64,000 nucleotides of DNA from Chitinophagaceae bacterium (lineage in GTDB: Bacteria > Bacteroidota > Bacteroidia > Chitinophagales > Chitinophagaceae), in assembly GCA_016786845.1 (NCBI GenBank), contig JAEUVB010000012.1, positions 186,001 to 250,000 of the forward strand. The letters run 5' to 3'. The position numbers were made by a program, and so were the translations under genes. Shown in pieces: positions 1 to 64,000 of this stretch (position 1 is the stretch's first letter; each line of letters opens with the position of its first letter). A model generated the notes under the pieces. The model ran no database searches. It was not told the origin of the DNA and saw only the letters and a program-made list of their open reading frames with translations.

Positions 1-150
1 CAAAGTGCTTCGTTGTTTTTATGAAGCTATCGTAATCATATAACATATACCATTAATCGTATAACACTCCCCAATACGCATCAACATACATTTACACTTA
101 CTATTCCATACACCCCGGGCTGCATTAAGCCGCCCACTAAAATAAAGATC

Positions 151-951
151 ATGAGAAAATACATATACGTCCTCGTCGCCATCCTGAGCATTTCCATTTC
201 TGCCTGCAACAAAGATGAAGGCGTCAATATCTTCACCATCGACCAGGATAAAGAATTGGGACTTCAGGTGAAACAAGAAATTGCATCCGACCCCATCAAG
301 TATCCCATCCTCAGCCGTACCACCTATGCCTCGGCTTATGCCTATCTCGATCAAATGAAAAATACAATCCTCAGTAGCAACAAAGTCACATACCGTTCTA
401 ATTTCCTTTGGGAACTGTCTATCATCCACGACGATAATATTCAAAATGCGTTCTGCACGCCCGGTGGTTATATCTATGTCTATACCGGCCTCATCAAATA
501 CCTCGACAATGCCACTTCACTTGCCGGAGTGATCGGTCATGAAATTGCGCATGCCGACAAAAGGCATACGACTGAAGCCATGACCAAACAATATGGTATC
601 TCTACCCTCGTATCGGTCATCTTGGGCGACAATCAAAATCAACTTACCGATATTGCACAAAGCCTGGTTGGACTTACATTCAGTCGTGAAAATGAAACTG
701 AAGCCGACAAATATTCTGTCAACTATCTTTGTCCTTCATATTACCGTGCGAATGGTGCCGCAGAGTTCTTTACCAAAATCATCAATCAAGGTGGTGGCAA
801 TATTCCCGAATTCCTAAGCACACATCCCAATCCCGATAACCGTGTAAATGCGATCAACATGGAAGCCGTGTCCCTTTCATGTACCGGCGGCAATATCACT
901 ACAGCTGAAGATGTGTCGAATTATAATGCGTTTAAAGCGATGTTGCCGTAA
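151..951 (+). CDS. M48-family zinc metallopeptidase, lipoprotein
   Basis: The 266-aa product begins with a lipoprotein signal ending in a lipobox (SISAC, Cys19), so it is probably anchored in a membrane facing the periplasm. The zinc motif HEIAH lies at residues 130-134, and the downstream ENETEAD stretch near residue 182 supplies the expected third ligand of M48 (Oma1/BepA-like) proteases. No transmembrane segment is visible after the signal. It may degrade or help fold envelope proteins; the substrate is unknown. It stands alone: the 150 bp upstream hold no clear TAnnTTTG box, and downstream is a repeat array. Confidence 0.88.
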   Translation: MRKYIYVLVAILSISISACNKDEGVNIFTIDQDKELGLQVKQEIASDPIKYPILSRTTYASAYAYLDQMKNTILSSNKVTYRSNFLWELSIIHDDNIQNAFCTPGGYIYVYTGLIKYLDNATSLAGVIGHEIAHADKRHTTEAMTKQYGISTLVSVILGDNQNQLTDIAQSLVGLTFSRENETEADKYSVNYLCPSYYRANGAAEFFTKIINQGGGNIPEFLSTHPNPDNRVNAINMEAVSLSCTGGNITTAEDVSNYNAFKAMLP

Positions 952-969
952 GAAAAAGGTCCAACTCAA

Positions 970-1215
970 CTCGGGAGTATAGTAATTCGGTCCGGCAAAT
1001 TTGCAATTCGCTCCGGCAACATAGTAACTCACTCCGGCAATATAGTAACTCGATCCGGCAACTTTGTAATTCGCTCCGGCAATTTAGCAACTCGCTCCGG
1101 CAACATTGTAACTCGATCCGGCAACATTGTAACTCGATCCGGCAATATTGTAACTCGCTCCGGCAACATTGTAACTCGCTCCGGCAACATTGTAACTCGA
1201 TCCGGCATCTTCTTA
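970..1215 (-). repeat. 21-bp tandem repeat array, copy A
   Basis: Eleven units starting TCCGGC lie at exact 21-bp steps from 991 to 1201, with a decayed unit at 970-990. Read on the minus strand the core is TTGCCGGAGCGAGTTAC followed by four variable bases. Units next to the leader (1117-1200) are nearly identical, while distal ones (970-1110) vary more. There are no spacers, so it is not CRISPR. The same family appears inverted at 19005-19340. Function unknown. Confidence 0.95.
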
Positions 1216-1269
1216 TAACACCATTTTTAAGTCAAAGCAACCGATTTTCATGTCGGATTGTCATAAGCA
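1216..1269 (-). repeat. Conserved leader of 21-bp array, copy A
   Basis: Read on the minus strand, this AT-rich stretch runs from GACAATCCGAC through AAAATCGGTTG to TTATAAGAAG and abuts the first repeat unit. It matches 18947-19004 at most positions by eye, in the opposite orientation. It contains a CCGA...TCGG inverted repeat. It lies on the same side of the array as in copy B, so leader and array form one polar element. Confidence 0.9.
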
Positions 1270-1282
1270 TCACCTTCTCTCT

Positions 1283-1358
1283 GTGCGATTTCGCATTCAC
1301 GAGGTGCGATTTCGCATTCATTAGGTGCGATTTCACATTCACTCAGTGCGATTTCACG
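1283..1358. repeat. Second 21-bp tandem repeat, GCGA-TT-TCGC type
   Basis: Four units starting GTGCGATTTC at 1283, 1304, 1325 and 1346 have a 21-bp period. The first two contain the small palindrome GCGA-TT-TCGC; the last two read TCAC instead. The sequence is unrelated to the adjacent array but has the same period. It lies 13 bp beyond the copy A leader and about 80 bp before a glycosyltransferase gene. No counterpart is seen near copy B. Confidence 0.9.
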
Positions 1359-1424
1359 CCCCTCTAACCCCAAATCCGCTTTTGTACCCACTCAACCCTA
1401 TTTCCCGCTTTCATTTTTTGCCAT

Positions 1425-1432
1425 TACTTTCG
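1425..1432 (+). promoter_or_regulatory. -7 promoter box (TACTTTCG)
   Basis: This is a near-match to the Bacteroidota -7 consensus TAnnTTTG and ends 5 nt before the GTG start at 1438. The mRNA would be leaderless or nearly so. No clear -33 TTTG is seen at the right distance. Confidence 0.5.
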
Positions 1433-1437
1433 CAATC

Positions 1438-2160
1438 GTGTCCAACCTTCCTTACATCAGTCTCATCATTCCCTGCTTCAATGAAGCGGAGCGTTGCGAC
1501 CGGCTCATGCAAGGTCTATTTCAGTTTCTACAACAATGGCAGGGCTCCTTCGAATGTATCATTGTAGATGATGGCAGTACGGATTCAAGTGATCTCGCCA
1601 TCAAAAATCATCCTCATTTCCCCCTTTTATCTTCCCATATCCAAATCCTCACCCAAGCCAATCAGGGCAAAGGGGCTGCATTAAAGACAGGCATACAACA
1701 GGCCCAAGGCGATTTCATACTCACACTCGATGCCGATATGGCCACCGAACCGACCGAATTGATACAATGGCTCAAGATGCGACAGACGTTTTACACCAAG
1801 GAAATTCTGATCGGCTCACGTGAACTAAAAAATTCTGATGTACAGGATCTTGGATATCGAAAAATAGTCGGGAATATTTTCAACGCCATCATTCGCCTTT
1901 TTACCGGACTGCCCTTTAGAGATACACAATGCGGCTTTAAACTCTACCCCGCTGCTGCAGCCAAGGCCCTCTTCGACAAACTCCAAACCCCCGGATGGTC
2001 TCACGATGTAGAAATTCTCAAACGTGCAAATCGCCTCGGTTATGCCATAGTTGAAATGCCCGTGCATTGGAAAGCCATTGAAGGAAGTAAAATCCGCGTG
2101 GTTCAAGACGGATTCAAAATGTTGTTCGAAGTCATCCGTATTTCATTTTTGAAGGATTAA
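1438..2160 (+). CDS. Family 2 glycosyltransferase, ALG5/DPG-synthase-like
   Basis: The 240-aa GT-A protein has the N-terminal strand SLIIPCFNE (8-16), a VDDGSTD nucleotide-binding motif (43-49), a DAD metal motif (98-100) and a late DTQCGFKLY segment typical of dolichyl/polyprenyl-phosphate glucosyltransferases. It probably moves a sugar from a nucleotide donor to a polyprenyl phosphate at the inner membrane. The GTG start is supported by the -7 box 5 nt upstream and by alignment of the N-terminal strand. No C-terminal membrane domain is present. The acceptor and sugar cannot be read from sequence. Confidence 0.88.
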   Translation: MSNLPYISLIIPCFNEAERCDRLMQGLFQFLQQWQGSFECIIVDDGSTDSSDLAIKNHPHFPLLSSHIQILTQANQGKGAALKTGIQQAQGDFILTLDADMATEPTELIQWLKMRQTFYTKEILIGSRELKNSDVQDLGYRKIVGNIFNAIIRLFTGLPFRDTQCGFKLYPAAAAKALFDKLQTPGWSHDVEILKRANRLGYAIVEMPVHWKAIEGSKIRVVQDGFKMLFEVIRISFLKD

Positions 2161-2185
2161 ACATTCAACATTGAACATTCAACAT

Positions 2186-2932
2186 TTAGATTCCGCCCGC
2201 TTCCTCCAACAACTTAATCATATCCTTAGCTCCCTTTTGCCTGGCAAGCCCCAAAGGTGTCAGGCCATTATTATTTCGTTCATTGAGTAAGGCTTTATTT
2301 TGAATGAGAATCTCAGCGACTTTTGAATATGCCGTCGACTTACTATCGAAGAACTCCAAGGTGCAGTGTAAAGGTGTATTGCCCTTCAAGTCTTTTTGAT
2401 TGATATTCCCTCCAGCCGCGATCAATAAGGGGTAGATCTCATAATTATTCCAGGTCGCTGCCACATGCATCACGGTTTGTCCGGTCGATTCGGTCAGGGT
2501 CAAATCCGGATGGTAACTTAAAAACAATTCCACCAATTCCTTGGGTGCACGATATACCGCCTGATGCATGGCCGAACCTGCTTCTCCTGTGGCATTTATA
2601 TTGGCTTTGTTCTCCAATAAATATTTCGCAATATCGGTCTTGCCAAATCTTGCTGCCACATATAAAGGCGTCGAACCATTTTTACTTTGTGCATTGATCT
2701 TGGCTCCTTTCTTCACTAGAAACCTTACCACATCTATATTGCCGGCGGCAGCATGATGTAAAGGTGTAAGCCCCCGGTCATCCTTCAGATTCACCAATGA
2801 AGGCTTAGACTTAAGTAATTTTTGTACCGCTTCAAGCTTACCTTCTTTAGCCGCCATATGTATGGGTGCCTGGGCCTTGGTCACGAATGAAGTCAGTGTC
2901 AACAACAGTAAAAAGACAAAAAATCTGGTCAT
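2186..2932 (-). CDS. Secreted ankyrin-repeat protein
   Basis: The 248-aa product has a signal peptide (MTRFFVFLLLL... ending ...TKAQA) followed by roughly six ankyrin repeats, each with the pattern G-TPLH-AA and later L---GA--N. Such repeats bind other proteins; no enzymatic domain is visible. It is probably periplasmic. It converges with the glycosyltransferase, and the 25-bp gap holds a short AACATTCAAC-type repeat. Its partner is unknown. Confidence 0.85.
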   Translation of the reverse strand: MTRFFVFLLLLTLTSFVTKAQAPIHMAAKEGKLEAVQKLLKSKPSLVNLKDDRGLTPLHHAAAGNIDVVRFLVKKGAKINAQSKNGSTPLYVAARFGKTDIAKYLLENKANINATGEAGSAMHQAVYRAPKELVELFLSYHPDLTLTESTGQTVMHVAATWNNYEIYPLLIAAGGNINQKDLKGNTPLHCTLEFFDSKSTAYSKVAEILIQNKALLNERNNNGLTPLGLARQKGAKDMIKLLEEAGGI

Positions 2933-3046
2933 GGTACAGGGTTTTATGGTATGAAGATAATCGCTTATGGTGATTATTCATACTGAAAGCCAAGCTTCAC
3001 TGCGGATAAGGTCATATTACGCTATAACATTATACATATCCTTGAC

Positions 3047-3054
3047 TATATTTG
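3047..3054 (+). promoter_or_regulatory. -7 promoter box (TATATTTG) of pdxA
   Basis: Exact TAnnTTTG match, 19 nt before the ATG at 3074, giving a short A-rich leader. A -33 box is not obvious. Confidence 0.6.
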
Positions 3055-3073
3055 TAGGCATTAAAAACACACG

Positions 3074-4162
3074 ATGAGCCAAACTATTCCAAAACCCATT
3101 ATCGGCATTACAACAGGAGACATCAACGGCATTGGTATCGAACTGATTATCAAATCACTCTCGGAACATCGTTTGTTAGAGTTTTTTACACCGGTCATTT
3201 TCGCTTCCAACAAAGTGATTACGCATTATAAAAACCTCATCCCCGATAGCAATTTCCAATACACCGGCACCAAAAGCATGAGCGCCCTCAACCTGAAAGG
3301 CGTGAATGTATTTAACTGCTGGGAAGAAGATGTGGCTATCAATCCCGGACAAATCACCGACCTCGGCGGAAAATATGGTGTACGATCCCTCATGGTGGCT
3401 ACACAATGTTTGAAAGATGGCGAACTGCAAGGCCTTATCACCAACCCCATCCATAAAAAGAATTCTCAAACGCCCGACTTCGCGTATACGGGTCATACTC
3501 CTTTCCTGAAAGATAAATTTGGCGCTAAAGATGTTGCCATGATGATGTGTGCCGATGAACTGAAAGTGGCCCTGCTTACCGAACATGTACCGATTAGCGA
3601 AGTCAGTAAATATGTGACCTTAGATAATATTTTAAGTAAAGTGCGTATCATCAACGATAGCCTCATCAAAGATTTCGGTATCGACAAACCCAAGATCGCC
3701 GTATTGGCCCTCAACCCTCATGCGAGCGATGATGGCTTGATCGGCAAGGAAGAACAAAATGTAATTGTTCCTGCCATTGAAAAATTACGCACGGAAGGTA
3801 TACTCGCCTTTGGTCCTTATGGTGCGGATGCCTTCTTCGCCCGTCAGCATGATCAGCAATTTGATTGTATACTGGCGATGTATCATGACCAGGGATTGAT
3901 TCCATTCAAAAGTTTCGATAAAGGCCAGGGTGTAAACTATACCGCCGGATTACCTGTGGTGAGAACATCCCCCGACCATGGAACGGCTTTCGATATTGCC
4001 GGCAAAAACATGGCCGACAATGCTTCATTCCTCCAAGCCATGTATATGTGTATCGATATCCTCAACCAACGCGCAGGATATGCCGAACACACCAAAAACA
4101 AATTGAAACCGGGAAGCATGCAGACGAAAATCCGCAGATCGAAAGAAGATATTGTGGAGTAA
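3074..4162 (+). CDS. pdxA: 4-hydroxythreonine-4-phosphate dehydrogenase
   Basis: The 362-aa protein has the PdxA hallmarks: N-terminal GITTGDINGIG, the metal and substrate histidine motifs YTGHTPFLKD and YHDQGLIPFK, and the C-terminal DHGTAFDIAGK. It oxidises 4-phosphohydroxy-L-threonine in the DXP-dependent pyridoxal 5'-phosphate pathway in the cytosol. Length is slightly above the usual ~330 aa. It is monocistronic here, with its own promoter, and converges on rfbC 13 bp away with no clear terminator between them. Confidence 0.96.
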   Translation: MSQTIPKPIIGITTGDINGIGIELIIKSLSEHRLLEFFTPVIFASNKVITHYKNLIPDSNFQYTGTKSMSALNLKGVNVFNCWEEDVAINPGQITDLGGKYGVRSLMVATQCLKDGELQGLITNPIHKKNSQTPDFAYTGHTPFLKDKFGAKDVAMMMCADELKVALLTEHVPISEVSKYVTLDNILSKVRIINDSLIKDFGIDKPKIAVLALNPHASDDGLIGKEEQNVIVPAIEKLRTEGILAFGPYGADAFFARQHDQQFDCILAMYHDQGLIPFKSFDKGQGVNYTAGLPVVRTSPDHGTAFDIAGKNMADNASFLQAMYMCIDILNQRAGYAEHTKNKLKPGSMQTKIRRSKEDIVE

Positions 4163-4175
4163 AGGGTTATCCAGA

Positions 4176-4715
4176 TTACATCTCACTCAACCTTGGCAAC
4201 ACCTTATCCTTATCCGACAGCACCGCATGGTGAGTACTGACCTTCCAATCGATAGCCAGGATTTCATCAAATACATACAGACCACCTTCAGCAGATTTCT
4301 GATAGAAATTATCACATTTATAAAAGAATACGGTATCATCTTCCAATACCGAATACCCATGTGCAAAACCGCGGGGTACAAACAATTGCAATTTATTTTC
4401 AGGACTTAACTCGATGGCATATTGCTGACGATAAGTGGGCGATTCAGGTCTCAAATCAACGACCACATCCAAGACCTTTCCTTGCAATACCCTCACCAAC
4501 TTAGCCTGAGCATATTCTCCGGTTTGAAAATGCAGTCCGCGTATAATCCCGTAATTAGACTTCGCCTGATTGTCTTGTACGAAATGGGTCTCCTGACCAC
4601 AAAGCTCATTGAATGTTCGCTGATTGAAGCTTTCATAAAAATATCCCCGCTCGTCTTCAAACACTTGAGGCTCCAGAATAAAACAATCTTTTAAGGGCGT
4701 ATCAATTCGTTTCAT
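4176..4715 (-). CDS. rfbC: dTDP-4-dehydrorhamnose 3,5-epimerase
   Basis: The 179-aa cupin has the family landmarks DERGYFYESFN, IRGLHFQ (catalytic His), VLQGKVLDVVVDLR and VPRGFAHGY. It converts dTDP-4-keto-6-deoxyglucose to dTDP-4-keto-rhamnose for surface polysaccharide. The rfbA, rfbB and rfbD partners are not in this window. It lies 22 bp after a HAD phosphatase on the same strand, so the two may be co-transcribed. Confidence 0.94.
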   Translation of the reverse strand: MKRIDTPLKDCFILEPQVFEDERGYFYESFNQRTFNELCGQETHFVQDNQAKSNYGIIRGLHFQTGEYAQAKLVRVLQGKVLDVVVDLRPESPTYRQQYAIELSPENKLQLFVPRGFAHGYSVLEDDTVFFYKCDNFYQKSAEGGLYVFDEILAIDWKVSTHHAVLSDKDKVLPRLSEM

Positions 4716-4737
4716 AATCTATTTATAATTCTTTCTC

Positions 4738-5436
4738 TTACACAATACGTTTCATTTCAGACAGACAAGAAATTTCATAGGTGGGACGGTCATCATGCGG
4801 CTTCTGATGAGGATTAAAAAACACCTGGTCCATGCCAATTTCGCGGGCACCAAGAATGTCAATATCCAATGCATCACCTACCATCAGACTGCTGTCAACA
4901 TCTGCACCGGTTTCTTTTAAGGCAAATTCAAAGATGCCTTTGTGCGGCTTCATACTCATGGCTCTTTCAGAGGTAATCATTTGCTGAAAAAAATGATCAA
5001 TGGATGCCGTACGAAGTTTCTGATATTGTGTTTCTTCAAATCCATTGGTGATGAGATGCATGGCATACCCTTTACCGGCACAATATTCAAGCACCTCTAC
5101 AGCATAAGGAAACAAGGCTTTTTGTTGCGGTAAAATATCCAGATAATCCTCACTCATTTTCTTGGCCAGGGCCAGATCGTTCACTTTGTAATGAACGAGA
5201 GTTTGCCACATTCTTTTCCAACGAAGATCTTCACGACTTAGGAATCCATTCCTGAATCGCTGCCAGAGCTTGTCATTGATTTCATGGTAAACTTCATTGA
5301 AATCGTCAAAATCAAGAATCCCTTTCTCCGGAAGTTGATTGGTATGATAAACCTCCTTTAAAGTATGGACAGAATTCAATTCAAAATCCCAAAGGGTATG
5401 ATCGATATCGAAAAATAAATGCTTGTATATTTTCAA
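4738..5436 (-). CDS. HAD-family nucleotidase, YjjG-like
   Basis: The 232-aa protein has HAD motif I FDIDHTLWDF at residues 9-18, a helical cap, motif II ITNGF, a motif III lysine in MKPHKGIFEF and motif IV VGDALDIDILGA. The DHTLWDFE form of motif I is typical of YjjG-type pyrimidine nucleotidases, which remove phosphate from non-canonical nucleoside monophosphates. The start is a TTG codon; the preceding gene's stop is 1 bp upstream and the N-terminus fits the family at this point. It is probably translated as an operon with the gene ending at 5438. Confidence 0.85.
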   Translation of the reverse strand: MKIYKHLFFDIDHTLWDFELNSVHTLKEVYHTNQLPEKGILDFDDFNEVYHEINDKLWQRFRNGFLSREDLRWKRMWQTLVHYKVNDLALAKKMSEDYLDILPQQKALFPYAVEVLEYCAGKGYAMHLITNGFEETQYQKLRTASIDHFFQQMITSERAMSMKPHKGIFEFALKETGADVDSSLMVGDALDIDILGAREIGMDQVFFNPHQKPHDDRPTYEISCLSEMKRIV

Positions 5437-5437
5437 C

Positions 5438-7948
5438 TTACTTTTTTATAAATGGAATAGATTTTCGGTAACCTTTTTCGTTAACGAATTCAGTGATATA
5501 ATATCCCGGGGCAAATGAACTGACTTCGATTTTAATCTGAGAATTCCCCGAGGGCATCGTTTGTTGCTGCTTTTGGATCACGCTTCCGGCACGATCAAAA
5601 ATGCTGATATTCAAACTTCCGGCTTCCGCACCAAGTATGTCTATCATCAACAAATCGTCGACCGGATTGGTGCGGATGTTTACATTCATATTTGACAGGA
5701 TGGAAGGTGTTCCAACAGGAGTCACTGTACGTACGATATCATTTTCCCAAATGCCTCTGCCATAAGTTGCTGCCCTGAGTTTTCCGGTGGCATAATAAAT
5801 TTCTAAATCACTCACCTCCGTATTCGGCATGCCGGTGCCATAGTATTGCCATACGGTATCCAAATCCTTTTTATAAAACACCCCGACATCTGTGCCCAAA
5901 TACATATCGACATTGGTACTGTCACTCTCTTTATCTATCTGTATACAATTGGCCGGCACATTGGGTATATTATAACTGATATTGGTCCAGGTCACGCCAT
6001 GATTCACCGATTTATAAACCTTACTATGGTCACCGTAACCTGATTTAGTCACATAAATGACATCTTCCAGTTTGGGATGAACTTTCACCATAGAAACATT
6101 TTCGAAGGCCCCCGATGCAAACGGAACGGTATAACTCAACCAATTCAAACCCAGATTATTGGTATAATAAATTTTCTGTTCAAATCCGGTATAAATGACA
6201 TCTGAATTGCTGGGTGCCACATCTAACACTTCTAATTTATTATTCGGATTGCCGGTCAAATTATTACTGATCTTATTCCAATTGTCACCTTCATCAAGCG
6301 ATAACCATACATCCGCGTAACCGGCAATGATAGTAGCCGGACTATTTGGATCCAACATATAAGGGGTCACCCATGCACCCTTATTGGTATCAGCTGTTAT
6401 ATCATAATAGGTATCATTCACCCACTTGTCATAAGAACGATACATGGTTCCTCCCCAATAGGTGGTGAAGATGGTCCAGTCATCTACAGGATTAATTGCC
6501 ACTTCCATACCATCACCGCCATTTGTTGGCCCCCATGATGTAGGAGAAACACGTTTGCGACCTCCGTTATCCTGCGTACCCCCAATCATGAATACGGAAT
6601 CTTGAGTGGACAAGGCGATCTTATAAAACTCAGTAATAATAAGACCGTTAGACAGGTCCGTCCATTCATTATTCAATTCATTCAAACGATACAAACCGCC
6701 GTCATTGCAGAAATAAATATAATGAGGCAACAAAGGGTTCACTGCCGCATAGTGATTATCGGCATGCACTTCGGGCAAAACGCCATCGTTATACCAATTC
6801 GTGATTTGGCCCCAATTGGTACCTCCGTCAATAGAACGAAAATTTTTCACGTAACCACAATACACTTTTTGTGGATTGAGATAAGATAATTGAATTACCG
6901 CATTGTCATCAATCGTTGAATTTTTCAACACAAAAGGTGTATTCGCCCCATCAGTCGACAAGTAATATTTATCATTACCGGTACCAAATGCAATATAATT
7001 AGAGTCGGCCGGAGTGACAGACATTTCAATATCGGTAGATGAGGTGAGGCTTGATACGGCAGTCCAATTATTCCCATCATCCGTTGATTTGTACACTTGA
7101 TTTGCAGCTACATAAATGGTAGAAGCATGGAATGGTTTGAATTCTATATCGGTATGCTGACCATTTCTAATTTTGGTCCAGGTGGCACCCGAATCGCTGG
7201 TTCTCCAAAGTCCATTGGATTGGGCACTATATAAAACCAAATTACTATCCGGATGCATCATCAATTTATAATACACCACCTGATCGGTAAAGTTGCTGCT
7301 TTGAGTGGTGGGCGCCCAGCTTTGTCCTCCATTGGTGGACTTGTAAACACCCAAGCCATAATGCCACCATCCTTCATTGAGACCAACAGTGATATACATC
7401 GTATTCGGATTGGTCGGATCTATAGCAATATTTCCCACACTGCAGTATGGCAATTGATCGCCCAAGGGTATCCACGAGTTGCCCCCGGTCGTTGTTTTCC
7501 AAATCCCGCCTTTATTGACGCCCACATAAATGATATTGGTATCTGTGGGATGGAAAGTCACTGCAGCCACTCGCCCCATTCCATTATAACCACCCGGTGA
7601 AGTCGTTTGTGAAATATTTCTCCAGGCCCCTGCTCGCTGTTTTTTAGAACCGGCTGCCGTCTGAAGTCCTGAGTAGGCCTTATACCTCAATTGTGCATCC
7701 GGCAAACTCCCGTCAGGCATCACCCGCTGCTTCCAATACCATTCCTGACGTTTGTACTTCACATACTCATTATCATCCCATGGGATAAACGAAGAGGACT
7801 TAGATGAACCGGGCTGGTTTTTAAAATAATCATCGGCTACCTGCATAATATCGTTCAGGTTAGATAGCCCCTGAACCTTATCCTTCAATTGACCTGAAGA
7901 AACTTGAAATGCCAAGGAGAGAACAAATACGAATAGGATGTTTTTCAT
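5438..7948 (-). CDS. T9SS-sorted BNR/sortilin-like beta-propeller protein
   Basis: The 836-aa protein has an N-terminal signal peptide, then many repeats of the type VYKSTDGGxxW (BNR/Asp-box; sortilin or glycosidase-propeller fold) from about residue 110 to 730, and a C-terminal T9SS type A sorting domain of about 80 residues ending in GYYITEFVNEKG...KK. It should cross the outer membrane by T9SS and stay on the surface or be released. Propellers of this kind bind or cleave glycans or peptides; no catalytic residues are evident. The HAD gene follows 1 bp downstream. Confidence 0.87.
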   Translation of the reverse strand: MKNILFVFVLSLAFQVSSGQLKDKVQGLSNLNDIMQVADDYFKNQPGSSKSSSFIPWDDNEYVKYKRQEWYWKQRVMPDGSLPDAQLRYKAYSGLQTAAGSKKQRAGAWRNISQTTSPGGYNGMGRVAAVTFHPTDTNIIYVGVNKGGIWKTTTGGNSWIPLGDQLPYCSVGNIAIDPTNPNTMYITVGLNEGWWHYGLGVYKSTNGGQSWAPTTQSSNFTDQVVYYKLMMHPDSNLVLYSAQSNGLWRTSDSGATWTKIRNGQHTDIEFKPFHASTIYVAANQVYKSTDDGNNWTAVSSLTSSTDIEMSVTPADSNYIAFGTGNDKYYLSTDGANTPFVLKNSTIDDNAVIQLSYLNPQKVYCGYVKNFRSIDGGTNWGQITNWYNDGVLPEVHADNHYAAVNPLLPHYIYFCNDGGLYRLNELNNEWTDLSNGLIITEFYKIALSTQDSVFMIGGTQDNGGRKRVSPTSWGPTNGGDGMEVAINPVDDWTIFTTYWGGTMYRSYDKWVNDTYYDITADTNKGAWVTPYMLDPNSPATIIAGYADVWLSLDEGDNWNKISNNLTGNPNNKLEVLDVAPSNSDVIYTGFEQKIYYTNNLGLNWLSYTVPFASGAFENVSMVKVHPKLEDVIYVTKSGYGDHSKVYKSVNHGVTWTNISYNIPNVPANCIQIDKESDSTNVDMYLGTDVGVFYKKDLDTVWQYYGTGMPNTEVSDLEIYYATGKLRAATYGRGIWENDIVRTVTPVGTPSILSNMNVNIRTNPVDDLLMIDILGAEAGSLNISIFDRAGSVIQKQQQTMPSGNSQIKIEVSSFAPGYYITEFVNEKGYRKSIPFIKK

Positions 7949-8020
7949 AGTCTTTTATTAGGGTAATTCCCAACGCATTCATTCCAAATCTCGTCAAAAG
8001 CTAAGTTCCAAGTGAATGAT

Positions 8021-8028
8021 TACATTTG
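8021..8028 (+). promoter_or_regulatory. -7 promoter box (TACATTTG)
   Basis: Exact TAnnTTTG match that overlaps the first possible in-frame ATG (8016). Transcription would begin after it, which argues that translation starts at the ATG at 8055. Confidence 0.65.
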
Positions 8029-8054
8029 CAGCGAAAATACTTAATCCTGATTAC

Positions 8055-9311
8055 ATGAGAAAATTCAACACCACCGCCCTATTGATTTTGCTGACCACAT
8101 TCAGTGTGTTTGCCGAAAAGAGAAGAATATTGTTCATCGGCAATAGCTATACGGGTGTAAATGACCTTCCGAACACGGTCAAAAACCTTGCCTTATCCTT
8201 CGGCGACACCCTTGAAATAGACAGCAATACACCCGGAGGTTATACCTTCAATATGCAAAGTACGGATGCTACCACCTTGTCCAAGATTAAGGCAGGCAAT
8301 TGGGATTATGTTGTTTTGCAAGCTCAAAGTCAGGAGCCCGCATTTTCTCCTGCACAAGTGGAAAGTGACACCTATCCTTATGCTAAAAAACTGTGCGATT
8401 CGATTCGTGCCTATAATAACTGTGCGGAAATATTATTTTACATGACCTGGGGCCGAAAAAATGGAGATGCATCTAATTGCGCCGCTTATCCTCCTATTTG
8501 CACTTATGCCGGCATGCAACAAAGATTACGTGAGAGCTACCTGGAAATGGCCGACAGCAATAATGCGACCTGTGTGCCTGCCGGTGTTGCCTGGAAAAAT
8601 TTGAGAGCTGCATTCCCCCTCATCGAACTCTATCAGACCGACGAATCCCATCCTTCAGCCAATGGTACTTACTTAGTGGCATGTACATTTTATTCGAGCA
8701 TCTATCATAAACCTAGCGACAATGCCGGCTATGTGCTCAGTGGCGTAAGCGCTGCTGATGCGTTGAACTTGCAGAGTATTGCGAGCCATACCGTATTAGA
8801 TAGTCTCGAAAACTGGCAACAATCTGGAAGTATCCCTTATTCAGATTTTAGCTTTGTGCAAAATGCCAATCAAGTCACGTTCACCAATACTGCCAAACGG
8901 AGTACACAATACGAATGGAATTTTGGGGATGGCAGTGCATTGAACACGACCACAAATCCTGCCCATACTTACTTGTCTGCAGGACAATATTTTGTCACCT
9001 TAAAAGCTTACACCAGTTGCAAATCCAGTTCGCACAAAGACACCGTGGATATTACCAATATCCCGAATGGTTTGAATGAAACCAACGTTTCAGGGATCAA
9101 GGCCTATCTCCAAGACCAAACCTTTATCGTAAACCATGCTCAATCCGGCGATCAGCTAGACATTATTTCTCTGGCCGGTCAGCGTGTGTATCATACCCGA
9201 TTGACCCAGGGTCAAAATCAGTACAACTTGACATTGTTACCCGGTTCATACATTTATCGCATTACGAGAGATCAACGTCGGGTTAGCTCAGGAAATATCA
9301 TCATGAAATAA
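8055..9311 (+). CDS. T9SS-sorted SGNH-hydrolase-like protein with PKD domain
   Basis: The 418-aa protein has a signal peptide (MRKFNTTALLILL...SVFA), then RRILFIGNSYTGVNDLP, a variant of the SGNH block I in which GNS holds the nucleophile, and a late ESHPSANGTYL that could give the catalytic Asp/His pair. A PKD-like segment (YEWNFGDGS...HTY) follows, then a T9SS sorting domain. It may be a surface esterase or lipase; the substrate is unknown. I chose the 8055 ATG because a 13-residue extension to 8016 would start inside the promoter and mask the signal peptide. Confidence 0.82.
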   Translation: MRKFNTTALLILLTTFSVFAEKRRILFIGNSYTGVNDLPNTVKNLALSFGDTLEIDSNTPGGYTFNMQSTDATTLSKIKAGNWDYVVLQAQSQEPAFSPAQVESDTYPYAKKLCDSIRAYNNCAEILFYMTWGRKNGDASNCAAYPPICTYAGMQQRLRESYLEMADSNNATCVPAGVAWKNLRAAFPLIELYQTDESHPSANGTYLVACTFYSSIYHKPSDNAGYVLSGVSAADALNLQSIASHTVLDSLENWQQSGSIPYSDFSFVQNANQVTFTNTAKRSTQYEWNFGDGSALNTTTNPAHTYLSAGQYFVTLKAYTSCKSSSHKDTVDITNIPNGLNETNVSGIKAYLQDQTFIVNHAQSGDQLDIISLAGQRVYHTRLTQGQNQYNLTLLPGSYIYRITRDQRRVSSGNIIMK

Positions 9312-9340
9312 CCTGAATAAGATTATTTCTTTTCAATTTA

Positions 9341-9372
9341 TTTGCACCCCCACAGGTTGAACGATACCTTTG
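9341..9372 (+). promoter_or_regulatory. Promoter TTTG-N20-TACCTTTG
   Basis: A -33 TTTG at 9341-9344 and a -7 TACCTTTG at 9365-9372 are 20 bp apart, a textbook Bacteroidota primary promoter. It lies 18 nt before the kinase ATG. Confidence 0.75.
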
Positions 9373-9390
9373 CACCCAAAATAATTCACT

Positions 9391-10314
9391 ATGTCTTTAG
9401 TCATTGCCGGAACTATGGCCTTCGATGCCATCGAAACCCCTTTTGGAAAAACAGATAAAATCATTGGCGGATCTGCAACCTACGCAGCCTGGAGCGCTTC
9501 CCATTTTACGAAAGACATCAAACAAGTGTCTATTATCGGCGGCGACTTTCCGCAGGAAGATATCGATGCCTTGAAAAACCGTGGCGTAGCTTTTGAAGGC
9601 GTGGAAGTATTGAAAGATGAAAAATCATTTTTCTGGAGCGGAAAATATCACATGGATATGAATAACCGGGATACTTTGGTGACCGACCTGAATGTATTGG
9701 AAAAATTCAACCCGCAAATACCCGACTCCTATCAGGATTGTGAATTTTTGATGTTGGGCAATCTGATGCCTTCATTACAACGACAAATCATCAATCAATT
9801 AAAAAATCGTCCCAAGCTCATCATCATGGACACCATGAATTTCTGGATGGATATTGCGATGGATGATTTATTGGAAACCATAAAAATGACCGATGTATTA
9901 TTGGTCAATGATGGCGAAGCCCGTCAGTTAAGCAATGAATTTTCTTTGGTCAAAGCGGCACAAAAGATCATGGCTATGGGCCCGAAATACCTCATTATTA
10001 AAAAAGGAGAACATGGTGCATTACTGTTTCATGGCTCTCATGTGTTCTTTGCTCCGGCTTTACCATTGGAAGAAGTGTTTGATCCAACCGGAGCCGGTGA
10101 TACCTTTGCCGGAGGTTTTATTGGTCACCTGACCCGCACCAAGGATATCTCCTTCGAAAATATGAAAACGGCCATCATCATTGGTTCAGCCATGGCAAGC
10201 TTTGTGGTGGAGAAATTCGGCACAGAAAGACTGAAAGAAATTACTCAGGACGATATCATGAACCGACTGAACTATTTTGTAGACTTAGTGAATTTTGATA
10301 TCGATATCGTTTAG
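9391..10314 (+). CDS. PfkB-family carbohydrate/nucleoside kinase
   Basis: The 307-aa ribokinase-fold protein has an N-terminal GGSATYAAWSAS substrate motif and the C-terminal signature DPTGAGDTFAGGF with the anion-hole GAGD and catalytic Asp. It phosphorylates a sugar or nucleoside with ATP in the cytosol; the substrate is not evident. It ends 3 bp before the convergent AhpD-like gene, with no terminator between them. Confidence 0.9.
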   Translation: MSLVIAGTMAFDAIETPFGKTDKIIGGSATYAAWSASHFTKDIKQVSIIGGDFPQEDIDALKNRGVAFEGVEVLKDEKSFFWSGKYHMDMNNRDTLVTDLNVLEKFNPQIPDSYQDCEFLMLGNLMPSLQRQIINQLKNRPKLIIMDTMNFWMDIAMDDLLETIKMTDVLLVNDGEARQLSNEFSLVKAAQKIMAMGPKYLIIKKGEHGALLFHGSHVFFAPALPLEEVFDPTGAGDTFAGGFIGHLTRTKDISFENMKTAIIIGSAMASFVVEKFGTERLKEITQDDIMNRLNYFVDLVNFDIDIV

Positions 10315-10317
10315 TCC

Positions 10318-10659
10318 TTAGGCAATTAATTCTTCCCAATATTCAGCCGCGCGTCTGGTATGCGGAATCACTATGGTTCCGCCTACAATATTGGCAATGG
10401 CAAATACTTCATACAATTCATCTGTGGAAACGCCGACCTCATGACATTTACCTACATGGTATTTAATACAATCATCGCAGCGAAGTACCATGGAAGCCAC
10501 AAGACCCAGCATTTCTTTGGTCTTTACCGGCAATGCCCCTTCCATATAGGCATTGGTATCGAGGTTGAATAAACGGCCTATGACCTTGTTTTGTTTTCCT
10601 AAGATCACTTCATTCATTTTACTCCGATATGCGTTGAAATCATTTTCTAATGTTCCCAT
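10318..10659 (-). CDS. Carboxymuconolactone decarboxylase/AhpD-like protein
   Basis: The 113-aa all-helical protein contains the AhpD-type motif CDDCIKYHV, with the CxxC pair and the following His. Small proteins of this family act as peroxidase-linked disulfide reductases, though many are uncharacterised. A longer form would start at a TTG (10686); the ATG at 10659 is preferred because a TTACTTTG box lies just upstream on this strand. Its promoter region overlaps that of the divergent glycosyltransferase. Confidence 0.85.
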   Translation of the reverse strand: MGTLENDFNAYRSKMNEVILGKQNKVIGRLFNLDTNAYMEGALPVKTKEMLGLVASMVLRCDDCIKYHVGKCHEVGVSTDELYEVFAIANIVGGTIVIPHTRRAAEYWEELIA

Positions 10660-10718
10660 AGATATTTTTTTTACAAAGTAAAGCAATAGATTTGATTATC
10701 TTAGCGCGTTCAAATAAG

Positions 10719-11435
10719 ATGATACTCAGCATAGTCATACCTGCATATAACGAAGGGAATACCATACACAATATCCTGAATAAAGTGAAACAAGTTCAGC
10801 TCATCCAGGATATTCAAAAAGAAGTCATTATTGTGAATGATTGCTCTCGAGATCATACCGAGGAAGCTATTCAATCATACCGAAAAGAAAATCCTGATTT
10901 GCCCATCAGTTATTACAAACATGAAGTGAATCAGGGTAAAGGTGCTGCATTACGCACGGGAATTCAAAAAGCAACGGGAGATCTGGTCATTATTCAGGAT
11001 GCGGATTTGGAGTATGATCCTGAAGAATACAATATTTTACTCAAGCCCATTCTGAATGGCTTTGCAGATGTTGTATATGGTTCCAGATTTATGGGCGGCA
11101 AACCGCATCGAATCCTGTTTTACTGGCATAGTATCGGTAATCAATTTCTCACCCGTTTATCGAACATGTTTACCAATCTCAACCTCACGGACATGGAGAC
11201 TTGTTACAAGCTGATGAAACGGAATATCATACAGTCTATTCAACTCAAAGAAAATCGTTTCGGTTTTGAGCCCGAAGTCACGGCTAAACTTTCAAGGATC
11301 AAAGGCATTCGCATATATGAAGTTGGGATATCCTATTACGGACGCACGTATGAAGAAGGAAAAAAAATTAGCTGGAAAGACGGGTTCAGAGCTATCTATT
11401 GCATTCTGAAATATGGTCTTTTTAAGGCCTCTTAA
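10719..11435 (+). CDS. Family 2 glycosyltransferase, DPM1-like
   Basis: The 238-aa GT-A protein starts [13 protein letters not shown] and has [19 protein letters not shown] and QDADLEYDP, followed by DMETCYKLM. This is the pattern of polyprenyl-phosphate mannosyl/glucosyltransferases without a membrane tail. A 9-residue longer start at 10692 is possible, but TATCTTAG at 10698 resembles a -7 box, favouring 10719. Its last 14 bp overlap the convergent membrane-protein gene. A paralogue of the same type lies at 1438. Confidence 0.87.
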
Positions 11436-12687
11436 GCCATCCTTTCATTTTATTTAGATTCAGCCAGTGTATTTCACTCATTGCGATGATTGCCGGCAAC
11501 AGAAGCGCAGTAGGCACGCTTTTATATCTGACCAATGCGCCGGCATTTGGAATGGTATAACTCATAAACAGCAGCAGCAACATAGAAAAAAACAAACAAA
11601 ATAAAGGAAAGGCTTCTACGAGGTATTTCCGTCGGATATGTATGACGGACAAAAACAAGGCCACAACAATCAATAAACTATCCAGCGCTGCAGCAATATA
11701 TTTTAAAGGGTCCGTAAATTTTAAGACAGGAATAAAAAATGCATGGTATAGCGCTATGGGAAAGTGTTTCACAAAACTCATGAGATCATTGGTTAAGGTA
11801 GGCGTATGAATATCTGAATAACCTTTTAATTTAAAATACTCAATTTGTTTATTGACGACAATTTGCAAGGGATCAATTCCGGGGAAAAACAAATGTAACG
11901 CGATAATCAAACCCATCATGACAATAGATCCAATCATAAATACACGAAGGGGTCGGGGTATTTTAAGCGAAGCAAGCCAAATCACATACACGGGGAACAA
12001 ACATAAAAAATAGAAATACCGTAACACAAGCAAGAGGATAAAACAAAGGATCAGAAGCATAAAATCTTTCCATTGTTGTTGCCGACTTAGCCTTAAGGTG
12101 TAAAAACAAATTCCGCCGAGCGCTGCAAGCACCCAACCATCTTTGTGTATACCACTACACCAGAATATCACGGAGGGAACGAGGAAAATGGAAATTAAGA
12201 ATAAATACTTCTTCTCCGGTTGCAGCTGATAAAAGCATTTGTACAATAACAACTGTCCGATGAAGAAAATAACATTATAAAAGACCACATTGGCATATTC
12301 GCTCCCCAGTGTAAATATGCTCGCGAGTATCATATACTTCGTGTGCACCAATGTGCCCAGATCACTCCAATAGGCCATATTACCCCGACTAAAAAAATTG
12401 AGATGGTGTGTTATGTCGCCCCAATTGAATAACCATTCTTTAAAAAACAGTCCGGGATTCGTGCTCAGTACCGCCAAATAAATCTTGGTCTGACCATAAT
12501 AAAAAAACACATCATTGGTCAGGTATTCGAGATTATGAATATAGAGGTTCAGGCATCCGGCGAGTGCCTTCAATATAAAAACAGCTGCTATGGTATTAAA
12601 GGATAATCCGGTATTATTTTCAATGCCAAAGACTTTGAAAAACCAGATAAATAAAAACAGATAAAAAATAAATATGAAAACCTGCAA
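11422..12687 (-). CDS. Polytopic inner-membrane protein, unknown
   Basis: The 421-aa protein is strongly hydrophobic with about ten predicted membrane helices, the first starting at the N-terminus ([14 protein letters not shown]). I recognise no family for certain; topology and length suggest a polysaccharide polymerase or lipid-linked glycosyltransferase. The start is TTG at 12687, with TACCTTTG on the same strand ending 4 nt upstream, matching the near-leaderless pattern of other genes here. The nearby glycosyltransferase is on the opposite strand, so a shared pathway is only a guess. Confidence 0.7.
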
Positions 12688-12691
12688 GAAA

Positions 12692-12699
12692 CAAAGGTA
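12692..12699 (-). promoter_or_regulatory. -7 promoter box (TACCTTTG), near-leaderless TTG start
   Basis: Exact TAnnTTTG match on the minus strand, 4 nt before the TTG start codon at 12687. It supports both the unusual start codon and transcription separate from the L,D-transpeptidase gene 38 bp upstream. Confidence 0.55.
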
Positions 12700-12725
12700 A
12701 TAAGGTCGAATAAATTTTCGACGCC

Positions 12726-13739
12726 TTATTTCAGGATCACCGTGTCCTGACTAAAGCCTTTACGTTCATTTTCATTAATTACAATAATTGATGAAATGAT
12801 CTTACTATTTTGAATATTTTGATCTTCCACAACCGGGCGTTTAATGGTTATGGTTTGAACATCTACTTTATAATTCTTACGATCGGCCAGGGAAACACTC
12901 GCCAATTCATCTTCAACTTCTGCTTTCGCCGGCGTTTTTATGGGTTTGTTGCTTTTAGTTATTTTAGATGCAGACTGCAAATCCATTAATTCTGCCTCTT
13001 GAGGAAGTTGCTGCGGGCGCCGGTTAATCCACTGTGAGGCTGTAAGATAATTTTTTGAGGAATGATAAATAAACAAACAAGTGCCATTTTTAATTTGGTC
13101 TATGACTTTAGGTGCGATGTCTACCGGTAAGGCCGGGCATCCGTGGCTTCTACCGATTCGTTGATTGCAACGGGCAAATTCTTCTGAAACATAATCTGCG
13201 GCATGAATCACGATGGCGCGTTCGTAAGCATTACTATTGAATATACCGTCTACACCGTTCAATTTAAGTGAGTAACCATTGCCCCCTTCATAAGTCTCTC
13301 CTGTTGTATAAAAACCAAGACTGCTCTGATGTGATTCCGGAGTATTCGAAAATTGAACAGCATACTCTTCACCGGTTCCCTGTCCGTGAGCCACGAGCGT
13401 ATGAAACAGTACTTTTTTTGCTTTTACATCAAATACCCACATTCTTTTTTGATTACTTGAAAGCGTAAAATCACATATTGTAAGGTAAGCATCGTTGTTT
13501 AGCTTGCCTGATTCCAGCAGATTCAGGTAACCCAGAAAACCGGATCGAAAAGCTTCGTAAGAAATCTTCCTGATGTTCTTACCAAATTTCATATGGTCGT
13601 ATACATAACGCACATATCGTTCCGTTTTAACCGCATTGACTTCTTCCGTTTCAGATATCTTTTTGGCAAAGACGCTATGAGGCGTTACCGCTGAAAGCAA
13701 TACGAGGAGTAAGAAGAGTATGTAGGTTCTTTTCGTCAT
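12726..13739 (-). CDS. Murein L,D-transpeptidase catalytic-domain protein (YkuD_2 type)
   Basis: The 337-aa protein has a signal peptide from MTKRTYILFLLLVLL, a central domain with HAADYVSEEF and the catalytic SHGCPALP motif (His, Cys), and a low-complexity basic C-terminal tail. The family cross-links or anchors peptidoglycan peptides in the periplasm; this subfamily is common in Bacteroidota and poorly characterised. I start at 13739 rather than 13775 because the shorter form places the signal peptide at the N-terminus. Confidence 0.86.
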   Translation of the reverse strand: MTKRTYILFLLLVLLSAVTPHSVFAKKISETEEVNAVKTERYVRYVYDHMKFGKNIRKISYEAFRSGFLGYLNLLESGKLNNDAYLTICDFTLSSNQKRMWVFDVKAKKVLFHTLVAHGQGTGEEYAVQFSNTPESHQSSLGFYTTGETYEGGNGYSLKLNGVDGIFNSNAYERAIVIHAADYVSEEFARCNQRIGRSHGCPALPVDIAPKVIDQIKNGTCLFIYHSSKNYLTASQWINRRPQQLPQEAELMDLQSASKITKSNKPIKTPAKAEVEDELASVSLADRKNYKVDVQTITIKRPVVEDQNIQNSKIISSIIVINENERKGFSQDTVILK

Positions 13740-13852
13740 TAATATACCTAACGCAAAAAACATGCTACATCGCATGATTGGACGTTTAGTCTAGTAAAAT
13801 TACGAAAATCGGACGGAATGGCGGTTTTACCATTTGTTAAATAGACTAAAAG

Positions 13853-14809
13853 CTATTTTCTGTCGATAGCTCTTTTGACTGCACTTACGATATTGGCTGC
13901 ATTCAAACCATACTTTTCCAGCAAATCGACCGGTTTCCCACTTTCTCCAAATGAGTCTTTAACGGCGACAAATTCATGCGGACTAGGGTGATGCAACGCA
14001 GCAACCTGTGCGATACTATCACCTAAACCTCCATTTTGCTGGTGCTCCTCTGCGGTTACGATGCAATTGGTTTTACGAATCGAATGCAACACAGCATCAT
14101 GGTCCAGTGGTTTGATGGTGTGAATATTGATCAAATCACAGCTAATATTTTCCTTCTCTAAAATTTCCACTGCTTTCATCGCTTCCCAAACCATATGTCC
14201 GCAGGCGAAAATGCTCACGCCCGTTCCTTCATTGATTTGTTGCGCTTTACCTACTACAAATGGTTCATTCTCCGGCGTAAAATTGGGCCATTTCGGGCGC
14301 CCGAAACGCAAGTAAACGGGGCCTTCATAAGCCGCTATAGCCATAGTGGCTGCTTTGGTTTGATTGAAGTCGCAAGGAACAATAACCGTCATACCGGGCA
14401 ACATTTTCATCATGCCGATATCTTCCAATACTTGATGCGTTGCGCCATCCTCACCCAATGTCAAGCCGGCATGGGAAGCACAAATTTTAACGTTCTTTCC
14501 GCTATAGGCTACACTCTGACGGATTTGATCGTAAACCCTTGAGGTGCTAAAATTGGCGAAAGTGGTCGTATAAGGTATTTTACCCCCTATGGTCATTCCT
14601 GCGGCGACACCAATCATATTGGCCTCAGCAATTCCACATTGAACGAAGCGCTCCGGAAAATCCTTCATAAATGCATTGAGCTTGAGCGAGCCCGCCAAAT
14701 CGGCTGTAAGTGCCACCACATTGGGGTTTTGCTTTGCAATTTCATAAATTCCCTCACCGAATCCGGCCCGGGTTTCTTTCTCATTTTGTACAGGAAAATC
14801 TTTAAGCAT
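13853..14809 (-). CDS. Transketolase, C-terminal subunit
   Basis: The 318-aa protein holds the pyrimidine-binding and C-terminal domains of a split transketolase: CGIAEANMIGVAAG with the thiamine-activating Glu, then FANFSTSRVYDQIRQSVAYSG, and the ASHAGLTLGEDGATHQ segment. The matching N-terminal subunit, which binds the diphosphate, is not adjacent nor elsewhere in this window. Together the halves move two-carbon units between sugar phosphates. The ATG at 14809 replaces an upstream TTG (14815); a TACATTTG box lies 3 nt before it. Confidence 0.9.
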   Translation of the reverse strand: MLKDFPVQNEKETRAGFGEGIYEIAKQNPNVVALTADLAGSLKLNAFMKDFPERFVQCGIAEANMIGVAAGMTIGGKIPYTTTFANFSTSRVYDQIRQSVAYSGKNVKICASHAGLTLGEDGATHQVLEDIGMMKMLPGMTVIVPCDFNQTKAATMAIAAYEGPVYLRFGRPKWPNFTPENEPFVVGKAQQINEGTGVSIFACGHMVWEAMKAVEILEKENISCDLINIHTIKPLDHDAVLHSIRKTNCIVTAEEHQQNGGLGDSIAQVAALHHPSPHEFVAVKDSFGESGKPVDLLEKYGLNAANIVSAVKRAIDRK

Positions 14810-14812
14810 GTG

Positions 14813-14820
14813 CAAATGTA
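14813..14820 (-). promoter_or_regulatory. -7 promoter box (TACATTTG) of transketolase subunit
   Basis: Exact TAnnTTTG match on the minus strand ending 3 nt before the ATG at 14809. If it is used, the message is leaderless. Confidence 0.5.
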
Positions 14821-14992
14821 AAACGAGAGACGTTATTATTTTAATAGAATTATTCAGTATTTATCCATGCAGAATCGTTCGGGCAAGGACCACTTACTCT
14901 AAAGGCACTCTGAGAATAGGCGACTAACACATATTAATAATTTAAATTTGTTATATATGCAAAAAACACTAACATTACACTACAGACTTTTA

Positions 14993-15000
14993 TAAATTTG
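14993..15000 (+). promoter_or_regulatory. -7 promoter box (TAAATTTG)
   Basis: Exact TAnnTTTG match 12 nt before the ATG at 15013, so the small downstream reading frame is likely transcribed from its own promoter. Confidence 0.6.
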
Positions 15001-15012
15001 TCGTAACAAAAT

Positions 15013-15288
15013 ATGGGTGGGGGTATGAAGACAGAACATTATACATACGAGGATTTTCTCGTATTTTCATTGGGATATTTAGGCTTGAGCAGTTATGTGG
15101 TCAATAAAATTGCACTCAAATCCCATCCACAAAAGAAAGAAGATCATCTTAAAATACTGGCGATGTGTGATGAATTAGATGGCAATGACCGTGCCAAACA
15201 TTTTCGTTTTTTGTACCGGCGTTTTTTGAGACAAGAGAATAAGAATCGTGATCAACTGCTCAATGACATGTTGGAATTTTGTGCCTAA
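15013..15288 (+). CDS. Small hypothetical protein
   Basis: The product is 91 aa (87 if the second ATG at 15025 is used). It is helical and charged, with a hydrophobic N-terminal third (FLVFSLGYLGLSSYVV) and a basic segment HFRFLYRRFLR. I recognise no family. An exact -7 box upstream and placement 38 bp before ispD on the same strand support a real gene. The glycine-rich MGGG start is odd; MKTEHYTYEDF may be the true N-terminus. Confidence 0.6.
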   Translation: MGGGMKTEHYTYEDFLVFSLGYLGLSSYVVNKIALKSHPQKKEDHLKILAMCDELDGNDRAKHFRFLYRRFLRQENKNRDQLLNDMLEFCA

Positions 15289-15314
15289 GCATGATGGATT
15301 CTGTTCAATAAGCT

Positions 15315-15322
15315 TATTTTTA
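15315..15322 (+). promoter_or_regulatory. Possible -7 box (TATTTTTA) of ispD
   Basis: A loose TAnnTTTG match 4 nt before the ispD ATG. The spacing equals that of other near-leaderless genes in the window, but the sequence is weak. Confidence 0.3.
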
Positions 15323-15326
15323 CTGC

Positions 15327-15989
15327 ATGCTATACGCAATCATAGTTGCCGGAGGAAGTGGAACCCGCATGAAATCGGATCGACCGAAACAGTTTTTAAT
15401 GCTTGGAGACAAACCCATTTATTATTATTCTGTTGAATGTTTTCTGAATACTTTTCCTGATTTGCAACTCATTTTGGTATTACCACCGGCTTATTTGAAC
15501 GAGTCTGAGGCTATACTATCAATCTTTCCTTCTAGAGATAGGATCCAAATTGTAGCCGGTGGTGAAAGTCGGTTTCAATCTGTTAAGAATGGGCTGGAGG
15601 CCATATCCGGCGAAGCCGGCATGGTGTTTATTCATGATGCGGTGCGCCCATTCATTACATCGAATTTCCTTCAACACTGTTTAAATGAAGCTCAACAATA
15701 TGGAAATGCGATACCTTGCCTCCCTTTAAAAGACAGCATCAGGATGCTTGAGGCGTCCGGCAATCGAACCGTTGACCGAAGTGCCTTCAGAACGATACAG
15801 ACCCCGCAGACCTTTCAGTTGAATGAAATCCAGGAAGCCTTTCAACTACCTTATCAGGAAGCTTTTACGGATGAGGCTACAGTATTAGAAAGCATCGGAA
15901 AGACGATACACTTAATGGAAGGCCTGGTTGAAAATATTAAAATCACCACCCCGGAAGATTTGAATTATGCTCATTTTTTATTGAGCTAG
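15327..15989 (+). CDS. ispD: 2-C-methyl-D-erythritol 4-phosphate cytidylyltransferase
   Basis: The 220-aa nucleotidyltransferase has the IspD signature IIVAGGSGTRMKSDRPKQF at its N-terminus, FIHDAVRPF in the middle and DEATVLE then ENIKITTPEDL near the end. It couples CTP to MEP in the non-mevalonate isoprenoid route. No ispF or ispE is adjacent. It follows the small hypothetical gene and converges with a lipoprotein gene 2 bp away. Confidence 0.95.
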   Translation: MLYAIIVAGGSGTRMKSDRPKQFLMLGDKPIYYYSVECFLNTFPDLQLILVLPPAYLNESEAILSIFPSRDRIQIVAGGESRFQSVKNGLEAISGEAGMVFIHDAVRPFITSNFLQHCLNEAQQYGNAIPCLPLKDSIRMLEASGNRTVDRSAFRTIQTPQTFQLNEIQEAFQLPYQEAFTDEATVLESIGKTIHLMEGLVENIKITTPEDLNYAHFLLS

Positions 15990-15991
15990 TA

Positions 15992-17020
15992 TTACTGCGA
16001 AGAAGTACCCACAAAATTCAAATTCTTTGTATAGCTTCCATTGATAATGGAATCGACCGTAGAAGGAGTAAACGCAATTTGACGCAGATATTTGGTAACC
16101 CGGGTGGAAAATAAACCGAGAATATTCTCACCTTTAAAATTGGTATAGTTAGGTTTGATTTGATCGTAAGTGATTCCTCCCTGGGCGCCATTCACATCGA
16201 TATAGGTTTTGAGCACATCTCCCCCACCCATGATCATCAGATCCGGCGTATCGACATAACGGGAAATATAAGAGGCCGGTTGTTTCAGTTCACTATTCAG
16301 GATACGGAAGAAATCAATATTCTTCATTTGTGCGCTGGTATTTCCTCCATTGGCCAACACATTTTTCAGTAATGGCAAATCCTTATACTTGTATTCAACC
16401 ACTAGGGTATTTGTATTTTTCTCCTGATAATAAAACCGAAGGACCACATCGAAGAAGACGGCATTGGCCGGAGATGTCCATGAAAAAGTATAGCTCTGAA
16501 TAGGATCTGAAAAATTGAGCTTATCGAAAGCGGTAAAGGGATTGGTGATTGAAAACTGATTCGACAAATCGCTGATAATAGGCGTTTCCGCTTCGACCTC
16601 TTTGCCGGTGATATTGTTTTTAATTTTTAATCGATAGGTTCTTGCCGGGTCCAGATTATGTTTGAATTTATAGGCATAGTTTGGAGAATCGACAAAAGTG
16701 CCGGGCTGTTTGATATATCCCTCTTGTATGACGTCGACCAGTGGCAAAGTAAACGTACCAACCACGCTCCCATTATTCAATTCTTCAATGGTCACACTCA
16801 AGTCTTTGAAATAGAGAGAATCTAATTTTGTAGCAACCACGAGATTACTGATGGTTTCATCAAAAAATCCTTTCGTAATTTTAATGTAGTTCGCGGTATC
16901 TGATTTGGATAATAAACCATAAGCGACTGTGACCTCTTTATAAGGCGCTCCGACTTTAAAATCGGTGGAGCAAGCTTGCAATAAAAGAAATAGACCCAGG
17001 ATAAAGCAACTATATTTCAT
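15992..17020 (-). CDS. DUF4249-like outer-membrane lipoprotein
   Basis: The 342-aa protein starts MKYSCFILGLFLLLQAC, a lipoprotein signal with Cys at the lipobox, followed by VTVAYGLLSKSDTANYIKI and a beta-rich body. This resembles Bacteroidota DUF4249 proteins, which often sit with TonB-dependent receptors, though none is adjacent here. Function unknown. The start at 17020 is chosen over 17050 because TAGATTTG ends 6 nt upstream and the signal peptide then begins correctly. Confidence 0.75.
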   Translation of the reverse strand: MKYSCFILGLFLLLQACSTDFKVGAPYKEVTVAYGLLSKSDTANYIKITKGFFDETISNLVVATKLDSLYFKDLSVTIEELNNGSVVGTFTLPLVDVIQEGYIKQPGTFVDSPNYAYKFKHNLDPARTYRLKIKNNITGKEVEAETPIISDLSNQFSITNPFTAFDKLNFSDPIQSYTFSWTSPANAVFFDVVLRFYYQEKNTNTLVVEYKYKDLPLLKNVLANGGNTSAQMKNIDFFRILNSELKQPASYISRYVDTPDLMIMGGGDVLKTYIDVNGAQGGITYDQIKPNYTNFKGENILGLFSTRVTKYLRQIAFTPSTVDSIINGSYTKNLNFVGTSSQ

Positions 17021-17026
17021 AGTTGA

Positions 17027-17034
17027 CAAATCTA
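17027..17034 (-). promoter_or_regulatory. -7 promoter box (TAGATTTG)
   Basis: Exact TAnnTTTG match on the minus strand ending 6 nt before the lipoprotein ATG (17020). It shares the short intergenic region with the argS promoter. Confidence 0.55.
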
Positions 17035-17075
17035 AGCATTTTTTCATCATTCCCTTGTTTCAGTCTTTCTTATTG

Positions 17076-17083
17076 TACCTTCG
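17076..17083 (+). promoter_or_regulatory. -7 promoter box (TACCTTCG) of argS
   Basis: A one-mismatch TAnnTTTG box 13 nt before the argS ATG at 17097. It excludes the longer reading frame that begins at 16965. Confidence 0.5.
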
Positions 17084-17096
17084 CCAAAAAAAATTC

Positions 17097-18872
17097 ATGT
17101 CCGTTACGCTTCAGATTAAAACTGCGATACAGTCAGCCATTGCAGCCATTTACAATCGCCCTATTGAACTCCATGAAATCCTCATCAATGAAACCAAACC
17201 TGAATTTGAGGGTGATTTTACCATGGTCACCTTTGCTTTGTCCAAGCAGCTTTCACGCAAGCCGGATGACATCGCACAGGCATTGGGCGAATATTTGACA
17301 CAAACACCGGAGATGTTTTCGGGTTTCAACGTCATTAAAGGTTTTTTGAACCTCAGTCTGCAAGATTCCATTTATCTCGAATACTTAAATCAACAATCCA
17401 TTGCACATTATCAGCATGAGATAAAGGCCAATGGCCGGAAGGTGATGGTAGAGTTTTCTTCTCCCAATACCAACAAGCCTTTACATTTCGGCCATCTCCG
17501 CAATATCTTTTTGGGCGATGCTTTATCCCGCATTTTGCTCAATACGGGTCATGAAGTGATTAAAGCGAATCTGATCAACGACCGGGGCATACATATCTGC
17601 AAGAGTATGCTGGCGTGGATAAAAGACGGCAAAGGCGATACCCCCGAATCGACCGGCATCAAAGGCGATCATTTGGTGGGAGATTATTATGTTCGGTTCA
17701 ATGAGCTGTATAAGGAACAGGTCGAACAATTGGTACAAGATGGTCTGAGCAAAGAAGATGCTGAAAAGAAGGCCCCGTTGATGGCCGAGGCTCAGGAGAT
17801 GCTTCGCCGCTGGGAACAAGGCGATCCGGAAACATTGGAGATTTGGACTAAAATGAATGGATGGGTTTATGATGGATTTTATAAAACCTATGACCGTATG
17901 GGCATCCGTTTTGATAAAATGTATTATGAAAGTCAGACTTATTTGTTGGGCAAAACATTGGTAGAAGAAGGACTTCAAAAAGGCCTGTTGTTTCGCAAGG
18001 AAGATGGATCGGTATGGATTGATTTAAGCAGTGACGGACTTGATCAGAAACTATTGCTAAGGGGTGATGGCACTTCGGTATATATGACTCAGGATTTGGG
18101 AACCGCCAAATTGAAATATGATGATTTTGGCATGGACACCTCAGTCTATGTAATTGGAGATGAACAGAACTATCATATGCAGGTGCTCAAATTGATTTTA
18201 CAAAAACTGCATGAGCCTTGCGCCGACGGCATACATCATTTATCTTATGGCATGGTGGAATTACCTACAGGCCGTATGAAAAGCCGTGAGGGTACCGTGG
18301 TGGATGCGGATGACATGATGGACGAAATGATTTCCATTGCCAAAAAAAACACCGAAGAGTTGGGCAAGGTGGAAGGATTCACTTCTGAGGAACTTAGTAC
18401 CTTATATCATACCCTTGGATTGGGTGCTTTGAAGTTTTATTTACTGCGGGTCGATCCAAAGAAAAAAATGATTTTCAATCCTCAGGAGAGTATAGACTTT
18501 CACGGATTCACGGGACCATTCGTACAGTATACCTATGCCAGGATATGTTCTATCCTTCGTAAAGCCGGCGAACATTCAAGTACCCTCGACAAGGATATTC
18601 AATTGACAGAAGCGGAAAAGACCTTATTAAAACTATGCGAACAATATCCGGAAATTCTAATGCAATCTGCGAAAGAATATAACCCGGCCGTCATTTGCAA
18701 CTATTGCCATTTATTAGCAAAAACATTCAATGGTTTTTTGGTCGATCATTCCATCTTGAAAGCAGAAAATGAAACTGCGAAGAACTTAAGGCTGAAAATT
18801 TGCCAAATGGTGAAATCGAATTTGTCTCATGCATTGGGCCAATTAGGGATAGCTGCGCCGGAGAGAATGTAG
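17097..18872 (+). CDS. argS: Arginyl-tRNA synthetase
   Basis: The 591-aa class I synthetase has an N-terminal Add-1 domain, the HIGH-equivalent in SSPNTNKPLHFGHLRN (about residue 120), the KMSK-equivalent MKSREGTVV and a C-terminal DALR anticodon-binding domain starting around FTGPFVQYTYAR. It charges tRNA-Arg in the cytosol. The start at 17097 (MSVTLQIKTAI) fits the family; the upstream in-frame extension crosses the divergent promoters. Length matches the usual ~580-590 aa. No Trp or tRNA gene is nearby. Confidence 0.96.
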   Translation: MSVTLQIKTAIQSAIAAIYNRPIELHEILINETKPEFEGDFTMVTFALSKQLSRKPDDIAQALGEYLTQTPEMFSGFNVIKGFLNLSLQDSIYLEYLNQQSIAHYQHEIKANGRKVMVEFSSPNTNKPLHFGHLRNIFLGDALSRILLNTGHEVIKANLINDRGIHICKSMLAWIKDGKGDTPESTGIKGDHLVGDYYVRFNELYKEQVEQLVQDGLSKEDAEKKAPLMAEAQEMLRRWEQGDPETLEIWTKMNGWVYDGFYKTYDRMGIRFDKMYYESQTYLLGKTLVEEGLQKGLLFRKEDGSVWIDLSSDGLDQKLLLRGDGTSVYMTQDLGTAKLKYDDFGMDTSVYVIGDEQNYHMQVLKLILQKLHEPCADGIHHLSYGMVELPTGRMKSREGTVVDADDMMDEMISIAKKNTEELGKVEGFTSEELSTLYHTLGLGALKFYLLRVDPKKKMIFNPQESIDFHGFTGPFVQYTYARICSILRKAGEHSSTLDKDIQLTEAEKTLLKLCEQYPEILMQSAKEYNPAVICNYCHLLAKTFNGFLVDHSILKAENETAKNLRLKICQMVKSNLSHALGQLGIAAPERM

Positions 18873-18946
18873 GCCTCATTTTTACATCTTGCTACATGGT
18901 TTCCCATGCTAAGTAAATGCAGTATTTGAATGAGTTAAAGAAGGAA

Positions 18947-19004
18947 CTATGACAATCCGACGTAAAAATCGGTTGTTTTGACATAAATATGAGCTTATAA
19001 GAAG
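18947..19004 (+). repeat. Conserved leader of 21-bp array, copy B
   Basis: AT-rich 58-bp stretch running from CTATGACAATCCGAC to CTTATAAGAAG and abutting the first repeat unit. It is inverted relative to the copy A leader at 1216-1269 and matches it at most positions by eye. It carries the same CCGA...TCGG inverted repeat. It sits downstream of argS. Confidence 0.9.
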
Positions 19005-19340
19005 TTGCCGGAGCGAGTTACAATGTTGCCGGAGCGAGTTACAACTTTGCCGGAGCAAGTTACAACTTTGCCGGAGCAAGTTACTATGTTGCCGGAGCGA
19101 GTTACAACTTTGCCGGAGCGAGTTACAACTTTGCCGGAGCAAGTTACAATATTGCCTGAGCAAGTTACCATGTTGCCGGAGCGAGTTACAACTTTGCCGG
19201 AGCGAGTTACTATGTTGCCGAAGCGAGTTACCATGTTGCCGGAGCTAGTTACAACTTTGCCGGAGCGAGTTACCATGTTGCCGGAGTGAGTTACAACTTT
19301 GCCGGAGCAAGTTTGAACTTAGACTGAAGCAGCTACAACA
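19005..19340 (+). repeat. 21-bp tandem repeat array, copy B
   Basis: Fifteen units starting TTGCC lie at exact 21-bp steps from 19005 to 19299, with a decayed unit at 19320-19340. The core TTGCCGGAGCGAGTTAC is followed by four bases that alternate mainly between AACT, CATG and TATG. Occasional core changes (G to A at position 11) are scattered. The array fills the gap between convergent argS and sppA. It gives open frames of heptapeptide repeats on both strands, which I treat as by-products. Confidence 0.95.
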
Positions 19341-19389
19341 CGACCCAAGTGAGGTTCTGTTTCATTGAATTACACGGTTAACGAATCGA

Positions 19390-21141
19390 TTACCGTATAT
19401 CAATTTGCCAAGGCATGATGGCTTGAATTTGATTTTGCTGGCTACGTATTTTTTGAACTTCCTGATAAACCTTGTAATCTTCACCCAACATTTTTTTGAT
19501 GGCTGCATCTTCACGTTTTTTACCCGACAAAGAGGATAGGATCATTTCGATTTTATCAACCGGTTTAGGATATTCTACAATCTTGTAGGTTTTGAGTTTG
19601 GCCATACCGGCAACACTTTGCAGCGCGCGATCGACATTTCCAAAACCATCGACTAATTTTAAGTCTTTTGCCAAACGACCACTATATACATGCCCCTGAG
19701 CCAATTCTTCGACTTGTTCCATCGTCAGGTTGCGGGCCATGGCCACACGGGATTTGAATAAATTATAAGTCGTATCGAGATAGCTTTGAATCCAGGTACG
19801 TTCGCCGTCGGTCATCGGACGCATCATATTGGGGAAATCAGAATAAGTGCCTGTTTTCACCACATCGGTAGTGACACCCAATTTGTTTTTCATCATATCG
19901 CCTACATTGAACATTACACCTACTACACCGATAGAACCTGTAAGGGTATTTTCATCGGCGAAGATGCTGTCGGCGGCACAAGAAATATAATAACCTCCAC
20001 TGGCTGCATAATTACCCATGCTCACCACTATCGGCTTTTTCTTGCGTAATTCCATCAGTTCATGATAAATGACTTCACTGGCGAGGGCACTACCACCCGG
20101 TGAGTTGACGCGCAACACGACAGCTTTAATGGTTTCATCCAAACCAATTTTACGAATCACCTTCGTCATGTCTTTTGAATGAATATCTTCATCCCCTTCA
20201 CCATCATAAATGGCCCCTTCGGCATAAATGATGGCAATTTTATCTTTGGATTTTACGGTTGAGGTTACGCCTTCGGCATATTCATCGGGTGATACAAAAC
20301 TGATTTTTTCTTTTTCTTTCAGTGCCAATTCCTTTTTAATAAGCTTCTCTACAGAATCTGCATAGAGAACACCATCAATCAGTTTGTTGGCTACGGCATC
20401 TTTTGGAAATTTCACCAAACCTTCATTGGCCATTTTAGACAAGGTCGCCGTGTCAGTTCCGGTTTTTTGTGAAACTGCCTGAAGGAAGGTACTATAAAGA
20501 TCACTCAACAAAACGCCCAGTTGATAACGGTTTGGCTCACTAAACTTATCTAACTTATAAGGTTCATATGCACCTTTATATTTGCCGCAATGGAAGGCTT
20601 CTGTGGTAATGTCCAGTTTATCGAGGGTTCCTTTATAAAAGGTACCGGTTAAACTTAATCCATTAAATTCGATACCACCGATTGGATTCATATAGAGATG
20701 ATCACTCACCGAAGCGATGTAATAAGATTTCTGATCGGCGATTTCGCCATACGCATAAATAAATTTCTTACTCGATTTGAAATCGATAAGGGCAGAGCGG
20801 ATTTCCTGCAAGGTGGCCCAACCTACCGGACAAACTCCGGTTTTGATATAGACTCCTTTGATACGATCATCTGTTTTGGCTTCTTTCAGGGATAAAATGA
20901 TTTGATTTAAACCCATGGTATGCGTTGGTGCATTCGACAAGGCTGCAAATGGATCTTTACTTCCTTGTTCCATCACAGGGTCATTCATATCCAGCATCAA
21001 TACAGAATTATCCTCTATTACCGTTTCTTCTCCTGCAGAAGAGGCGCCGGCAGCGATACCGATTAAAGAGACAAAACCAATAATGGTAAACAACACGAGT
21101 GCCAAAAGCGTGGCAAAAAGGATCTTAAAGAATTGTTGCAT
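19390..21141 (-). CDS. sppA: Signal peptide peptidase SppA, 67K type
   Basis: The 583-aa protein has one N-terminal membrane helix (about 8-30) and two tandem S49 domains. The catalytic lysine lies in GEIADQKSYYIAS (Lys138) and the catalytic serine in SMGNYAASGGYY near residue 390, the E. coli-type Ser-Lys dyad shared between the two domains. It cleaves leftover signal peptides in the inner membrane, facing the periplasm. It is divergent from folK, with no clear promoter box in between. Confidence 0.95.
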   Translation of the reverse strand: MQQFFKILFATLLALVLFTIIGFVSLIGIAAGASSAGEETVIEDNSVLMLDMNDPVMEQGSKDPFAALSNAPTHTMGLNQIILSLKEAKTDDRIKGVYIKTGVCPVGWATLQEIRSALIDFKSSKKFIYAYGEIADQKSYYIASVSDHLYMNPIGGIEFNGLSLTGTFYKGTLDKLDITTEAFHCGKYKGAYEPYKLDKFSEPNRYQLGVLLSDLYSTFLQAVSQKTGTDTATLSKMANEGLVKFPKDAVANKLIDGVLYADSVEKLIKKELALKEKEKISFVSPDEYAEGVTSTVKSKDKIAIIYAEGAIYDGEGDEDIHSKDMTKVIRKIGLDETIKAVVLRVNSPGGSALASEVIYHELMELRKKKPIVVSMGNYAASGGYYISCAADSIFADENTLTGSIGVVGVMFNVGDMMKNKLGVTTDVVKTGTYSDFPNMMRPMTDGERTWIQSYLDTTYNLFKSRVAMARNLTMEQVEELAQGHVYSGRLAKDLKLVDGFGNVDRALQSVAGMAKLKTYKIVEYPKPVDKIEMILSSLSGKKREDAAIKKMLGEDYKVYQEVQKIRSQQNQIQAIMPWQIDIR

Positions 21142-21256
21142 AATCGTCTAATTTTTTTCTTTCCGAATGAATCTTCCGGTGGGAGAGATTATCAGGATAA
21201 TGTTACATATTTGCCACAAATGTAGACGGGAATTTCAACCCTTAAACAAAGATTCC

Positions 21257-21751
21257 ATGAATGGCATATATTTGATTACAGGTGGTAATACGGGGGACAG
21301 AATCTACTATTTAGAGCAGGCCCGCATGGCGATTCAGGAACGGATAGGCGAAATTCTTAAATCATCTTGCCTTTATGAAACCTCCTCTTGGGGAAAAACG
21401 GATGAATCGGCCTATTTGAATCAAGTCTTAAGGGTATCCACCACCCTAACACCGGCAGAATTGCTTCAGACTTGTCTGGATATTGAAAAAAATCTCGGAC
21501 GTATACGATCGCAAAAATGGGCGGCCCGTACCATTGATATAGACATCTTATTTTATCATGATGAGATTGTCGATCAGCCCAAGCTTCACATCCCCCATCC
21601 CCATATTACAGAAAGACGTTTTGTATTGGTTCCACTGGCGGAAATTGCGGGCGGTGAAATTCATCCTGTCTATCATAAAACCATGAATCAGTTATTAGCA
21701 GAATGCAAGGACCCATTGGACGTTAGGCCTTTTCATCTCAGCAATCAATAA
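21257..21751 (+). CDS. folK: 2-amino-4-hydroxy-6-hydroxymethyldihydropteridine diphosphokinase
   Basis: The 164-aa protein has the HPPK landmarks GGNTGDR, ETSSWGKTD, RSQKWAARTIDIDILFYHD and HPHITERRFVLVPLAEIAG. It transfers diphosphate from ATP to the pterin in folate synthesis. I use the ATG at 21257, where the family sequence begins, rather than a 30-residue extension from 21167. folP and folB are not adjacent. Confidence 0.94.
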   Translation: MNGIYLITGGNTGDRIYYLEQARMAIQERIGEILKSSCLYETSSWGKTDESAYLNQVLRVSTTLTPAELLQTCLDIEKNLGRIRSQKWAARTIDIDILFYHDEIVDQPKLHIPHPHITERRFVLVPLAEIAGGEIHPVYHKTMNQLLAECKDPLDVRPFHLSNQ

Positions 21752-21898
21752 AAAATGATGGTGGAAATGCCTCACCTCAAATAACCATTCAGAGGTAGGG
21801 ATGAGATCTATGGTATGGTATAAATAATACAGAAATCAAGTTGTCTATAAAAATGACTGCAAGTGTCATTTTCCTCAACAAGAGAAATGAAAAGTGTG

Positions 21899-21906
21899 TA
21901 TTTTCG
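21899..21906 (+). promoter_or_regulatory. -7 promoter box (TATTTTCG)
   Basis: One-mismatch TAnnTTTG box 11 nt before the kinase ATG at 21918; it lies within the longer reading frame starting at 21894 and so argues against that start. Confidence 0.45.
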
Positions 21907-21917
21907 CCCGGCGCGAG

Positions 21918-22550
21918 ATGCAGTACAAATATATAACCATAGAAGGAAATATTGGAGCCGGCAAAACCACCTTGGCCCAGCTTTTTCATCAGCATTTGAA
22001 TGCCAGAGTGGTGTTGGAGCAATTTGCGGACAATCCGTTCTTGCCCAAATTCTATTCAGACCGTGAAAAGTTTGCCTTTCCGCTTGAATTATCCTTCCTG
22101 GCTGAACGCTATCAACAACTGAAAGACATGCTGGTAACCAGGGATTTATTTAGTCCGTATGTGATTTCAGATTATCTGTTTATCAAGAGTAAGTTGTTTG
22201 CCAGGGTGAATTTACCGGCAGATGAATACAAATTATATGAGACTTTGTTTGATATCATATATCCCAATCTGCCTCAACCGGACATTGTGATTTATCTGCA
22301 TGCTCCTTTATCCAAGCTGAAAGAAAACATCCGGAAAAGAGACCGGGAATATGAACAGAATATTGAAGACAGCTATTTGGTCGACCTTCAAAATGCTTAT
22401 TTGCAAATGTTGAAATCCGATCAGTTTAAAACGGTGATCATCGATACGAGTCAGACAGATTTTCTGAACCGACCGCAAGACTTTCAACGTCTGTTGTCTT
22501 ATTTGGAAAAGGACTATAGCCAAGGATGGCATTTCCTCAATTTCGACTGA
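21918..22550 (+). CDS. Deoxynucleoside kinase
   Basis: The 210-aa P-loop protein begins MQYKYITIEGNIGAGKTTL and has the FPLELSFLAERYQQ and KRDREYEQNI segments of the dNK/dGK/dCK family. It phosphorylates deoxynucleosides for salvage; which base it prefers cannot be read. It is the second gene after folK, but a separate -7 box suggests its own transcript. ATG at 21918 matches the family start. Confidence 0.9.
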   Translation: MQYKYITIEGNIGAGKTTLAQLFHQHLNARVVLEQFADNPFLPKFYSDREKFAFPLELSFLAERYQQLKDMLVTRDLFSPYVISDYLFIKSKLFARVNLPADEYKLYETLFDIIYPNLPQPDIVIYLHAPLSKLKENIRKRDREYEQNIEDSYLVDLQNAYLQMLKSDQFKTVIIDTSQTDFLNRPQDFQRLLSYLEKDYSQGWHFLNFD

Positions 22551-22599
22551 TTTTTGTCATTTATTGAGTAAAATACTCACTTTCTGAGGCATTTTTGAT

Positions 22600-22607
22600 T
22601 ACTTTTG
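22600..22607 (+). promoter_or_regulatory. -7 promoter box (TACTTTTG) of aldolase gene
   Basis: Exact TAnnTTTG match 37 nt before the ATG at 22645, leaving an A-rich leader typical of highly expressed Bacteroidota genes. Confidence 0.6.
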
Positions 22608-22644
22608 CTCACTTTTTAGAAAATCACTAAACAAAAAAATTATC

Positions 22645-23703
22645 ATGGCGAATCAAACAATTTTGGATTTACTCGGTGATCAAGCCGGGTATTACCTCGA
22701 CCACAAATGTAATACCATCTCTAAAGATGACCTGTATACCCCCTCCAAGAAAACCGTTGAAGAAGTATGGGTAAATAGTAACAGAAATCCTCAAACCTTA
22801 CGCAGCATACAGACTTTATTGGGCAATGGCCGTTTGAAAAATACCGGATATGTATCCATTCTTCCGGTGGATCAGGGCATTGAACATAGTGCGGGCGCGT
22901 CTTTTGCACCCAATCCAATTTATTTTGATCCTGAAAACATTGTGAAGTTGGCGATTGAAGGCGGATGCAATGCCGTAGCCTCGACCTATGGCGTTTTGGG
23001 TGCTTGTGCACGTAAATATGCACACCGTATTCCATTTATTGTGAAAGTGAATCACAATGAATTTTTAAGCTATCCGAATAAGTTTGATCAAATCATGTTT
23101 GGCAGCATTCGTGATGCATGGAACATGGGTGCGGCGGCTGTAGGAGCAACCATCTATTTTGGCAGCGATGAAAGTGCGCGTCAAATACAGGAGGTAGCCA
23201 AAGCGTTTGAATATGCACATGAATTAGGAATGGCAACCGTATTGTGGTGCTATTTGCGCAACCCGGGCTTCAAAACAGCAGAAATGGATTATCATACTGC
23301 AGCCGATTTGACCGGACAAGCCAATCATTTGGGAGTAACCATACAAGCCGACATCATTAAACAAAAATTGCCTTCGAATAATGGTGGGTACAATGCCTTG
23401 AAATTCGGGAAGACCCATAAAAAAGTATACGAAAATCTGACAACCGACCATCCGATTGATTTGACAAGATATCAGGTAGCCAACTGCTATATGGGTCGCG
23501 TTGGTTTGATCAACAGCGGTGGTGAAAGTAAAGGTGCAACGGACATGGCAGAAGCCGTAATGACAGCAGTAGTGAACAAACGTGCCGGCGGCATGGGACT
23601 GATTAGCGGACGTAAGGCCTTCCAAAAACCAATGAAAGATGGTGTGGAATTGCTCAATACCATACAAGACGTTTATTTGGATAAGAGCATTACCCTTGCT
23701 TAA
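22645..23703 (+). CDS. Class I fructose-bisphosphate aldolase, FbaB/DhnA type
   Basis: The 352-aa protein contains [28 protein letters not shown] and [13 protein letters not shown], then [13 protein letters not shown], the pattern of archaeal-type class I aldolases (E. coli FbaB). It forms a Schiff base and splits fructose 1,6-bisphosphate in glycolysis or makes it in gluconeogenesis. It is monocistronic: it has its own promoter and a strong terminator at 23724. Confidence 0.92.
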
Positions 23704-23723
23704 GATTCCATAACATTAAATAG

Positions 23724-23754
23724 AAAACGGCTCGATGATTCGAGCCGTTTTTTT
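23724..23754. terminator. Bidirectional intrinsic terminator
   Basis: A perfect 12-bp stem (AAAACGGCTCGA with its complement) around a TGAT loop, followed by a T7 run. It serves the aldolase gene and, in reverse, the convergent beta-helix gene. Confidence 0.9.
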
Positions 23755-23776
23755 ATACATACAAGTTAGTCCGTAA

Positions 23777-25195
23777 TTAGTTGACTTCATAAGCTCCTAT
23801 CGAAGGCGGGTTATTTCGGGTATTGTCATCCAGATCTTGTATCACAAAAGGATCATAAACCCCAGCTGATTTGACCGGCGAACTGCTAAGGGGTAAATAA
23901 TTCCAATTACTATAATCTTTAAATTCAGGATCCTGATTGAGAATGCCATTATTGTTGCTGACGATAGCAGGTAAGGCATTTGTACGTTTAAGTAAGCAAT
24001 TTTGAAGATTCATATTGTATGCAGAGCTTCCTTTACTATTAAATACGATTTCGTCATCCAAGGGGCCATAGAAAATACAATTTCGAAATGTGGCATTCAG
24101 ATCATGGGCCACAAAACCGGTAAGGCTGGTATCGCGGTAATTGAAGACAATGGCTGTAGGCTGTTGCGCATGATTGATGCCAAGTCCGCCGTAGGTAGCA
24201 AAGGTACAATGTATCAATTCGTAGTTACCCCCTTCCAGTATCGCCAGGTTTTGTAGTCCGCAGGTATGTACCAGACAATTGGTGGCTCTTACATTGGCAT
24301 TGAATCCCAAAATTCCATACCCTGCGGAATTCGCGATCACACATTTATTCAGCTCTACCTGCATATTGGTCGTTGGTGTAACAGGTGGTTGCACATAGAT
24401 GGAAGCATCCGTACCGCCTCCATTTTTAATGATCACATGATTTAAATTATTGCCATCACTGGTACTGAGAAAATGAATGCCTCTCCATTCGCCGGGGTAA
24501 TCTTTATAACCGAAATAATCTCGATCCAGGCGATCACCCTGAAAGATCACACTGTCTGTTTTCGTTCCAAATATTTTTAAAGTTCCGGCCACGTATAATT
24601 TAGAATCGGCATGCATATATATCCGACAGCCCTTTTGAATGGTGAGGGTAGCGCCTGTATCGACGGCTGCGGAGTGAATGATGACATAGGGTTTATCGTT
24701 GCTCCAGGTGTCGGTTTGCAAGAAACTGTCTACCACATAATGAGCATCCTGGCCGTAGGCTTCCAACGGCACTTCACTCGTGGTTCCATTTAAATTGACC
24801 AATACTTTATCCTGAACCAGAAAAGGCATGGTACCTGTGGTCGGGTCTATGGTCGCTGCTACAAATACATACAGACTATCTTCTGCAGCGAGTTCCACAT
24901 TTTCAATTTTCTTCGTTGGCGTACCATCCACATTCATGCGAAAGGGTGAGGTACTGCCACCTTGCAGTGAAATTTCGTTAATTCGGATTCGACTTTTATT
25001 CGTGTTATAGATTTTAAAAGAACGCGTTACGGTACCCAGAGAAGTAAAGACCGTATCGAAGGTGAGGGTATCTGTAGAAAAGGCGATGCTTCCTCCTTCC
25101 GTCAACAGTTTATCCTTTTTACAAGACACAAAAGTTCCGAGGAATAATAAAGCCGGTATAATGAGTATGAACAGCGATTTATTGAATGATTGCAT
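23777..25195 (-). CDS. Right-handed beta-helix lipoprotein
   Basis: The 472-aa protein has a lipoprotein signal ending LGTFVSC (Cys25), an Ig-like/choice-of-anchor segment with FDTVFTSLGTVTRSFKIYN, and a parallel beta-helix region with repeated short turns (VIIKNGGG, CVIANSAGYGILGFNA). It ends with DLDDNTRNNPPSIGAYE, the tail common to Bacteroidota choice-of-anchor Q proteins. It probably sits on the outer membrane; a polysaccharide role is possible, but no catalytic residues are identified. Confidence 0.8.
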   Translation of the reverse strand: MQSFNKSLFILIIPALLFLGTFVSCKKDKLLTEGGSIAFSTDTLTFDTVFTSLGTVTRSFKIYNTNKSRIRINEISLQGGSTSPFRMNVDGTPTKKIENVELAAEDSLYVFVAATIDPTTGTMPFLVQDKVLVNLNGTTSEVPLEAYGQDAHYVVDSFLQTDTWSNDKPYVIIHSAAVDTGATLTIQKGCRIYMHADSKLYVAGTLKIFGTKTDSVIFQGDRLDRDYFGYKDYPGEWRGIHFLSTSDGNNLNHVIIKNGGGTDASIYVQPPVTPTTNMQVELNKCVIANSAGYGILGFNANVRATNCLVHTCGLQNLAILEGGNYELIHCTFATYGGLGINHAQQPTAIVFNYRDTSLTGFVAHDLNATFRNCIFYGPLDDEIVFNSKGSSAYNMNLQNCLLKRTNALPAIVSNNNGILNQDPEFKDYSNWNYLPLSSSPVKSAGVYDPFVIQDLDDNTRNNPPSIGAYEVN

Positions 25196-25211
25196 AGATC
25201 AAGTAGAAGAA

Positions 25212-25219
25212 CAAATGTA
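25212..25219 (-). promoter_or_regulatory. -7 promoter box (TACATTTG)
   Basis: Exact TAnnTTTG match on the minus strand, 16 nt before the beta-helix lipoprotein ATG at 25195. It lies between that gene and comF, so the lipoprotein has its own start. Confidence 0.5.
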
Positions 25220-25231
25220 ACGCAAAATGGT

Positions 25232-25936
25232 TTAATCTATTGCATAAGCAAGGGTTGCAATGCTGATTTGGCTTTGATTTGCGGTAAGTATCATTTTTGC
25301 ACTAGACTCTAAGGTGGCCCCGGTAGTAATCACATCATCGACCAACAAAACATGTTTATTCGCCAATTCATGATGTGGAACAAGAGCAAAGGCATTGGCT
25401 ACATTATTCATTCTTTCGGACCGGCTTTTATGAGTTTGGGTGGCGGTATGCTTCACGCGGCGTAATGATTTAGTATCCACGGGAATACCCGTGACTTCAC
25501 TGATTCCCTCCGCGATGCAAGCACTTTGATTATATCCGCGTTCCTTCAGTTTTTTATCGGAAAGCGGAACGGGTACGATCACATCAATTTCGTTCACCCA
25601 ACTGCTTTGCAGCAATGCGCGTCCGAAATGTTGTCCAAATGCCTTACCCACTTCTGTTTCCCCACGGTATTTCAGGTGATGCAAAGCTTGTTGAATTCTG
25701 GTCTCCTTATTAAAGTAATACATGGCCGTGGCGTGTCGGAAAGGGAAACGTCCACGGCATTTTTCTTCTACCGGATTGACATCATGCAGATGGTAATCTG
25801 TTTCCGGAAAATCATGCCAGCAGGTTGTACAAATTACTTTTTCATCGCCCAGGAGCTGGGTACCACATGCGGCACAGACATTGGGGTAGAACAATTGTAC
25901 TATAGACTGACTGATTTTTCGAAACAGTCCGGACAT
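25232..25936 (-). CDS. ComF-family phosphoribosyltransferase-like protein
   Basis: The 234-aa protein has an N-terminal four-cysteine zinc site (CAACGTQLLGDEKVICTTC) and a C-terminal PRTase PRPP-loop motif VLLVDDVITTGATLES. ComF proteins take part in DNA uptake and primosome restart in competent bacteria; in Bacteroidota the role is untested. Its ATG overlaps the radA stop by 1 bp, so the two are translationally coupled, which fits a DNA-repair or uptake link. Confidence 0.9.
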   Translation of the reverse strand: MSGLFRKISQSIVQLFYPNVCAACGTQLLGDEKVICTTCWHDFPETDYHLHDVNPVEEKCRGRFPFRHATAMYYFNKETRIQQALHHLKYRGETEVGKAFGQHFGRALLQSSWVNEIDVIVPVPLSDKKLKERGYNQSACIAEGISEVTGIPVDTKSLRRVKHTATQTHKSRSERMNNVANAFALVPHHELANKHVLLVDDVITTGATLESSAKMILTANQSQISIATLAYAID

Positions 25937-27297
25937 TAGAATAAGCTTTTATAAATTTCCTCAATCTTACCGGCAAACAAGATTTCAATTCCGAATTTAG
26001 CGGTGATACTCTTTTGGTTGAACTTGGAAACAACAATTTTCTCAAAACCCAATTTTTCAGCTTCTGCAATTCTTTGTTCGATTCGGTTGACCGCACGGAT
26101 TTCACCACTCAGTCCCACTTCTCCAACAAAACAAATATTGGAAGGCAGGGCGGTATCTTCATAGGACGAAAGCAGGGCACACAGCACAGCCAGATCGATA
26201 GCGGGATCTTCAACTTTGATTCCACCGGCGATATTTAGAAAGACATCCTTCATTCCAAACATGAACCCGCCTCGTTTTTCGAGAACCGCTAAGAGAAGCT
26301 GGAGTCTGCGGAGATCGAAACCGGTAACGGTGCGCTGAGGGGTGCCATATACCGACTGGGTAACTAAAGCCTGCGTTTCGATCAGGAGAGGTCGGGCACC
26401 TTCGATGGTAGCCGCGATGGCGATACCACTGAGGGCTTCTTCCTTTTGAGTAATTAATATTTCTGAAGGGTTTGCGATTTGGCGAAGACCACCTTCATTC
26501 ATTTCATAGATGCCTAATTCATTAGCACTGCCAAATCGATTTTTTGTCGTACGTAAAATACGGTAAGCATAATGACGATCTCCTTCAAACTGCAGAACGG
26601 TATCGACCATATGCTCTAAAACTTTTGGCCCGGCGATACTCCCGTCTTTCGTGATGTGTCCGATGATGAAAACGGGTGTATGGGTTGCTTTGGCAAAGCG
26701 AACAATTTCGGCGGTACATTCTCTCACCTGACTTACACTACCCGGAGCGCTTTCGATGAAGGGCGTTTCCAAGGTTTGAATCGAATCAATCACCACCAAT
26801 TCCGGTTTGATCTTTTTAATTTCATTGAAGATGGTTTGGGTATTGGTCGCAGTCAACAAATAAAAATTGTCATTGGTCAGTCGAAGGCGGTCGGCCCGCA
26901 TACGAATCTGCTGCATGCTTTCTTCCCCACTGATATATAATATACGATGCGTTTTCAGTTCGAGACAGTCTTGTAAAAAGAGGGTACTCTTACCTATACC
27001 GGGCTCGCCTGCGATCAGCACAACGGAACCTTCAACGATGCCACCACCTAATACACGATTCAATTCTGCGTCCGCGGTAATGATGCGTCGACTTTCTTCT
27101 CCGGTAACCTCTACCAGTTTTTTTGATTTACCGGCGTCTTCGGTATTGGGCGAGATCCATTTCTCTTTTTGATTCGGTTTGATGACAATTTCTTCAACCA
27201 GTGTATTCCATGCCTGACATGAAGGACATTTACCTTGCCACTTTGCACTTTCGGCACCACACTCCTGACAGACGAAACTTGTTTTTTGTTTAGACAA
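25936..27297 (-). CDS. radA: DNA repair protein RadA
   Basis: The 453-aa protein has a C4 zinc finger (CQECGAESAKWQGKCPSC), a Walker A GEPGIGKST, the RadA motif KNRFGSANELG and a Lon-like C-terminal domain. It is a helicase that helps branch migration in recombination. The start is TTG: an in-frame stop lies two codons upstream, and SKQKTSFVCQECG matches the usual family N-terminus. It is the first gene of a radA-comF pair. Confidence 0.95.
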   Translation of the reverse strand: MSKQKTSFVCQECGAESAKWQGKCPSCQAWNTLVEEIVIKPNQKEKWISPNTEDAGKSKKLVEVTGEESRRIITADAELNRVLGGGIVEGSVVLIAGEPGIGKSTLFLQDCLELKTHRILYISGEESMQQIRMRADRLRLTNDNFYLLTATNTQTIFNEIKKIKPELVVIDSIQTLETPFIESAPGSVSQVRECTAEIVRFAKATHTPVFIIGHITKDGSIAGPKVLEHMVDTVLQFEGDRHYAYRILRTTKNRFGSANELGIYEMNEGGLRQIANPSEILITQKEEALSGIAIAATIEGARPLLIETQALVTQSVYGTPQRTVTGFDLRRLQLLLAVLEKRGGFMFGMKDVFLNIAGGIKVEDPAIDLAVLCALLSSYEDTALPSNICFVGEVGLSGEIRAVNRIEQRIAEAEKLGFEKIVVSKFNQKSITAKFGIEILFAGKIEEIYKSLF

Positions 27298-27624
27298 TGG
27301 CTATGTTTTTTTTCAAATGCTAAGGTGGGAATTAATCATGAATTGATGCGGTAATTTTTTTTGAATCCAACAACAGACATCCATATTTTAATCTTCGAAC
27401 GAAATCACATTTACCGTATAAATGAAGAAAGGGCTGCCAATTTCTTGACAGCCCATTTCTTACTAACCCATAAAATTCAATGCTAAAGTACAGCCCATCA
27501 GAATCATTTCAAAATAATAATCGGGGAAACTTCTAAAATTTTACAATTGGATAAGATGGACAAGAGCAATATTTACGCCATCCTGTCACTTATTATGATT
27601 TTATTAATGTCTTTTTGTCTTGAT
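27298..27624. other. Intergenic region with hairpin and shared motif
   Basis: A hairpin at 27431-27454 has GGGCTG/CAGCCC outer arms, one mismatch, a CAA/TTG inner stem and a TTTC loop; on the minus strand it is fully paired with a GAAA loop. The motif TTACTAACCCATAAA at 27460-27474 recurs at 35469. A second CAGCCC at 27491-27496 could pair with the same GGGCTG arm. An 18-codon reading frame from the ATG at 27480 is too short to call. This may be an untranslated regulatory RNA or a terminator. Confidence 0.45.
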
Positions 27625-27656
27625 TTTGGCTGAAAACTGCTTTGGGCTTATATTTG
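27625..27656 (+). promoter_or_regulatory. Promoter TTTG-N20-TATATTTG
   Basis: A -33 TTTG at 27625-27628 and a -7 TATATTTG at 27649-27656, 20 bp apart, 26 nt before the protease ATG. This is one of the two best promoters in the window. Confidence 0.75.
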
Positions 27657-27682
27657 ATACATAAAACTTAAAAATATATAAT

Positions 27683-28384
27683 ATGGGCGTTTATTTTGGA
27701 TATTATGCAATTGCCGGGGTCATGTTCTTGATTGGGATGATGGTAAGCAACCGGCTAAAGTCGAAATTTACGGAATATGGACAAATTCCATTACAAAATC
27801 GAATGAGTGGAAAGGAAGTCGCGGAGAAGATGTTGCGGGACAATGGTATTTTTGACGTTCAGGTCATCAGCACCCCCGGATTCCTCTCAGATCATTACAA
27901 TCCTATGGACAAAACCGTAAACCTTAGTCCGGATGTATACGAAGGACGAAGCATCAGTTCGGCAGCAGTGGCCGCGCATGAATGCGGACATGCGGTGCAA
28001 CATGCCACACAGTATAGTATGCTGATGATGCGCAGCAAAATGGTACCTGCCGTAAAAATCGGAACATCTCTTTCCCAATGGATCATTGCCATAGGAATTG
28101 GAATGATGGGCTTTGGGCATGGCAATCAAACCATCTTTCTGATCGGTATAGCCTTATTTTCCTTGTCTACCATTTTCTCTTTGGTGACCCTCCCCGTAGA
28201 GTTTGACGCGAGTAACAGGGCTCTGGCCTGGATGGACAGTACCCGATTATTGACTTTCGAGGAACACGATAAAGCATCAGATGCTTTAAAGTGGGCGGCC
28301 AGAACATATGTCGTAGCGGCTATCAGTTCAGTAGCAACCTTACTGTATTACATTTTAATCTTTATGAATCGCAGCCGGGACTAA
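27683..28384 (+). CDS. Membrane zinc metallopeptidase, YugP-like
   Basis: The 233-aa protein has an N-terminal membrane helix, a zinc motif AAHECGHAVQHA around residues 94-105 and two or three further hydrophobic helices toward the C-terminus, as in the neutral zinc protease 2 (YugP, PF04298) family. It should be an inner-membrane protease; the substrate is not known. It has a consensus promoter and a terminator, so it is monocistronic. Confidence 0.88.
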   Translation: MGVYFGYYAIAGVMFLIGMMVSNRLKSKFTEYGQIPLQNRMSGKEVAEKMLRDNGIFDVQVISTPGFLSDHYNPMDKTVNLSPDVYEGRSISSAAVAAHECGHAVQHATQYSMLMMRSKMVPAVKIGTSLSQWIIAIGIGMMGFGHGNQTIFLIGIALFSLSTIFSLVTLPVEFDASNRALAWMDSTRLLTFEEHDKASDALKWAARTYVVAAISSVATLLYYILIFMNRSRD

Positions 28385-28403
28385 ACAACTCAGGCTTCAA
28401 TCT

Positions 28404-28438
28404 AAAATCCGGGCATTTAGTGAGTGTCCGGATTTTTT
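28404..28438. terminator. Bidirectional intrinsic terminator
   Basis: AAAATCCGG pairs with CCGGATTTT around a 15-nt loop, with a T run following on the plus strand and the matching A run on the other. It separates the protease gene from the convergent KdsC-like gene, whose stop it touches. Confidence 0.85.
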
Positions 28439-28928
28439 ATTCCCAATCGTGATTTAATTTGAGGACTTTCTCAATCACATCTCTAACGCAGCCTTGCCCA
28501 CCGCTGGCTGGCGATATATATAAGGATACTTTTTTAACTTCAGGGCAGGCATTAGAGGGGCAACAGGGCATAGCTACCTGAAGCATTACCTTCAAATCGG
28601 GCATATCGTCACCCATATATAGCGTGTGATTTAAATCGATCTGCCCCTTTTGAACCAGTCCGTTTAAAATTTCAAGTTTGTCGGAGATGCCCAAATAGAC
28701 ATCCTCGACGCCTAAACCGAGCAATCTTTTTTCAAGGGCATCGCCTTTGGCTCCGGAAATAATGGAAACGGAATATCCTTTACGAATCGCCAATTGAAGT
28801 GCATAACCATCGCGGATATTCATTGTACGTAATAGCGAACCGTCGGCAGCAATCAATAAGGAGCCATTGGTCAGCACGCCATCAATATCGAAAATAAAAT
28901 GTTTGATATTTTGAAACTTATCCAGCAT
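28437..28928 (-). CDS. KdsC-like HAD phosphatase
   Basis: The 163-aa tetrameric-type HAD protein has motif I FDIDGVLTNG, motif II SIISGA, motif III lysine in the middle and motif IV YMGDDMPDLKVM. The GVLTNG form and short length match KdsC, which dephosphorylates KDO 8-phosphate for LPS. The C-terminus ends GGQGCVRDVIEKVLKL, the usual active-site tail. It is followed, toward lower coordinates, only by the terminator. kdsA or kdsB are not adjacent. Confidence 0.88.
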   Translation of the reverse strand: MLDKFQNIKHFIFDIDGVLTNGSLLIAADGSLLRTMNIRDGYALQLAIRKGYSVSIISGAKGDALEKRLLGLGVEDVYLGISDKLEILNGLVQKGQIDLNHTLYMGDDMPDLKVMLQVAMPCCPSNACPEVKKVSLYISPASGGQGCVRDVIEKVLKLNHDWE

Positions 28929-28937
28929 AGACTTGAA

Positions 28938-29726
28938 TTATGGATTTATTTCAACACCTTCCTGATAACGGACCACCTTTAAGAATTTTCCTTTATCGTC
29001 ATAGCGTTTCCACTCACCATCTTTCACACCATTCTTGTAAGGCCCTTCTTCTTTGATGAGTCCACCATCGGTAAATTCCTTCCACCAACCTTCTTGTTTA
29101 CCATTTTTATAGGCCCCCATTTGAGTAACCACTTCTTCTTCGTTGTAGGTGGCTGCGTTTCCGTTTAACTCACCATTACTGTATTCATATACCACTGCTT
29201 TTTTGCCATTCACATAATACCAGGTTGTTTGCCCTTCGCGTTTACCGTTTTTCATACGGCCCTCTTCCTGCATACCACCTTCGAAATAATAGATTTTCTT
29301 AAACCCGTCTTCCACTCCTTCATTATAGTAGATTTCCTTATTCAGACGAGCCCCTTTAAAGTAAACTCTGAAGGGGCCATGGTACAAATCATTCTTATAG
29401 GTGATCATTTGCTCCAAATAGCCATCTTTTCCCATGACCATGGCGACACCCTGCTTTTGGCCGGCACGGTAACTTGTGATACTGGCCGGGAAACCGTTGC
29501 CATGGAAGGTGGTCCACACCCCATCCAATTGTTTGCCCTTCATATATCCCTCCTCGGCCACTTTACCGTCAGGACCAATGACTTGCAGCATGGTATACCC
29601 ATTCATATTCATACGAACGGTATCCATTTTTATGGATGGAGGTCTTTTTTCCTGAGCATGGAGAGTCGGTGTAAGACCGCTCATTAAAACCACAAAAACG
29701 AACGAAACACCAATTTTGATATCCAT
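28938..29726 (-). CDS. MORN/YwqK-type repeat protein, secreted
   Basis: The 262-aa protein has a signal peptide ending in HAQEK and about ten repeats of the form YxNGxxxGxWxxYxxxG, the MORN-like pattern used by proteins that databases name YwqK family antitoxins. No toxin gene is adjacent and the protein is exported, so that name is misleading here. Repeats of this kind bind lipids or proteins. Its ATG overlaps the ferredoxin stop by 1 bp, giving a ferredoxin-MORN-KdsC series on one strand. Confidence 0.8.
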   Translation of the reverse strand: MDIKIGVSFVFVVLMSGLTPTLHAQEKRPPSIKMDTVRMNMNGYTMLQVIGPDGKVAEEGYMKGKQLDGVWTTFHGNGFPASITSYRAGQKQGVAMVMGKDGYLEQMITYKNDLYHGPFRVYFKGARLNKEIYYNEGVEDGFKKIYYFEGGMQEEGRMKNGKREGQTTWYYVNGKKAVVYEYSNGELNGNAATYNEEEVVTQMGAYKNGKQEGWWKEFTDGGLIKEEGPYKNGVKDGEWKRYDDKGKFLKVVRYQEGVEINP

Positions 29727-30073
29727 TAAAGATGCAGTTTCTCTTTCTTTTGCAATAAAACTTCTACCGTTTCACGGTACATTTCATCCGGTACGCAACA
29801 GTCGACCGGGCATACCGCAGCGCATTGAGGCTCTTCGTGAAATCCCTGGCACTCTGTACATTTATCCGGTGTAATATAATAAGTATCGTCGGCCACCGGT
29901 TTTTGTTTGGCCGAAGCATCCACCACTGCCCCGCTCATGAGGGTGTATGCATCCTTTATAGATGTTCCATCGGCAATAGCCCATTCCACACCACCTTCAT
30001 AGATCGCATTATTGGGACATTCCGGTTCGCAAGCACCACAGTTGATACATTCGTCTGTAATTTTAATAGCCAT
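29726..30073 (-). CDS. 2[4Fe-4S] ferredoxin
   Basis: The 115-aa protein has a first cluster motif [12 protein letters not shown] (Cys 9, 12, 15, 19) and a second motif [18 protein letters not shown] with the longer C-x2-C-x8-C spacing of Alvin-type ferredoxins. It carries electrons in the cytosol. It is divergent from a LuxC-type acyl-CoA reductase 80 bp away, a partner often seen next to it in Bacteroidota as far as I recall; the functional link is inference. Confidence 0.93.
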
Positions 30074-30153
30074 GAGTCTGAATTTTATTTTTTAATTGTT
30101 CGTAATAGTCGAATTTCGCCTTCAAAATTACAATTAAATCTGCATAAATATTT

Positions 30154-31149
30154 ATGATTTCAAACCGAATTGAATTGCTGCTCAAATTAAGAGATTATCT
30201 TCTTTCGGATGATGAAGAACTTGCTCTTAAAAAAGAATTGACAGAACGTGAGAACGGGTGGTTTACGCAGCATTTTATCAACTTCTCCATAAAACAAATT
30301 ACAGAGCAGTTTCTTGATCCGGTAAAGCTCAAGGATTTCTCCGGCCGGTTTGATACGGCGGAATGCAAAGCCTACCAAAAATCCATTGGAATTATTATGG
30401 CCGGAAACATTCCGCTGGTTGGATTCCATGATTTTTTATGTGTCTTTCTGAGCGGTTTTAATATTCGAATAAAGCTATCCGGCAAAGACAATATCATGCT
30501 GCCTCATTTATTGGATAAACTGTTTGAATGGGATCCTTCTTTAAAAGCCACGATTTCATTTGAAGATATGCTGAAAGGCTGTGATGCATATATTGCCACC
30601 GGTGGAAATAATTCGGCCAGATACTTTGAATATTATTTTGCGAAATTTCCTCATATCATTCGAAAAAACAGAACTTCAGTAGCATTATTGGATGGCACTG
30701 AAACCACTGATGAGCTTAGTTTGCTGGCGGATGATGTATATACCTATTTTGGTTTGGGTTGCAGAAATGTGACTAAACTGTATGTACCTGAAAATTATGA
30801 CTTTATTCCGCTGTTAGCAGCTTTTAAGAAATATGACGAATTAAAACATCATAATAAGTATAGAAATAATTTCGATTATCAACTGGCTTTATATATTCTC
30901 AACAATCAGTACTATATGAGCAATGAGAGCTTATTGTTCATTGAAAATGCTTCCGTTTTTTCCGCCGTATCGGTTTTGCATTATGAAACTTATTCAGACC
31001 TGAAAAACACTTTAGATCCGCTGAAAAACAATGAATCCATTCAAGCCATCGTGGGGCATGGTCATATCCCGTTTGGACAATCGCAGTCACCCGCTCTCCA
31101 TGATTTTGCGGATGGTGTAGACACCGTGGCATTTCTAAATTCCTTATAA
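30154..31149 (+). CDS. Acyl-CoA reductase, LuxC-like
   Basis: The 331-aa protein has GIIMAGNIPLVGFHDFL, the LuxC-type NAD(P)-binding entry, and TYFGLGCRNVTKLYVPE with the conserved catalytic cysteine segment. It reduces acyl-CoA or acyl-ACP to aldehyde using NADPH. The AT-rich codon use resembles its neighbours. Its product could feed wax, sphingolipid or aldehyde metabolism, but nothing in the window decides this. It converges with a MATE gene 15 bp away. Confidence 0.82.
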   Translation: MISNRIELLLKLRDYLLSDDEELALKKELTERENGWFTQHFINFSIKQITEQFLDPVKLKDFSGRFDTAECKAYQKSIGIIMAGNIPLVGFHDFLCVFLSGFNIRIKLSGKDNIMLPHLLDKLFEWDPSLKATISFEDMLKGCDAYIATGGNNSARYFEYYFAKFPHIIRKNRTSVALLDGTETTDELSLLADDVYTYFGLGCRNVTKLYVPENYDFIPLLAAFKKYDELKHHNKYRNNFDYQLALYILNNQYYMSNESLLFIENASVFSAVSVLHYETYSDLKNTLDPLKNNESIQAIVGHGHIPFGQSQSPALHDFADGVDTVAFLNSL

Positions 31150-31164
31150 TACCCAACTACCCGT

Positions 31165-32547
31165 TCAGACCTTCACTACCTTCCATTTCCCGCGACGGAA
31201 AATAAAATAACTGATGATGGCAATAGCGGTTTCCGCTACAGGTATAGATATAAATGCACCTTCGGGCCCCCATTGCAGTTTATAGACCAGTACATAGGCT
31301 AAAGGAATTTGAAATAACCAAAAGCAAATGAAATTCACCAAAGTGGGTGTAAAAGTATCTCCGGCCCCATTTAAAGATTGGATCAGCACCATTCCAATTC
31401 CGTAAAAAATATAACCCGATCCAACGATACGCAAAGCCCTTGTGCCGTAGCGAATGACTTCCGGATCGGATGAATAGAAACCTATAATATATCCGGCAAA
31501 CAGCATAAAAAATAAAGTCACCAGACACATGAAAAAGATATTGTATTGGGTCGTGAGCCACACACTTTTTTCAGCGCGGTCGGGCAAGGCTGCACCTAAA
31601 TTCTGTCCCACGAGGGTGGCTGCTGCATTGCTCAACCCCCAAGCAGGCAATATAAAAAACACAATATTCCTGAATGCAATTTGATATCCTGCCGAAGCAT
31701 CTGTCCCCCCTGTATCGGCAACAAATTTTGTCATGACGATCCAGCTGGCAGAGGCGATGATAAATTGCAAAGTGGCGGGCGAGGCAATTTTTATCAGCGA
31801 AGTTATGACTTCCGGATGAGGCACAAAATGTTTGAGACGGATGCGCATGACGCCCGAAGGTTTCATCAGATAATATAATTGATAGAGTACACCAATCCCC
31901 CGTCCTATCGTGGTGGCAATCGCTGCCCCCTTCAATCCCAAATCGAAACCATAGATCAACAAGGGGCAAAGGATAATATTCATGGCACTGGCAAGCCATA
32001 AACTTTTCATGGCAATTGCAGCATTCCCGGCTCCTCTAAAAATGCCATTAATCAGAAACAATAAAATGATGACCACACTCCCGCCCAACATGATTCGGGT
32101 GAATACGGAACCTTCTAAAACCACTTCAGGGCTAGCTCCCATGAGCGTCAATAATTCGGGTGCAAAAATTACCCCGGCAATACTAATGATGACCACAAAG
32201 ACCATCGCCAATAGTATGCTTTGTGCACCTGCATGTGCAGCGGATTCCGGATTCTTCTCCCCCACCCTGCGGGCTACGATGGCCGTTGCTGCGGTACTGA
32301 GCCCAATGGCCAATGAATAAATGATGGTAATGAGACTTTCCGTTAAGCCCACTGTAGCTATGGCATTCTTACCTAATTTCCCAACGAAGAAAATATCGAC
32401 CAACGCAAAAACACTTTCCAAACTTAATTCCAGTATCATCGGAATGGCCAATAAGACTACGGCCCGCCGGATACTGCCTTGGGTATAGTCATATTCTTCA
32501 CCGCGAAGTGAATCTTTCAGGACCCGTACAAATCGATTTTCAGGCAT
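31165..32547 (-). CDS. MATE-family efflux transporter
   Basis: The 460-aa protein has twelve hydrophobic helices arranged as two six-helix halves. Near the N-terminus it reads AIPMILELSLESVFALVDIFFVG, followed by TVGLTESLITIIYSLAIGLS and RRVGEKNPESAAHA, as in NorM/DinF relatives. It exports cationic drugs or metabolites using Na+ or H+. It has no partner regulator adjacent. Confidence 0.92.
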   Translation of the reverse strand: MPENRFVRVLKDSLRGEEYDYTQGSIRRAVVLLAIPMILELSLESVFALVDIFFVGKLGKNAIATVGLTESLITIIYSLAIGLSTAATAIVARRVGEKNPESAAHAGAQSILLAMVFVVIISIAGVIFAPELLTLMGASPEVVLEGSVFTRIMLGGSVVIILLFLINGIFRGAGNAAIAMKSLWLASAMNIILCPLLIYGFDLGLKGAAIATTIGRGIGVLYQLYYLMKPSGVMRIRLKHFVPHPEVITSLIKIASPATLQFIIASASWIVMTKFVADTGGTDASAGYQIAFRNIVFFILPAWGLSNAAATLVGQNLGAALPDRAEKSVWLTTQYNIFFMCLVTLFFMLFAGYIIGFYSSDPEVIRYGTRALRIVGSGYIFYGIGMVLIQSLNGAGDTFTPTLVNFICFWLFQIPLAYVLVYKLQWGPEGAFISIPVAETAIAIISYFIFRRGKWKVVKV

Positions 32548-32609
32548 ATAAAATTCAATGATACTAAAATATTTTCAGTGCATGAATTAAAGTAATGGGA
32601 GATGGTTGT

Positions 32610-33311
32610 TTAAAATCTGTATCCCACAGACAAACGATTGACCAGAAGAATGGAAGGTTTCAACACATCGATACCGGCTTCATAATTAGCAAACAGCCTT
32701 TGACCCAAGGAACACTCCAACCCTGAATATAACACAGGTCGAATTTGGACATCCCACGTATAGTGGGTTGGATGCAAACTGGTTTTTCCGCCGCCGAAAC
32801 ATCCAAAATCGTAACGCTCAACTATTGTTTTGTATCGTGAAAATTGACCTAAGATATCCACTCCGGAATAAATTTTTACCATTGATCGACGATTCCAATA
32901 AAGTCCCAAACCCAAGGTCAGGTTATTCGTCATTTGAGAATGGTCAAGTTGATCGATTTGAGTTGATTGTGTACCTTCAGAATATCTCAGTGTATCCTTT
33001 AGCACAATATCCTCAAATTGAAATCCATAGGATAAACGGGTATAAAATGATCGATACAGGTTTCTTTGAAGATAAATATCAGGCAATCGTATAATAGTCT
33101 TTTTGAAACAAGAATCCGGAACTCCATTTAAGCGTAAAATATTTTTATGCCACGCGATCGTCGAAATCGATAATCCTGCTTGCTGACTGTAAAATCCCCA
33201 ATAAGCATATTCTATTTTACCGAATCCGAGCGACAAACTATTCGTGTATGAACGTTGAGCGTTGACGGCGACCGAAAACAGCAACCCAATAATAAACAGG
33301 ATTTTTTTCAT
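32610..33311 (-). CDS. Secreted hypothetical protein, possible outer-membrane beta-barrel
   Basis: The 233-aa product begins MKKILFIIGLLFSVAVNAQ, a clear signal peptide, and the mature part is a run of amphipathic strands ending in SVGYRF, an aromatic last residue typical of outer-membrane barrels. No domain family is recognised. The start at 33311 is favoured over 33326 because the signal peptide then begins cleanly. It lies 40 bp after pepT on the same strand. Confidence 0.65.
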   Translation of the reverse strand: MKKILFIIGLLFSVAVNAQRSYTNSLSLGFGKIEYAYWGFYSQQAGLSISTIAWHKNILRLNGVPDSCFKKTIIRLPDIYLQRNLYRSFYTRLSYGFQFEDIVLKDTLRYSEGTQSTQIDQLDHSQMTNNLTLGLGLYWNRRSMVKIYSGVDILGQFSRYKTIVERYDFGCFGGGKTSLHPTHYTWDVQIRPVLYSGLECSLGQRLFANYEAGIDVLKPSILLVNRLSVGYRF

Positions 33312-33351
33312 ATGCTGAAGACGCAAAAAATGATTCGACTGTTGGTCAGAT

Positions 33352-34599
33352 TTATCCTTTCGATTTCTCCACCCATATTTGGCTCAGGTGTACCAGGGTT
33401 TCGACTGCCTTCTCCATATCCTGCACACTCACATATTCATGTTTGGAATGGATACCCATCTCTCCGGTAAATAAATTCGGACAAGGCATTCCCATGAAGG
33501 ACAGCCTGGAGCCATCGGTCCCTCCGCGAATAATATGTTGTTCAGCTTTAACCCCTGCCCGTTGCATCGCTTCTTCAGCATAGGATGTCACCTGAGGGTG
33601 ATTCTGTATCATATCCATCATATTCCGATATTGCTCATGGACTGAAAATTCAGCACGGGCACCCGGGTATTTTGCAATGGTGTCATTTAATATTTTCTCC
33701 AATCGATCTTCGTGCACCTTCAAATTAGCGGTCACAAAATCCCGGACGATAAACTTTACGGTTACTTTTTCTATTCCGCCTTCCACTGACATAGGATGCA
33801 CATAGCCTTCACGATGCGCCGTCGTTTCGGGGCTCCAACTATCTTTAGGCAGTGCATCAATAAAATCTGCGGCTATTTTAATGGCACTCAATAATTTACC
33901 TTTTGCATATCCGGGGTGCGCACTTATACCATGTATAACCGCCGTTGCACCATCGGCACTGAATGATTCCGATTCCAAAGCGCCACGTTCGCCCCCATCG
34001 AGGGTATAGCCGAATTGCGCACCCAATTTATTCATATCGATGTGTTCTACCCCTCTACCTACTTCTTCATCCGGAGTAAATAATATTCTTATGGTACCAT
34101 GTGGGGTATCGGGATGTTCCATCATATACTTCACATAATGCATAATTATGGCCACACCGGCCTTATCGTCGGCACCCAATAAAGTATTTCCGGATGCAGT
34201 GATAATATCATCTCCTATTCGTTGTAAGAGATAGGGATGTTTTTCAGTCGTTATGATTTGAGTAGGATCATCGGGCAAAACAATGGGAGCGCCATTATAC
34301 TGTTTATGCAAAATAGGCTTCACATCTTTCCCGCTACAATCCGGCGCAGTATCCATATGAGCACAATAACAAATCACAGGCACATCAAAATCCACATTTG
34401 ATGCCAGGGTGGCATAGACATATCCGTGTTGATCCATATGGGCATCTGATACACCCAGGGCCAAAAGATCTTCGACCAAAACTTTGGCTAAATCTTTTTG
34501 CTTTTCGGTACTTGGGAAGGAGGTACTTTCCGGATCGCTTTGTGTATCTATTTGTACATAACGCATAAAACGTTCTGCCACTGAAAAAGTATAATTCAT
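33352..34599 (-). CDS. pepT: Peptidase T (tripeptide aminopeptidase)
   Basis: The 415-aa M20 peptidase has the metal-site segments CAHMDTAPDCSG, LLGADDKAGVA and TPDEEVGRGVEH, plus HPGYAKGKL and RGGTDGSRLSFMGMP. It removes the N-terminal residue of tripeptides in the cytosol. Length matches the family. It is divergent from marC. Confidence 0.95.
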   Translation of the reverse strand: MNYTFSVAERFMRYVQIDTQSDPESTSFPSTEKQKDLAKVLVEDLLALGVSDAHMDQHGYVYATLASNVDFDVPVICYCAHMDTAPDCSGKDVKPILHKQYNGAPIVLPDDPTQIITTEKHPYLLQRIGDDIITASGNTLLGADDKAGVAIIMHYVKYMMEHPDTPHGTIRILFTPDEEVGRGVEHIDMNKLGAQFGYTLDGGERGALESESFSADGATAVIHGISAHPGYAKGKLLSAIKIAADFIDALPKDSWSPETTAHREGYVHPMSVEGGIEKVTVKFIVRDFVTANLKVHEDRLEKILNDTIAKYPGARAEFSVHEQYRNMMDMIQNHPQVTSYAEEAMQRAGVKAEQHIIRGGTDGSRLSFMGMPCPNLFTGEMGIHSKHEYVSVQDMEKAVETLVHLSQIWVEKSKG

Positions 34600-34659
34600 A
34601 TCGTAAGGATGTTTTTAAATTAATAAACCGTAAATATACAGTACCCCATCTTTAAATTC

Positions 34660-34667
34660 TATATTTG
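34660..34667 (+). promoter_or_regulatory. -7 promoter box (TATATTTG) of marC
   Basis: Exact TAnnTTTG match ending 4 nt before the ATG at 34672, one of the clearest near-leaderless cases in the window. Confidence 0.65.
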
Positions 34668-34671
34668 TCGT

Positions 34672-35259
34672 ATGAGCGCATTTGACCTGACCAATATCTC
34701 CTTCAATGAAATACTCACCGCCAGTTTTGCGCTGTTTGCAGTTATTGACATTTTAGGATCGATTCCGGTATTAATCGCCTTTAAAAATAAAGTGGGTGAC
34801 ATCAGTGCATGGCGGGCCACCATCGTTTCCGGATTGCTCATGCTCATATTCTTTTTTCTGGGCGAACAATTTCTCGGTATTTTAGGTTTAGACGTGAGTT
34901 CATTTGCCATTGCCGGTTCCATTGTATTATTTATCTTAGGATTAGAAATGGTATTGGGTCTGGAATTTTTCAAAAGTGATAACAATCCTAAAGCCGGATC
35001 CATTGTACCCATAGCGTTCCCATTAATAGCCGGCTCAGGAACACTGACGACGGTCATGTCTATCAAATCATTGTATCATCAGTATAATATACTCATAGCC
35101 CTTCTCATTAACCTGATCGTTATCTTTCTTGCTTTAAAAAGTTTGAACCGCTTGGAAAAAATTTTAGGGCAGTCAGGAATTATTGTCATCAGAAAATTTT
35201 TCGGTGTCATCCTGATTGCCATAGCCGTGAAAATGTTTCGTACCAATATCCATATTTAA
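34672..35259 (+). CDS. MarC-family integral membrane protein
   Basis: The 195-aa protein has six hydrophobic helices, with ASFALFAVIDILGSIPVLIAF near the N-terminus and PIAFPLIAGSGTLTTVMS in the middle, which are family hallmarks. Despite the name, MarC proteins are not proven drug-resistance factors; transport has been suggested. The start is fixed by a -7 box 4 nt upstream. Confidence 0.9.
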   Translation: MSAFDLTNISFNEILTASFALFAVIDILGSIPVLIAFKNKVGDISAWRATIVSGLLMLIFFFLGEQFLGILGLDVSSFAIAGSIVLFILGLEMVLGLEFFKSDNNPKAGSIVPIAFPLIAGSGTLTTVMSIKSLYHQYNILIALLINLIVIFLALKSLNRLEKILGQSGIIVIRKFFGVILIAIAVKMFRTNIHI

Positions 35260-35744
35260 AAACTTCGTTTCCTTTACTTGAATATCCTCAGGTCTTTAAA
35301 AAAAACATTCATCCATACTCACGAGAAAAAAATGACCTTGATGATGATCAAAAATTTATTTTCATCTATGAATTTCGAGCCACGCTATTAACACTTAGTG
35401 AATAACTTTTTTCGCAAAATATTTTTATCAACAAAAATTTATCTCTATTATTGTATTGGTTATATCGCTTACTAACCCATAAATTCAAAAAAGACCGGAC
35501 TGATTTCTCAGGCCGGTTTTTTTATTCCTCCCTGAAAGCCTTTATTCATGGGCATTTCATCAACTCATTTACACGCATCAATGCACCGCATTGAACAAAA
35601 TTATTTTACAGATAACTCCGGGCTCAACCATGTCTTCATCAATTATGTTGTCGATTTTTTTTCCGGCACCATCCATTTTTAAAAAATTCTTTTTCATTAA
35701 GTCCAAAAGGTTTAGCCTATTTTTATCCGCACAATACACTTCAT
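35260..35744. other. AT-rich intergenic region before yicC
   Basis: The 485 bp contain no convincing reading frame. The first 200 bp are AT-rich with nothing recognisable. The shared motif TTACTAACCCATAAA sits at 35469-35483 and a hairpin terminator at 35494-35523. The stretch 35440-35523 could encode a short RNA ending at that terminator, but no clear -7 box is seen at its start. Confidence 0.5.
35494..35523. terminator. Intrinsic terminator with TTTC/GAAA loop
   Basis: ACCGG pairs with CCGGT, then one a/g mismatch, then CTGA with TCAG around a TTTC loop, followed by a T7 run on the plus strand and a T6 run on the minus strand. It lies 5 nt after the motif shared with 27460. Confidence 0.8.
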
Positions 35745-36620
35745 ATGTTACAATCCATGACAGGCTTCGGACGCTCAGAATTTGCTGTAGGTGATTACAG
35801 TTGTTCCCTTGAGATCCGTTCATTGAATGGCAAACAATTCGAATTAAATACTAAGCTGCCTCCGATTTTAAAACTATATGAAATCGAACTTAGAAATGTA
35901 CTTCAACAGAAATTATCCAGAGGATCGGTGGATGTGAATATATTTTTGAAGCAACACGGTAGTTCCAAACCTGTCAATATTAATCTTGAACTCGCCCGTT
36001 ATTATTTTCAAGCTATACAGCAAATTGCGGAAGAACTGAAACTTGAACAACAAGATGTATTGTCCACACTGATGCGGATGCCGGAAATTGTTTCTACTTC
36101 AGCAGAAACCATGAATGAAGAACATTGGAAAATTATTCTCCAACATGCCCTGGAAGCCTGCGACATGCTGACCCGGCATCGTACACAGGAAGGCATCATG
36201 CTTACCCAAATCATAGAGGGCAACATCAACTCCATCAAGCAACGCTGTTTGGAGGTGGATCCGTTTGACAAAAACAGGATTAACCGCATTCGGGAGAAAT
36301 TGCAATCTGCCATTCAGGAATACGGGCAAAGTGTCAATGCAGATCAAAATCGTTTGGAACAAGAAATTATTTATTATATAGAAAAGTTTGATCTTACTGA
36401 AGAAAAAAACCGCTTACTGCATCATTGTGAATATTTTTTCGAACTATTACATGGCAATGACACTACAAAAGGAAAAAAGTTAGGATTTTTGCTGCAAGAA
36501 ATCGGTCGGGAAATTAATACGATGGGATCAAAAGCCAATGATGTTGATATACAGAAATTGGTGGTGATGATGAAAGATGATTTGGAACAGGCCAAAGAAC
36601 AATTATTAAATGCACTTTAA
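35745..36620 (+). CDS. YicC/YloC-family endoribonuclease
   Basis: The 291-aa protein begins MLQSMTGFGRSEF, the conserved YicC N-terminus, and ends with GKKLGFLLQEIGREINTMGSKANDVDIQKLVVMMK, the conserved C-terminal helix (given here only as a landmark: residues EIGREINTMGSKA). Family members are RNA endonucleases. gldH starts 7 nt after its stop, so they are probably co-transcribed. Confidence 0.9.
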   Translation: MLQSMTGFGRSEFAVGDYSCSLEIRSLNGKQFELNTKLPPILKLYEIELRNVLQQKLSRGSVDVNIFLKQHGSSKPVNINLELARYYFQAIQQIAEELKLEQQDVLSTLMRMPEIVSTSAETMNEEHWKIILQHALEACDMLTRHRTQEGIMLTQIIEGNINSIKQRCLEVDPFDKNRINRIREKLQSAIQEYGQSVNADQNRLEQEIIYYIEKFDLTEEKNRLLHHCEYFFELLHGNDTTKGKKLGFLLQEIGREINTMGSKANDVDIQKLVVMMKDDLEQAKEQLLNAL

Positions 36621-36627
36621 ACAAAAC

Positions 36628-37101
36628 ATGAAACTCGCTCATCTTTTATTACTAAGCCTGCTGTACTGCGCATGTGTACCCTCGAATGTTTACGAAAAAA
36701 ATGTGAGCATCCAATCCAATCGTTGGAAAAGCAGTTTCAAACCGACCTATACCTTTGAGATCAGTGATACGCTGAAGAATTACCAGCCTTACCTCACTAT
36801 CCGGCATACCGATGCATATCCTTTTTCGAATATCTGGCTAAAAGTGAATGTGAAAAAACCCGGAGACTCTGTCTTCACCGGCGGGCCGGTAGATATCACT
36901 TTGGCTCAATCGAATGGCAAATGGCTGGGCCGGGGTATGCAGGATATATGGGAACATCAGCTTCCCTTGTCTGCTCGTGGTGAAGCCATCCATTTTAGTC
37001 GCACCGGGACGTATTCAATTCAACTCGAACAAATCATGCGCATAGACCCTTTGCCTGAAGTCATGAGTGTAGGCGTACGACTGGAAAAAATCACCCACTA
37101 A
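36628..37101 (+). CDS. gldH: Gliding motility lipoprotein GldH
   Basis: The 157-aa lipoprotein has the signal [16 protein letters not shown] with the lipobox Cys, an N-terminal YEKNVSI strand and the conserved [14 protein letters not shown] and [12 protein letters not shown] segments. GldH is required for gliding in Flavobacterium and sits in the envelope; here it may serve the T9SS apparatus used by several cargo genes in this window. No other gld gene is adjacent. The ATG at 36628 is used because the upstream ATG (36610) overlaps yicC. Confidence 0.82.
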
Positions 37102-37133
37102 GCTTTTTACAATTCCTTTTCATTATTAAGCCC

Positions 37134-37141
37134 TATTTTTA
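37134..37141 (+). promoter_or_regulatory. Possible -7 box (TATTTTTA) of lptB
   Basis: Loose TAnnTTTG match 4 nt before the lptB GTG. Weak on sequence but in the same position as other near-leaderless boxes. Confidence 0.3.
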
Positions 37142-37145
37142 CCCT

Positions 37146-37886
37146 GTGCTGTCGCAAATCAAAACAACAGAATTAGTTAAGCGTTATCGAAACCGTACCG
37201 TTGTGAATCAGGTTACGGTCGAAGTTAGCCAAGGTGAGATCGTTGGATTATTGGGACCCAACGGCGCCGGAAAAACAACCACATTTTATATGGTGGTCGG
37301 ATTAATCAAACCGGATGAAGGAAAAGTATATTTAGACAATACGGATATCACTCGTCTGCCCATGTATAAACGGGCGCAACTGGGCATTGGCTATCTTCCG
37401 CAGGAGGCATCCATTTTCCGAAAAATGAGTGTGGAAGACAATATTTCCTCTGTGTTGCAAATGACTGCGCTCAGCAAACATGATCAATCACAGAAATTAG
37501 AATCATTACTAGGAGAATTTAGACTAACCCATGTCAGAAAAAGTCCGGGTGACGTGTTGAGTGGAGGCGAAAGAAGGCGAACCGAAATAGCCCGGGCATT
37601 AGCGGTCAATCCGAAATTTATTTTACTGGATGAGCCTTTCGCCGGTATTGACCCGATTGCGGTGGAAGACATTCAGATTATCGTAGAACAATTGAAATTC
37701 AAAAATATCGGCATCCTGATCACCGATCACAATGTGCAGGAAACACTGTCTATTACCGACCGTGCCTACCTGCTTTACGACGGCAGAATTCTTAAATCCG
37801 GTACAGCGGAAGAACTGGCTTCGGATGAACAGGTTCGTAAACTCTATTTAGGAACCAATTTTGAACTTCGCCGCAAGGTTCAATAA
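37146..37886 (+). CDS. lptB: LPS export ABC transporter ATP-binding protein
   Basis: The 246-aa ATPase has Walker [11 protein letters not shown], the Q-loop, signature [15 protein letters not shown] and Walker [15 protein letters not shown]. The GGERRR signature is the LptB hallmark. It powers LPS extraction from the inner membrane with LptFG and LptC, none of which is in this window. The start is GTG. The next reading frame overlaps it in another frame, but the real GH3 gene begins 100 bp further on. Confidence 0.92.
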
Positions 37887-37986
37887 GACAGGAACTTTCC
37901 ACAACAACGAGGATGTAGTTTTATTATTAGCCAAAAAAAATTACTTTTACCTGTCAGGGCCGAAAGGCTTTGCTATTGCCTCGCTG

Positions 37987-39513
37987 ATGAATATACTGAG
38001 CCCCGCCATAAAAGGATTATTGAAGCTAAGATGGAGTGCCATTGATAATTTCCTCCTGAATCCGGAAAATACTCAAATGATGGTATTCAACTCCTTGATC
38101 CATAGCGGACAATTCACCGAATTTGGAAAGCAATATCATTTTCAAAAGATCAATCATATTCGGGATTTCAAGAAAAATGTACCCATACAGGAATATGAGG
38201 ACATCAAACCGTACATTCAAAAAATGATGAGCGGCACTCAGAATGTTTTGTGGAATTCGCCGATCACCTGGTTTGCAAAATCCAGCGGCACCACTTCAGA
38301 CAAGAGTAAATTTATCCCGGTAAGTAATGAATCTTTGGAAGAATGCCATTTCAAATCCGCTAAGGATGTTTTGGCCTTGTATTACCGAAATTTTCCTCAA
38401 TCCGGCATTCTCAACGGAAAATGCCTGACCTTAGGAGGCAGCCACCAAATCAATCAATTGAATACAGATTCCTATTATGGAGATCTTTCTGCGGTGATGC
38501 TACAAAACATGTCCTATTTCACGCAACTCATTCGAACCCCCGACTTATCCATTGCACTGATGCAGGAATGGGAAGAAAAGATCGAAAAAATGGCGCATAG
38601 TACCATCAAGGAAGATGTAACCATGATAGCCGGAGTCCCTACCTGGACCATCGTACTCATTAAAAAGATATTTGAAATCACGGGCAAAAACAACCTGCAT
38701 GATATATGGCCCAATTTGGAATTGTATATGCATGGCGGTGTCAATTTTACACCCTATGAACAACAATTCAAAAACCTGATTCCTTCATCTTCCATGAAAT
38801 ATCTGGAGACCTATAATGCGTCTGAAGGATTTTTTGCCGCACAGGATGTGATTGGCAGAGATGGCATGCTGCTATTTTTAAACCATGGCATTTTCTATGA
38901 ATTTATGCCGATTGAAGAATACGGACAAACCACTCCACATACTTTGCAATTAGAGGAAGTGCAAATTGGAAAAAATTATGCATTAGTGATATCTACCAAC
39001 TCCGGGCTTTGGCGATATATCGTGGGCGATACGATACAATTTGTTTCTATAAATCCTTATCGGGTTAAAGTTACCGGAAGGCTTAAACATTTTATCAATG
39101 CTTTTGGTGAAGAACTCATTGTAGACAATGCGGACATGGCCATCGCGAAGGCATCCCAACAGACCGGCGTGGTCATCAACGATTATACCGCTGCTCCGGT
39201 TTATTTTTCCAATGAGGCCAACGGATGTCATGAATGGGCCATCGAATTTGATCAGGCTCCGGAGGATTTGAAAACATTCACCACCCAATTGGACAAGGCC
39301 TTACAAAACAGCAATTCGGATTATGAAGCGAAACGCTATAAGAATATCGCTTTAAGCGAACCCATCATCAGGGTACTGCCAAAAAATACTTTTTCGGGCT
39401 GGTTGAAAAGTAAGGGTAAACTTGGCGGGCAGCACAAAGTACCTCGCTTGAGCAATGACCGGAATATTCTGGAAGACATCCTTCGCTTTTCTGAAAATGG
39501 AGACCGGGGATAA
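37987..39513 (+). CDS. GH3 auxin-responsive promoter family protein
   Basis: The 508-aa protein resembles the ANL-superfamily GH3 enzymes that adenylate a carboxylate and join it to an amine or amino acid. The phosphate-binding segment TWFAKSSGTTSDKSKFIPVS and the YNASEGFFAAQD and RYIVGDTIQF motifs are present. Bacterial members are widespread in Bacteroidota and of unknown substrate. The start at 37987 removes a 42-residue extension that would overlap lptB and has no family similarity. Confidence 0.88.
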   Translation: MNILSPAIKGLLKLRWSAIDNFLLNPENTQMMVFNSLIHSGQFTEFGKQYHFQKINHIRDFKKNVPIQEYEDIKPYIQKMMSGTQNVLWNSPITWFAKSSGTTSDKSKFIPVSNESLEECHFKSAKDVLALYYRNFPQSGILNGKCLTLGGSHQINQLNTDSYYGDLSAVMLQNMSYFTQLIRTPDLSIALMQEWEEKIEKMAHSTIKEDVTMIAGVPTWTIVLIKKIFEITGKNNLHDIWPNLELYMHGGVNFTPYEQQFKNLIPSSSMKYLETYNASEGFFAAQDVIGRDGMLLFLNHGIFYEFMPIEEYGQTTPHTLQLEEVQIGKNYALVISTNSGLWRYIVGDTIQFVSINPYRVKVTGRLKHFINAFGEELIVDNADMAIAKASQQTGVVINDYTAAPVYFSNEANGCHEWAIEFDQAPEDLKTFTTQLDKALQNSNSDYEAKRYKNIALSEPIIRVLPKNTFSGWLKSKGKLGGQHKVPRLSNDRNILEDILRFSENGDRG

Positions 39514-39623
39514 ATTGATGCTCAATTTTCTCAGGTTATACTGACATTCGAATTCATTTATAGAAAACCAGCATAAGTTCTGCACCTGCCGCTGAAATAG
39601 TCTGCATTTTTCGCTTCCTTCAT

Positions 39624-39631
39624 TATCTTTG
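39624..39631 (+). promoter_or_regulatory. -7 promoter box (TATCTTTG)
   Basis: Exact TAnnTTTG match ending 5 nt before the ATG at 39637. It probably drives the four-gene operon that ends with aroA. Confidence 0.65.
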
Positions 39632-39636
39632 TACGC

Positions 39637-40431
39637 ATGCTGAACATTACCCTTACTTCTGATTTTGGAATTCAAAGTCATCCCGTTGCCAGCATTAAGG
39701 GAAAGCTCCTTTCAGCTTTTGGCCAGCTCAACATCATCGACATCACCCACACCGTTCGCCCATTCGATTTACAACAAGGTGCTTATTTATTCAAACAGGC
39801 ATACGGTCATTTCCCGAAAGACAGTTTTCACCTCATCTATCTGGGGCTCCACCATCGCGACGGCAAGCAACTATTATACGCCTATGAAAACGGTCAGCAT
39901 ATTTTTTGTGCCGACAATGGATTTATGACCCTGTTGTTTGATGATAAACCTGCACGTTTTTTTAAACTGACAGACCGCATATCTGAATATGATTTCCTGC
40001 ATGTTACGGATCTTTTTTTATCAAACATAGCCGGGCTCATGCACGGAAACCGTTCGGGACTGGAGTTGGTGGATGTCCATCAAATTGTGGTCAAACATCC
40101 TGTATATGCTACACATCAAAACCATGTACTGGAAGCTCAGGTACAGTATATAGATAACTACGGCAATGTCATTCTCAATCTGACCAGGCATCAGTTTGAG
40201 GAAGCTGCGCTGGGTCGCAAATTCAGGATACTCTTTATGAGAGATGAAGAGATCAATACCATTAGTCGTCATTATAGTGATGTGCCTGAAGGAGATAAAC
40301 TTTGTTTATTCAACACATCCGGGCATTTAGAAATTGCCATCCATAATGGTGATGCATCTCAATTGTTTGGGTTTCACGAAAATGGAGAGAAAAGCCTTTT
40401 GTACAATCGCGTTAAAATATTTTTCGAATGA
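39637..40431 (+). CDS. SAM hydrolase/halogenase-family protein, divergent
   Basis: The 264-aa protein has the DUF62 framework: ITLTSDFG at the N-terminus, IIDITHTVRPFDLQQGAY, HIFCADNGFMTLL and YIDNYGNVILN. Family members hydrolyse S-adenosylmethionine to adenosine and methionine using an Asp-Arg-His set. The strand that normally reads VDPGVG with the catalytic Asp reads IYLGLHHRDG here, so that Asp appears lost, and the downstream GRDxF segment is also altered. It may have changed chemistry. Its stop overlaps the next ATG (ATGA). Confidence 0.8.
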   Translation: MLNITLTSDFGIQSHPVASIKGKLLSAFGQLNIIDITHTVRPFDLQQGAYLFKQAYGHFPKDSFHLIYLGLHHRDGKQLLYAYENGQHIFCADNGFMTLLFDDKPARFFKLTDRISEYDFLHVTDLFLSNIAGLMHGNRSGLELVDVHQIVVKHPVYATHQNHVLEAQVQYIDNYGNVILNLTRHQFEEAALGRKFRILFMRDEEINTISRHYSDVPEGDKLCLFNTSGHLEIAIHNGDASQLFGFHENGEKSLLYNRVKIFFE

Positions 40432-40721
40432 TCAGGGTGGTCAGATTATGTTTCAAGCAGGAACATATAGCCGATTTTAAAAGTTTATTTGAATCGAGAA
40501 AGGAAAACATCCGTCATTTTAATGGATGTCGATATCTTGAACTATGGCAAGACAAACAGGATGCGAGAGTATTTTATACTTATAGTATTTGGGATGAAGA
40601 AAGCCATTTGGAAGACTACAGGGTATCGGAACTTTTTCAGGATACCTGGGGCACTGTAAAGCAATGGTTCGATGCCGCGCCCCAGGCATTTTCTGCTGAC
40701 CCATTGAATATTCTTCCATGA
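40428..40721 (+). CDS. ABM-domain (antibiotic biosynthesis monooxygenase-like) protein
   Basis: The 97-aa dimeric alpha+beta barrel protein has the pattern IRVVRLCFKQEH...FKSLFESRKENIRHFNGCRYLELWQD then YSIWDEESHLEDYRVSELF; key residues are the paired aromatic strands and the central WD. Members include small heme-degrading or quinol monooxygenases and many without known activity. It overlaps the genes on both sides by 4 bp, so it is translationally coupled within the aro operon. Confidence 0.8.
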   Translation: MIRVVRLCFKQEHIADFKSLFESRKENIRHFNGCRYLELWQDKQDARVFYTYSIWDEESHLEDYRVSELFQDTWGTVKQWFDAAPQAFSADPLNILP

Positions 40722-41737
40722 ATACACGTTTATTTTTTTCAGATCAGCCAAACGAGTTCCGGTATTTTCTGGAGTCTCAAAAACACAGGCGCATGGTCTT
40801 GTTGGCGGATGCACGAACCAATGGTTTTTGCGTCCACCCATTAGTGCATCAATTTTCACTCCTTCAATGTGCCGACCGGATCATTATTCCACAGGGTGAA
40901 GCCCATAAGAATATGGATAGCTGTATGCTGATCTGGCAACAATTGACCGAACTTCAAGCGGACCGGAATACTGTACTCGTAAATGTGGGCGGTGGCATGG
41001 TCTGCGATCTTGGCGGCTTTGCTGCTTCAGTATATAAGCGAGGGATCTCATTTATTCATATTCCCACTACTCTTCTTGCCATGTGCGATGCCGGTATCGG
41101 CGGAAAGACCGGTATAGACTTTCAAGGATATAAAAACCATCTCGGCACTTTTAATGATGCCGAAGCACTCTATATCGATCCGAATTTTTTAGACACTTTA
41201 GACTTCAGAACCAGAAAGAGTGGCATTGCAGAAATGATCAAACATGATCTGTTACAAGGTGGAGATATTTGGAATCAAACCTACCCGGCAGAGGAGCAAG
41301 ATTTTTACACGCTGCAAAAAATCCGTCAATCGATGGCCTTTAAACAAATGATCGTAGCGCAAGATCCAAGGGATGAACATATCCGTCAATGTTTGAATTT
41401 TGGACATAGCATCGGGCATGCCATCGAAAGTTATGCCTTGCAAACGGAATACCCTTTATTGCATGGAGAGGCTATTATTTATGGCATGTATTATGAATTG
41501 TTGTTGAGCAGAAATATACTTGGTTTGGAAGATAGTATCCTTCAACAATTTGATGACGTCCGTCGTAAGCTATTCCCGGAATTACAAGCCACCTTTACGT
41601 TATCCCAATTAACCCCTTTTCTGTTACAGGATAAAAAAAACAATCGGGGGCTGCGCATGAGTCTGTTGAAAGGAGTTGGACAATGTGAGGTCGGCGTTAT
41701 GGTATCACCGGAATCGTTACAAAATTTATTTTCCTGA
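40718..41737 (+). CDS. aroB: 3-dehydroquinate synthase
   Basis: The 339-aa protein has the NAD-binding NVGGGMVCDLGGFAAS, the TTLLAMCDAGIGGKTGID segment and the zinc-ligand region NFGHSIGHAIES. It converts DAHP to 3-dehydroquinate, step 2 of the shikimate route, in the cytosol. Length is at the short end of the family. It overlaps the ABM gene by 4 bp and aroA by 1 bp. Confidence 0.95.
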   Translation: MNTRLFFSDQPNEFRYFLESQKHRRMVLLADARTNGFCVHPLVHQFSLLQCADRIIIPQGEAHKNMDSCMLIWQQLTELQADRNTVLVNVGGGMVCDLGGFAASVYKRGISFIHIPTTLLAMCDAGIGGKTGIDFQGYKNHLGTFNDAEALYIDPNFLDTLDFRTRKSGIAEMIKHDLLQGGDIWNQTYPAEEQDFYTLQKIRQSMAFKQMIVAQDPRDEHIRQCLNFGHSIGHAIESYALQTEYPLLHGEAIIYGMYYELLLSRNILGLEDSILQQFDDVRRKLFPELQATFTLSQLTPFLLQDKKNNRGLRMSLLKGVGQCEVGVMVSPESLQNLFS

Positions 41738-42978
41738 TGATACTCAGCGCACCACATTCAAGCATCAACGGAGAAGTTGAATTGCCCTCTTCCAAGAGCA
41801 TCAGCAACCGATGGTTAATGATACAAGCCTTATCGGATGAACCTATTTTCTTGCAACATGTTTCCAATGCTGATGATACGGTTCTGCTGCAACAATTATT
41901 GAATCAAATCGCTGCCGGCGATGTGGTTGAGATTGATGCCAAAGATGCCGGGACCGTCTTTCGTTTTCTGACGGCATATCTGCCGATACAAAAAGGTCTA
42001 TCATTTGTACTGACCGGCACGCCAAGAATGCAGGAGAGGCCCATTGGCGAATTAGTATCGGCCTTGAAACATCTGGGCGCAGACATTCAATATTTAAACT
42101 ATGAAGGATTTCCTCCTTTACAGATACGAGGTGGCAATTTAACCGGAGGGAAGTTGGACATTAGCGGACAAATTTCATCCCAATTTATTTCTGCCCTTTG
42201 CTTGATAGGGCCAAAATTGCCGCAAGGGTTGACCCTTCACATACAAGGGAGTCCGGTATCTATCGACTATATCCATATGACCCTCCGGATCATGCAACAT
42301 GCCGGGGCGAGCAGCTCCTTTGAAAACAATCTCATTCGCATTGAACCCCAAGCATATAAGACTTGCGAAGTAAACATAGAAAGTGACTGGAGCAGTGCGG
42401 TCTTTTTTTATTGCATGGCTTTATTGCGACCCGGGAGTAAAATATTCTTAAAAGGATTAAGCGCAGATGAACTACAAGGAGACCGACGCATCGCTGAAAT
42501 TGCAGCACAACTTGGCGTACATAGTCGGTGGACTGAAGAAGGGGTATGGGTCGATTCGGTACAAGAAGGCCTTACTTCCGGCACTTTGCATTTTGATTTA
42601 TCCGCTTGTCCGGACCTGGCCGTTCCATTCATCATCACTTGCGCGATAAAGTACCCCCAAGTGAGTATAAGTGGTGTGGACCATTTACAATATAAAGAAA
42701 GTAAACGCTTCAGTGTATTGCAGGAAGAAGCGAAGAAATTCGGATTACAGATAGAACACAAGCAAGGACAGGTTTCATTTTCCGGCCAACTCCATGCCGA
42801 TAAAACAAACATCATTGCCGTACATAGTCATCAGGATCATCGAATTGCGATGGCCATGAGTTTGTTTTGCCTGCAAGGGTTTTCAATCACCATCGATGAC
42901 ATGGACTGTGTCAAAAAATCTTTCCCCGGATATTGGGAAGTGTTAAAAGGTTTGGGATGGATTTTTTGTGAACGTTGA
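41737..42978 (+). CDS. aroA: 3-phosphoshikimate 1-carboxyvinyltransferase (EPSP synthase)
   Basis: The 413-aa protein has the SSKSISNRWLM substrate motif, a DAGTVFRFLTAY segment, the MQERPIGELVSAL motif and a late DHRIAMAMSLF motif. It joins PEP to shikimate 3-phosphate. It is the last gene of a coupled operon with aroB; other shikimate genes are elsewhere. A terminator shared with mdh lies just downstream. Confidence 0.95.
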   Translation: MILSAPHSSINGEVELPSSKSISNRWLMIQALSDEPIFLQHVSNADDTVLLQQLLNQIAAGDVVEIDAKDAGTVFRFLTAYLPIQKGLSFVLTGTPRMQERPIGELVSALKHLGADIQYLNYEGFPPLQIRGGNLTGGKLDISGQISSQFISALCLIGPKLPQGLTLHIQGSPVSIDYIHMTLRIMQHAGASSSFENNLIRIEPQAYKTCEVNIESDWSSAVFFYCMALLRPGSKIFLKGLSADELQGDRRIAEIAAQLGVHSRWTEEGVWVDSVQEGLTSGTLHFDLSACPDLAVPFIITCAIKYPQVSISGVDHLQYKESKRFSVLQEEAKKFGLQIEHKQGQVSFSGQLHADKTNIIAVHSHQDHRIAMAMSLFCLQGFSITIDDMDCVKKSFPGYWEVLKGLGWIFCER

Positions 42979-42990
42979 ATGTCACACTAA

Positions 42991-43020
42991 TAAAAAAGGC
43001 CGCCGTTTCCGGCAGCCTTT
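42991..43020 (-). terminator. mdh terminator with GAAA tetraloop
   Basis: On the minus strand AAAGGC/GCCTTT arms, a T-G wobble, then GCCG/CGGC around a GAAA loop, followed by a T6 run. It follows mdh by about 20 bp; on the plus strand it lies just after aroA with a weaker T tract. Confidence 0.85.
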
Positions 43021-43040
43021 CATGAAAATTTAAAATCGAA

Positions 43041-43976
43041 TTAAACAGCCATTGTACTAAGTACGCTGTTCATATTTCTAACTGCCTCAGCCGATTTGGC
43101 GAAGAGGGCTTGTTCTTCTTCATTGAGTTTATAATCGACAATCTTTTCCCAACCATTACGACCAATGATGACCGGTACGCCGAGGCAGATATCATTTTGT
43201 CCATATTCACCATTGAGGGAGACGCAACAAGGAACGATACGCTTTTCATCGCGGAGGATGCTTTCCACGAGGAAGGCTCCTGCTGCTCCCGGTGCATACC
43301 AGGCGCTGGTACCCAGCAATCCTGTAAGTGTGGCGCCACCAACCATGGTATCGGCCGCTACTTTTTTCAATGTTTCTTCATCGAGGAAGTTTGAAACCGG
43401 CATACCCATGTATGTGGCCAGACGAGTCAATGGAATCATGGTTGTATCGCCATGACCTCCGATGACCGAAGCCTGAACGTCGTTTGGAGAACAACCCAAT
43501 GCCTGACTCAGATAGTAGCGGAAGCGTGCGCTATCGAGCATACCACCCATACCGATGATGCGGTGCTTAGGCAGACCTGTACTTTGGAGGGCCAAATAGG
43601 TCATGGTATCCATCGGGTTTGAAATCACGATGATGATGGCATCCGGAGAGAATTTTAAAATATTTTCGGCTACACCTTTTACGATACCGGCATTGATACC
43701 GATCAGTTCTTCACGGGTCATACCGGGTTTACGCGGAATACCGGAAGTGATGACGGCGACATCGGTACCGGCTGTCTTGGCATAATCGTTGGTACTGCCA
43801 ATGACTTTGGTATCAAAACCTTCGATTTGGGCGGTTTGCATGAGGTCCATGGCCTTGCCTTCGGCTACACCTTCTTTAATGTCGACCAATACGAGTTCGC
43901 TGCAAAGTTGTTTACGTGCAATATTGTCTGCACAAGTGGCACCTACGGCTCCGGCACCTACGACGGTTACTTTCAT
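43041..43976 (-). CDS. mdh: Malate dehydrogenase, LDH-like type
   Basis: The 311-aa protein has the NAD fold GAGAVGATCADNIA, TSGIPRKPGMTREEL with the substrate-binding arginine, and the catalytic GGHGDTTMIPL. It oxidises malate to oxaloacetate in the TCA cycle. A TACCTTTG box lies about 36 nt upstream of the ATG. It is monocistronic, with a strong terminator, and is divergent from ruvB. Confidence 0.96.
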   Translation of the reverse strand: MKVTVVGAGAVGATCADNIARKQLCSELVLVDIKEGVAEGKAMDLMQTAQIEGFDTKVIGSTNDYAKTAGTDVAVITSGIPRKPGMTREELIGINAGIVKGVAENILKFSPDAIIIVISNPMDTMTYLALQSTGLPKHRIIGMGGMLDSARFRYYLSQALGCSPNDVQASVIGGHGDTTMIPLTRLATYMGMPVSNFLDEETLKKVAADTMVGGATLTGLLGTSAWYAPGAAGAFLVESILRDEKRIVPCCVSLNGEYGQNDICLGVPVIIGRNGWEKIVDYKLNEEEQALFAKSAEAVRNMNSVLSTMAV

Positions 43977-44012
43977 ATAAATAAGTTTTAAAAGCGGTTA
44001 AAAAATGTGGCG

Positions 44013-44020
44013 CAAAGGTA
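44013..44020 (-). promoter_or_regulatory. -7 promoter box (TACCTTTG) of mdh
   Basis: Exact TAnnTTTG match on the minus strand, 36 nt before the mdh ATG, giving an AT-rich leader. Confidence 0.6.
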
Positions 44021-44094
44021 ATGGTTGGTTGTTAATGTTGAATGATAAATGTTGAATGATAAATATCAATGTTTCATTTGAAGATGAGAGGACC

Positions 44095-44200
44095 AACTGA
44101 TGAGCCTGCGCCGGATGTGGAGGGCCCGGTAGGCGGTGCAGCGCAGCGGAGACGACTACCGAAGCGAAGCGGAGCCCGGAGCAGCCGGAACTGAAGATGA
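44095..44200. repeat. GC-rich structured intergenic element
   Basis: This block is much more GC-rich than its surroundings. It contains nested complementary segments, including CGGTAG with CTACCG (about 44130 and 44155) and GGGC with GCCC flanking them. It lies between the divergent mdh and ruvB promoters. A short ATGTTGAATGATAA direct repeat precedes it at about 44034-44062. It resembles the GC-rich stretches at 47.95 kb and 62.15 kb in character but not clearly in sequence. Confidence 0.45.
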
Positions 44201-44273
44201 AAGAAGAGATCATGATGACCGCCCAAAGAAAATCCAAGCCAATGAGAGAATGAAAGATTCCGTTCGAAAACCT

Positions 44274-44281
44274 TAACTTTG
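44274..44281 (+). promoter_or_regulatory. -7 promoter box (TAACTTTG) of ruvB
   Basis: Exact TAnnTTTG match ending 6 nt before the ruvB ATG at 44288, excluding the TTG start at 44279. Confidence 0.6.
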
Positions 44282-44287
44282 TTGCAC

Positions 44288-45316
44288 ATGGCAAATCCTA
44301 ATTTACAAGCTGAGGGCTCATCCGAATCGACAGACAAGGCGTTCGAAAACAGTGTGAGACCTGCGTCGATCGATGATTTTTCGGGGCAGAATGAACTGAT
44401 TGAAAATCTCAGCATATTTATACAAGCGGCCAATCAAAGAGGCGAATCTTTGGATCATGTGTTGTTTCATGGTCCGCCGGGACTGGGCAAAACGACCTTA
44501 TCGAGAATTGTGGCGCATGAATTGGGCGTGAATATTCGGGAGACCAGCGGACCGGTGATTGAAAAACCTGCGGACTTGGCGGGATTGCTCACCGGATTGG
44601 AACCGCGGGATGTTTTGTTCATCGATGAAATTCATAGATTGAGTACCGTGGTTGAGGAATACCTCTATGCGGCCATGGAAGATTACAAGATCGACATCAT
44701 GATCGACAGCGGACCGAATGCGCGGAGTATACAAATTGCATTGAATCCTTTTACCTTGGTGGGAGCCACTACCCGATCCGGATTATTGACGGCGCCATTA
44801 TTATCCCGCTTTGGAATCAAATCGAGATTGGAATATTATACCCTGGATGTGTTGGAGACTATTGTTCGCCGGAGTGCTCAATTGCTTGGGGTAAAAGTGA
44901 CATCGGATGCATCGCATGAAATAGCACGCCGGAGCCGGGGTACACCGCGGATTGCCAATGGGTTGCTGCGCAGGATGCGTGACTTTGCCCAGATTCTCGG
45001 GAATGGGGTGATTGATATGGGCATTGCCGAACACGGACTGAAAGCACTCAAAGTAGATGCCAACGGACTGGATGAAATGGACAATAAAATATTGTTTACC
45101 CTCATTGATAAATTCAAGGGCGGCCCGGTGGGCATCAGTAATATAGCGACCTCCGTAGGCGAGGAAAGTGGCACGATTGAAGAAGTGTATGAGCCTTTTT
45201 TAATTCAAGAGGGATATATTTTCAGAACCCCTCGGGGACGTGAAGCAACGGAGAAAGCCTATAAGCATTTGAATTTGCAGAATAAGTGGAAAGGGAACGC
45301 AGGCACCTTATTTTAG
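44288..45316 (+). CDS. ruvB: Holliday junction branch migration helicase RuvB
   Basis: The 342-aa AAA+ ATPase has Walker [10 protein letters not shown], Walker B VLFIDEIH, sensor 1 GATTRSG, arginine finger LLSRFG and the C-terminal winged-helix end [18 protein letters not shown] (landmarks only). It drives branch migration with RuvA, which is not adjacent. The ATG at 44288 follows the -7 box by 6 nt. Confidence 0.97.
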
Positions 45317-45357
45317 TGCTCAAATGTTAAAAATCTAAACTAATTCAACTATAATAT

Positions 45358-45365
45358 TAGCTTTG
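45358..45365 (+). promoter_or_regulatory. -7 promoter box (TAGCTTTG)
   Basis: Exact TAnnTTTG match 33 nt before the T9SS protein ATG at 45399, leaving an A-rich leader. Confidence 0.55.
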
Positions 45366-45398
45366 ATCATATTTTTTCAATCTCTTAAAATCTAAAGC

Positions 45399-47450
45399 AT
45401 GAGAAAATTTACTTTTCGTATTATAATGGTGCTGATTTGTTCAGCGATAACCATCAACGAAGCGCGGGCGCAAATCAGCAGCATGCCTTTTGTCGCTTCA
45501 CAGGATACCTTTACTTCAATCGGAGGTATTACCCTGGATAATTATGGTGCTGATGACGTCATTTACGGTAACCTGCCCATAGGATTTACCTTCAATTATG
45601 CAGGTACGGCCTATACTACATTTACCGCATCCACCAATGGCTTTATCGAGATGGGACCTACCAGTATGGCCTTCTTGTATTATAATCCTCTGAATGGAAG
45701 TCGAAATAATATTATTGCTCCCTTCGGTGCCGATTTAAAAAATAATTCAACCACTGCAAGTCTGAAATATGTGACTGCCGGTGTGGCTCCGAACCGGGTA
45801 TTGATCGTACAATGGGAGCACTACTCCTATTTTGGAGGCAATGGTGATTTGAATTTACAAATTTGGTTGTATGAGTCCTCTGATTGTATTCGATTTGTGT
45901 ATGGCAACAATGTCATTGCCTCTACCCCTTTAATGACACAGATCGGACTTCGTGGTGCCAGCAATGCAGACTATATTGCCTTGGGCGATACCAGTTGTAA
46001 CTGGGCCCTTGCTGCGCCGGGTTCATCCATCACCACGACCTTTCCGGTGAGCTTATCGTGCAATATGCCATCCGGGTTTGCGTTTCATTTCGGCCCTTGT
46101 CCGAATCAAAATGGTGTCACCTTTTCATACATCAACGGAAAAGTATTTAATGACCTGAATGCGAATGGCGTATATGAAGTAGGAGAACCGGGCATACCGA
46201 ATCGAATTTTACAAATGACACCGGGCAATTATTATCTGAGTTCAGATGCCAGTGGGAATTATGCATTCTTCTTTACTGATTCATCACTGACCTATACCAT
46301 CAGCAAGTCGCCCATGTTATATTGGAATTTGACTACAGCCGCCAATACAACGGTTCATCCATTGACCCAAGCTTGTAATAACCAGAACATCGGATATGTA
46401 ATGGAACCGAATATACATGAAGTAGAAATTAATGCTTATACCTGGGGTGCGGTGCCCGGCGATACCAGTATTGTATATGCCACATATGAAAACAATGGTA
46501 CATCGATAGAGTCCGATACGATTACTTTTCAAATGGATCCATTATCCTCCTATGTCAGCGCCACACCTGCACCGGTTTCTGTGAACGGACAAGAAGTGAA
46601 ATGGGCGTATAGCAATTTAGCACCCGGTCAAACAGGAAGTATACAAGTACATACCCTGACATCTGCTTCTGCCGTGTTGGGCAATTACTTAAATGCCTAT
46701 TGGAAAATCGCGCCTTTGAATGATACCATTCCGACGAATAATATAGACAGTCTGCATACGCTGATCGCTGCATCATTTGATCCGAATGAAAAATTGGTAG
46801 AGCCGGTTGGCAATATTGAAACAGGAGACAACTTAACTTATACCATTCACTTTCAAAATACCGGAAATCTGGCTGCCAATATGGTGGTGATCCGCGATAC
46901 TATAGATGCGAATGTAGATGCCATGAGTTTTGAAGTATTGGGTAGTTCTCACCCGATGACCTGGAACATGAACGGCAATAAAATCGTGACCTTTACTTTC
47001 AATAATATTAACCTTCCGGATAGCGGCAGCAATATGGCGGGCAGTCATGGTCATGTGATGTATAAAGTGAATTCGGCGACAGGATTGATGCCGGGCACAC
47101 AAATTCATAATCGTGCAGGAATTTATTTCGACAATAATTTACCGATCATTACGAATACCACGACGAATACCATTGCCATTATTATCCCTGAAGGTATCGG
47201 CGAGGTGAAAGAAAATACTTTTATCCTTTATCCGAATCCAACGAATCAGGCGGTGTATGTGCAATTGGCTCCGGGTGTAAGTACACCGGTGGCCTTGCGT
47301 ATTGTAACATTGGATGGCCGTACGGTTTTACAAACCACATTGACGCAAGCCAATCAGCAATTAGATTTAAAAACCCTTGCCAGCGGAACTTATTTGTGTG
47401 AGATGAACAGTGCGAAAGGTAAGCAAGTGGTGAAAGTGGTGAAGGAGTAA
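45399..47450 (+). CDS. Large T9SS-sorted surface protein with repeat domains
   Basis: The 683-aa protein has a signal peptide, an N-terminal globular beta domain (about 30-235) of a type seen in Bacteroidota secreted proteins, an SdrD-B-like segment (YINGKVFNDLNANGVYEVGEPG, landmark FNDLNANG), a DUF11-like CARDB/conserved repeat part with DPNEKLVEP and GDNLTYTIHFQNTG, and a T9SS type A sorting domain (YPNPTNQAVYVQL...). It is probably a surface adhesin or scaffold. It is monocistronic with a terminator. Confidence 0.85.
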   Translation: MRKFTFRIIMVLICSAITINEARAQISSMPFVASQDTFTSIGGITLDNYGADDVIYGNLPIGFTFNYAGTAYTTFTASTNGFIEMGPTSMAFLYYNPLNGSRNNIIAPFGADLKNNSTTASLKYVTAGVAPNRVLIVQWEHYSYFGGNGDLNLQIWLYESSDCIRFVYGNNVIASTPLMTQIGLRGASNADYIALGDTSCNWALAAPGSSITTTFPVSLSCNMPSGFAFHFGPCPNQNGVTFSYINGKVFNDLNANGVYEVGEPGIPNRILQMTPGNYYLSSDASGNYAFFFTDSSLTYTISKSPMLYWNLTTAANTTVHPLTQACNNQNIGYVMEPNIHEVEINAYTWGAVPGDTSIVYATYENNGTSIESDTITFQMDPLSSYVSATPAPVSVNGQEVKWAYSNLAPGQTGSIQVHTLTSASAVLGNYLNAYWKIAPLNDTIPTNNIDSLHTLIAASFDPNEKLVEPVGNIETGDNLTYTIHFQNTGNLAANMVVIRDTIDANVDAMSFEVLGSSHPMTWNMNGNKIVTFTFNNINLPDSGSNMAGSHGHVMYKVNSATGLMPGTQIHNRAGIYFDNNLPIITNTTTNTIAIIIPEGIGEVKENTFILYPNPTNQAVYVQLAPGVSTPVALRIVTLDGRTVLQTTLTQANQQLDLKTLASGTYLCEMNSAKGKQVVKVVKE

Positions 47451-47480
47451 CTGAGTACTAAGTACTAAGTATTAAGAAAA

Positions 47481-47513
47481 GAGAAGTTTCTGATGGAGAC
47501 TTCTCTTTTTTTT
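47481..47513 (+). terminator. Intrinsic terminator
   Basis: GAGAAGT pairs with ACTTCTC around a short loop and is followed by a T8 run. It ends the T9SS gene. A small AGTACTA tandem duplication precedes it. Confidence 0.88.
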
Positions 47514-47561
47514 GTTTGGGATAGGGAATGCTATGAAAGAAGAAAGAAGTGGTTTAGATAG

Positions 47562-47640
47562 CAGTGGATTAAAATCCACTGTTTTTAGTCGGACATGCCT
47601 ACGGCATTAGGTCTCCGCTACGTATCCTGACATGTAAACA
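47562..47640. repeat. Palindromic REP-like segment
   Basis: CAGTGGAT and ATCCACTG form an 8-bp stem around TAAA with five Ts after it, followed by ATGCC-TAC-GGCAT. I recall similar GGATTAAAATCC/TACGGCAT palindromes scattered in other Bacteroidota intergenic regions, but this is from memory and not checked. Confidence 0.5.
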
Positions 47641-47667
47641 TTTCTTCGACGAAAAGTCCATTCCAAA

Positions 47668-47744
47668 ATTGTCTTACCCCAAAATTCCATACGTGGCAAA
47701 ATGCTACAGAATAGTTCTGCGAAACGAAGGACGTTTCGCAGAAC
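47668..47744. repeat. 77-bp direct repeat, first copy
   Basis: Begins ATTGTCTTACCCC and ends GCAGAAC. It matches 47830-47906 over the same length with about a dozen changes. It holds two hairpins: GTGGCA-AAA-TGCTAC and TGCGAAACG-AAGGA-CGTTTCGCA (47718-47740). The first stem keeps its pairing in the other copy through a compensatory change (C-G there, G-T here). Confidence 0.9.
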
Positions 47745-47788
47745 TGAGACGAAAGCATGAAAAATGATGGAGTGTATACCAAACAACG

Positions 47789-47818
47789 CGCTGAGTCCAC
47801 GAGGCGTGAGACTCAGCG
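47789..47818. ncRNA. Strong hairpin between the 77-bp copies
   Basis: CGCTGAGTCCACG pairs with CGTG(A)GACTCAGCG around an AGG loop: a 13-bp stem with one bulged A. It lies centrally between the two 77-bp repeats, so the region can form a regular series of stems. It may be part of a structured RNA; transcription is not shown. Confidence 0.45.
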
Positions 47819-47829
47819 GAGACCGAAAT

Positions 47830-47906
47830 ATTGTCTTACCCCAACATTCCGTACGTCGCAAAATGCGACAAAATAGGGGTGCGAAACGAAGGACGTTTCG
47901 CAGAAC
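47830..47906. repeat. 77-bp direct repeat, second copy
   Basis: Same length and order as 47668-47744. The first stem is GTCGCA-AAA-TGCGAC, and the second stem (47880-47902) is identical to that of the first copy. Confidence 0.9.
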
Positions 47907-47944
47907 CAGGTAGGGACAAGCCTTTTCGTTATGATGGGGTGCTC

Positions 47945-48095
47945 CAATGTGTACGTGCGTGAAGGACGGCAGCGGAAATCCTGCGGGCTCTGGCGCAGAT
48001 TGCAGCGTACGGCCTGACCCCGATGGGTGGCGGAAAGATCTTTTTCTTTTTGTCCGAAATGCTCATAGCCACCAAGCGGGGGCACGCCCAAAATC
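47945..48095. repeat. GC-rich intergenic element
   Basis: A GC-rich block downstream of the CotH gene containing GAAGGACGGCAGCGG, GCGCAGATTGCAGCG and a T-rich ATCTTTTTCTTTTTG tract near 48040. It has no convincing reading frame on either strand (a 105-codon frame runs into the CotH gene antisense). It resembles high-copy intergenic repeats I recall from Bacteroidota, unverified. Confidence 0.45.
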
Positions 48096-48117
48096 TGTAT
48101 TTCTTAAAAGAATACGA

Positions 48118-50382
48118 TTAATGGCTGACAGCAACCTTAGTCACTGTTTTGCCGCACTGTACAAAATAGAGTCCGGGACTCCAATTCAAGGTAGAGATCA
48201 TTTGTTGGTCTTTGATCCATTGTGTGACCATCTGCTGACCATACATATTCGTCACCTTGAGTAATTTCTTTCCGTTGCACTGAACCGTCAGTTGATCATG
48301 AGCCGGATTAGGAAAGACGCTTACCTGATCTAACGCTAATACGGAAGGAATACTTAAAGGATCATTGTTATTCTGATAGCCGAATGTGGTATTCATCATG
48401 GTGAAACTACCCGTACCATTGGGATAGCGGCCGTAGGACACATCGGCGATTTGAGCTGTAAAAGAAATACTGTCGAGTATGGTGCCGGATGCATTTGACA
48501 AATAGAGATGGCCGGTGTCTTTGCTGAGACTGAAATTGGTGTGTAAGATTTGTTGGAGGGAATCATCATCGGCCCAAATGGTGGTATAGGCATTCGGGTT
48601 GATAGTGGAACCTGAAGGGAATATCCATTTCTGCAGATTATTTTGATCATCAGAAAGGTAGAGATTACTCAGGTTGAGGAGTTGATTTGAATTGTTGTAA
48701 AGTTCGATCCAATCTTCCTCATCATTGTATTCATCCTTTGCATTATTGGCATTGTCGGCCAGCAATTCATTGATCACAATTTGTCCGGCTGAAGGTTCCT
48801 GAGTCGTCGCGTAAAGCGTATAAAAAACATGTTCTGCCTGTTGAGGTGAGAGCATGACGGCATCTGCATTTTCGGCATAAAAATAATATTGCAATTGACC
48901 GTAGCTCATATTGAGGGAGGCGCCATAAACCCCGTCGCCGGAAGCGCCATCGTTGTGGGCGCCATCGTCGTACATAGGCAGGAAGGCGAATTTGATGGTT
49001 TTATCGAAACGATAGCCGAGATAGACCGTGGTGGCATTGGAGACAGCCGCTGTAATATTCACATTGGTATTGATGGCCGGCGCAGCACCTGTGTTGATAT
49101 TATTGATGCTTGGAGGCACTAAGGCAAATTCAGGTGTCGATTGCAAATAGGTCGCGCGTGCATCCATGAGGGTATTGATGCCGGGCACCGTATAACTACC
49201 CACGGTGGTGTTGGTATTCATTCCATTTTGAAACTGGGTATAGGTAAAGAACTTATTCGGATCTGATTGCACGGCTGTATCTACGATGGATTGAAGTTGG
49301 GTTGCCCATCCGTTATAGATACCACTGGCGAACATATCGGAGATGATCGTCCGCATGTGGGCGATATAGGTTTTGCGAAAGCGGTCGTTGGCAAATACAT
49401 CGTTGATCAAAGGCCAATACGTATCGGTAGAATGATTCGTAGGCGGGAATTGTTGCATGGAGGTCACGGTTTGATTGCCCATAGAAGTACCGCCTGCACC
49501 GGAGAAAGGGAATGCACCAAAGGCCATATTGAGATCCCAAATGATGGGATTGTAATGGGCGGTATTGTCTTTGTACACATAATAGTTTTGGCAAAACACC
49601 CCGCTATAGCTATCGAGATTCACCAATACATTGTTGAAGGCCAGCATCCAGGCCACGCGATCCATGTCGAGGTTATTGCCCAGTGAGGCAGTATAATTCG
49701 TAACCGTATCGCACAACTTGACAAAGTCGTTCCAACCGGTTTTTGATTTCATCTCATAAAGGTTCATATAACTATTGCTGTCGGCATTGATGTATTTGAG
49801 GTTACTCTTATTGGCAGGACTTGGATTGGAGATCGGATTACATTTAAAGAAAGGATTGTAATTGGAATAGAAATGATCGCCGCAGAATTTCTTATCAATA
49901 TTTTCGGCACTGGAATAGAGTCCGATCAGGTTTCCATTGATATAGACCTGGGCGAAATTAGATTCGGGGCAGTGCATATAATTTTTCAGAATTCGATAGC
50001 CCAAGACCTCCCGGATCACAGAAGGATCACCATATCCGTTGGAGAGTTTGATATCTTTATAACCCTGATGAGATTGATCTTTAAATTCATCAAAAGCAAT
50101 ATGCAGCGGGTTTTTCATTTGGGTAGAGTCGTAGGAACTGTTGCCTTTATACTTCACCCCTACACTATCGTAAAGTACGCCGTTCACCTTTACCCAATCG
50201 GCCATCAGATAGCCTTCCGATCCGTGCTTGGCGGTATCCATTTGATAATCCCAATTGGCCTGGCTGAATTGGATTTCAATTTTCTGTATAGTGTTTAGGT
50301 CATACAAAGCTTGCGAATGAGCGGACATGCCGAGAAACAAAAAGCATCCTGTGAGGAGGATGCTATTGAAATATTTTTTCAT
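48118..50382 (-). CDS. T9SS-sorted CotH-family protein with lamin-tail domain
   Basis: The 754-aa protein has a signal peptide (ending SAHSQ), a CotH kinase-like domain over about residues 30-380 with GVKYKGNSSYDS, a YINGNLIGLYSSAENID segment and NPIIWDLNMAFG, then a CBM/Ig-like segment, a lamin-tail domain (VINELLADNANNA...WIELYNNS, residues about 545-660) and a T9SS sorting domain. CotH kinases phosphorylate secreted proteins in spores. The usual WDLD reads WDLN here. Start 50382 (MKKYF) follows the upstream gene's stop. Confidence 0.85.
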   Translation of the reverse strand: MKKYFNSILLTGCFLFLGMSAHSQALYDLNTIQKIEIQFSQANWDYQMDTAKHGSEGYLMADWVKVNGVLYDSVGVKYKGNSSYDSTQMKNPLHIAFDEFKDQSHQGYKDIKLSNGYGDPSVIREVLGYRILKNYMHCPESNFAQVYINGNLIGLYSSAENIDKKFCGDHFYSNYNPFFKCNPISNPSPANKSNLKYINADSNSYMNLYEMKSKTGWNDFVKLCDTVTNYTASLGNNLDMDRVAWMLAFNNVLVNLDSYSGVFCQNYYVYKDNTAHYNPIIWDLNMAFGAFPFSGAGGTSMGNQTVTSMQQFPPTNHSTDTYWPLINDVFANDRFRKTYIAHMRTIISDMFASGIYNGWATQLQSIVDTAVQSDPNKFFTYTQFQNGMNTNTTVGSYTVPGINTLMDARATYLQSTPEFALVPPSINNINTGAAPAINTNVNITAAVSNATTVYLGYRFDKTIKFAFLPMYDDGAHNDGASGDGVYGASLNMSYGQLQYYFYAENADAVMLSPQQAEHVFYTLYATTQEPSAGQIVINELLADNANNAKDEYNDEEDWIELYNNSNQLLNLSNLYLSDDQNNLQKWIFPSGSTINPNAYTTIWADDDSLQQILHTNFSLSKDTGHLYLSNASGTILDSISFTAQIADVSYGRYPNGTGSFTMMNTTFGYQNNNDPLSIPSVLALDQVSVFPNPAHDQLTVQCNGKKLLKVTNMYGQQMVTQWIKDQQMISTLNWSPGLYFVQCGKTVTKVAVSH

Positions 50383-50390
50383 GATGAACA

Positions 50391-51395
50391 TTATTGAAGA
50401 ATGATTTTCTGAATGTATTTATCGCCATTCGATAATAAAACCTCGAGGGTATACATGCCGTGAGGATATTGCTGAACGGGTATATTCAAAGACGAAGAGA
50501 GAGATTGATTTTGTTGTAAAATGACACGGCCCGAAAGATCATTTAACCGAATACCGGAGATGGGTTGTTGAGTTTGGATGTGAAGGATGTCGCTTGATGG
50601 ATTAGGGAATACTTTAAGATTCAATGGAGCATCAGTATTCGAAACTGTAGTCGCGAAGCAAGCCTGACAATCGGAAAAACAAACATTGGGCAATACGGTA
50701 TCCTTAGACATGGTAATGGCCCTGTTTGAATTGGTGGCACAGCTTCCGGGTACAATTTCCGCATCTGTCGTCGTATTGCCATTATAGAATTTATACTCAT
50801 AGTTCATCAGGTCGACATAGCACTGGGTTTCATAAACTTTACTGCCACCGTTGGCGAAAGAATACATCCGTTGTGTGGTAGGGTTCCATGATTGAAAACT
50901 CGCTGCGAGATGAACGCCGTTGGGTGATACAGTTTGATTGACCATATCCACCAAAGGGCGAATGAGATATTTATCTTTAGGTGCATTTCCGGAAAACATC
51001 ATTGCGCCGATATCGGTTGTATCATTCGCCAAAGAATCAATATAGATCCAGCGATTGTCTACGAAGTTATAACCCACCTGTGCTTCCAGCGGAACGATTT
51101 CTACTTCATAACATTGATCGCCGTTGACAAATTTGTATTCATATTTTTGAAAAGCAGGTATATCCACTACGACGCTCCAGATATTGGTATCGGCAGGTTC
51201 CTTGGCCATGAGTATGGTATTGCAAGCCCAATCGCCGCCACTATATCCGGCAGCTGTTTGAAAATCGCCCATCACATGAATGCCCGTGGCCACATTCACC
51301 ACCTGACCGGTGAGGTTCACTGAGAATTTTACTTTTTTCGCTTGAGCCCATTGCACTGAAGCAAGTAATAAGAATAAGCCGGCAATATATCTCAT
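50391..51395 (-). CDS. T9SS-sorted protein with two CBM/AMPK-like beta-sandwich repeats
   Basis: The 334-aa protein has a signal peptide and two related sandwich modules of about 110 residues: GIHVMGDFQTAAGYSGGDW...EYKFVNGDQCYE and GVHLAASFQSWNPTTQRM...YEYKFYNGNTTTDAE, followed by a T9SS sorting domain. The modules resemble glycogen/starch-binding CBM20- or CBM48-type folds, which bind glycans. It lies between the CotH and sulfotransferase-like genes on the same strand, 8 and 27 bp away. Confidence 0.75.
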   Translation of the reverse strand: MRYIAGLFLLLASVQWAQAKKVKFSVNLTGQVVNVATGIHVMGDFQTAAGYSGGDWACNTILMAKEPADTNIWSVVVDIPAFQKYEYKFVNGDQCYEVEIVPLEAQVGYNFVDNRWIYIDSLANDTTDIGAMMFSGNAPKDKYLIRPLVDMVNQTVSPNGVHLAASFQSWNPTTQRMYSFANGGSKVYETQCYVDLMNYEYKFYNGNTTTDAEIVPGSCATNSNRAITMSKDTVLPNVCFSDCQACFATTVSNTDAPLNLKVFPNPSSDILHIQTQQPISGIRLNDLSGRVILQQNQSLSSSLNIPVQQYPHGMYTLEVLLSNGDKYIQKIILQ

Positions 51396-51422
51396 GAGGT
51401 AAGCTTTAAAGGATGTGAATGA

Positions 51423-53108
51423 TTATTTTTTCAAAGATACTTTTTTAGTCGCCATTCCTTTGTCTGAATTGATGACCAAGGTATACATGCCTGAAGACAA
51501 TTCAGATAAGTTTAAGTTGAGGTTGTTTTTCACATTCATCAGGGTACGGCCATAGATATCGATGACGAGCACATTGAAGTTGTTTCCTAAGAGACCATCA
51601 TCTTTGATATTGACTGTTCCGTTAGTCGGATTAGGGTAAACCGACAAGGCATCAGACAGATCCAAATCAGCCACTGCATCTGCATTTTGTGTGTGCTTGT
51701 AGCCAGGTGAATATCTGTAGACACAACCATTGGCATCGGTAATGCGAACTACATAGATACCGGATTGTGTGGCGTTGTATGTTTGACTATTGGCACCACT
51801 GATGAGGACACCATTGAGATACCACTGATAGGTTGTGGCCGGGGTTGATGTCAATACATTGACGGCTCCGGTAATGGCCGGAATGGCCGGTGGCGTATTA
51901 AAGATATAACAGGAATCATATTTTCTGGCTTGCGAACATCCCATACCACCGGTAAAGGTCTTGGTCCACAATTGGGTACCCGCACTATTGATTTCATATA
52001 CTTTACTGGAAGTAGCGATGCAGATCAGCTGATTTCCGTTGGGCAATTGTTGGGTACTTCCCATATTGCTGCTATAGCCATTGCAAGCATGGCGGGCGGT
52101 ATAGGTGGCAGGAGCATAAGCTTGCCCCAATGTAATATTGTAATTATAACCATTGATGGGCGTAATGATTTCATCGGCGGCAGATTGAGAATTGGAAACT
52201 CCCCTATTGTTGAAACCGGCAAGACGTCCGGCATTTGGAACACCTTCCGGAATCCAGTGTGCGTCATGAGTTACATTGAGTATAGCTGTACCTGAAGCGC
52301 CATAGGCTGCAGGATTTCCCCAACGATATAAGATATCGCCACCTTTACCGGAATTACCACCGGCATGTGTAGCCGCTTCGGCCGTCGTGGTGCTATGGTC
52401 GATGATATACCATTCGTCCATATTGTGTGAACTGAAAGCAATTTGATCGAGAATGGGGTTATAGTCCACACCATTCATATGTTGCCAATCTTTTGCTTGT
52501 TGATAATTAATATTGATGAGTTCGGGATGGTCTACAATACTGGTTTGATAATTGGCTTTGGACGCATCAACATTCTGCACCAAATGATCCCAGGTATGCC
52601 ATTCCCAAACGACGGTACCTGTGGTTGGACCTGTAGGTTGAATTTCCACTATTTTGTCGGGCCACATTTCGATGGCATTACTACCACCTGCAGCAGTGAC
52701 TTCAGCGGCTGTCTTACGTTCGTAAGCGATCACCAGTACATTCCCGTTGGGCATAGGACAAATATCATGATGGGTGCAATAGTTGGTGGTTGAATAATCG
52801 TAGGTCCAGGTTAGGTTACCTGCATAATCGTGTTTGGTGATGCGACCACAAATTGGTCCGCCGGTAAATGAGTTACCCCCTTTAGCCACTGCTCTTACAA
52901 TGGTACCACCCGGTTCCATATGGGTGGAATACCCTGTCGCATTGCCTGAGGGGAAGGTCCAGGTATGATAGGTGGTGAGGTTGGTATCCATCAAATAAGC
53001 ACTGAGGCTATTTTGGAGACTATACAAGGTGTAGCCGTTCCATTGTTGAGCGGACACATTCATTGTAATAAAAAGGGTGGCTACCAGGAGGGAAATTCTG
53101 TTCCGCAT
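51423..53108 (-). CDS. T9SS-sorted aryl-sulfotransferase-like beta-propeller protein
   Basis: The 561-aa protein has a signal peptide, a six-bladed ASST-type propeller (about 30-400) with THHDICPMPNGNVLVIAYE, WQHMNGVDYNPILDQIAFSSHNMDEWYIID (landmark HMNGVDYN and FSSHNMDE) and VTHDAHWIP histidine motifs, an Ig-like module (TYQWYLNG) and a T9SS sorting domain. Bacterial ASST moves sulfate from aryl sulfates to phenols; many Bacteroidota homologues are of unknown activity. Start 53108 is used, 6 nt after a weaker ATG. Confidence 0.8.
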   Translation of the reverse strand: MRNRISLLVATLFITMNVSAQQWNGYTLYSLQNSLSAYLMDTNLTTYHTWTFPSGNATGYSTHMEPGGTIVRAVAKGGNSFTGGPICGRITKHDYAGNLTWTYDYSTTNYCTHHDICPMPNGNVLVIAYERKTAAEVTAAGGSNAIEMWPDKIVEIQPTGPTTGTVVWEWHTWDHLVQNVDASKANYQTSIVDHPELININYQQAKDWQHMNGVDYNPILDQIAFSSHNMDEWYIIDHSTTTAEAATHAGGNSGKGGDILYRWGNPAAYGASGTAILNVTHDAHWIPEGVPNAGRLAGFNNRGVSNSQSAADEIITPINGYNYNITLGQAYAPATYTARHACNGYSSNMGSTQQLPNGNQLICIATSSKVYEINSAGTQLWTKTFTGGMGCSQARKYDSCYIFNTPPAIPAITGAVNVLTSTPATTYQWYLNGVLISGANSQTYNATQSGIYVVRITDANGCVYRYSPGYKHTQNADAVADLDLSDALSVYPNPTNGTVNIKDDGLLGNNFNVLVIDIYGRTLMNVKNNLNLNLSELSSGMYTLVINSDKGMATKKVSLKK

Positions 53109-53206
53109 AGACATGAAATTGTTTAGGTGATTAGATGCTAACTTAGGTTACTAAATTGTGACCTTACCGATAAATAAGACAAAAAGAATGATTCTGAAGG
53201 CTAATG

Positions 53207-53908
53207 CTACTTCACACGGCGCATTAATTCCTCTTCATAATTCTTACCTGTAGGTAATTCAATGGTGGTTTCGCCTTTCTTGAGGTGGACCATACGATTT
53301 CGCAGAAAAGCAATTTTCCCTACCGGCACGATATACGACTTATGAATTCTCACAAATTCTGTTTCCGGCAGACGCTCTAAAATATTCTTCATTCTTTGAC
53401 GGGCGACCAATGGCTTTTGATTGTCGAAATGAATTTTAATATAATCGCTCAAGCCTTCAATGTATAAGATATCATCAATCATAACTTTGATGAGGCTGTA
53501 ATCGGCACGTATGAAGAAATAATTCTGTTTGCCCAAATCCGACTTGGTAAGGAAGTTGAAGTATTCCTGGGCCCGCACCGCAGCCTTTTCAAATCGTTTG
53601 AAATCAAAAGGTTTGAGGAGGTAGTCTACGGCATTCAGGTTGAATCCCTCTACGGCATATTCGCCAAAGGCTGTGGTAAAAATGACCATGATATCCTTTC
53701 CGAGATTTTTATAAAAATCGATTCCGTTCACGGAAGGCATCTGTATATCCAGAAACATCAGATCGACCGGATACTTCTCAATATATTTCAAAGCATCACT
53801 CGGTTTGGAAAAAGTTTTTTCCAATTCAATATAATCCAACTTGGCGCAAAAGGATTCTATGACCTTGAGGGCCGGTGGTTCATCATCGATGGCTATGGCT
53901 CTAATCAT
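53207..53908 (-). CDS. LytTR-family response regulator
   Basis: The 233-aa protein has a receiver domain with the phospho-acceptor Asp in LMFLDIQMPSVNG and a C-terminal LytTR DNA-binding domain containing KVMIDDILYIEGLSDYI. It overlaps the histidine kinase gene by 8 bp and lies 92 bp upstream of the T9SS trio on the same strand. It probably controls surface genes, the neighbours being the nearest candidates. Regulatory logic is inferred. Confidence 0.93.
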   Translation of the reverse strand: MIRAIAIDDEPPALKVIESFCAKLDYIELEKTFSKPSDALKYIEKYPVDLMFLDIQMPSVNGIDFYKNLGKDIMVIFTTAFGEYAVEGFNLNAVDYLLKPFDFKRFEKAAVRAQEYFNFLTKSDLGKQNYFFIRADYSLIKVMIDDILYIEGLSDYIKIHFDNQKPLVARQRMKNILERLPETEFVRIHKSYIVPVGKIAFLRNRMVHLKKGETTIELPTGKNYEEELMRRVK

Positions 53909-54929
53909 TTAATAAGAGTTTTAAACGAACTATAAAGGTATTCTCTGAATCTGTAATTTTCAACTCATATCTTGCGGCATACAAATATTCGAGTTGTTTT
54001 TTCACATTGGCAAGGCCCTGACCCGTTTTCAAATCTTCCACAGACTTATGGTGCACTTTCAGGTTACTGACCAATAAGGTCAGCCAATCGCCATTGGTGG
54101 TAATATTGATATCGATTTCGGAGCGTACTTCCGGATTCACGCCATGCTTAAAGGCATTTTCGATAAAGGTAATCAGAATCATGGGTGCGATCTTCTTTTC
54201 CTCGTCGATACCGGCTGAAACGTGCAGATAGACATCCGCGGTATCGCCAAAACGTGCCTTTTGCAGATCAATAAAATTCTGAATATAGGTAATCTCTTTT
54301 TCGAGAGTCACAAAATCCTCCCGGGCATCGCTCAATACATAGCGCATCATACCGGAGAGTTTCACCACGGCTTCTGAAGTATAATCGGATTGCTGTAAGG
54401 CCAGTGAATGTATGGTATTGAGTGAATTGAATAAGAAATGCGGATTGATCTGTGCTTTTAAAAAAGATAACTCCGAAGAAATTTTTTCTCTTTGCGATTG
54501 ACGCCAGCGAATATTCACCCGCATAGCGAGTGAGGCAAACAGAATGACGAGAAAAAGAAAGATATTACTCTTGTATTTCAACAAAAATGGAGGATCTGTT
54601 CTCGGTTGTTCGACCAATACATTTACAGCGGCCTGAACACTGGTATCCTTGATGAGCAATACCGGCAAACTCATGATGAGTACAATACATATGGCCGATA
54701 CCAATACATAGGCCGGGTAATTCTTTTTGAAATAATATTCCGGAATCAAATAGTAATAATGAACGTAAAAGAAAATGATCAATAAAGCATAGGTGATTAC
54801 ATCTCGAAGGGCAAAAGTATTTCTTACATCATCGAGGCCGAATATTCGTCCGGGAGAAAGCATCACGGGAATACAGATAAATACCAGACAGCCCAGTACA
54901 TGCAGAAATATCGTGACGCTTCTATTCAT
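53901..54929 (-). CDS. LytS-type sensor histidine kinase
   Basis: The 342-aa protein has four membrane helices in its N-terminal half, then a coiled-coil linker and the His_kinase (PF06580) block NPHFLFNSLNTIHSLAL with the phospho-accepting His, and a HATPase_c domain with ENAFKHGVNPE. It senses an unknown membrane or envelope signal. It is the first gene of a kinase-regulator pair and divergent from purK. Confidence 0.92.
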   Translation of the reverse strand: MNRSVTIFLHVLGCLVFICIPVMLSPGRIFGLDDVRNTFALRDVITYALLIIFFYVHYYYLIPEYYFKKNYPAYVLVSAICIVLIMSLPVLLIKDTSVQAAVNVLVEQPRTDPPFLLKYKSNIFLFLVILFASLAMRVNIRWRQSQREKISSELSFLKAQINPHFLFNSLNTIHSLALQQSDYTSEAVVKLSGMMRYVLSDAREDFVTLEKEITYIQNFIDLQKARFGDTADVYLHVSAGIDEEKKIAPMILITFIENAFKHGVNPEVRSEIDINITTNGDWLTLLVSNLKVHHKSVEDLKTGQGLANVKKQLEYLYAARYELKITDSENTFIVRLKLLLND

Positions 54930-55052
54930 AGATTTAAACCCTAAAACTAAAATAAAAAACGACTGTTTCTAAAGGAATTGAGATTTAGGGTCTTATTGTG
55001 TCGATTATTCCGCTTATTTCGAGGCATACTTCCTTTTTACGGGCTTTATTCC

Positions 55053-55060
55053 TAAATTTG
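55053..55060 (+). promoter_or_regulatory. -7 promoter box (TAAATTTG) of purK
   Basis: Exact TAnnTTTG match 10 nt before the purK ATG at 55071. Confidence 0.6.
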
Positions 55061-55070
55061 CTGCTCTCCT

Positions 55071-56234
55071 ATGACCCCTACTTTTTTTTCCACCCCGCAT
55101 AAACTCGGCATACTCGGGGGAGGCCAATTGGGCAAAATGATCTTGCGCCATACCTTACAATGGGATATCTATACTAAAATTCTGGATCCCGATGCCGAAG
55201 CACCTTGCCGACATGCTTGCCATGAATTTGTGCAAGGTGATTTGCAAGATTATGATACCGTCTACAACTTCGGAAAAGACTGCACGGTATTGACCATAGA
55301 AATTGAGCATGTAAATACAGAGGCCTTGCGCCAATTGAAAGCTGAAGGTGTGATTGTACATCCCGACCCTGAAGCTTTAGCCACGATTCAAGATAAAGGA
55401 CTTCAAAAAATATTTTATACCTCAATGGATCTTCCCACCACTAATTTCTCATTGCATGATGGTCGGGAAAGTATTTTGGATGGCCTTAAAAACGGCATCA
55501 TCCATTACCCCTTTGTACAAAAAACAAGGAAAGCCGGATATGACGGCAAGGGTGTCAGTATTATCCGATCAGCAGATGACCTGGATAAATTGATGCCGAT
55601 GGAAAGCCTGGTAGAAGATATGGTGGATATGGAAACTGAGATCGCGGTGATTGTGGCGAGAAATGCTCAAGGCGAAATCGTCTGTTATGATCCGGTGTCT
55701 ATGGACTTTCATGCAGAAGCCAATTTGCTGGATCTCTTACTTTATCCTGCGCCTGTAGATGAAAAGATGGCTGAACATGCCAAACGAATCTCCCGATTAC
55801 TGATAGAAGCCTTAAATATCTGCGGATTATTGGCTGTTGAATTTTTGATTGGCAAAGACGGTCAGCTGTGGATCAATGAAGTGGCACCGCGCCCGCACAA
55901 TAGCGGACATCAAACCATAGAAAGTTCCATGACCTCACAATACGAACAACACTTAAGAGGCATCCTGAATTTACCCATGGGCAGCACAGCTATGATCAGT
56001 CCTTCGGCTATGGTCAATTTGTTGGGTGCTGAAGGGCATCAGGGAGACGTGGTTTATGAAGGTCTTGAAGAATGTCTGGCCGATGCCAATGTGCATATTC
56101 ATATTTACGGAAAAAAGAAAACCAAACCTTTTCGCAAGATGGGTCATGTAACCGTGACCGCTGCATCGCTGGAAGAGGCAAAAAATAAAGCCATATGGAT
56201 CAAAGAAAAACTACAAGTCAGAAGCCGGTCGTAG
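55071..56234 (+). CDS. purK: N5-carboxyaminoimidazole ribonucleotide synthase
   Basis: The 387-aa ATP-grasp protein starts with [12 protein letters not shown] and has [42 protein letters not shown] (landmark [12 protein letters not shown]). It makes N5-CAIR from AIR, bicarbonate and ATP in purine synthesis. It overlaps purE by 40 bp, so both are made together for consecutive steps. Confidence 0.95.
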
Positions 56235-56707
56235 GCATTATTATGGGCAGCGACAGTGATTGGCCGGTGATGAAAGCCGCGGCTGATTTCTTGTCGGACA
56301 TGGACGTGGCGCATGAATGCACCATCGTTTCAGCTCACCGTACACCTCAGCGCATGATGGACTATGCCAAAGATGCGCATAAGCGAGGCATTCGTGTCAT
56401 TATAGCCGGAGCCGGCGGTGCGGCCCATTTGCCGGGCATGGTAGCGAGTATTACTCCATTGCCTGTGATTGGTGTACCGGTTAAGTCAACTAATTCAATC
56501 GACGGTTGGGATTCAGTTCTCTCCATTTTGCAGATGCCGGGTGGCGTACCTGTGGCTACGGTTGCATTAAACGGTGCTAAAAATGCCGGTATCCTCGCCT
56601 TGCAAATCCTGGGCAGTGCCGACAAAAATTTGCAGAAGAAAGTGATACAGTACAAACAGAAATTGGAGAAAGAAGTCTTGAAGAAGGCGGAGAAGTTTCC
56701 GGGGTAA
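56195..56707 (+). CDS. purE: N5-CAIR mutase, class I PurE
   Basis: The 170-aa protein has the [21 protein letters not shown] and [12 protein letters not shown] motifs of class I PurE, which converts N5-CAIR to CAIR. It follows purK with an unusually long 40-bp overlap; an internal start at MGSDSDW would lose the first strand, so 56195 is kept. Confidence 0.95.
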
Positions 56708-56711
56708 AGTA

Positions 56712-57365
56712 TTATCGCACAAACTTCACATTAAACGCCCCACTCTTCGTAGCCCCGTAAATACTCAACCATAAAGGTAAATACATTTCAGTCCCTCTTG
56801 CTGTTTTGATATCGCCAAGGTCGAGGATATATTCATCCTTCCAACCAAAAGATTTCAAGATATCCTTGACGATTTCTTTGGCTTCGGCATCGTTGCCACT
56901 TACAAATACCTGATGTTCGGCATTGTGTATCATGGCAGGATTTACCATGAGTCCGCACCACATTGTATTCAAGGTTTTCACCACCTTCGTATCCGGAAAT
57001 GCGCGTTGAATTTCTTCGCCCAGTGAAGTGGTATTTGCAAAGCCCAGACTTGGTGGCATCCCGTTGGAGAAATCTAAAGCATTGGCCAGATCAATGATGA
57101 TCTTTCCATTCATATTCCCGGCACCGGCCATGGTGAGGGCTTCAATAGAACCCATACCTGCTGTGCAGTTGAAGATGATTTCAGCAAAGGCTGCGGCATC
57201 GGCGAAGGTGCCTGCGCTTGCCAGACCTTGATGTTTTTCTACAAATGCCTGCGCTTTAATATTGTCGGCAGTGCGTGAGCCCATCATGACTTCATGCCCG
57301 AGCGATACTAATTTAGAAGCGATGGTATCGCCTACATTTCCGGTTCCGAATACGGCTATTTTCAT
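56712..57365 (-). CDS. NADP-dependent F420-type oxidoreductase-like protein
   Basis: The 217-aa protein has a Rossmann start KIAVFGTGNVGDTIASKL and MMGSRTADN, typical of the NADPH:F420 reductase-like (NAD-binding domain 10) family widely found in organisms without F420. Its substrate is unknown. It converges on purE 4 bp away. Confidence 0.82.
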   Translation of the reverse strand: MKIAVFGTGNVGDTIASKLVSLGHEVMMGSRTADNIKAQAFVEKHQGLASAGTFADAAAFAEIIFNCTAGMGSIEALTMAGAGNMNGKIIIDLANALDFSNGMPPSLGFANTTSLGEEIQRAFPDTKVVKTLNTMWCGLMVNPAMIHNAEHQVFVSGNDAEAKEIVKDILKSFGWKDEYILDLGDIKTARGTEMYLPLWLSIYGATKSGAFNVKFVR

Positions 57366-57445
57366 GTTGATTCAAATTTTTGTGTGAAGTAAAAATAAAA
57401 TGATTATTTCGTGTTCCAGATTCAGTTTTATCTATCCCAAATTGA

Positions 57446-57970
57446 TCAGCGACTCAAGGATTGGATCAAGGAATCTTCAAGACTTCCTTTGGCATGGATC
57501 ACGGTATCGGAAATGCTGTTTGGTATGGTCATAGACAATACATACTGTTTAATTTTCCATTCTTGATTTTCCCTGACCACTATCCCGGAGCCGCGGCACA
57601 CTTTCATTTGGGTTTTCAGTAATTCATCGAACCATGCGAGTTGACTGCTTTCGTCGAAATAAATACGGCGATCGAGCGAGGTAAAATCCCAGGCCTTACC
57701 GCGATCGAAATAGGGTTTGGCCCAGACCATAAATTCCTTTTTATTCCAGCGCTCGGTGGCATCCGTACCCATGAACACGGCATCCTCTGCATAGCAGTTG
57801 AAATAATTTTGATAATCGGCACGGGCTGCGGTGCGGTTTAATGTATCGAGCAATGCCCCAATTTGAGTGGCACTTGTTTTTTGATCAGGCGCTTCTGTTT
57901 TGCATTGGGTAAACCATAAGAGACCTACAAGAATAACTACTCGTTTAAAGTATAAATGGGTTTGTTTCAT
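57446..57970 (-). CDS. NTF2/SnoaL-like lipoprotein
   Basis: The 174-aa protein has a lipoprotein signal with lipobox FTQC (Cys about 23) and a SnoaL-like fold (DYQNYFNCYAEDAVFMGTDATERW). The fold serves ligand binding or isomerase-like roles; function here is not known. No clear promoter or partner is seen. Confidence 0.72.
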   Translation of the reverse strand: MKQTHLYFKRVVILVGLLWFTQCKTEAPDQKTSATQIGALLDTLNRTAARADYQNYFNCYAEDAVFMGTDATERWNKKEFMVWAKPYFDRGKAWDFTSLDRRIYFDESSQLAWFDELLKTQMKVCRGSGIVVRENQEWKIKQYVLSMTIPNSISDTVIHAKGSLEDSLIQSLSR

Positions 57971-58126
57971 GTGCGTATTTTTTAATGCATGATGGTTTTA
58001 TAAAATGCTTATTGGCCTATAGCTATGAAGGTATAAAAAAGGATATATCCATTGAAGGAAAATGGTTTGTATTTTTTCAAATAAAATAAAACATACATCG
58101 CGAATGAACGCATTGTCATCACCTAA

Positions 58127-58726
58127 TTATTCTTCCGCTCCTCTACCCCCCAACATCCTCTTCACCCTTTTCGTAAACCGCTCATCAGTTGGATACTTTC
58201 TGTAAGAAGTCATATTGTTGAAGATGAGAGCGACCACCAAGAGTATCATACATCCACTTAAAACAGGATACAACACGTACGTATATCCCAGGGCCTTGAT
58301 CTTTTCAGAACCCATGACGGCAATTAATGCTGTGGCCCCACCGGGAGGATGTAAGGTTTTGGTCATTTGCATGCACACAATAGAAAGGGCCACTGCCAAG
58401 GGCGCGGTGAGCCAGATGACATCGGGCAATACTTTGAAGACCGTTACCCCGATGATAGCCGAGATCACATGTCCGCCGATTAAGTTGCGGGGTTGTGCCA
58501 GTGGACTCTGTATAGCCCCGTAGATCAATACACTGGTAGCACCAAAGGAGCCGATGAGAAAAATATTTTCGGCTTTTGTGAGAAACTGATCCTGAATAAA
58601 GGCAATGAGACCGATGCCCATAAAGGCACCGATAAAGGACCACAAATGCTCTCGAAAATCAATCATGGTTTCTTTATAGATGATGTAGCGGGAAGCGTTG
58701 ATGCCTTTACTGATTCTCTTTCTCAT
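58127..58726 (-). CDS. HPP-family membrane protein
   Basis: The 199-aa protein has four or five hydrophobic helices and the signature LHPPGGATALIAVMG. HPP proteins in plants and cyanobacteria move nitrite; bacterial substrates are mostly unknown. Start 58726; a shorter Met at 58666 is possible. Confidence 0.85.
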   Translation of the reverse strand: MRKRISKGINASRYIIYKETMIDFREHLWSFIGAFMGIGLIAFIQDQFLTKAENIFLIGSFGATSVLIYGAIQSPLAQPRNLIGGHVISAIIGVTVFKVLPDVIWLTAPLAVALSIVCMQMTKTLHPPGGATALIAVMGSEKIKALGYTYVLYPVLSGCMILLVVALIFNNMTSYRKYPTDERFTKRVKRMLGGRGAEE

Positions 58727-58794
58727 GCGGTTAATATTTATTCGTTACAAATCCTTTTATAAAATTGAACACCCTGTGAATATACAAAACTATC

Positions 58795-58802
58795 TAACTT
58801 TG
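58795..58802 (+). promoter_or_regulatory. -7 promoter box (TAACTTTG) of the MbnP-like gene
   Basis: Exact TAnnTTTG match ending 7 nt before the ATG at 58810, supporting that start and a short leader for the gene pair. Confidence 0.6.
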
Positions 58803-58809
58803 AACCTTC

Positions 58810-59523
58810 ATGGCCTTTCATTCCATCATATCCGCACATCGCCTTCGATTCAAGATGCTATTATGCTTATTACTCGGATATGGATTACAATCCGGCGCCA
58901 TGATCCTTCAATTTCATCCGCGTTTCCATCAGCAAACTGTTTTGCCCAACGATAGTACACGGTATATTCTTCAAGGCGACACCCTGATGATTCAAAGTTT
59001 GAAGTGGTATATCTCTTCCGTTTGTTTTCTGAAACAAGGCCATGTCGTTTGGCAGGAAGACAACAGTTATCATTTACTGGATGCGACAAAACCTACTTCC
59101 TTGATCTTAGCATTAAACACACCCGATGCATTAAGCTTCGATCAGGTTCAGTTTGTGTTGGGTATTGACAGCAGCACTCAATCGGGCGGTGTCATGGGCG
59201 TCGATCTCGATCCTGTTCAGGGTATGTATTGGACCTGGCAAAGCGGATACATTCATTTTAAAATGGAAGGTATCAGTAATCGCTCGAGTGAAAGAGACCA
59301 TAGTTTTCAATATCATGTCGGGGGTTATCAGTATCCGGAGAATACGGTGCAAACCATTAACTTACCGGTGATGAATGCCAAACACTTACAACTCGCGATG
59401 GACATCGATGAGCTCCTGCCTTCGATGGACATGAAAGCTCATCCGCATATCATGTCGCCGGGTGTTGAAGCTGTGCGACTGTCTGAAAAAATCAAATCCA
59501 TCTTCAAGGTTCTGACGCCATGA
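58810..59523 (+). CDS. MbnP-like copper-binding-type protein
   Basis: The 237-aa protein has an N-terminal hydrophobic export signal and the MbnP signature around residues 133-158: VDLDPVQGMYWTWQSGYIHFKMEG (landmarks GMYWTW and SGYIHFKMEG). MbnP proteins bind copper through a tryptophan turned into kynurenine by a partner di-heme enzyme. It overlaps such a gene by 4 bp (ATGA). No methanobactin biosynthesis genes are visible. Confidence 0.82.
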   Translation: MAFHSIISAHRLRFKMLLCLLLGYGLQSGAMILQFHPRFHQQTVLPNDSTRYILQGDTLMIQSLKWYISSVCFLKQGHVVWQEDNSYHLLDATKPTSLILALNTPDALSFDQVQFVLGIDSSTQSGGVMGVDLDPVQGMYWTWQSGYIHFKMEGISNRSSERDHSFQYHVGGYQYPENTVQTINLPVMNAKHLQLAMDIDELLPSMDMKAHPHIMSPGVEAVRLSEKIKSIFKVLTP

Positions 59524-60545
59524 GAAAACAGATCGCTTTTCTTTTCCTGTTGTCTTTTCTACTTCTCTCCTATCAAGCGGATCTGTTTCAAACGCCTGCA
59601 GGTTTTCCCAAACCGGTTTACGACTTCACGAAAAACCCTTTAGATTCCGCCAAGATCGAATTAGGTCGTGCCTTGTTTTATGACCCCATCCTTTCGCACA
59701 ACCTGAAGATATCTTGTGCGAGTTGCCATTCGCCCTATAATGCATTTGCTCATGTAGACCACGCCTTGAGTCATGGCATCGATGATCGTATTGGCAAACG
59801 CAATGCCCCTGCGCTGTTCAACCTGGCGTGGCATAATCGATTCATGTGGGACGGGGCCATACACCATCTCGATGTGCAGGCGCTCGCGCCTATGAGTCAT
59901 CCCGATGAAATGGGTGATACCTTAGCACACGTGATCGCCAAGTTGCAAGCAACAACCCTCTACCCTTCGCTTTACGAGAAGGCCTTTGGCGATCGGAATA
60001 TAACCGGCGAACATACCCTAAAAGCCATCGCACAGTTCTTGTTGACCCTGGTGAGTGCCAATTCGAAATACGACAGTGTATTGCGACATCAAGCTACTTT
60101 TACGGATCAGGAAAACAATGGCTACAAGCTTTTTCAGCAACACTGTTCGAGTTGTCATACCGAGCCTTTGTTTACGAACGGCGAATTTGAATCGAACGGA
60201 CTCCCGCCCGATACCTTCCTGCAAGACAAAGGCCGTATGGCCATCACGCATCGCAAGGAAGATTCACTTCGGTTTAAAGTGCCGAGTCTGCGCAATATAG
60301 AATTCACCTTCCCTTATATGCATGACGGACGATTTAAACAACTTCGGGAAGTGCTGCAACATTATAGTGGCGGCATACAGACAGATGTGCACAGGGATAA
60401 ACTACAGCGATCCATTCCGCTCAAGGACAATGAAAAAGTAGATATCATTGCCTTTTTGCTCACTTTATCAGACAGAAGTTTTATGTTTAATCCCAAATTC
60501 GCCTATCCAAAAATATTATTTCAAAAAGATCCGCAGGAAAAGTAA
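59520..60545 (+). CDS. Di-heme cytochrome c peroxidase, MbnH/MauG-like
   Basis: The 341-aa protein has a signal peptide and two heme sites, CASCHSP (about residue 63) and CSSCHTEP (about 211), with the CCP/MauG pattern FDIxxNPLDSAKIELGRALFYDP near the N-terminus (landmark ELGRALFYDP). In the MbnP-MbnH pairs, the enzyme oxidises a Trp of MbnP. The 4-bp overlap with the MbnP-like gene makes that role likely. It acts in the periplasm. Confidence 0.85.
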   Translation: MRKQIAFLFLLSFLLLSYQADLFQTPAGFPKPVYDFTKNPLDSAKIELGRALFYDPILSHNLKISCASCHSPYNAFAHVDHALSHGIDDRIGKRNAPALFNLAWHNRFMWDGAIHHLDVQALAPMSHPDEMGDTLAHVIAKLQATTLYPSLYEKAFGDRNITGEHTLKAIAQFLLTLVSANSKYDSVLRHQATFTDQENNGYKLFQQHCSSCHTEPLFTNGEFESNGLPPDTFLQDKGRMAITHRKEDSLRFKVPSLRNIEFTFPYMHDGRFKQLREVLQHYSGGIQTDVHRDKLQRSIPLKDNEKVDIIAFLLTLSDRSFMFNPKFAYPKILFQKDPQEK

Positions 60546-60587
60546 ACGCCCGGCATCTAAGAAAGTCAATACCTAAATTTATTTTAC

Positions 60588-61949
60588 ATGAGCAAATACA
60601 TCCTCATCACCCTATTGGCCTTTGTTTCCTTAAAGGGTTCAGCACAAGTCAATCCTGTAATTGCTGCCTGGCTGCAAAACACCACCGGCATCATGGGACG
60701 TCATTATGTGAATGGCAATTCTACCCCGATCAACGACAATGTATTGGCCAATGTGCAGACCGTTCAGTATTCTGCGAATTCGGTTTATATCTCCACCAAT
60801 GGAATTCCTTCCTATATCACGGGACCCTTTTTAGATGGCAATCCATCTTTGGCCACGAGTCAGAATGCCATTTTTAAATTCACTTTAAACCCTACTCAAA
60901 ATACCGGCACGCCTACCAATACCACCGGCGGCAATATCGGTTTATTTGTAAACGGGGTGGCTTTGTTTGATTATCGTGACGGGGTTTCCTGGAAAAATTC
61001 AACCAATGCACTGGCAGGCGGACCTATGGGCGGCATGGGCGACAATGTTTGGAATCGCGATGCCGTGGTCGCTGAAAAAGGCGGCTTCGATTGTTCGAAA
61101 GGACATCCTGCCATGGGCAATTATCATCATCATCAAAATCCGAGTGCGTTCAAACTGGATCTGAATGTGATCTCGACCATTTGTAATTTATACGATGCAG
61201 ATGGTCTGTATGTAATTGACAGCAATGTCCATTCTCCACTCATTGGTTTTGCGTACGACGGTTTTCCGATCTATGGCGCTTATGCGTATAAAAACACCGA
61301 CGGAACCGGAGGCATCGTGCGGATGAAATCGAGCTATCAATTGCGCAATATCACTACCAGAACGCAATATGCCAATGGCACCACTGTTACCCCCGGCCCG
61401 GCCGTGAGCACAACTTACCCGTTAGGGTTATTTCGTGAGGACTATGAATACATTCCCACTTCGGCGGCCACACCCGATTATTTAGACGAACACAATGGTC
61501 GTTTCTGCAAGACGCCGGAATACCCGAATGGAATCTATTGCTATTTCGCGACTGTGGATGCCAATTGGAATTCGGCCTATCCCTATGTGGTAGGACCTAC
61601 CTTTTACGGCGTTAAAAACACCGTAAAGGTGACCTCGATTACTGAACCGGTGACCGTTTATACCACCACACCGAATGCCGTTTCGAATACCACTGCTCAG
61701 GGAATTGAAGTCGATATTTATCCTAATCCTGCCAGCGATTTAATTGCGATTCAGGTGAGATCTGATTTCCGTAAGACCTATACCATTACCTTATTCGACA
61801 TCAGCGGCAGACAAATCTCCGGCACACAGATCTACCCCGGTGCAACGATTGCCTATTTTGACGCAAGAACATTGTATAGTGGAGAATATTTGATTAAAAT
61901 AGACGACGGCGCAAACCATGTCAGTAAAAAAATCATTGTAGCGAAATAA
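60588..61949 (+). CDS. T9SS-sorted YHYH-domain protein
   Basis: The 453-aa protein has a signal peptide (ending KGSAQ), a YHYH domain over about residues 100-330 containing GNYHHHQNPSAFKLD and PLIGFAYDGFPIYGAYAYK, and a T9SS sorting domain (YPNPASDLIAIQ...). YHYH proteins are secreted and uncharacterised, with many His residues that could bind metal. It lies 42 bp after the MbnH-like gene, probably in the same transcript. Confidence 0.83.
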   Translation: MSKYILITLLAFVSLKGSAQVNPVIAAWLQNTTGIMGRHYVNGNSTPINDNVLANVQTVQYSANSVYISTNGIPSYITGPFLDGNPSLATSQNAIFKFTLNPTQNTGTPTNTTGGNIGLFVNGVALFDYRDGVSWKNSTNALAGGPMGGMGDNVWNRDAVVAEKGGFDCSKGHPAMGNYHHHQNPSAFKLDLNVISTICNLYDADGLYVIDSNVHSPLIGFAYDGFPIYGAYAYKNTDGTGGIVRMKSSYQLRNITTRTQYANGTTVTPGPAVSTTYPLGLFREDYEYIPTSAATPDYLDEHNGRFCKTPEYPNGIYCYFATVDANWNSAYPYVVGPTFYGVKNTVKVTSITEPVTVYTTTPNAVSNTTAQGIEVDIYPNPASDLIAIQVRSDFRKTYTITLFDISGRQISGTQIYPGATIAYFDARTLYSGEYLIKIDDGANHVSKKIIVAK

Positions 61950-61966
61950 GTTGATTTATACTTTTG

Positions 61967-61998
61967 AAAAAGAGGCATGTTGTCACATGCCTCTTTTT
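61967..61998. terminator. Intrinsic terminator after the YHYH gene
   Basis: A perfect 14-bp stem, AAAAAGAGGCATGT with its complement, around a TGTC loop and ending in a T5 run. Together with the box at 58795 it delimits a three-gene unit. Confidence 0.92.
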
Positions 61999-62376
61999 AT
62001 GTGAAGTTGAATGGTTATTCATATTAACTTCCCCGTGGGGTCTGCTGCTCTGAGCGCCCCTGCGGCTTCTTGACAATGGTCTGCATTAACACTTATCGAA
62101 TGTTTGCATAACAGTATACGATGCGAAGAAAGAAGATCATACATGTTTCATGAACCGCAGGGTGCTCCAGGACGAGGCGATGCTCGCCCCAGAAAGGGAG
62201 GTGATGCTCGACCCGGGAAGCAAGACGGCCCGCGGGCATGTGCTTCGATTGGGGCTTTACTCTGTGGGGAATAAACATCGTGCTACGAAACGTAAGACGA
62301 TTCAGCAGAACAGAGAATTTTGAATACATAAAGTCATAACCGTTACGGCCAAGATTGCAACAATGATCGTTTTATT
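61999..62376. other. Intergenic region with GC-rich blocks and decayed repeat
   Basis: No convincing gene. It has a CCCCGTGGGG palindrome near 62030, a GC-rich block at about 62150-62260, and at 62284-62313 a stretch (CGAAACGTAAGACG...GCAGAAC) that looks like a degenerate copy of the 3' hairpin part of the 77-bp repeats near 47.7 kb. GGGTGCTCCA occurs here and near 47.94 kb. Confidence 0.5.
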
Positions 62377-63258
62377 TTAATTCGCAGTTTGTTGGATCCA
62401 TTCATGGAGTGAGGTGTAAGGCTCTGTTGAAATTTCCTTAGCCAGTTTAATACTTGAATCTGAATCAGGTCCCATATAGGTATGCGCTTCAAAATAAGCA
62501 AGCATTTGAGCTATTTCTCCAGCGCCTTCAAAAAAACTCGAAAACACTTCAACAGGAACTTGATTAAAGCTATACACTTTACCTTGAGCTTTGAATGTTT
62601 CTATAATGTCGTTGAAACTGCTCAAAGTAGTTGCCAAAGACAAATAGCTTCCCTTTCCTACTTTTTCCGGATTTAAGAATGCACCTGTTACTACTTTACC
62701 CAAGTCGTTTATGTCAGACATGTGAATTGCTTTTTTTGCAGGATCGATAGGAAGAGTCCAACCCAAGGAACCGTCTTGTTGCGGTTGAGCACCTAATTGT
62801 CCGGTAAGGTTTTGAAAATAGAATGGAGGCTGAACAAAAGTATAATAGCTAAAGCCCGCAGTTTTTACTAATTCATCGACCATTGCTTTCCCAGTAAAAT
62901 GTGGCACTTCAAATTTGCCCTTACTAATCGCTTCAACGTTAGGTAGCGTAGACCAAATGAAATGAGCCACATTTGACTTTTTTGCGGCTTCTACGGCTAT
63001 TTTTCCTTGTTCCAATTCGTTGGCACCTTCCCAAAAATTGGTCACCACAAATACCCCATAGGCATCCTTAAAAGCATTTGCCAATGAATCCAGGTTAGTG
63101 AGGTCACCTAAAACAACTTCGTCCGCATTTCCATTGTATTTATCCGGATTGCGTGTTACAGCTCTTACTGTAAAAGTCCCATTCTTTTTTAAGGCGTTTA
63201 CTACGCCTTTACCTTGTAGTCCGGTTGCACCTACAACCGCAATGATTTTCTTTTCCAT
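62377..63258 (-). CDS. NmrA-like NAD(P)-binding oxidoreductase
   Basis: The 293-aa protein begins KIIAVVGATGLQGKGVVNAL (landmark GATGLQGKG), an atypical SDR of the NmrA/HSCARG group, with VFVVTNFWEG and HFIWSTLPNVEAISKGK downstream. Such proteins sense NADP(H) redox or act as quinone reductases. It lies 96 bp after the Crp/Fnr gene on the same strand, with a palindrome between them. Confidence 0.87.
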   Translation of the reverse strand: MEKKIIAVVGATGLQGKGVVNALKKNGTFTVRAVTRNPDKYNGNADEVVLGDLTNLDSLANAFKDAYGVFVVTNFWEGANELEQGKIAVEAAKKSNVAHFIWSTLPNVEAISKGKFEVPHFTGKAMVDELVKTAGFSYYTFVQPPFYFQNLTGQLGAQPQQDGSLGWTLPIDPAKKAIHMSDINDLGKVVTGAFLNPEKVGKGSYLSLATTLSSFNDIIETFKAQGKVYSFNQVPVEVFSSFFEGAGEIAQMLAYFEAHTYMGPDSDSSIKLAKEISTEPYTSLHEWIQQTAN

Positions 63259-63290
63259 AGTTTAATGTTTTTTTAAGTTAAACAACATTA

Positions 63291-63298
63291 CAAAGATG
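63291..63298 (-). promoter_or_regulatory. Probable -7 box (CATCTTTG) of the NmrA-like gene
   Basis: A one-mismatch TAnnTTTG box on the minus strand, 32 nt before the ATG. No TTTG is present 20 bp upstream of it, as might be expected of an activator-dependent promoter. Confidence 0.45.
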
Positions 63299-63325
63299 GG
63301 GGAAACGAGAGGAATTTGCTTATAT

Positions 63326-63354
63326 GATATCTTAAGAAATAGTCTTAAGATATC
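63326..63354. promoter_or_regulatory. 11-bp inverted repeat, candidate Crp/Fnr operator
   Basis: GATATCTTAAG and CTTAAGATATC are separated by 7 nt, ending exactly at the regulator stop codon. Its centre (63340) is about 55 bp upstream of the predicted transcription start of the NmrA-like gene, the position expected for a Crp/Fnr activator. It lacks a T tract and so is not a good terminator. Confidence 0.5.
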
Positions 63355-63936
63355 TTAAGATTCCACAATTTTCTTTCTAATTGCGCTCAGAAATTCGGGT
63401 GTTACGCCGAGGTATGAAGCAATTTGCACATTGCTTATTCTATTAAAAAAATGTGGGAAACGCTCCACAAAATCAAGATATCGCTCTTCGGCAGTAGAGC
63501 TTATATTTTGCAAGATTCTATTTTGCATACTGACTATGGCGTTTTCAGCAAGAACCCTGAAAATCCTATCGAATTTAGGATAATTTACAAAGAGCTTTAT
63601 TTGGTCTTCTTTTTTGCATTGCAGAATAATGGAATTCTCGATGGCTTCAATATTCAGCTTGCTCGGTTTTTCCGAATGAAAACTTCCAATGTCACCGACC
63701 CACCAATTCTCGACTGCGAACTGAAGATTGTGTTCCTTTCCTTTATCGTCGACGGTATATGATCTGAAACACCCTTCAATAATAAATGTATTCTGATTGC
63801 AAATATCCCCTTCTTGTAGAATGAACTGTTTACGTTTAATTTTACGTTCTTTAAAAATGTCTTCTATAATTAATTTCTCCTCCTCATTCAAAGGGATAAA
63901 CTTTTCAAAATAATTTATTAAAGGTTTTGTCGTCAT
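63355..63936 (-). CDS. Crp/Fnr-family transcriptional regulator
   Basis: The 193-aa protein has a cyclic-nucleotide-binding fold over residues ~10-120 (FILQEGDICNQNTFIIEGCFRSY, landmark LQEGDICNQNTFIIEG) and a C-terminal helix-turn-helix NVQIASYLGVTPEFLSAIRKK (landmark IASYLGVTPEFLS). It has no FNR cysteines. Adjacent NmrA-type genes are common targets of such regulators. The promoter lies in the 64 bp before the window edge and is not resolved. Confidence 0.87.
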   Translation of the reverse strand: MTTKPLINYFEKFIPLNEEEKLIIEDIFKERKIKRKQFILQEGDICNQNTFIIEGCFRSYTVDDKGKEHNLQFAVENWWVGDIGSFHSEKPSKLNIEAIENSIILQCKKEDQIKLFVNYPKFDRIFRVLAENAIVSMQNRILQNISSTAEERYLDFVERFPHFFNRISNVQIASYLGVTPEFLSAIRKKIVES

Positions 63937-64000
63937 TTTAAAATTGGCTGTTACGTTCCGACTGCTTCTGAAGTAGTTGACTTAAGAACCGTAAAACATC

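Follow-up and report, generated by a model that had tools for sequence, protein, structure and literature searches.

A YHYH protein with a T9SS sorting tail beside an MbnP/MbnH-like pair: a candidate copper-handling operon of Bacteroidota

The YHYH domain occurs in bacteria, phages, and diatoms, with no tested function in the literature searched, and the locus described here raises the question of what a secreted protein of this kind has to do with an MbnP-like copper protein and its di-heme partner enzyme. The three genes lie in a 3.64-Mb Bacteroidota genome, within the window, i.e., the whole stretch of 64,000 nucleotides of contig JAEUVB010000012.1 that was analysed. The features of the trio are as follows:

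58795..58802, + strand: possible Bacteroidota -7 box TAACTTTG, an exact match, 7 bp 5' of the annotated MbnP ATG
58810..59523, + strand: MbnP-like copper protein, 237 aa; PF20243, 132 bits
59520..60545, + strand: MauG/MbnH-like di-heme enzyme, 341 aa; PF03150, 184 bits
60588..61949, + strand: YHYH protein with a T9SS type A sorting tail, 453 aa; PF14240, PF18962
61967..61998, + strand: intrinsic terminator, 14-bp perfect stem with a 4-nt loop

The MbnP and MbnH reading frames overlap through a shared ATGA and the YHYH gene begins 42 bp after the MbnH stop codon, an arrangement given in the preliminary description and with which both the coordinates and the Pfam matches agree. The terminator placed there at the end of the trio also stands, its perfect stem folding at -19.5 kcal/mol with z = -6.1 against shuffled sequences; a consensus terminator scan does not list this hairpin, probably because the T-run sits within the stem. 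The same description had taken the -7 box as the 5' border of the trio; the box is present and adds no evidence, since the window contains 58 copies of the motif TAnnTTTG, at chance level (60 expected). Divergent from MbnP lies an HPP-family (TM_HPP) membrane gene (58127-58726, - strand), where relatives have an ECF/CnrX-like regulator. Further upstream in the window (48118-53114, - strand), three secreted proteins in succession, each with a T9SS-like tail and judged by eye to be CotH-like, a 334-aa protein, and arylsulfotransferase-like, adjoin a LytTR-type two-component pair at 53207-54929.

The assignment of the first two genes holds at the level of the superfamily. The Pfam scores of all three proteins lie well above their cut-offs, which for MbnP with PF20243 is 27 bits; at the level of the NCBIfam equivalogs, MbnP reaches 26.9 bits against the TIGR04052 cut-off of 140 and the MbnH-like enzyme 215.5 bits against the TIGR04039 cut-off of 362.85, so that the two are superfamily members and not certified MbnP and MbnH. 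In MbnP, the residues M139, W141, and W143 (MxWxW) together with H169 are invariant in 47 relatives, and MxWxW and HxG are kept in 96 of 96 MbnP relatives. The AF2 model has a pLDDT of 89.9, and neither sequence nor profile comparison gave a direct match to a solved structure. The 2021 PNAS paper on MbnP is said to report that the first Trp of WxW in the Methylosinus protein is converted into kynurenine, and that the Cu(I) site comprises a His and a Met; by these roles, we take M139 and H169 to be possible copper ligands. The genome encodes a second MbnP (G000:C6:264430-264978; locus L089: 6926-7663), whose motif NMIWTW fits MxWxW and which has neither MbnH nor YHYH adjoining; it may depend on an MbnH-like enzyme elsewhere.

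The MbnH-like enzyme displays two CxxCH motifs, the Trp of FMWDG, and Y282 at the distal heme-ligand position, and the MbnH relatives that were scored likewise carry two CxxCH motifs and a Tyr where bacterial peroxidases carry Met. The best PDB match of its profile is 6e1c, annotated as 'Di-heme enzyme', and the alignment of the distal ligand shows Tyr in 6e1c and Met in the bCcP structure 1iqc.

Compared with the MbnP-MbnH of Methylosinus trichosporium OB3b and with isolated pairs of other bacteria (TIGR04052/TIGR04039, GenProp0940), the two genes are alike in (i) the adjacency of the pair, (ii) the WxW with an upstream Met and the conserved His, and (iii) the two hemes, the Tyr ligand, and the closest PDB match of the enzyme. 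They differ in falling below both equivalog cut-offs, in that no methanobactin genes, MbnT, MbnI, or MbnR were seen beside the trio, and in being joined to YHYH and, in relatives, also to ECF/CnrX-like genes. The absence of MbnB and MbnC noted in the preliminary description extends to the whole genome, where neither gave a match, weakly so for MbnC, as no control genome matched either; the trio does not appear to belong to a methanobactin operon. That description had named the location outside a methanobactin locus in its heading, which is unremarkable, because the MbnP-MbnH pair is conserved far beyond methanobactin producers, a fact known from 2013 at the latest (PMC3621798). No account of the YHYH operon turned up in the literature searched: searches for YHYH with copper, for the YHYH protein or domain, and for PF14240 returned neither a YHYH protein with the pair nor an ECF-sensor-MbnP-MbnH-YHYH operon, most subscription papers lying outside their scope, and those for CnrX with Bacteroidetes found nothing relevant.

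The YHYH protein, encoded by the only YHYH gene of the source genome, scores 195.3 bits with PF14240 and 47.5 bits with PF18962 (Por_Secre_tail), both over the cut-off, which identifies it as T9SS cargo. Its invariant columns comprise E163, D168, H173, Y179, H180, H182, D224, and D300, kept in nearly all short YHYH types too, and H215, specific to the long type. W155 was considered as a Trp that MbnH might modify in pair-linked YHYH proteins only, and was rejected, as it is invariant in all long YHYH proteins, linked or not. Judged from the alignment, the invariant His/Asp set is compatible with a metal site and does not name the metal; it agrees with the prediction, made for the YHYH domain in phages, of a Zn-dependent hydrolase (PMC7824862). 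The jumbo-phage proteins share the domain and the conserved His and Asp (PMC7824862), whereas they are tail-associated, fused to other domains, and not T9SS cargo, with no MbnPH reported. The AF2 model of the Bacteroidota protein is of fair quality overall (pLDDT 79, pTM 0.82) and weak at 162-201, around the motif, and the domain has no direct match among solved structures by sequence or profile. At the position of the YxY of the long type, the short YHYH proteins (~250 aa; L091-L100) carry YHYH a second time, and no MbnP-MbnH pair occurs at their loci.

The proposal in the preliminary description would fall if YHYH were not co-conserved with the pair, and it withstands this comparison. In an independent collection, a scan with YHYH as the sole query yielded 80 loci, mostly from Bacteroidota MAGs, many of them freshwater by title, in which MbnH lies within 5 kb of YHYH in 62 and MbnP in 57; where the flanks are complete, both are present in 38 of 43 loci. 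Taking one locus per family, MbnH is linked in 23/35 and MbnP in 22/35, compared with about 0.2 expected by chance under a rough model of two MbnP per genome, and the trio is found in many families and in other classes of the phylum too. Among 149 genomes of the family to which the source genome belongs, MbnP occurs in 22 of 22 with a full-length YHYH and in 86 of 127 others (p = 0.0006). The gene order is nearly always MbnP-MbnH-YHYH, with YHYH-MbnP-MbnH as a second order; the MbnP/MbnH overlap is most often 4 bp and YHYH typically follows 20-80 bp on. In the MbnH tree, the label of YHYH linkage requires 3 changes compared with 22.5 in shuffles, and the YHYH-linked enzymes group in their own clades. 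The converse association is weak: among the best 30 MbnP loci of the family, 23 of 25 MbnP-MbnH pairs are without YHYH, which argues that YHYH is not needed for the basic function of the pair, and long YHYH genes stand alone in 9 of 35 family representatives.

The larger neighbourhood of the 80 YHYH loci points to metals. The most frequent neighbour, directly 5' of MbnP in 30-37 loci, is a 150-aa TM-anchored protein that resembles CnrX/Spy in architecture, has H and HF...C as conserved residues, and matches Metal_resist (PF13801) below the cut-off, with an E-value of 0.0014. An ECF sigma factor is present in 25-30 loci, and a small TM protein, a putative anti-sigma factor, frequently separates it from the 150-aa sensor. 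A multicopper oxidase with a T9SS tail occurs in 12 loci, and a redoxin and a T9SS sulfatase in eight each; copper ATPases, efflux pumps, TonB receptors, and importers are not among the recurring neighbours. A genome of the same genus has ECF, anti-sigma, CnrX-like, MbnP, MbnH, YHYH, and sulfatase genes in one row. CnrYXH is the Ni/Co-sensing ECF system of Cupriavidus, and the unit of the relatives resembles it in that a single operon encodes an ECF factor along with a small TM protein and a TM-anchored sensor of the periplasm; it differs in the weak PF13801 match and in the MbnPH-YHYH genes downstream. The window locus has neither the ECF nor the sensor gene, so that an ECF/CnrX-regulated operon was not found there, the locus having lost the regulator or never had one. 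A CnrX-like module on contig C19 of the source genome was considered as well; it is only 25% identical to the operon's sensor and likely a different paralogue. At two loci (L113, L204), YHYH is clustered differently, with a sulfatase, a redoxin, and one or two T9SS multicopper oxidases but no MbnP-MbnH, possibly a second copper-enzyme island.

The maintenance of the trio across many Bacteroidota families, often behind a metal-sensor regulator, ties YHYH to copper handling. The preliminary description had suggested a copper acquisition or delivery module: the linkage and the recurring copper/metal neighbours sustain the copper part, and the sequence is compatible with both acquisition and delivery. 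The reading that we put first, tentatively and at somewhat less than an even chance, is that of a Bacteroidota copper-handling operon in which MbnH would produce kynurenine in MbnP, and MbnP would supply copper to YHYH and the multicopper oxidase ahead of their export by T9SS. The periplasmic MbnH would oxidise W141, the first Trp of WxW, and the modified MbnP would bind Cu(I), probably through M139 and H169. T9SS cargo folds in the periplasm before export; YHYH, as a putative metal-site protein exported to the surface, and the multicopper oxidase would hence need to be loaded with metal in the periplasm. That MbnP may provide this copper is suggested by the tight pairing and by the same T9SS tail on the multicopper oxidase that sometimes joins the unit. 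In many relatives, the ECF factor, the putative anti-sigma factor, and the CnrX/Spy-like sensor should make the unit metal-responsive.

The main rival reverses the flow, the surface YHYH capturing copper, or freeing it from ligands, and passing it to the kynurenine-bearing MbnP, as is thought for CorA/MopE with CorB/SACCP. In these methanotroph systems, a kynurenine copper protein likewise lies beside a di-heme MauG-like enzyme, and both CorA and MopE are copper proteins of the cell surface that have been linked to copper uptake (PMC3912023); their sequences are not markedly similar to MbnP (PMC3621798), and the literature consulted on them mentions neither YHYH nor an ECF module. The T9SS tail and the invariant His residues of YHYH suit such a capture, but MbnP of the trio has no surface tail, TonB receptors and importers do not recur beside the unit, and a multicopper oxidase and a redoxin as neighbours speak more for metallation or oxidation, so that acquisition appears rather unlikely. 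Defence against copper or metal stress, with the sensor-ECF module inducing MbnPH as a periplasmic copper buffer and the multicopper oxidase and YHYH as surface detoxifiers, would account for the sensor, sigma factor, and oxidase near the trio in relatives; we consider it quite improbable, as efflux pumps and copper ATPases do not recur and most loci lack the oxidase. Least probable of all is a surface Zn-dependent hydrolase sharing with the pair only regulation, under extracytoplasmic stress, and not copper, a reading that draws on the published domain prediction (PMC7824862), the sulfatase neighbours at some loci, and the solo YHYH genes, but fits poorly with a close and stable linkage to MbnH over tens of families and in two gene orders.

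A bolder form of the copper-supply reading, which we regard as doubtful, would make YHYH either a second MbnH substrate or a T9SS-exported copper protein of a new class, its active site built by a dedicated periplasmic kynurenine-type copper chaperone. An ECF/CnrX-like metal switch would control this arrangement, which would be widespread among the Bacteroidota of fresh water. With the trio, the YHYH domain gains a concrete, testable partner system, and a specific candidate client can be named for the MbnP-MbnH pair outside methanotrophs; if copper indeed passes from MbnP to YHYH, the trio would show how the surface-exported metalloenzymes of Bacteroidota obtain their copper.
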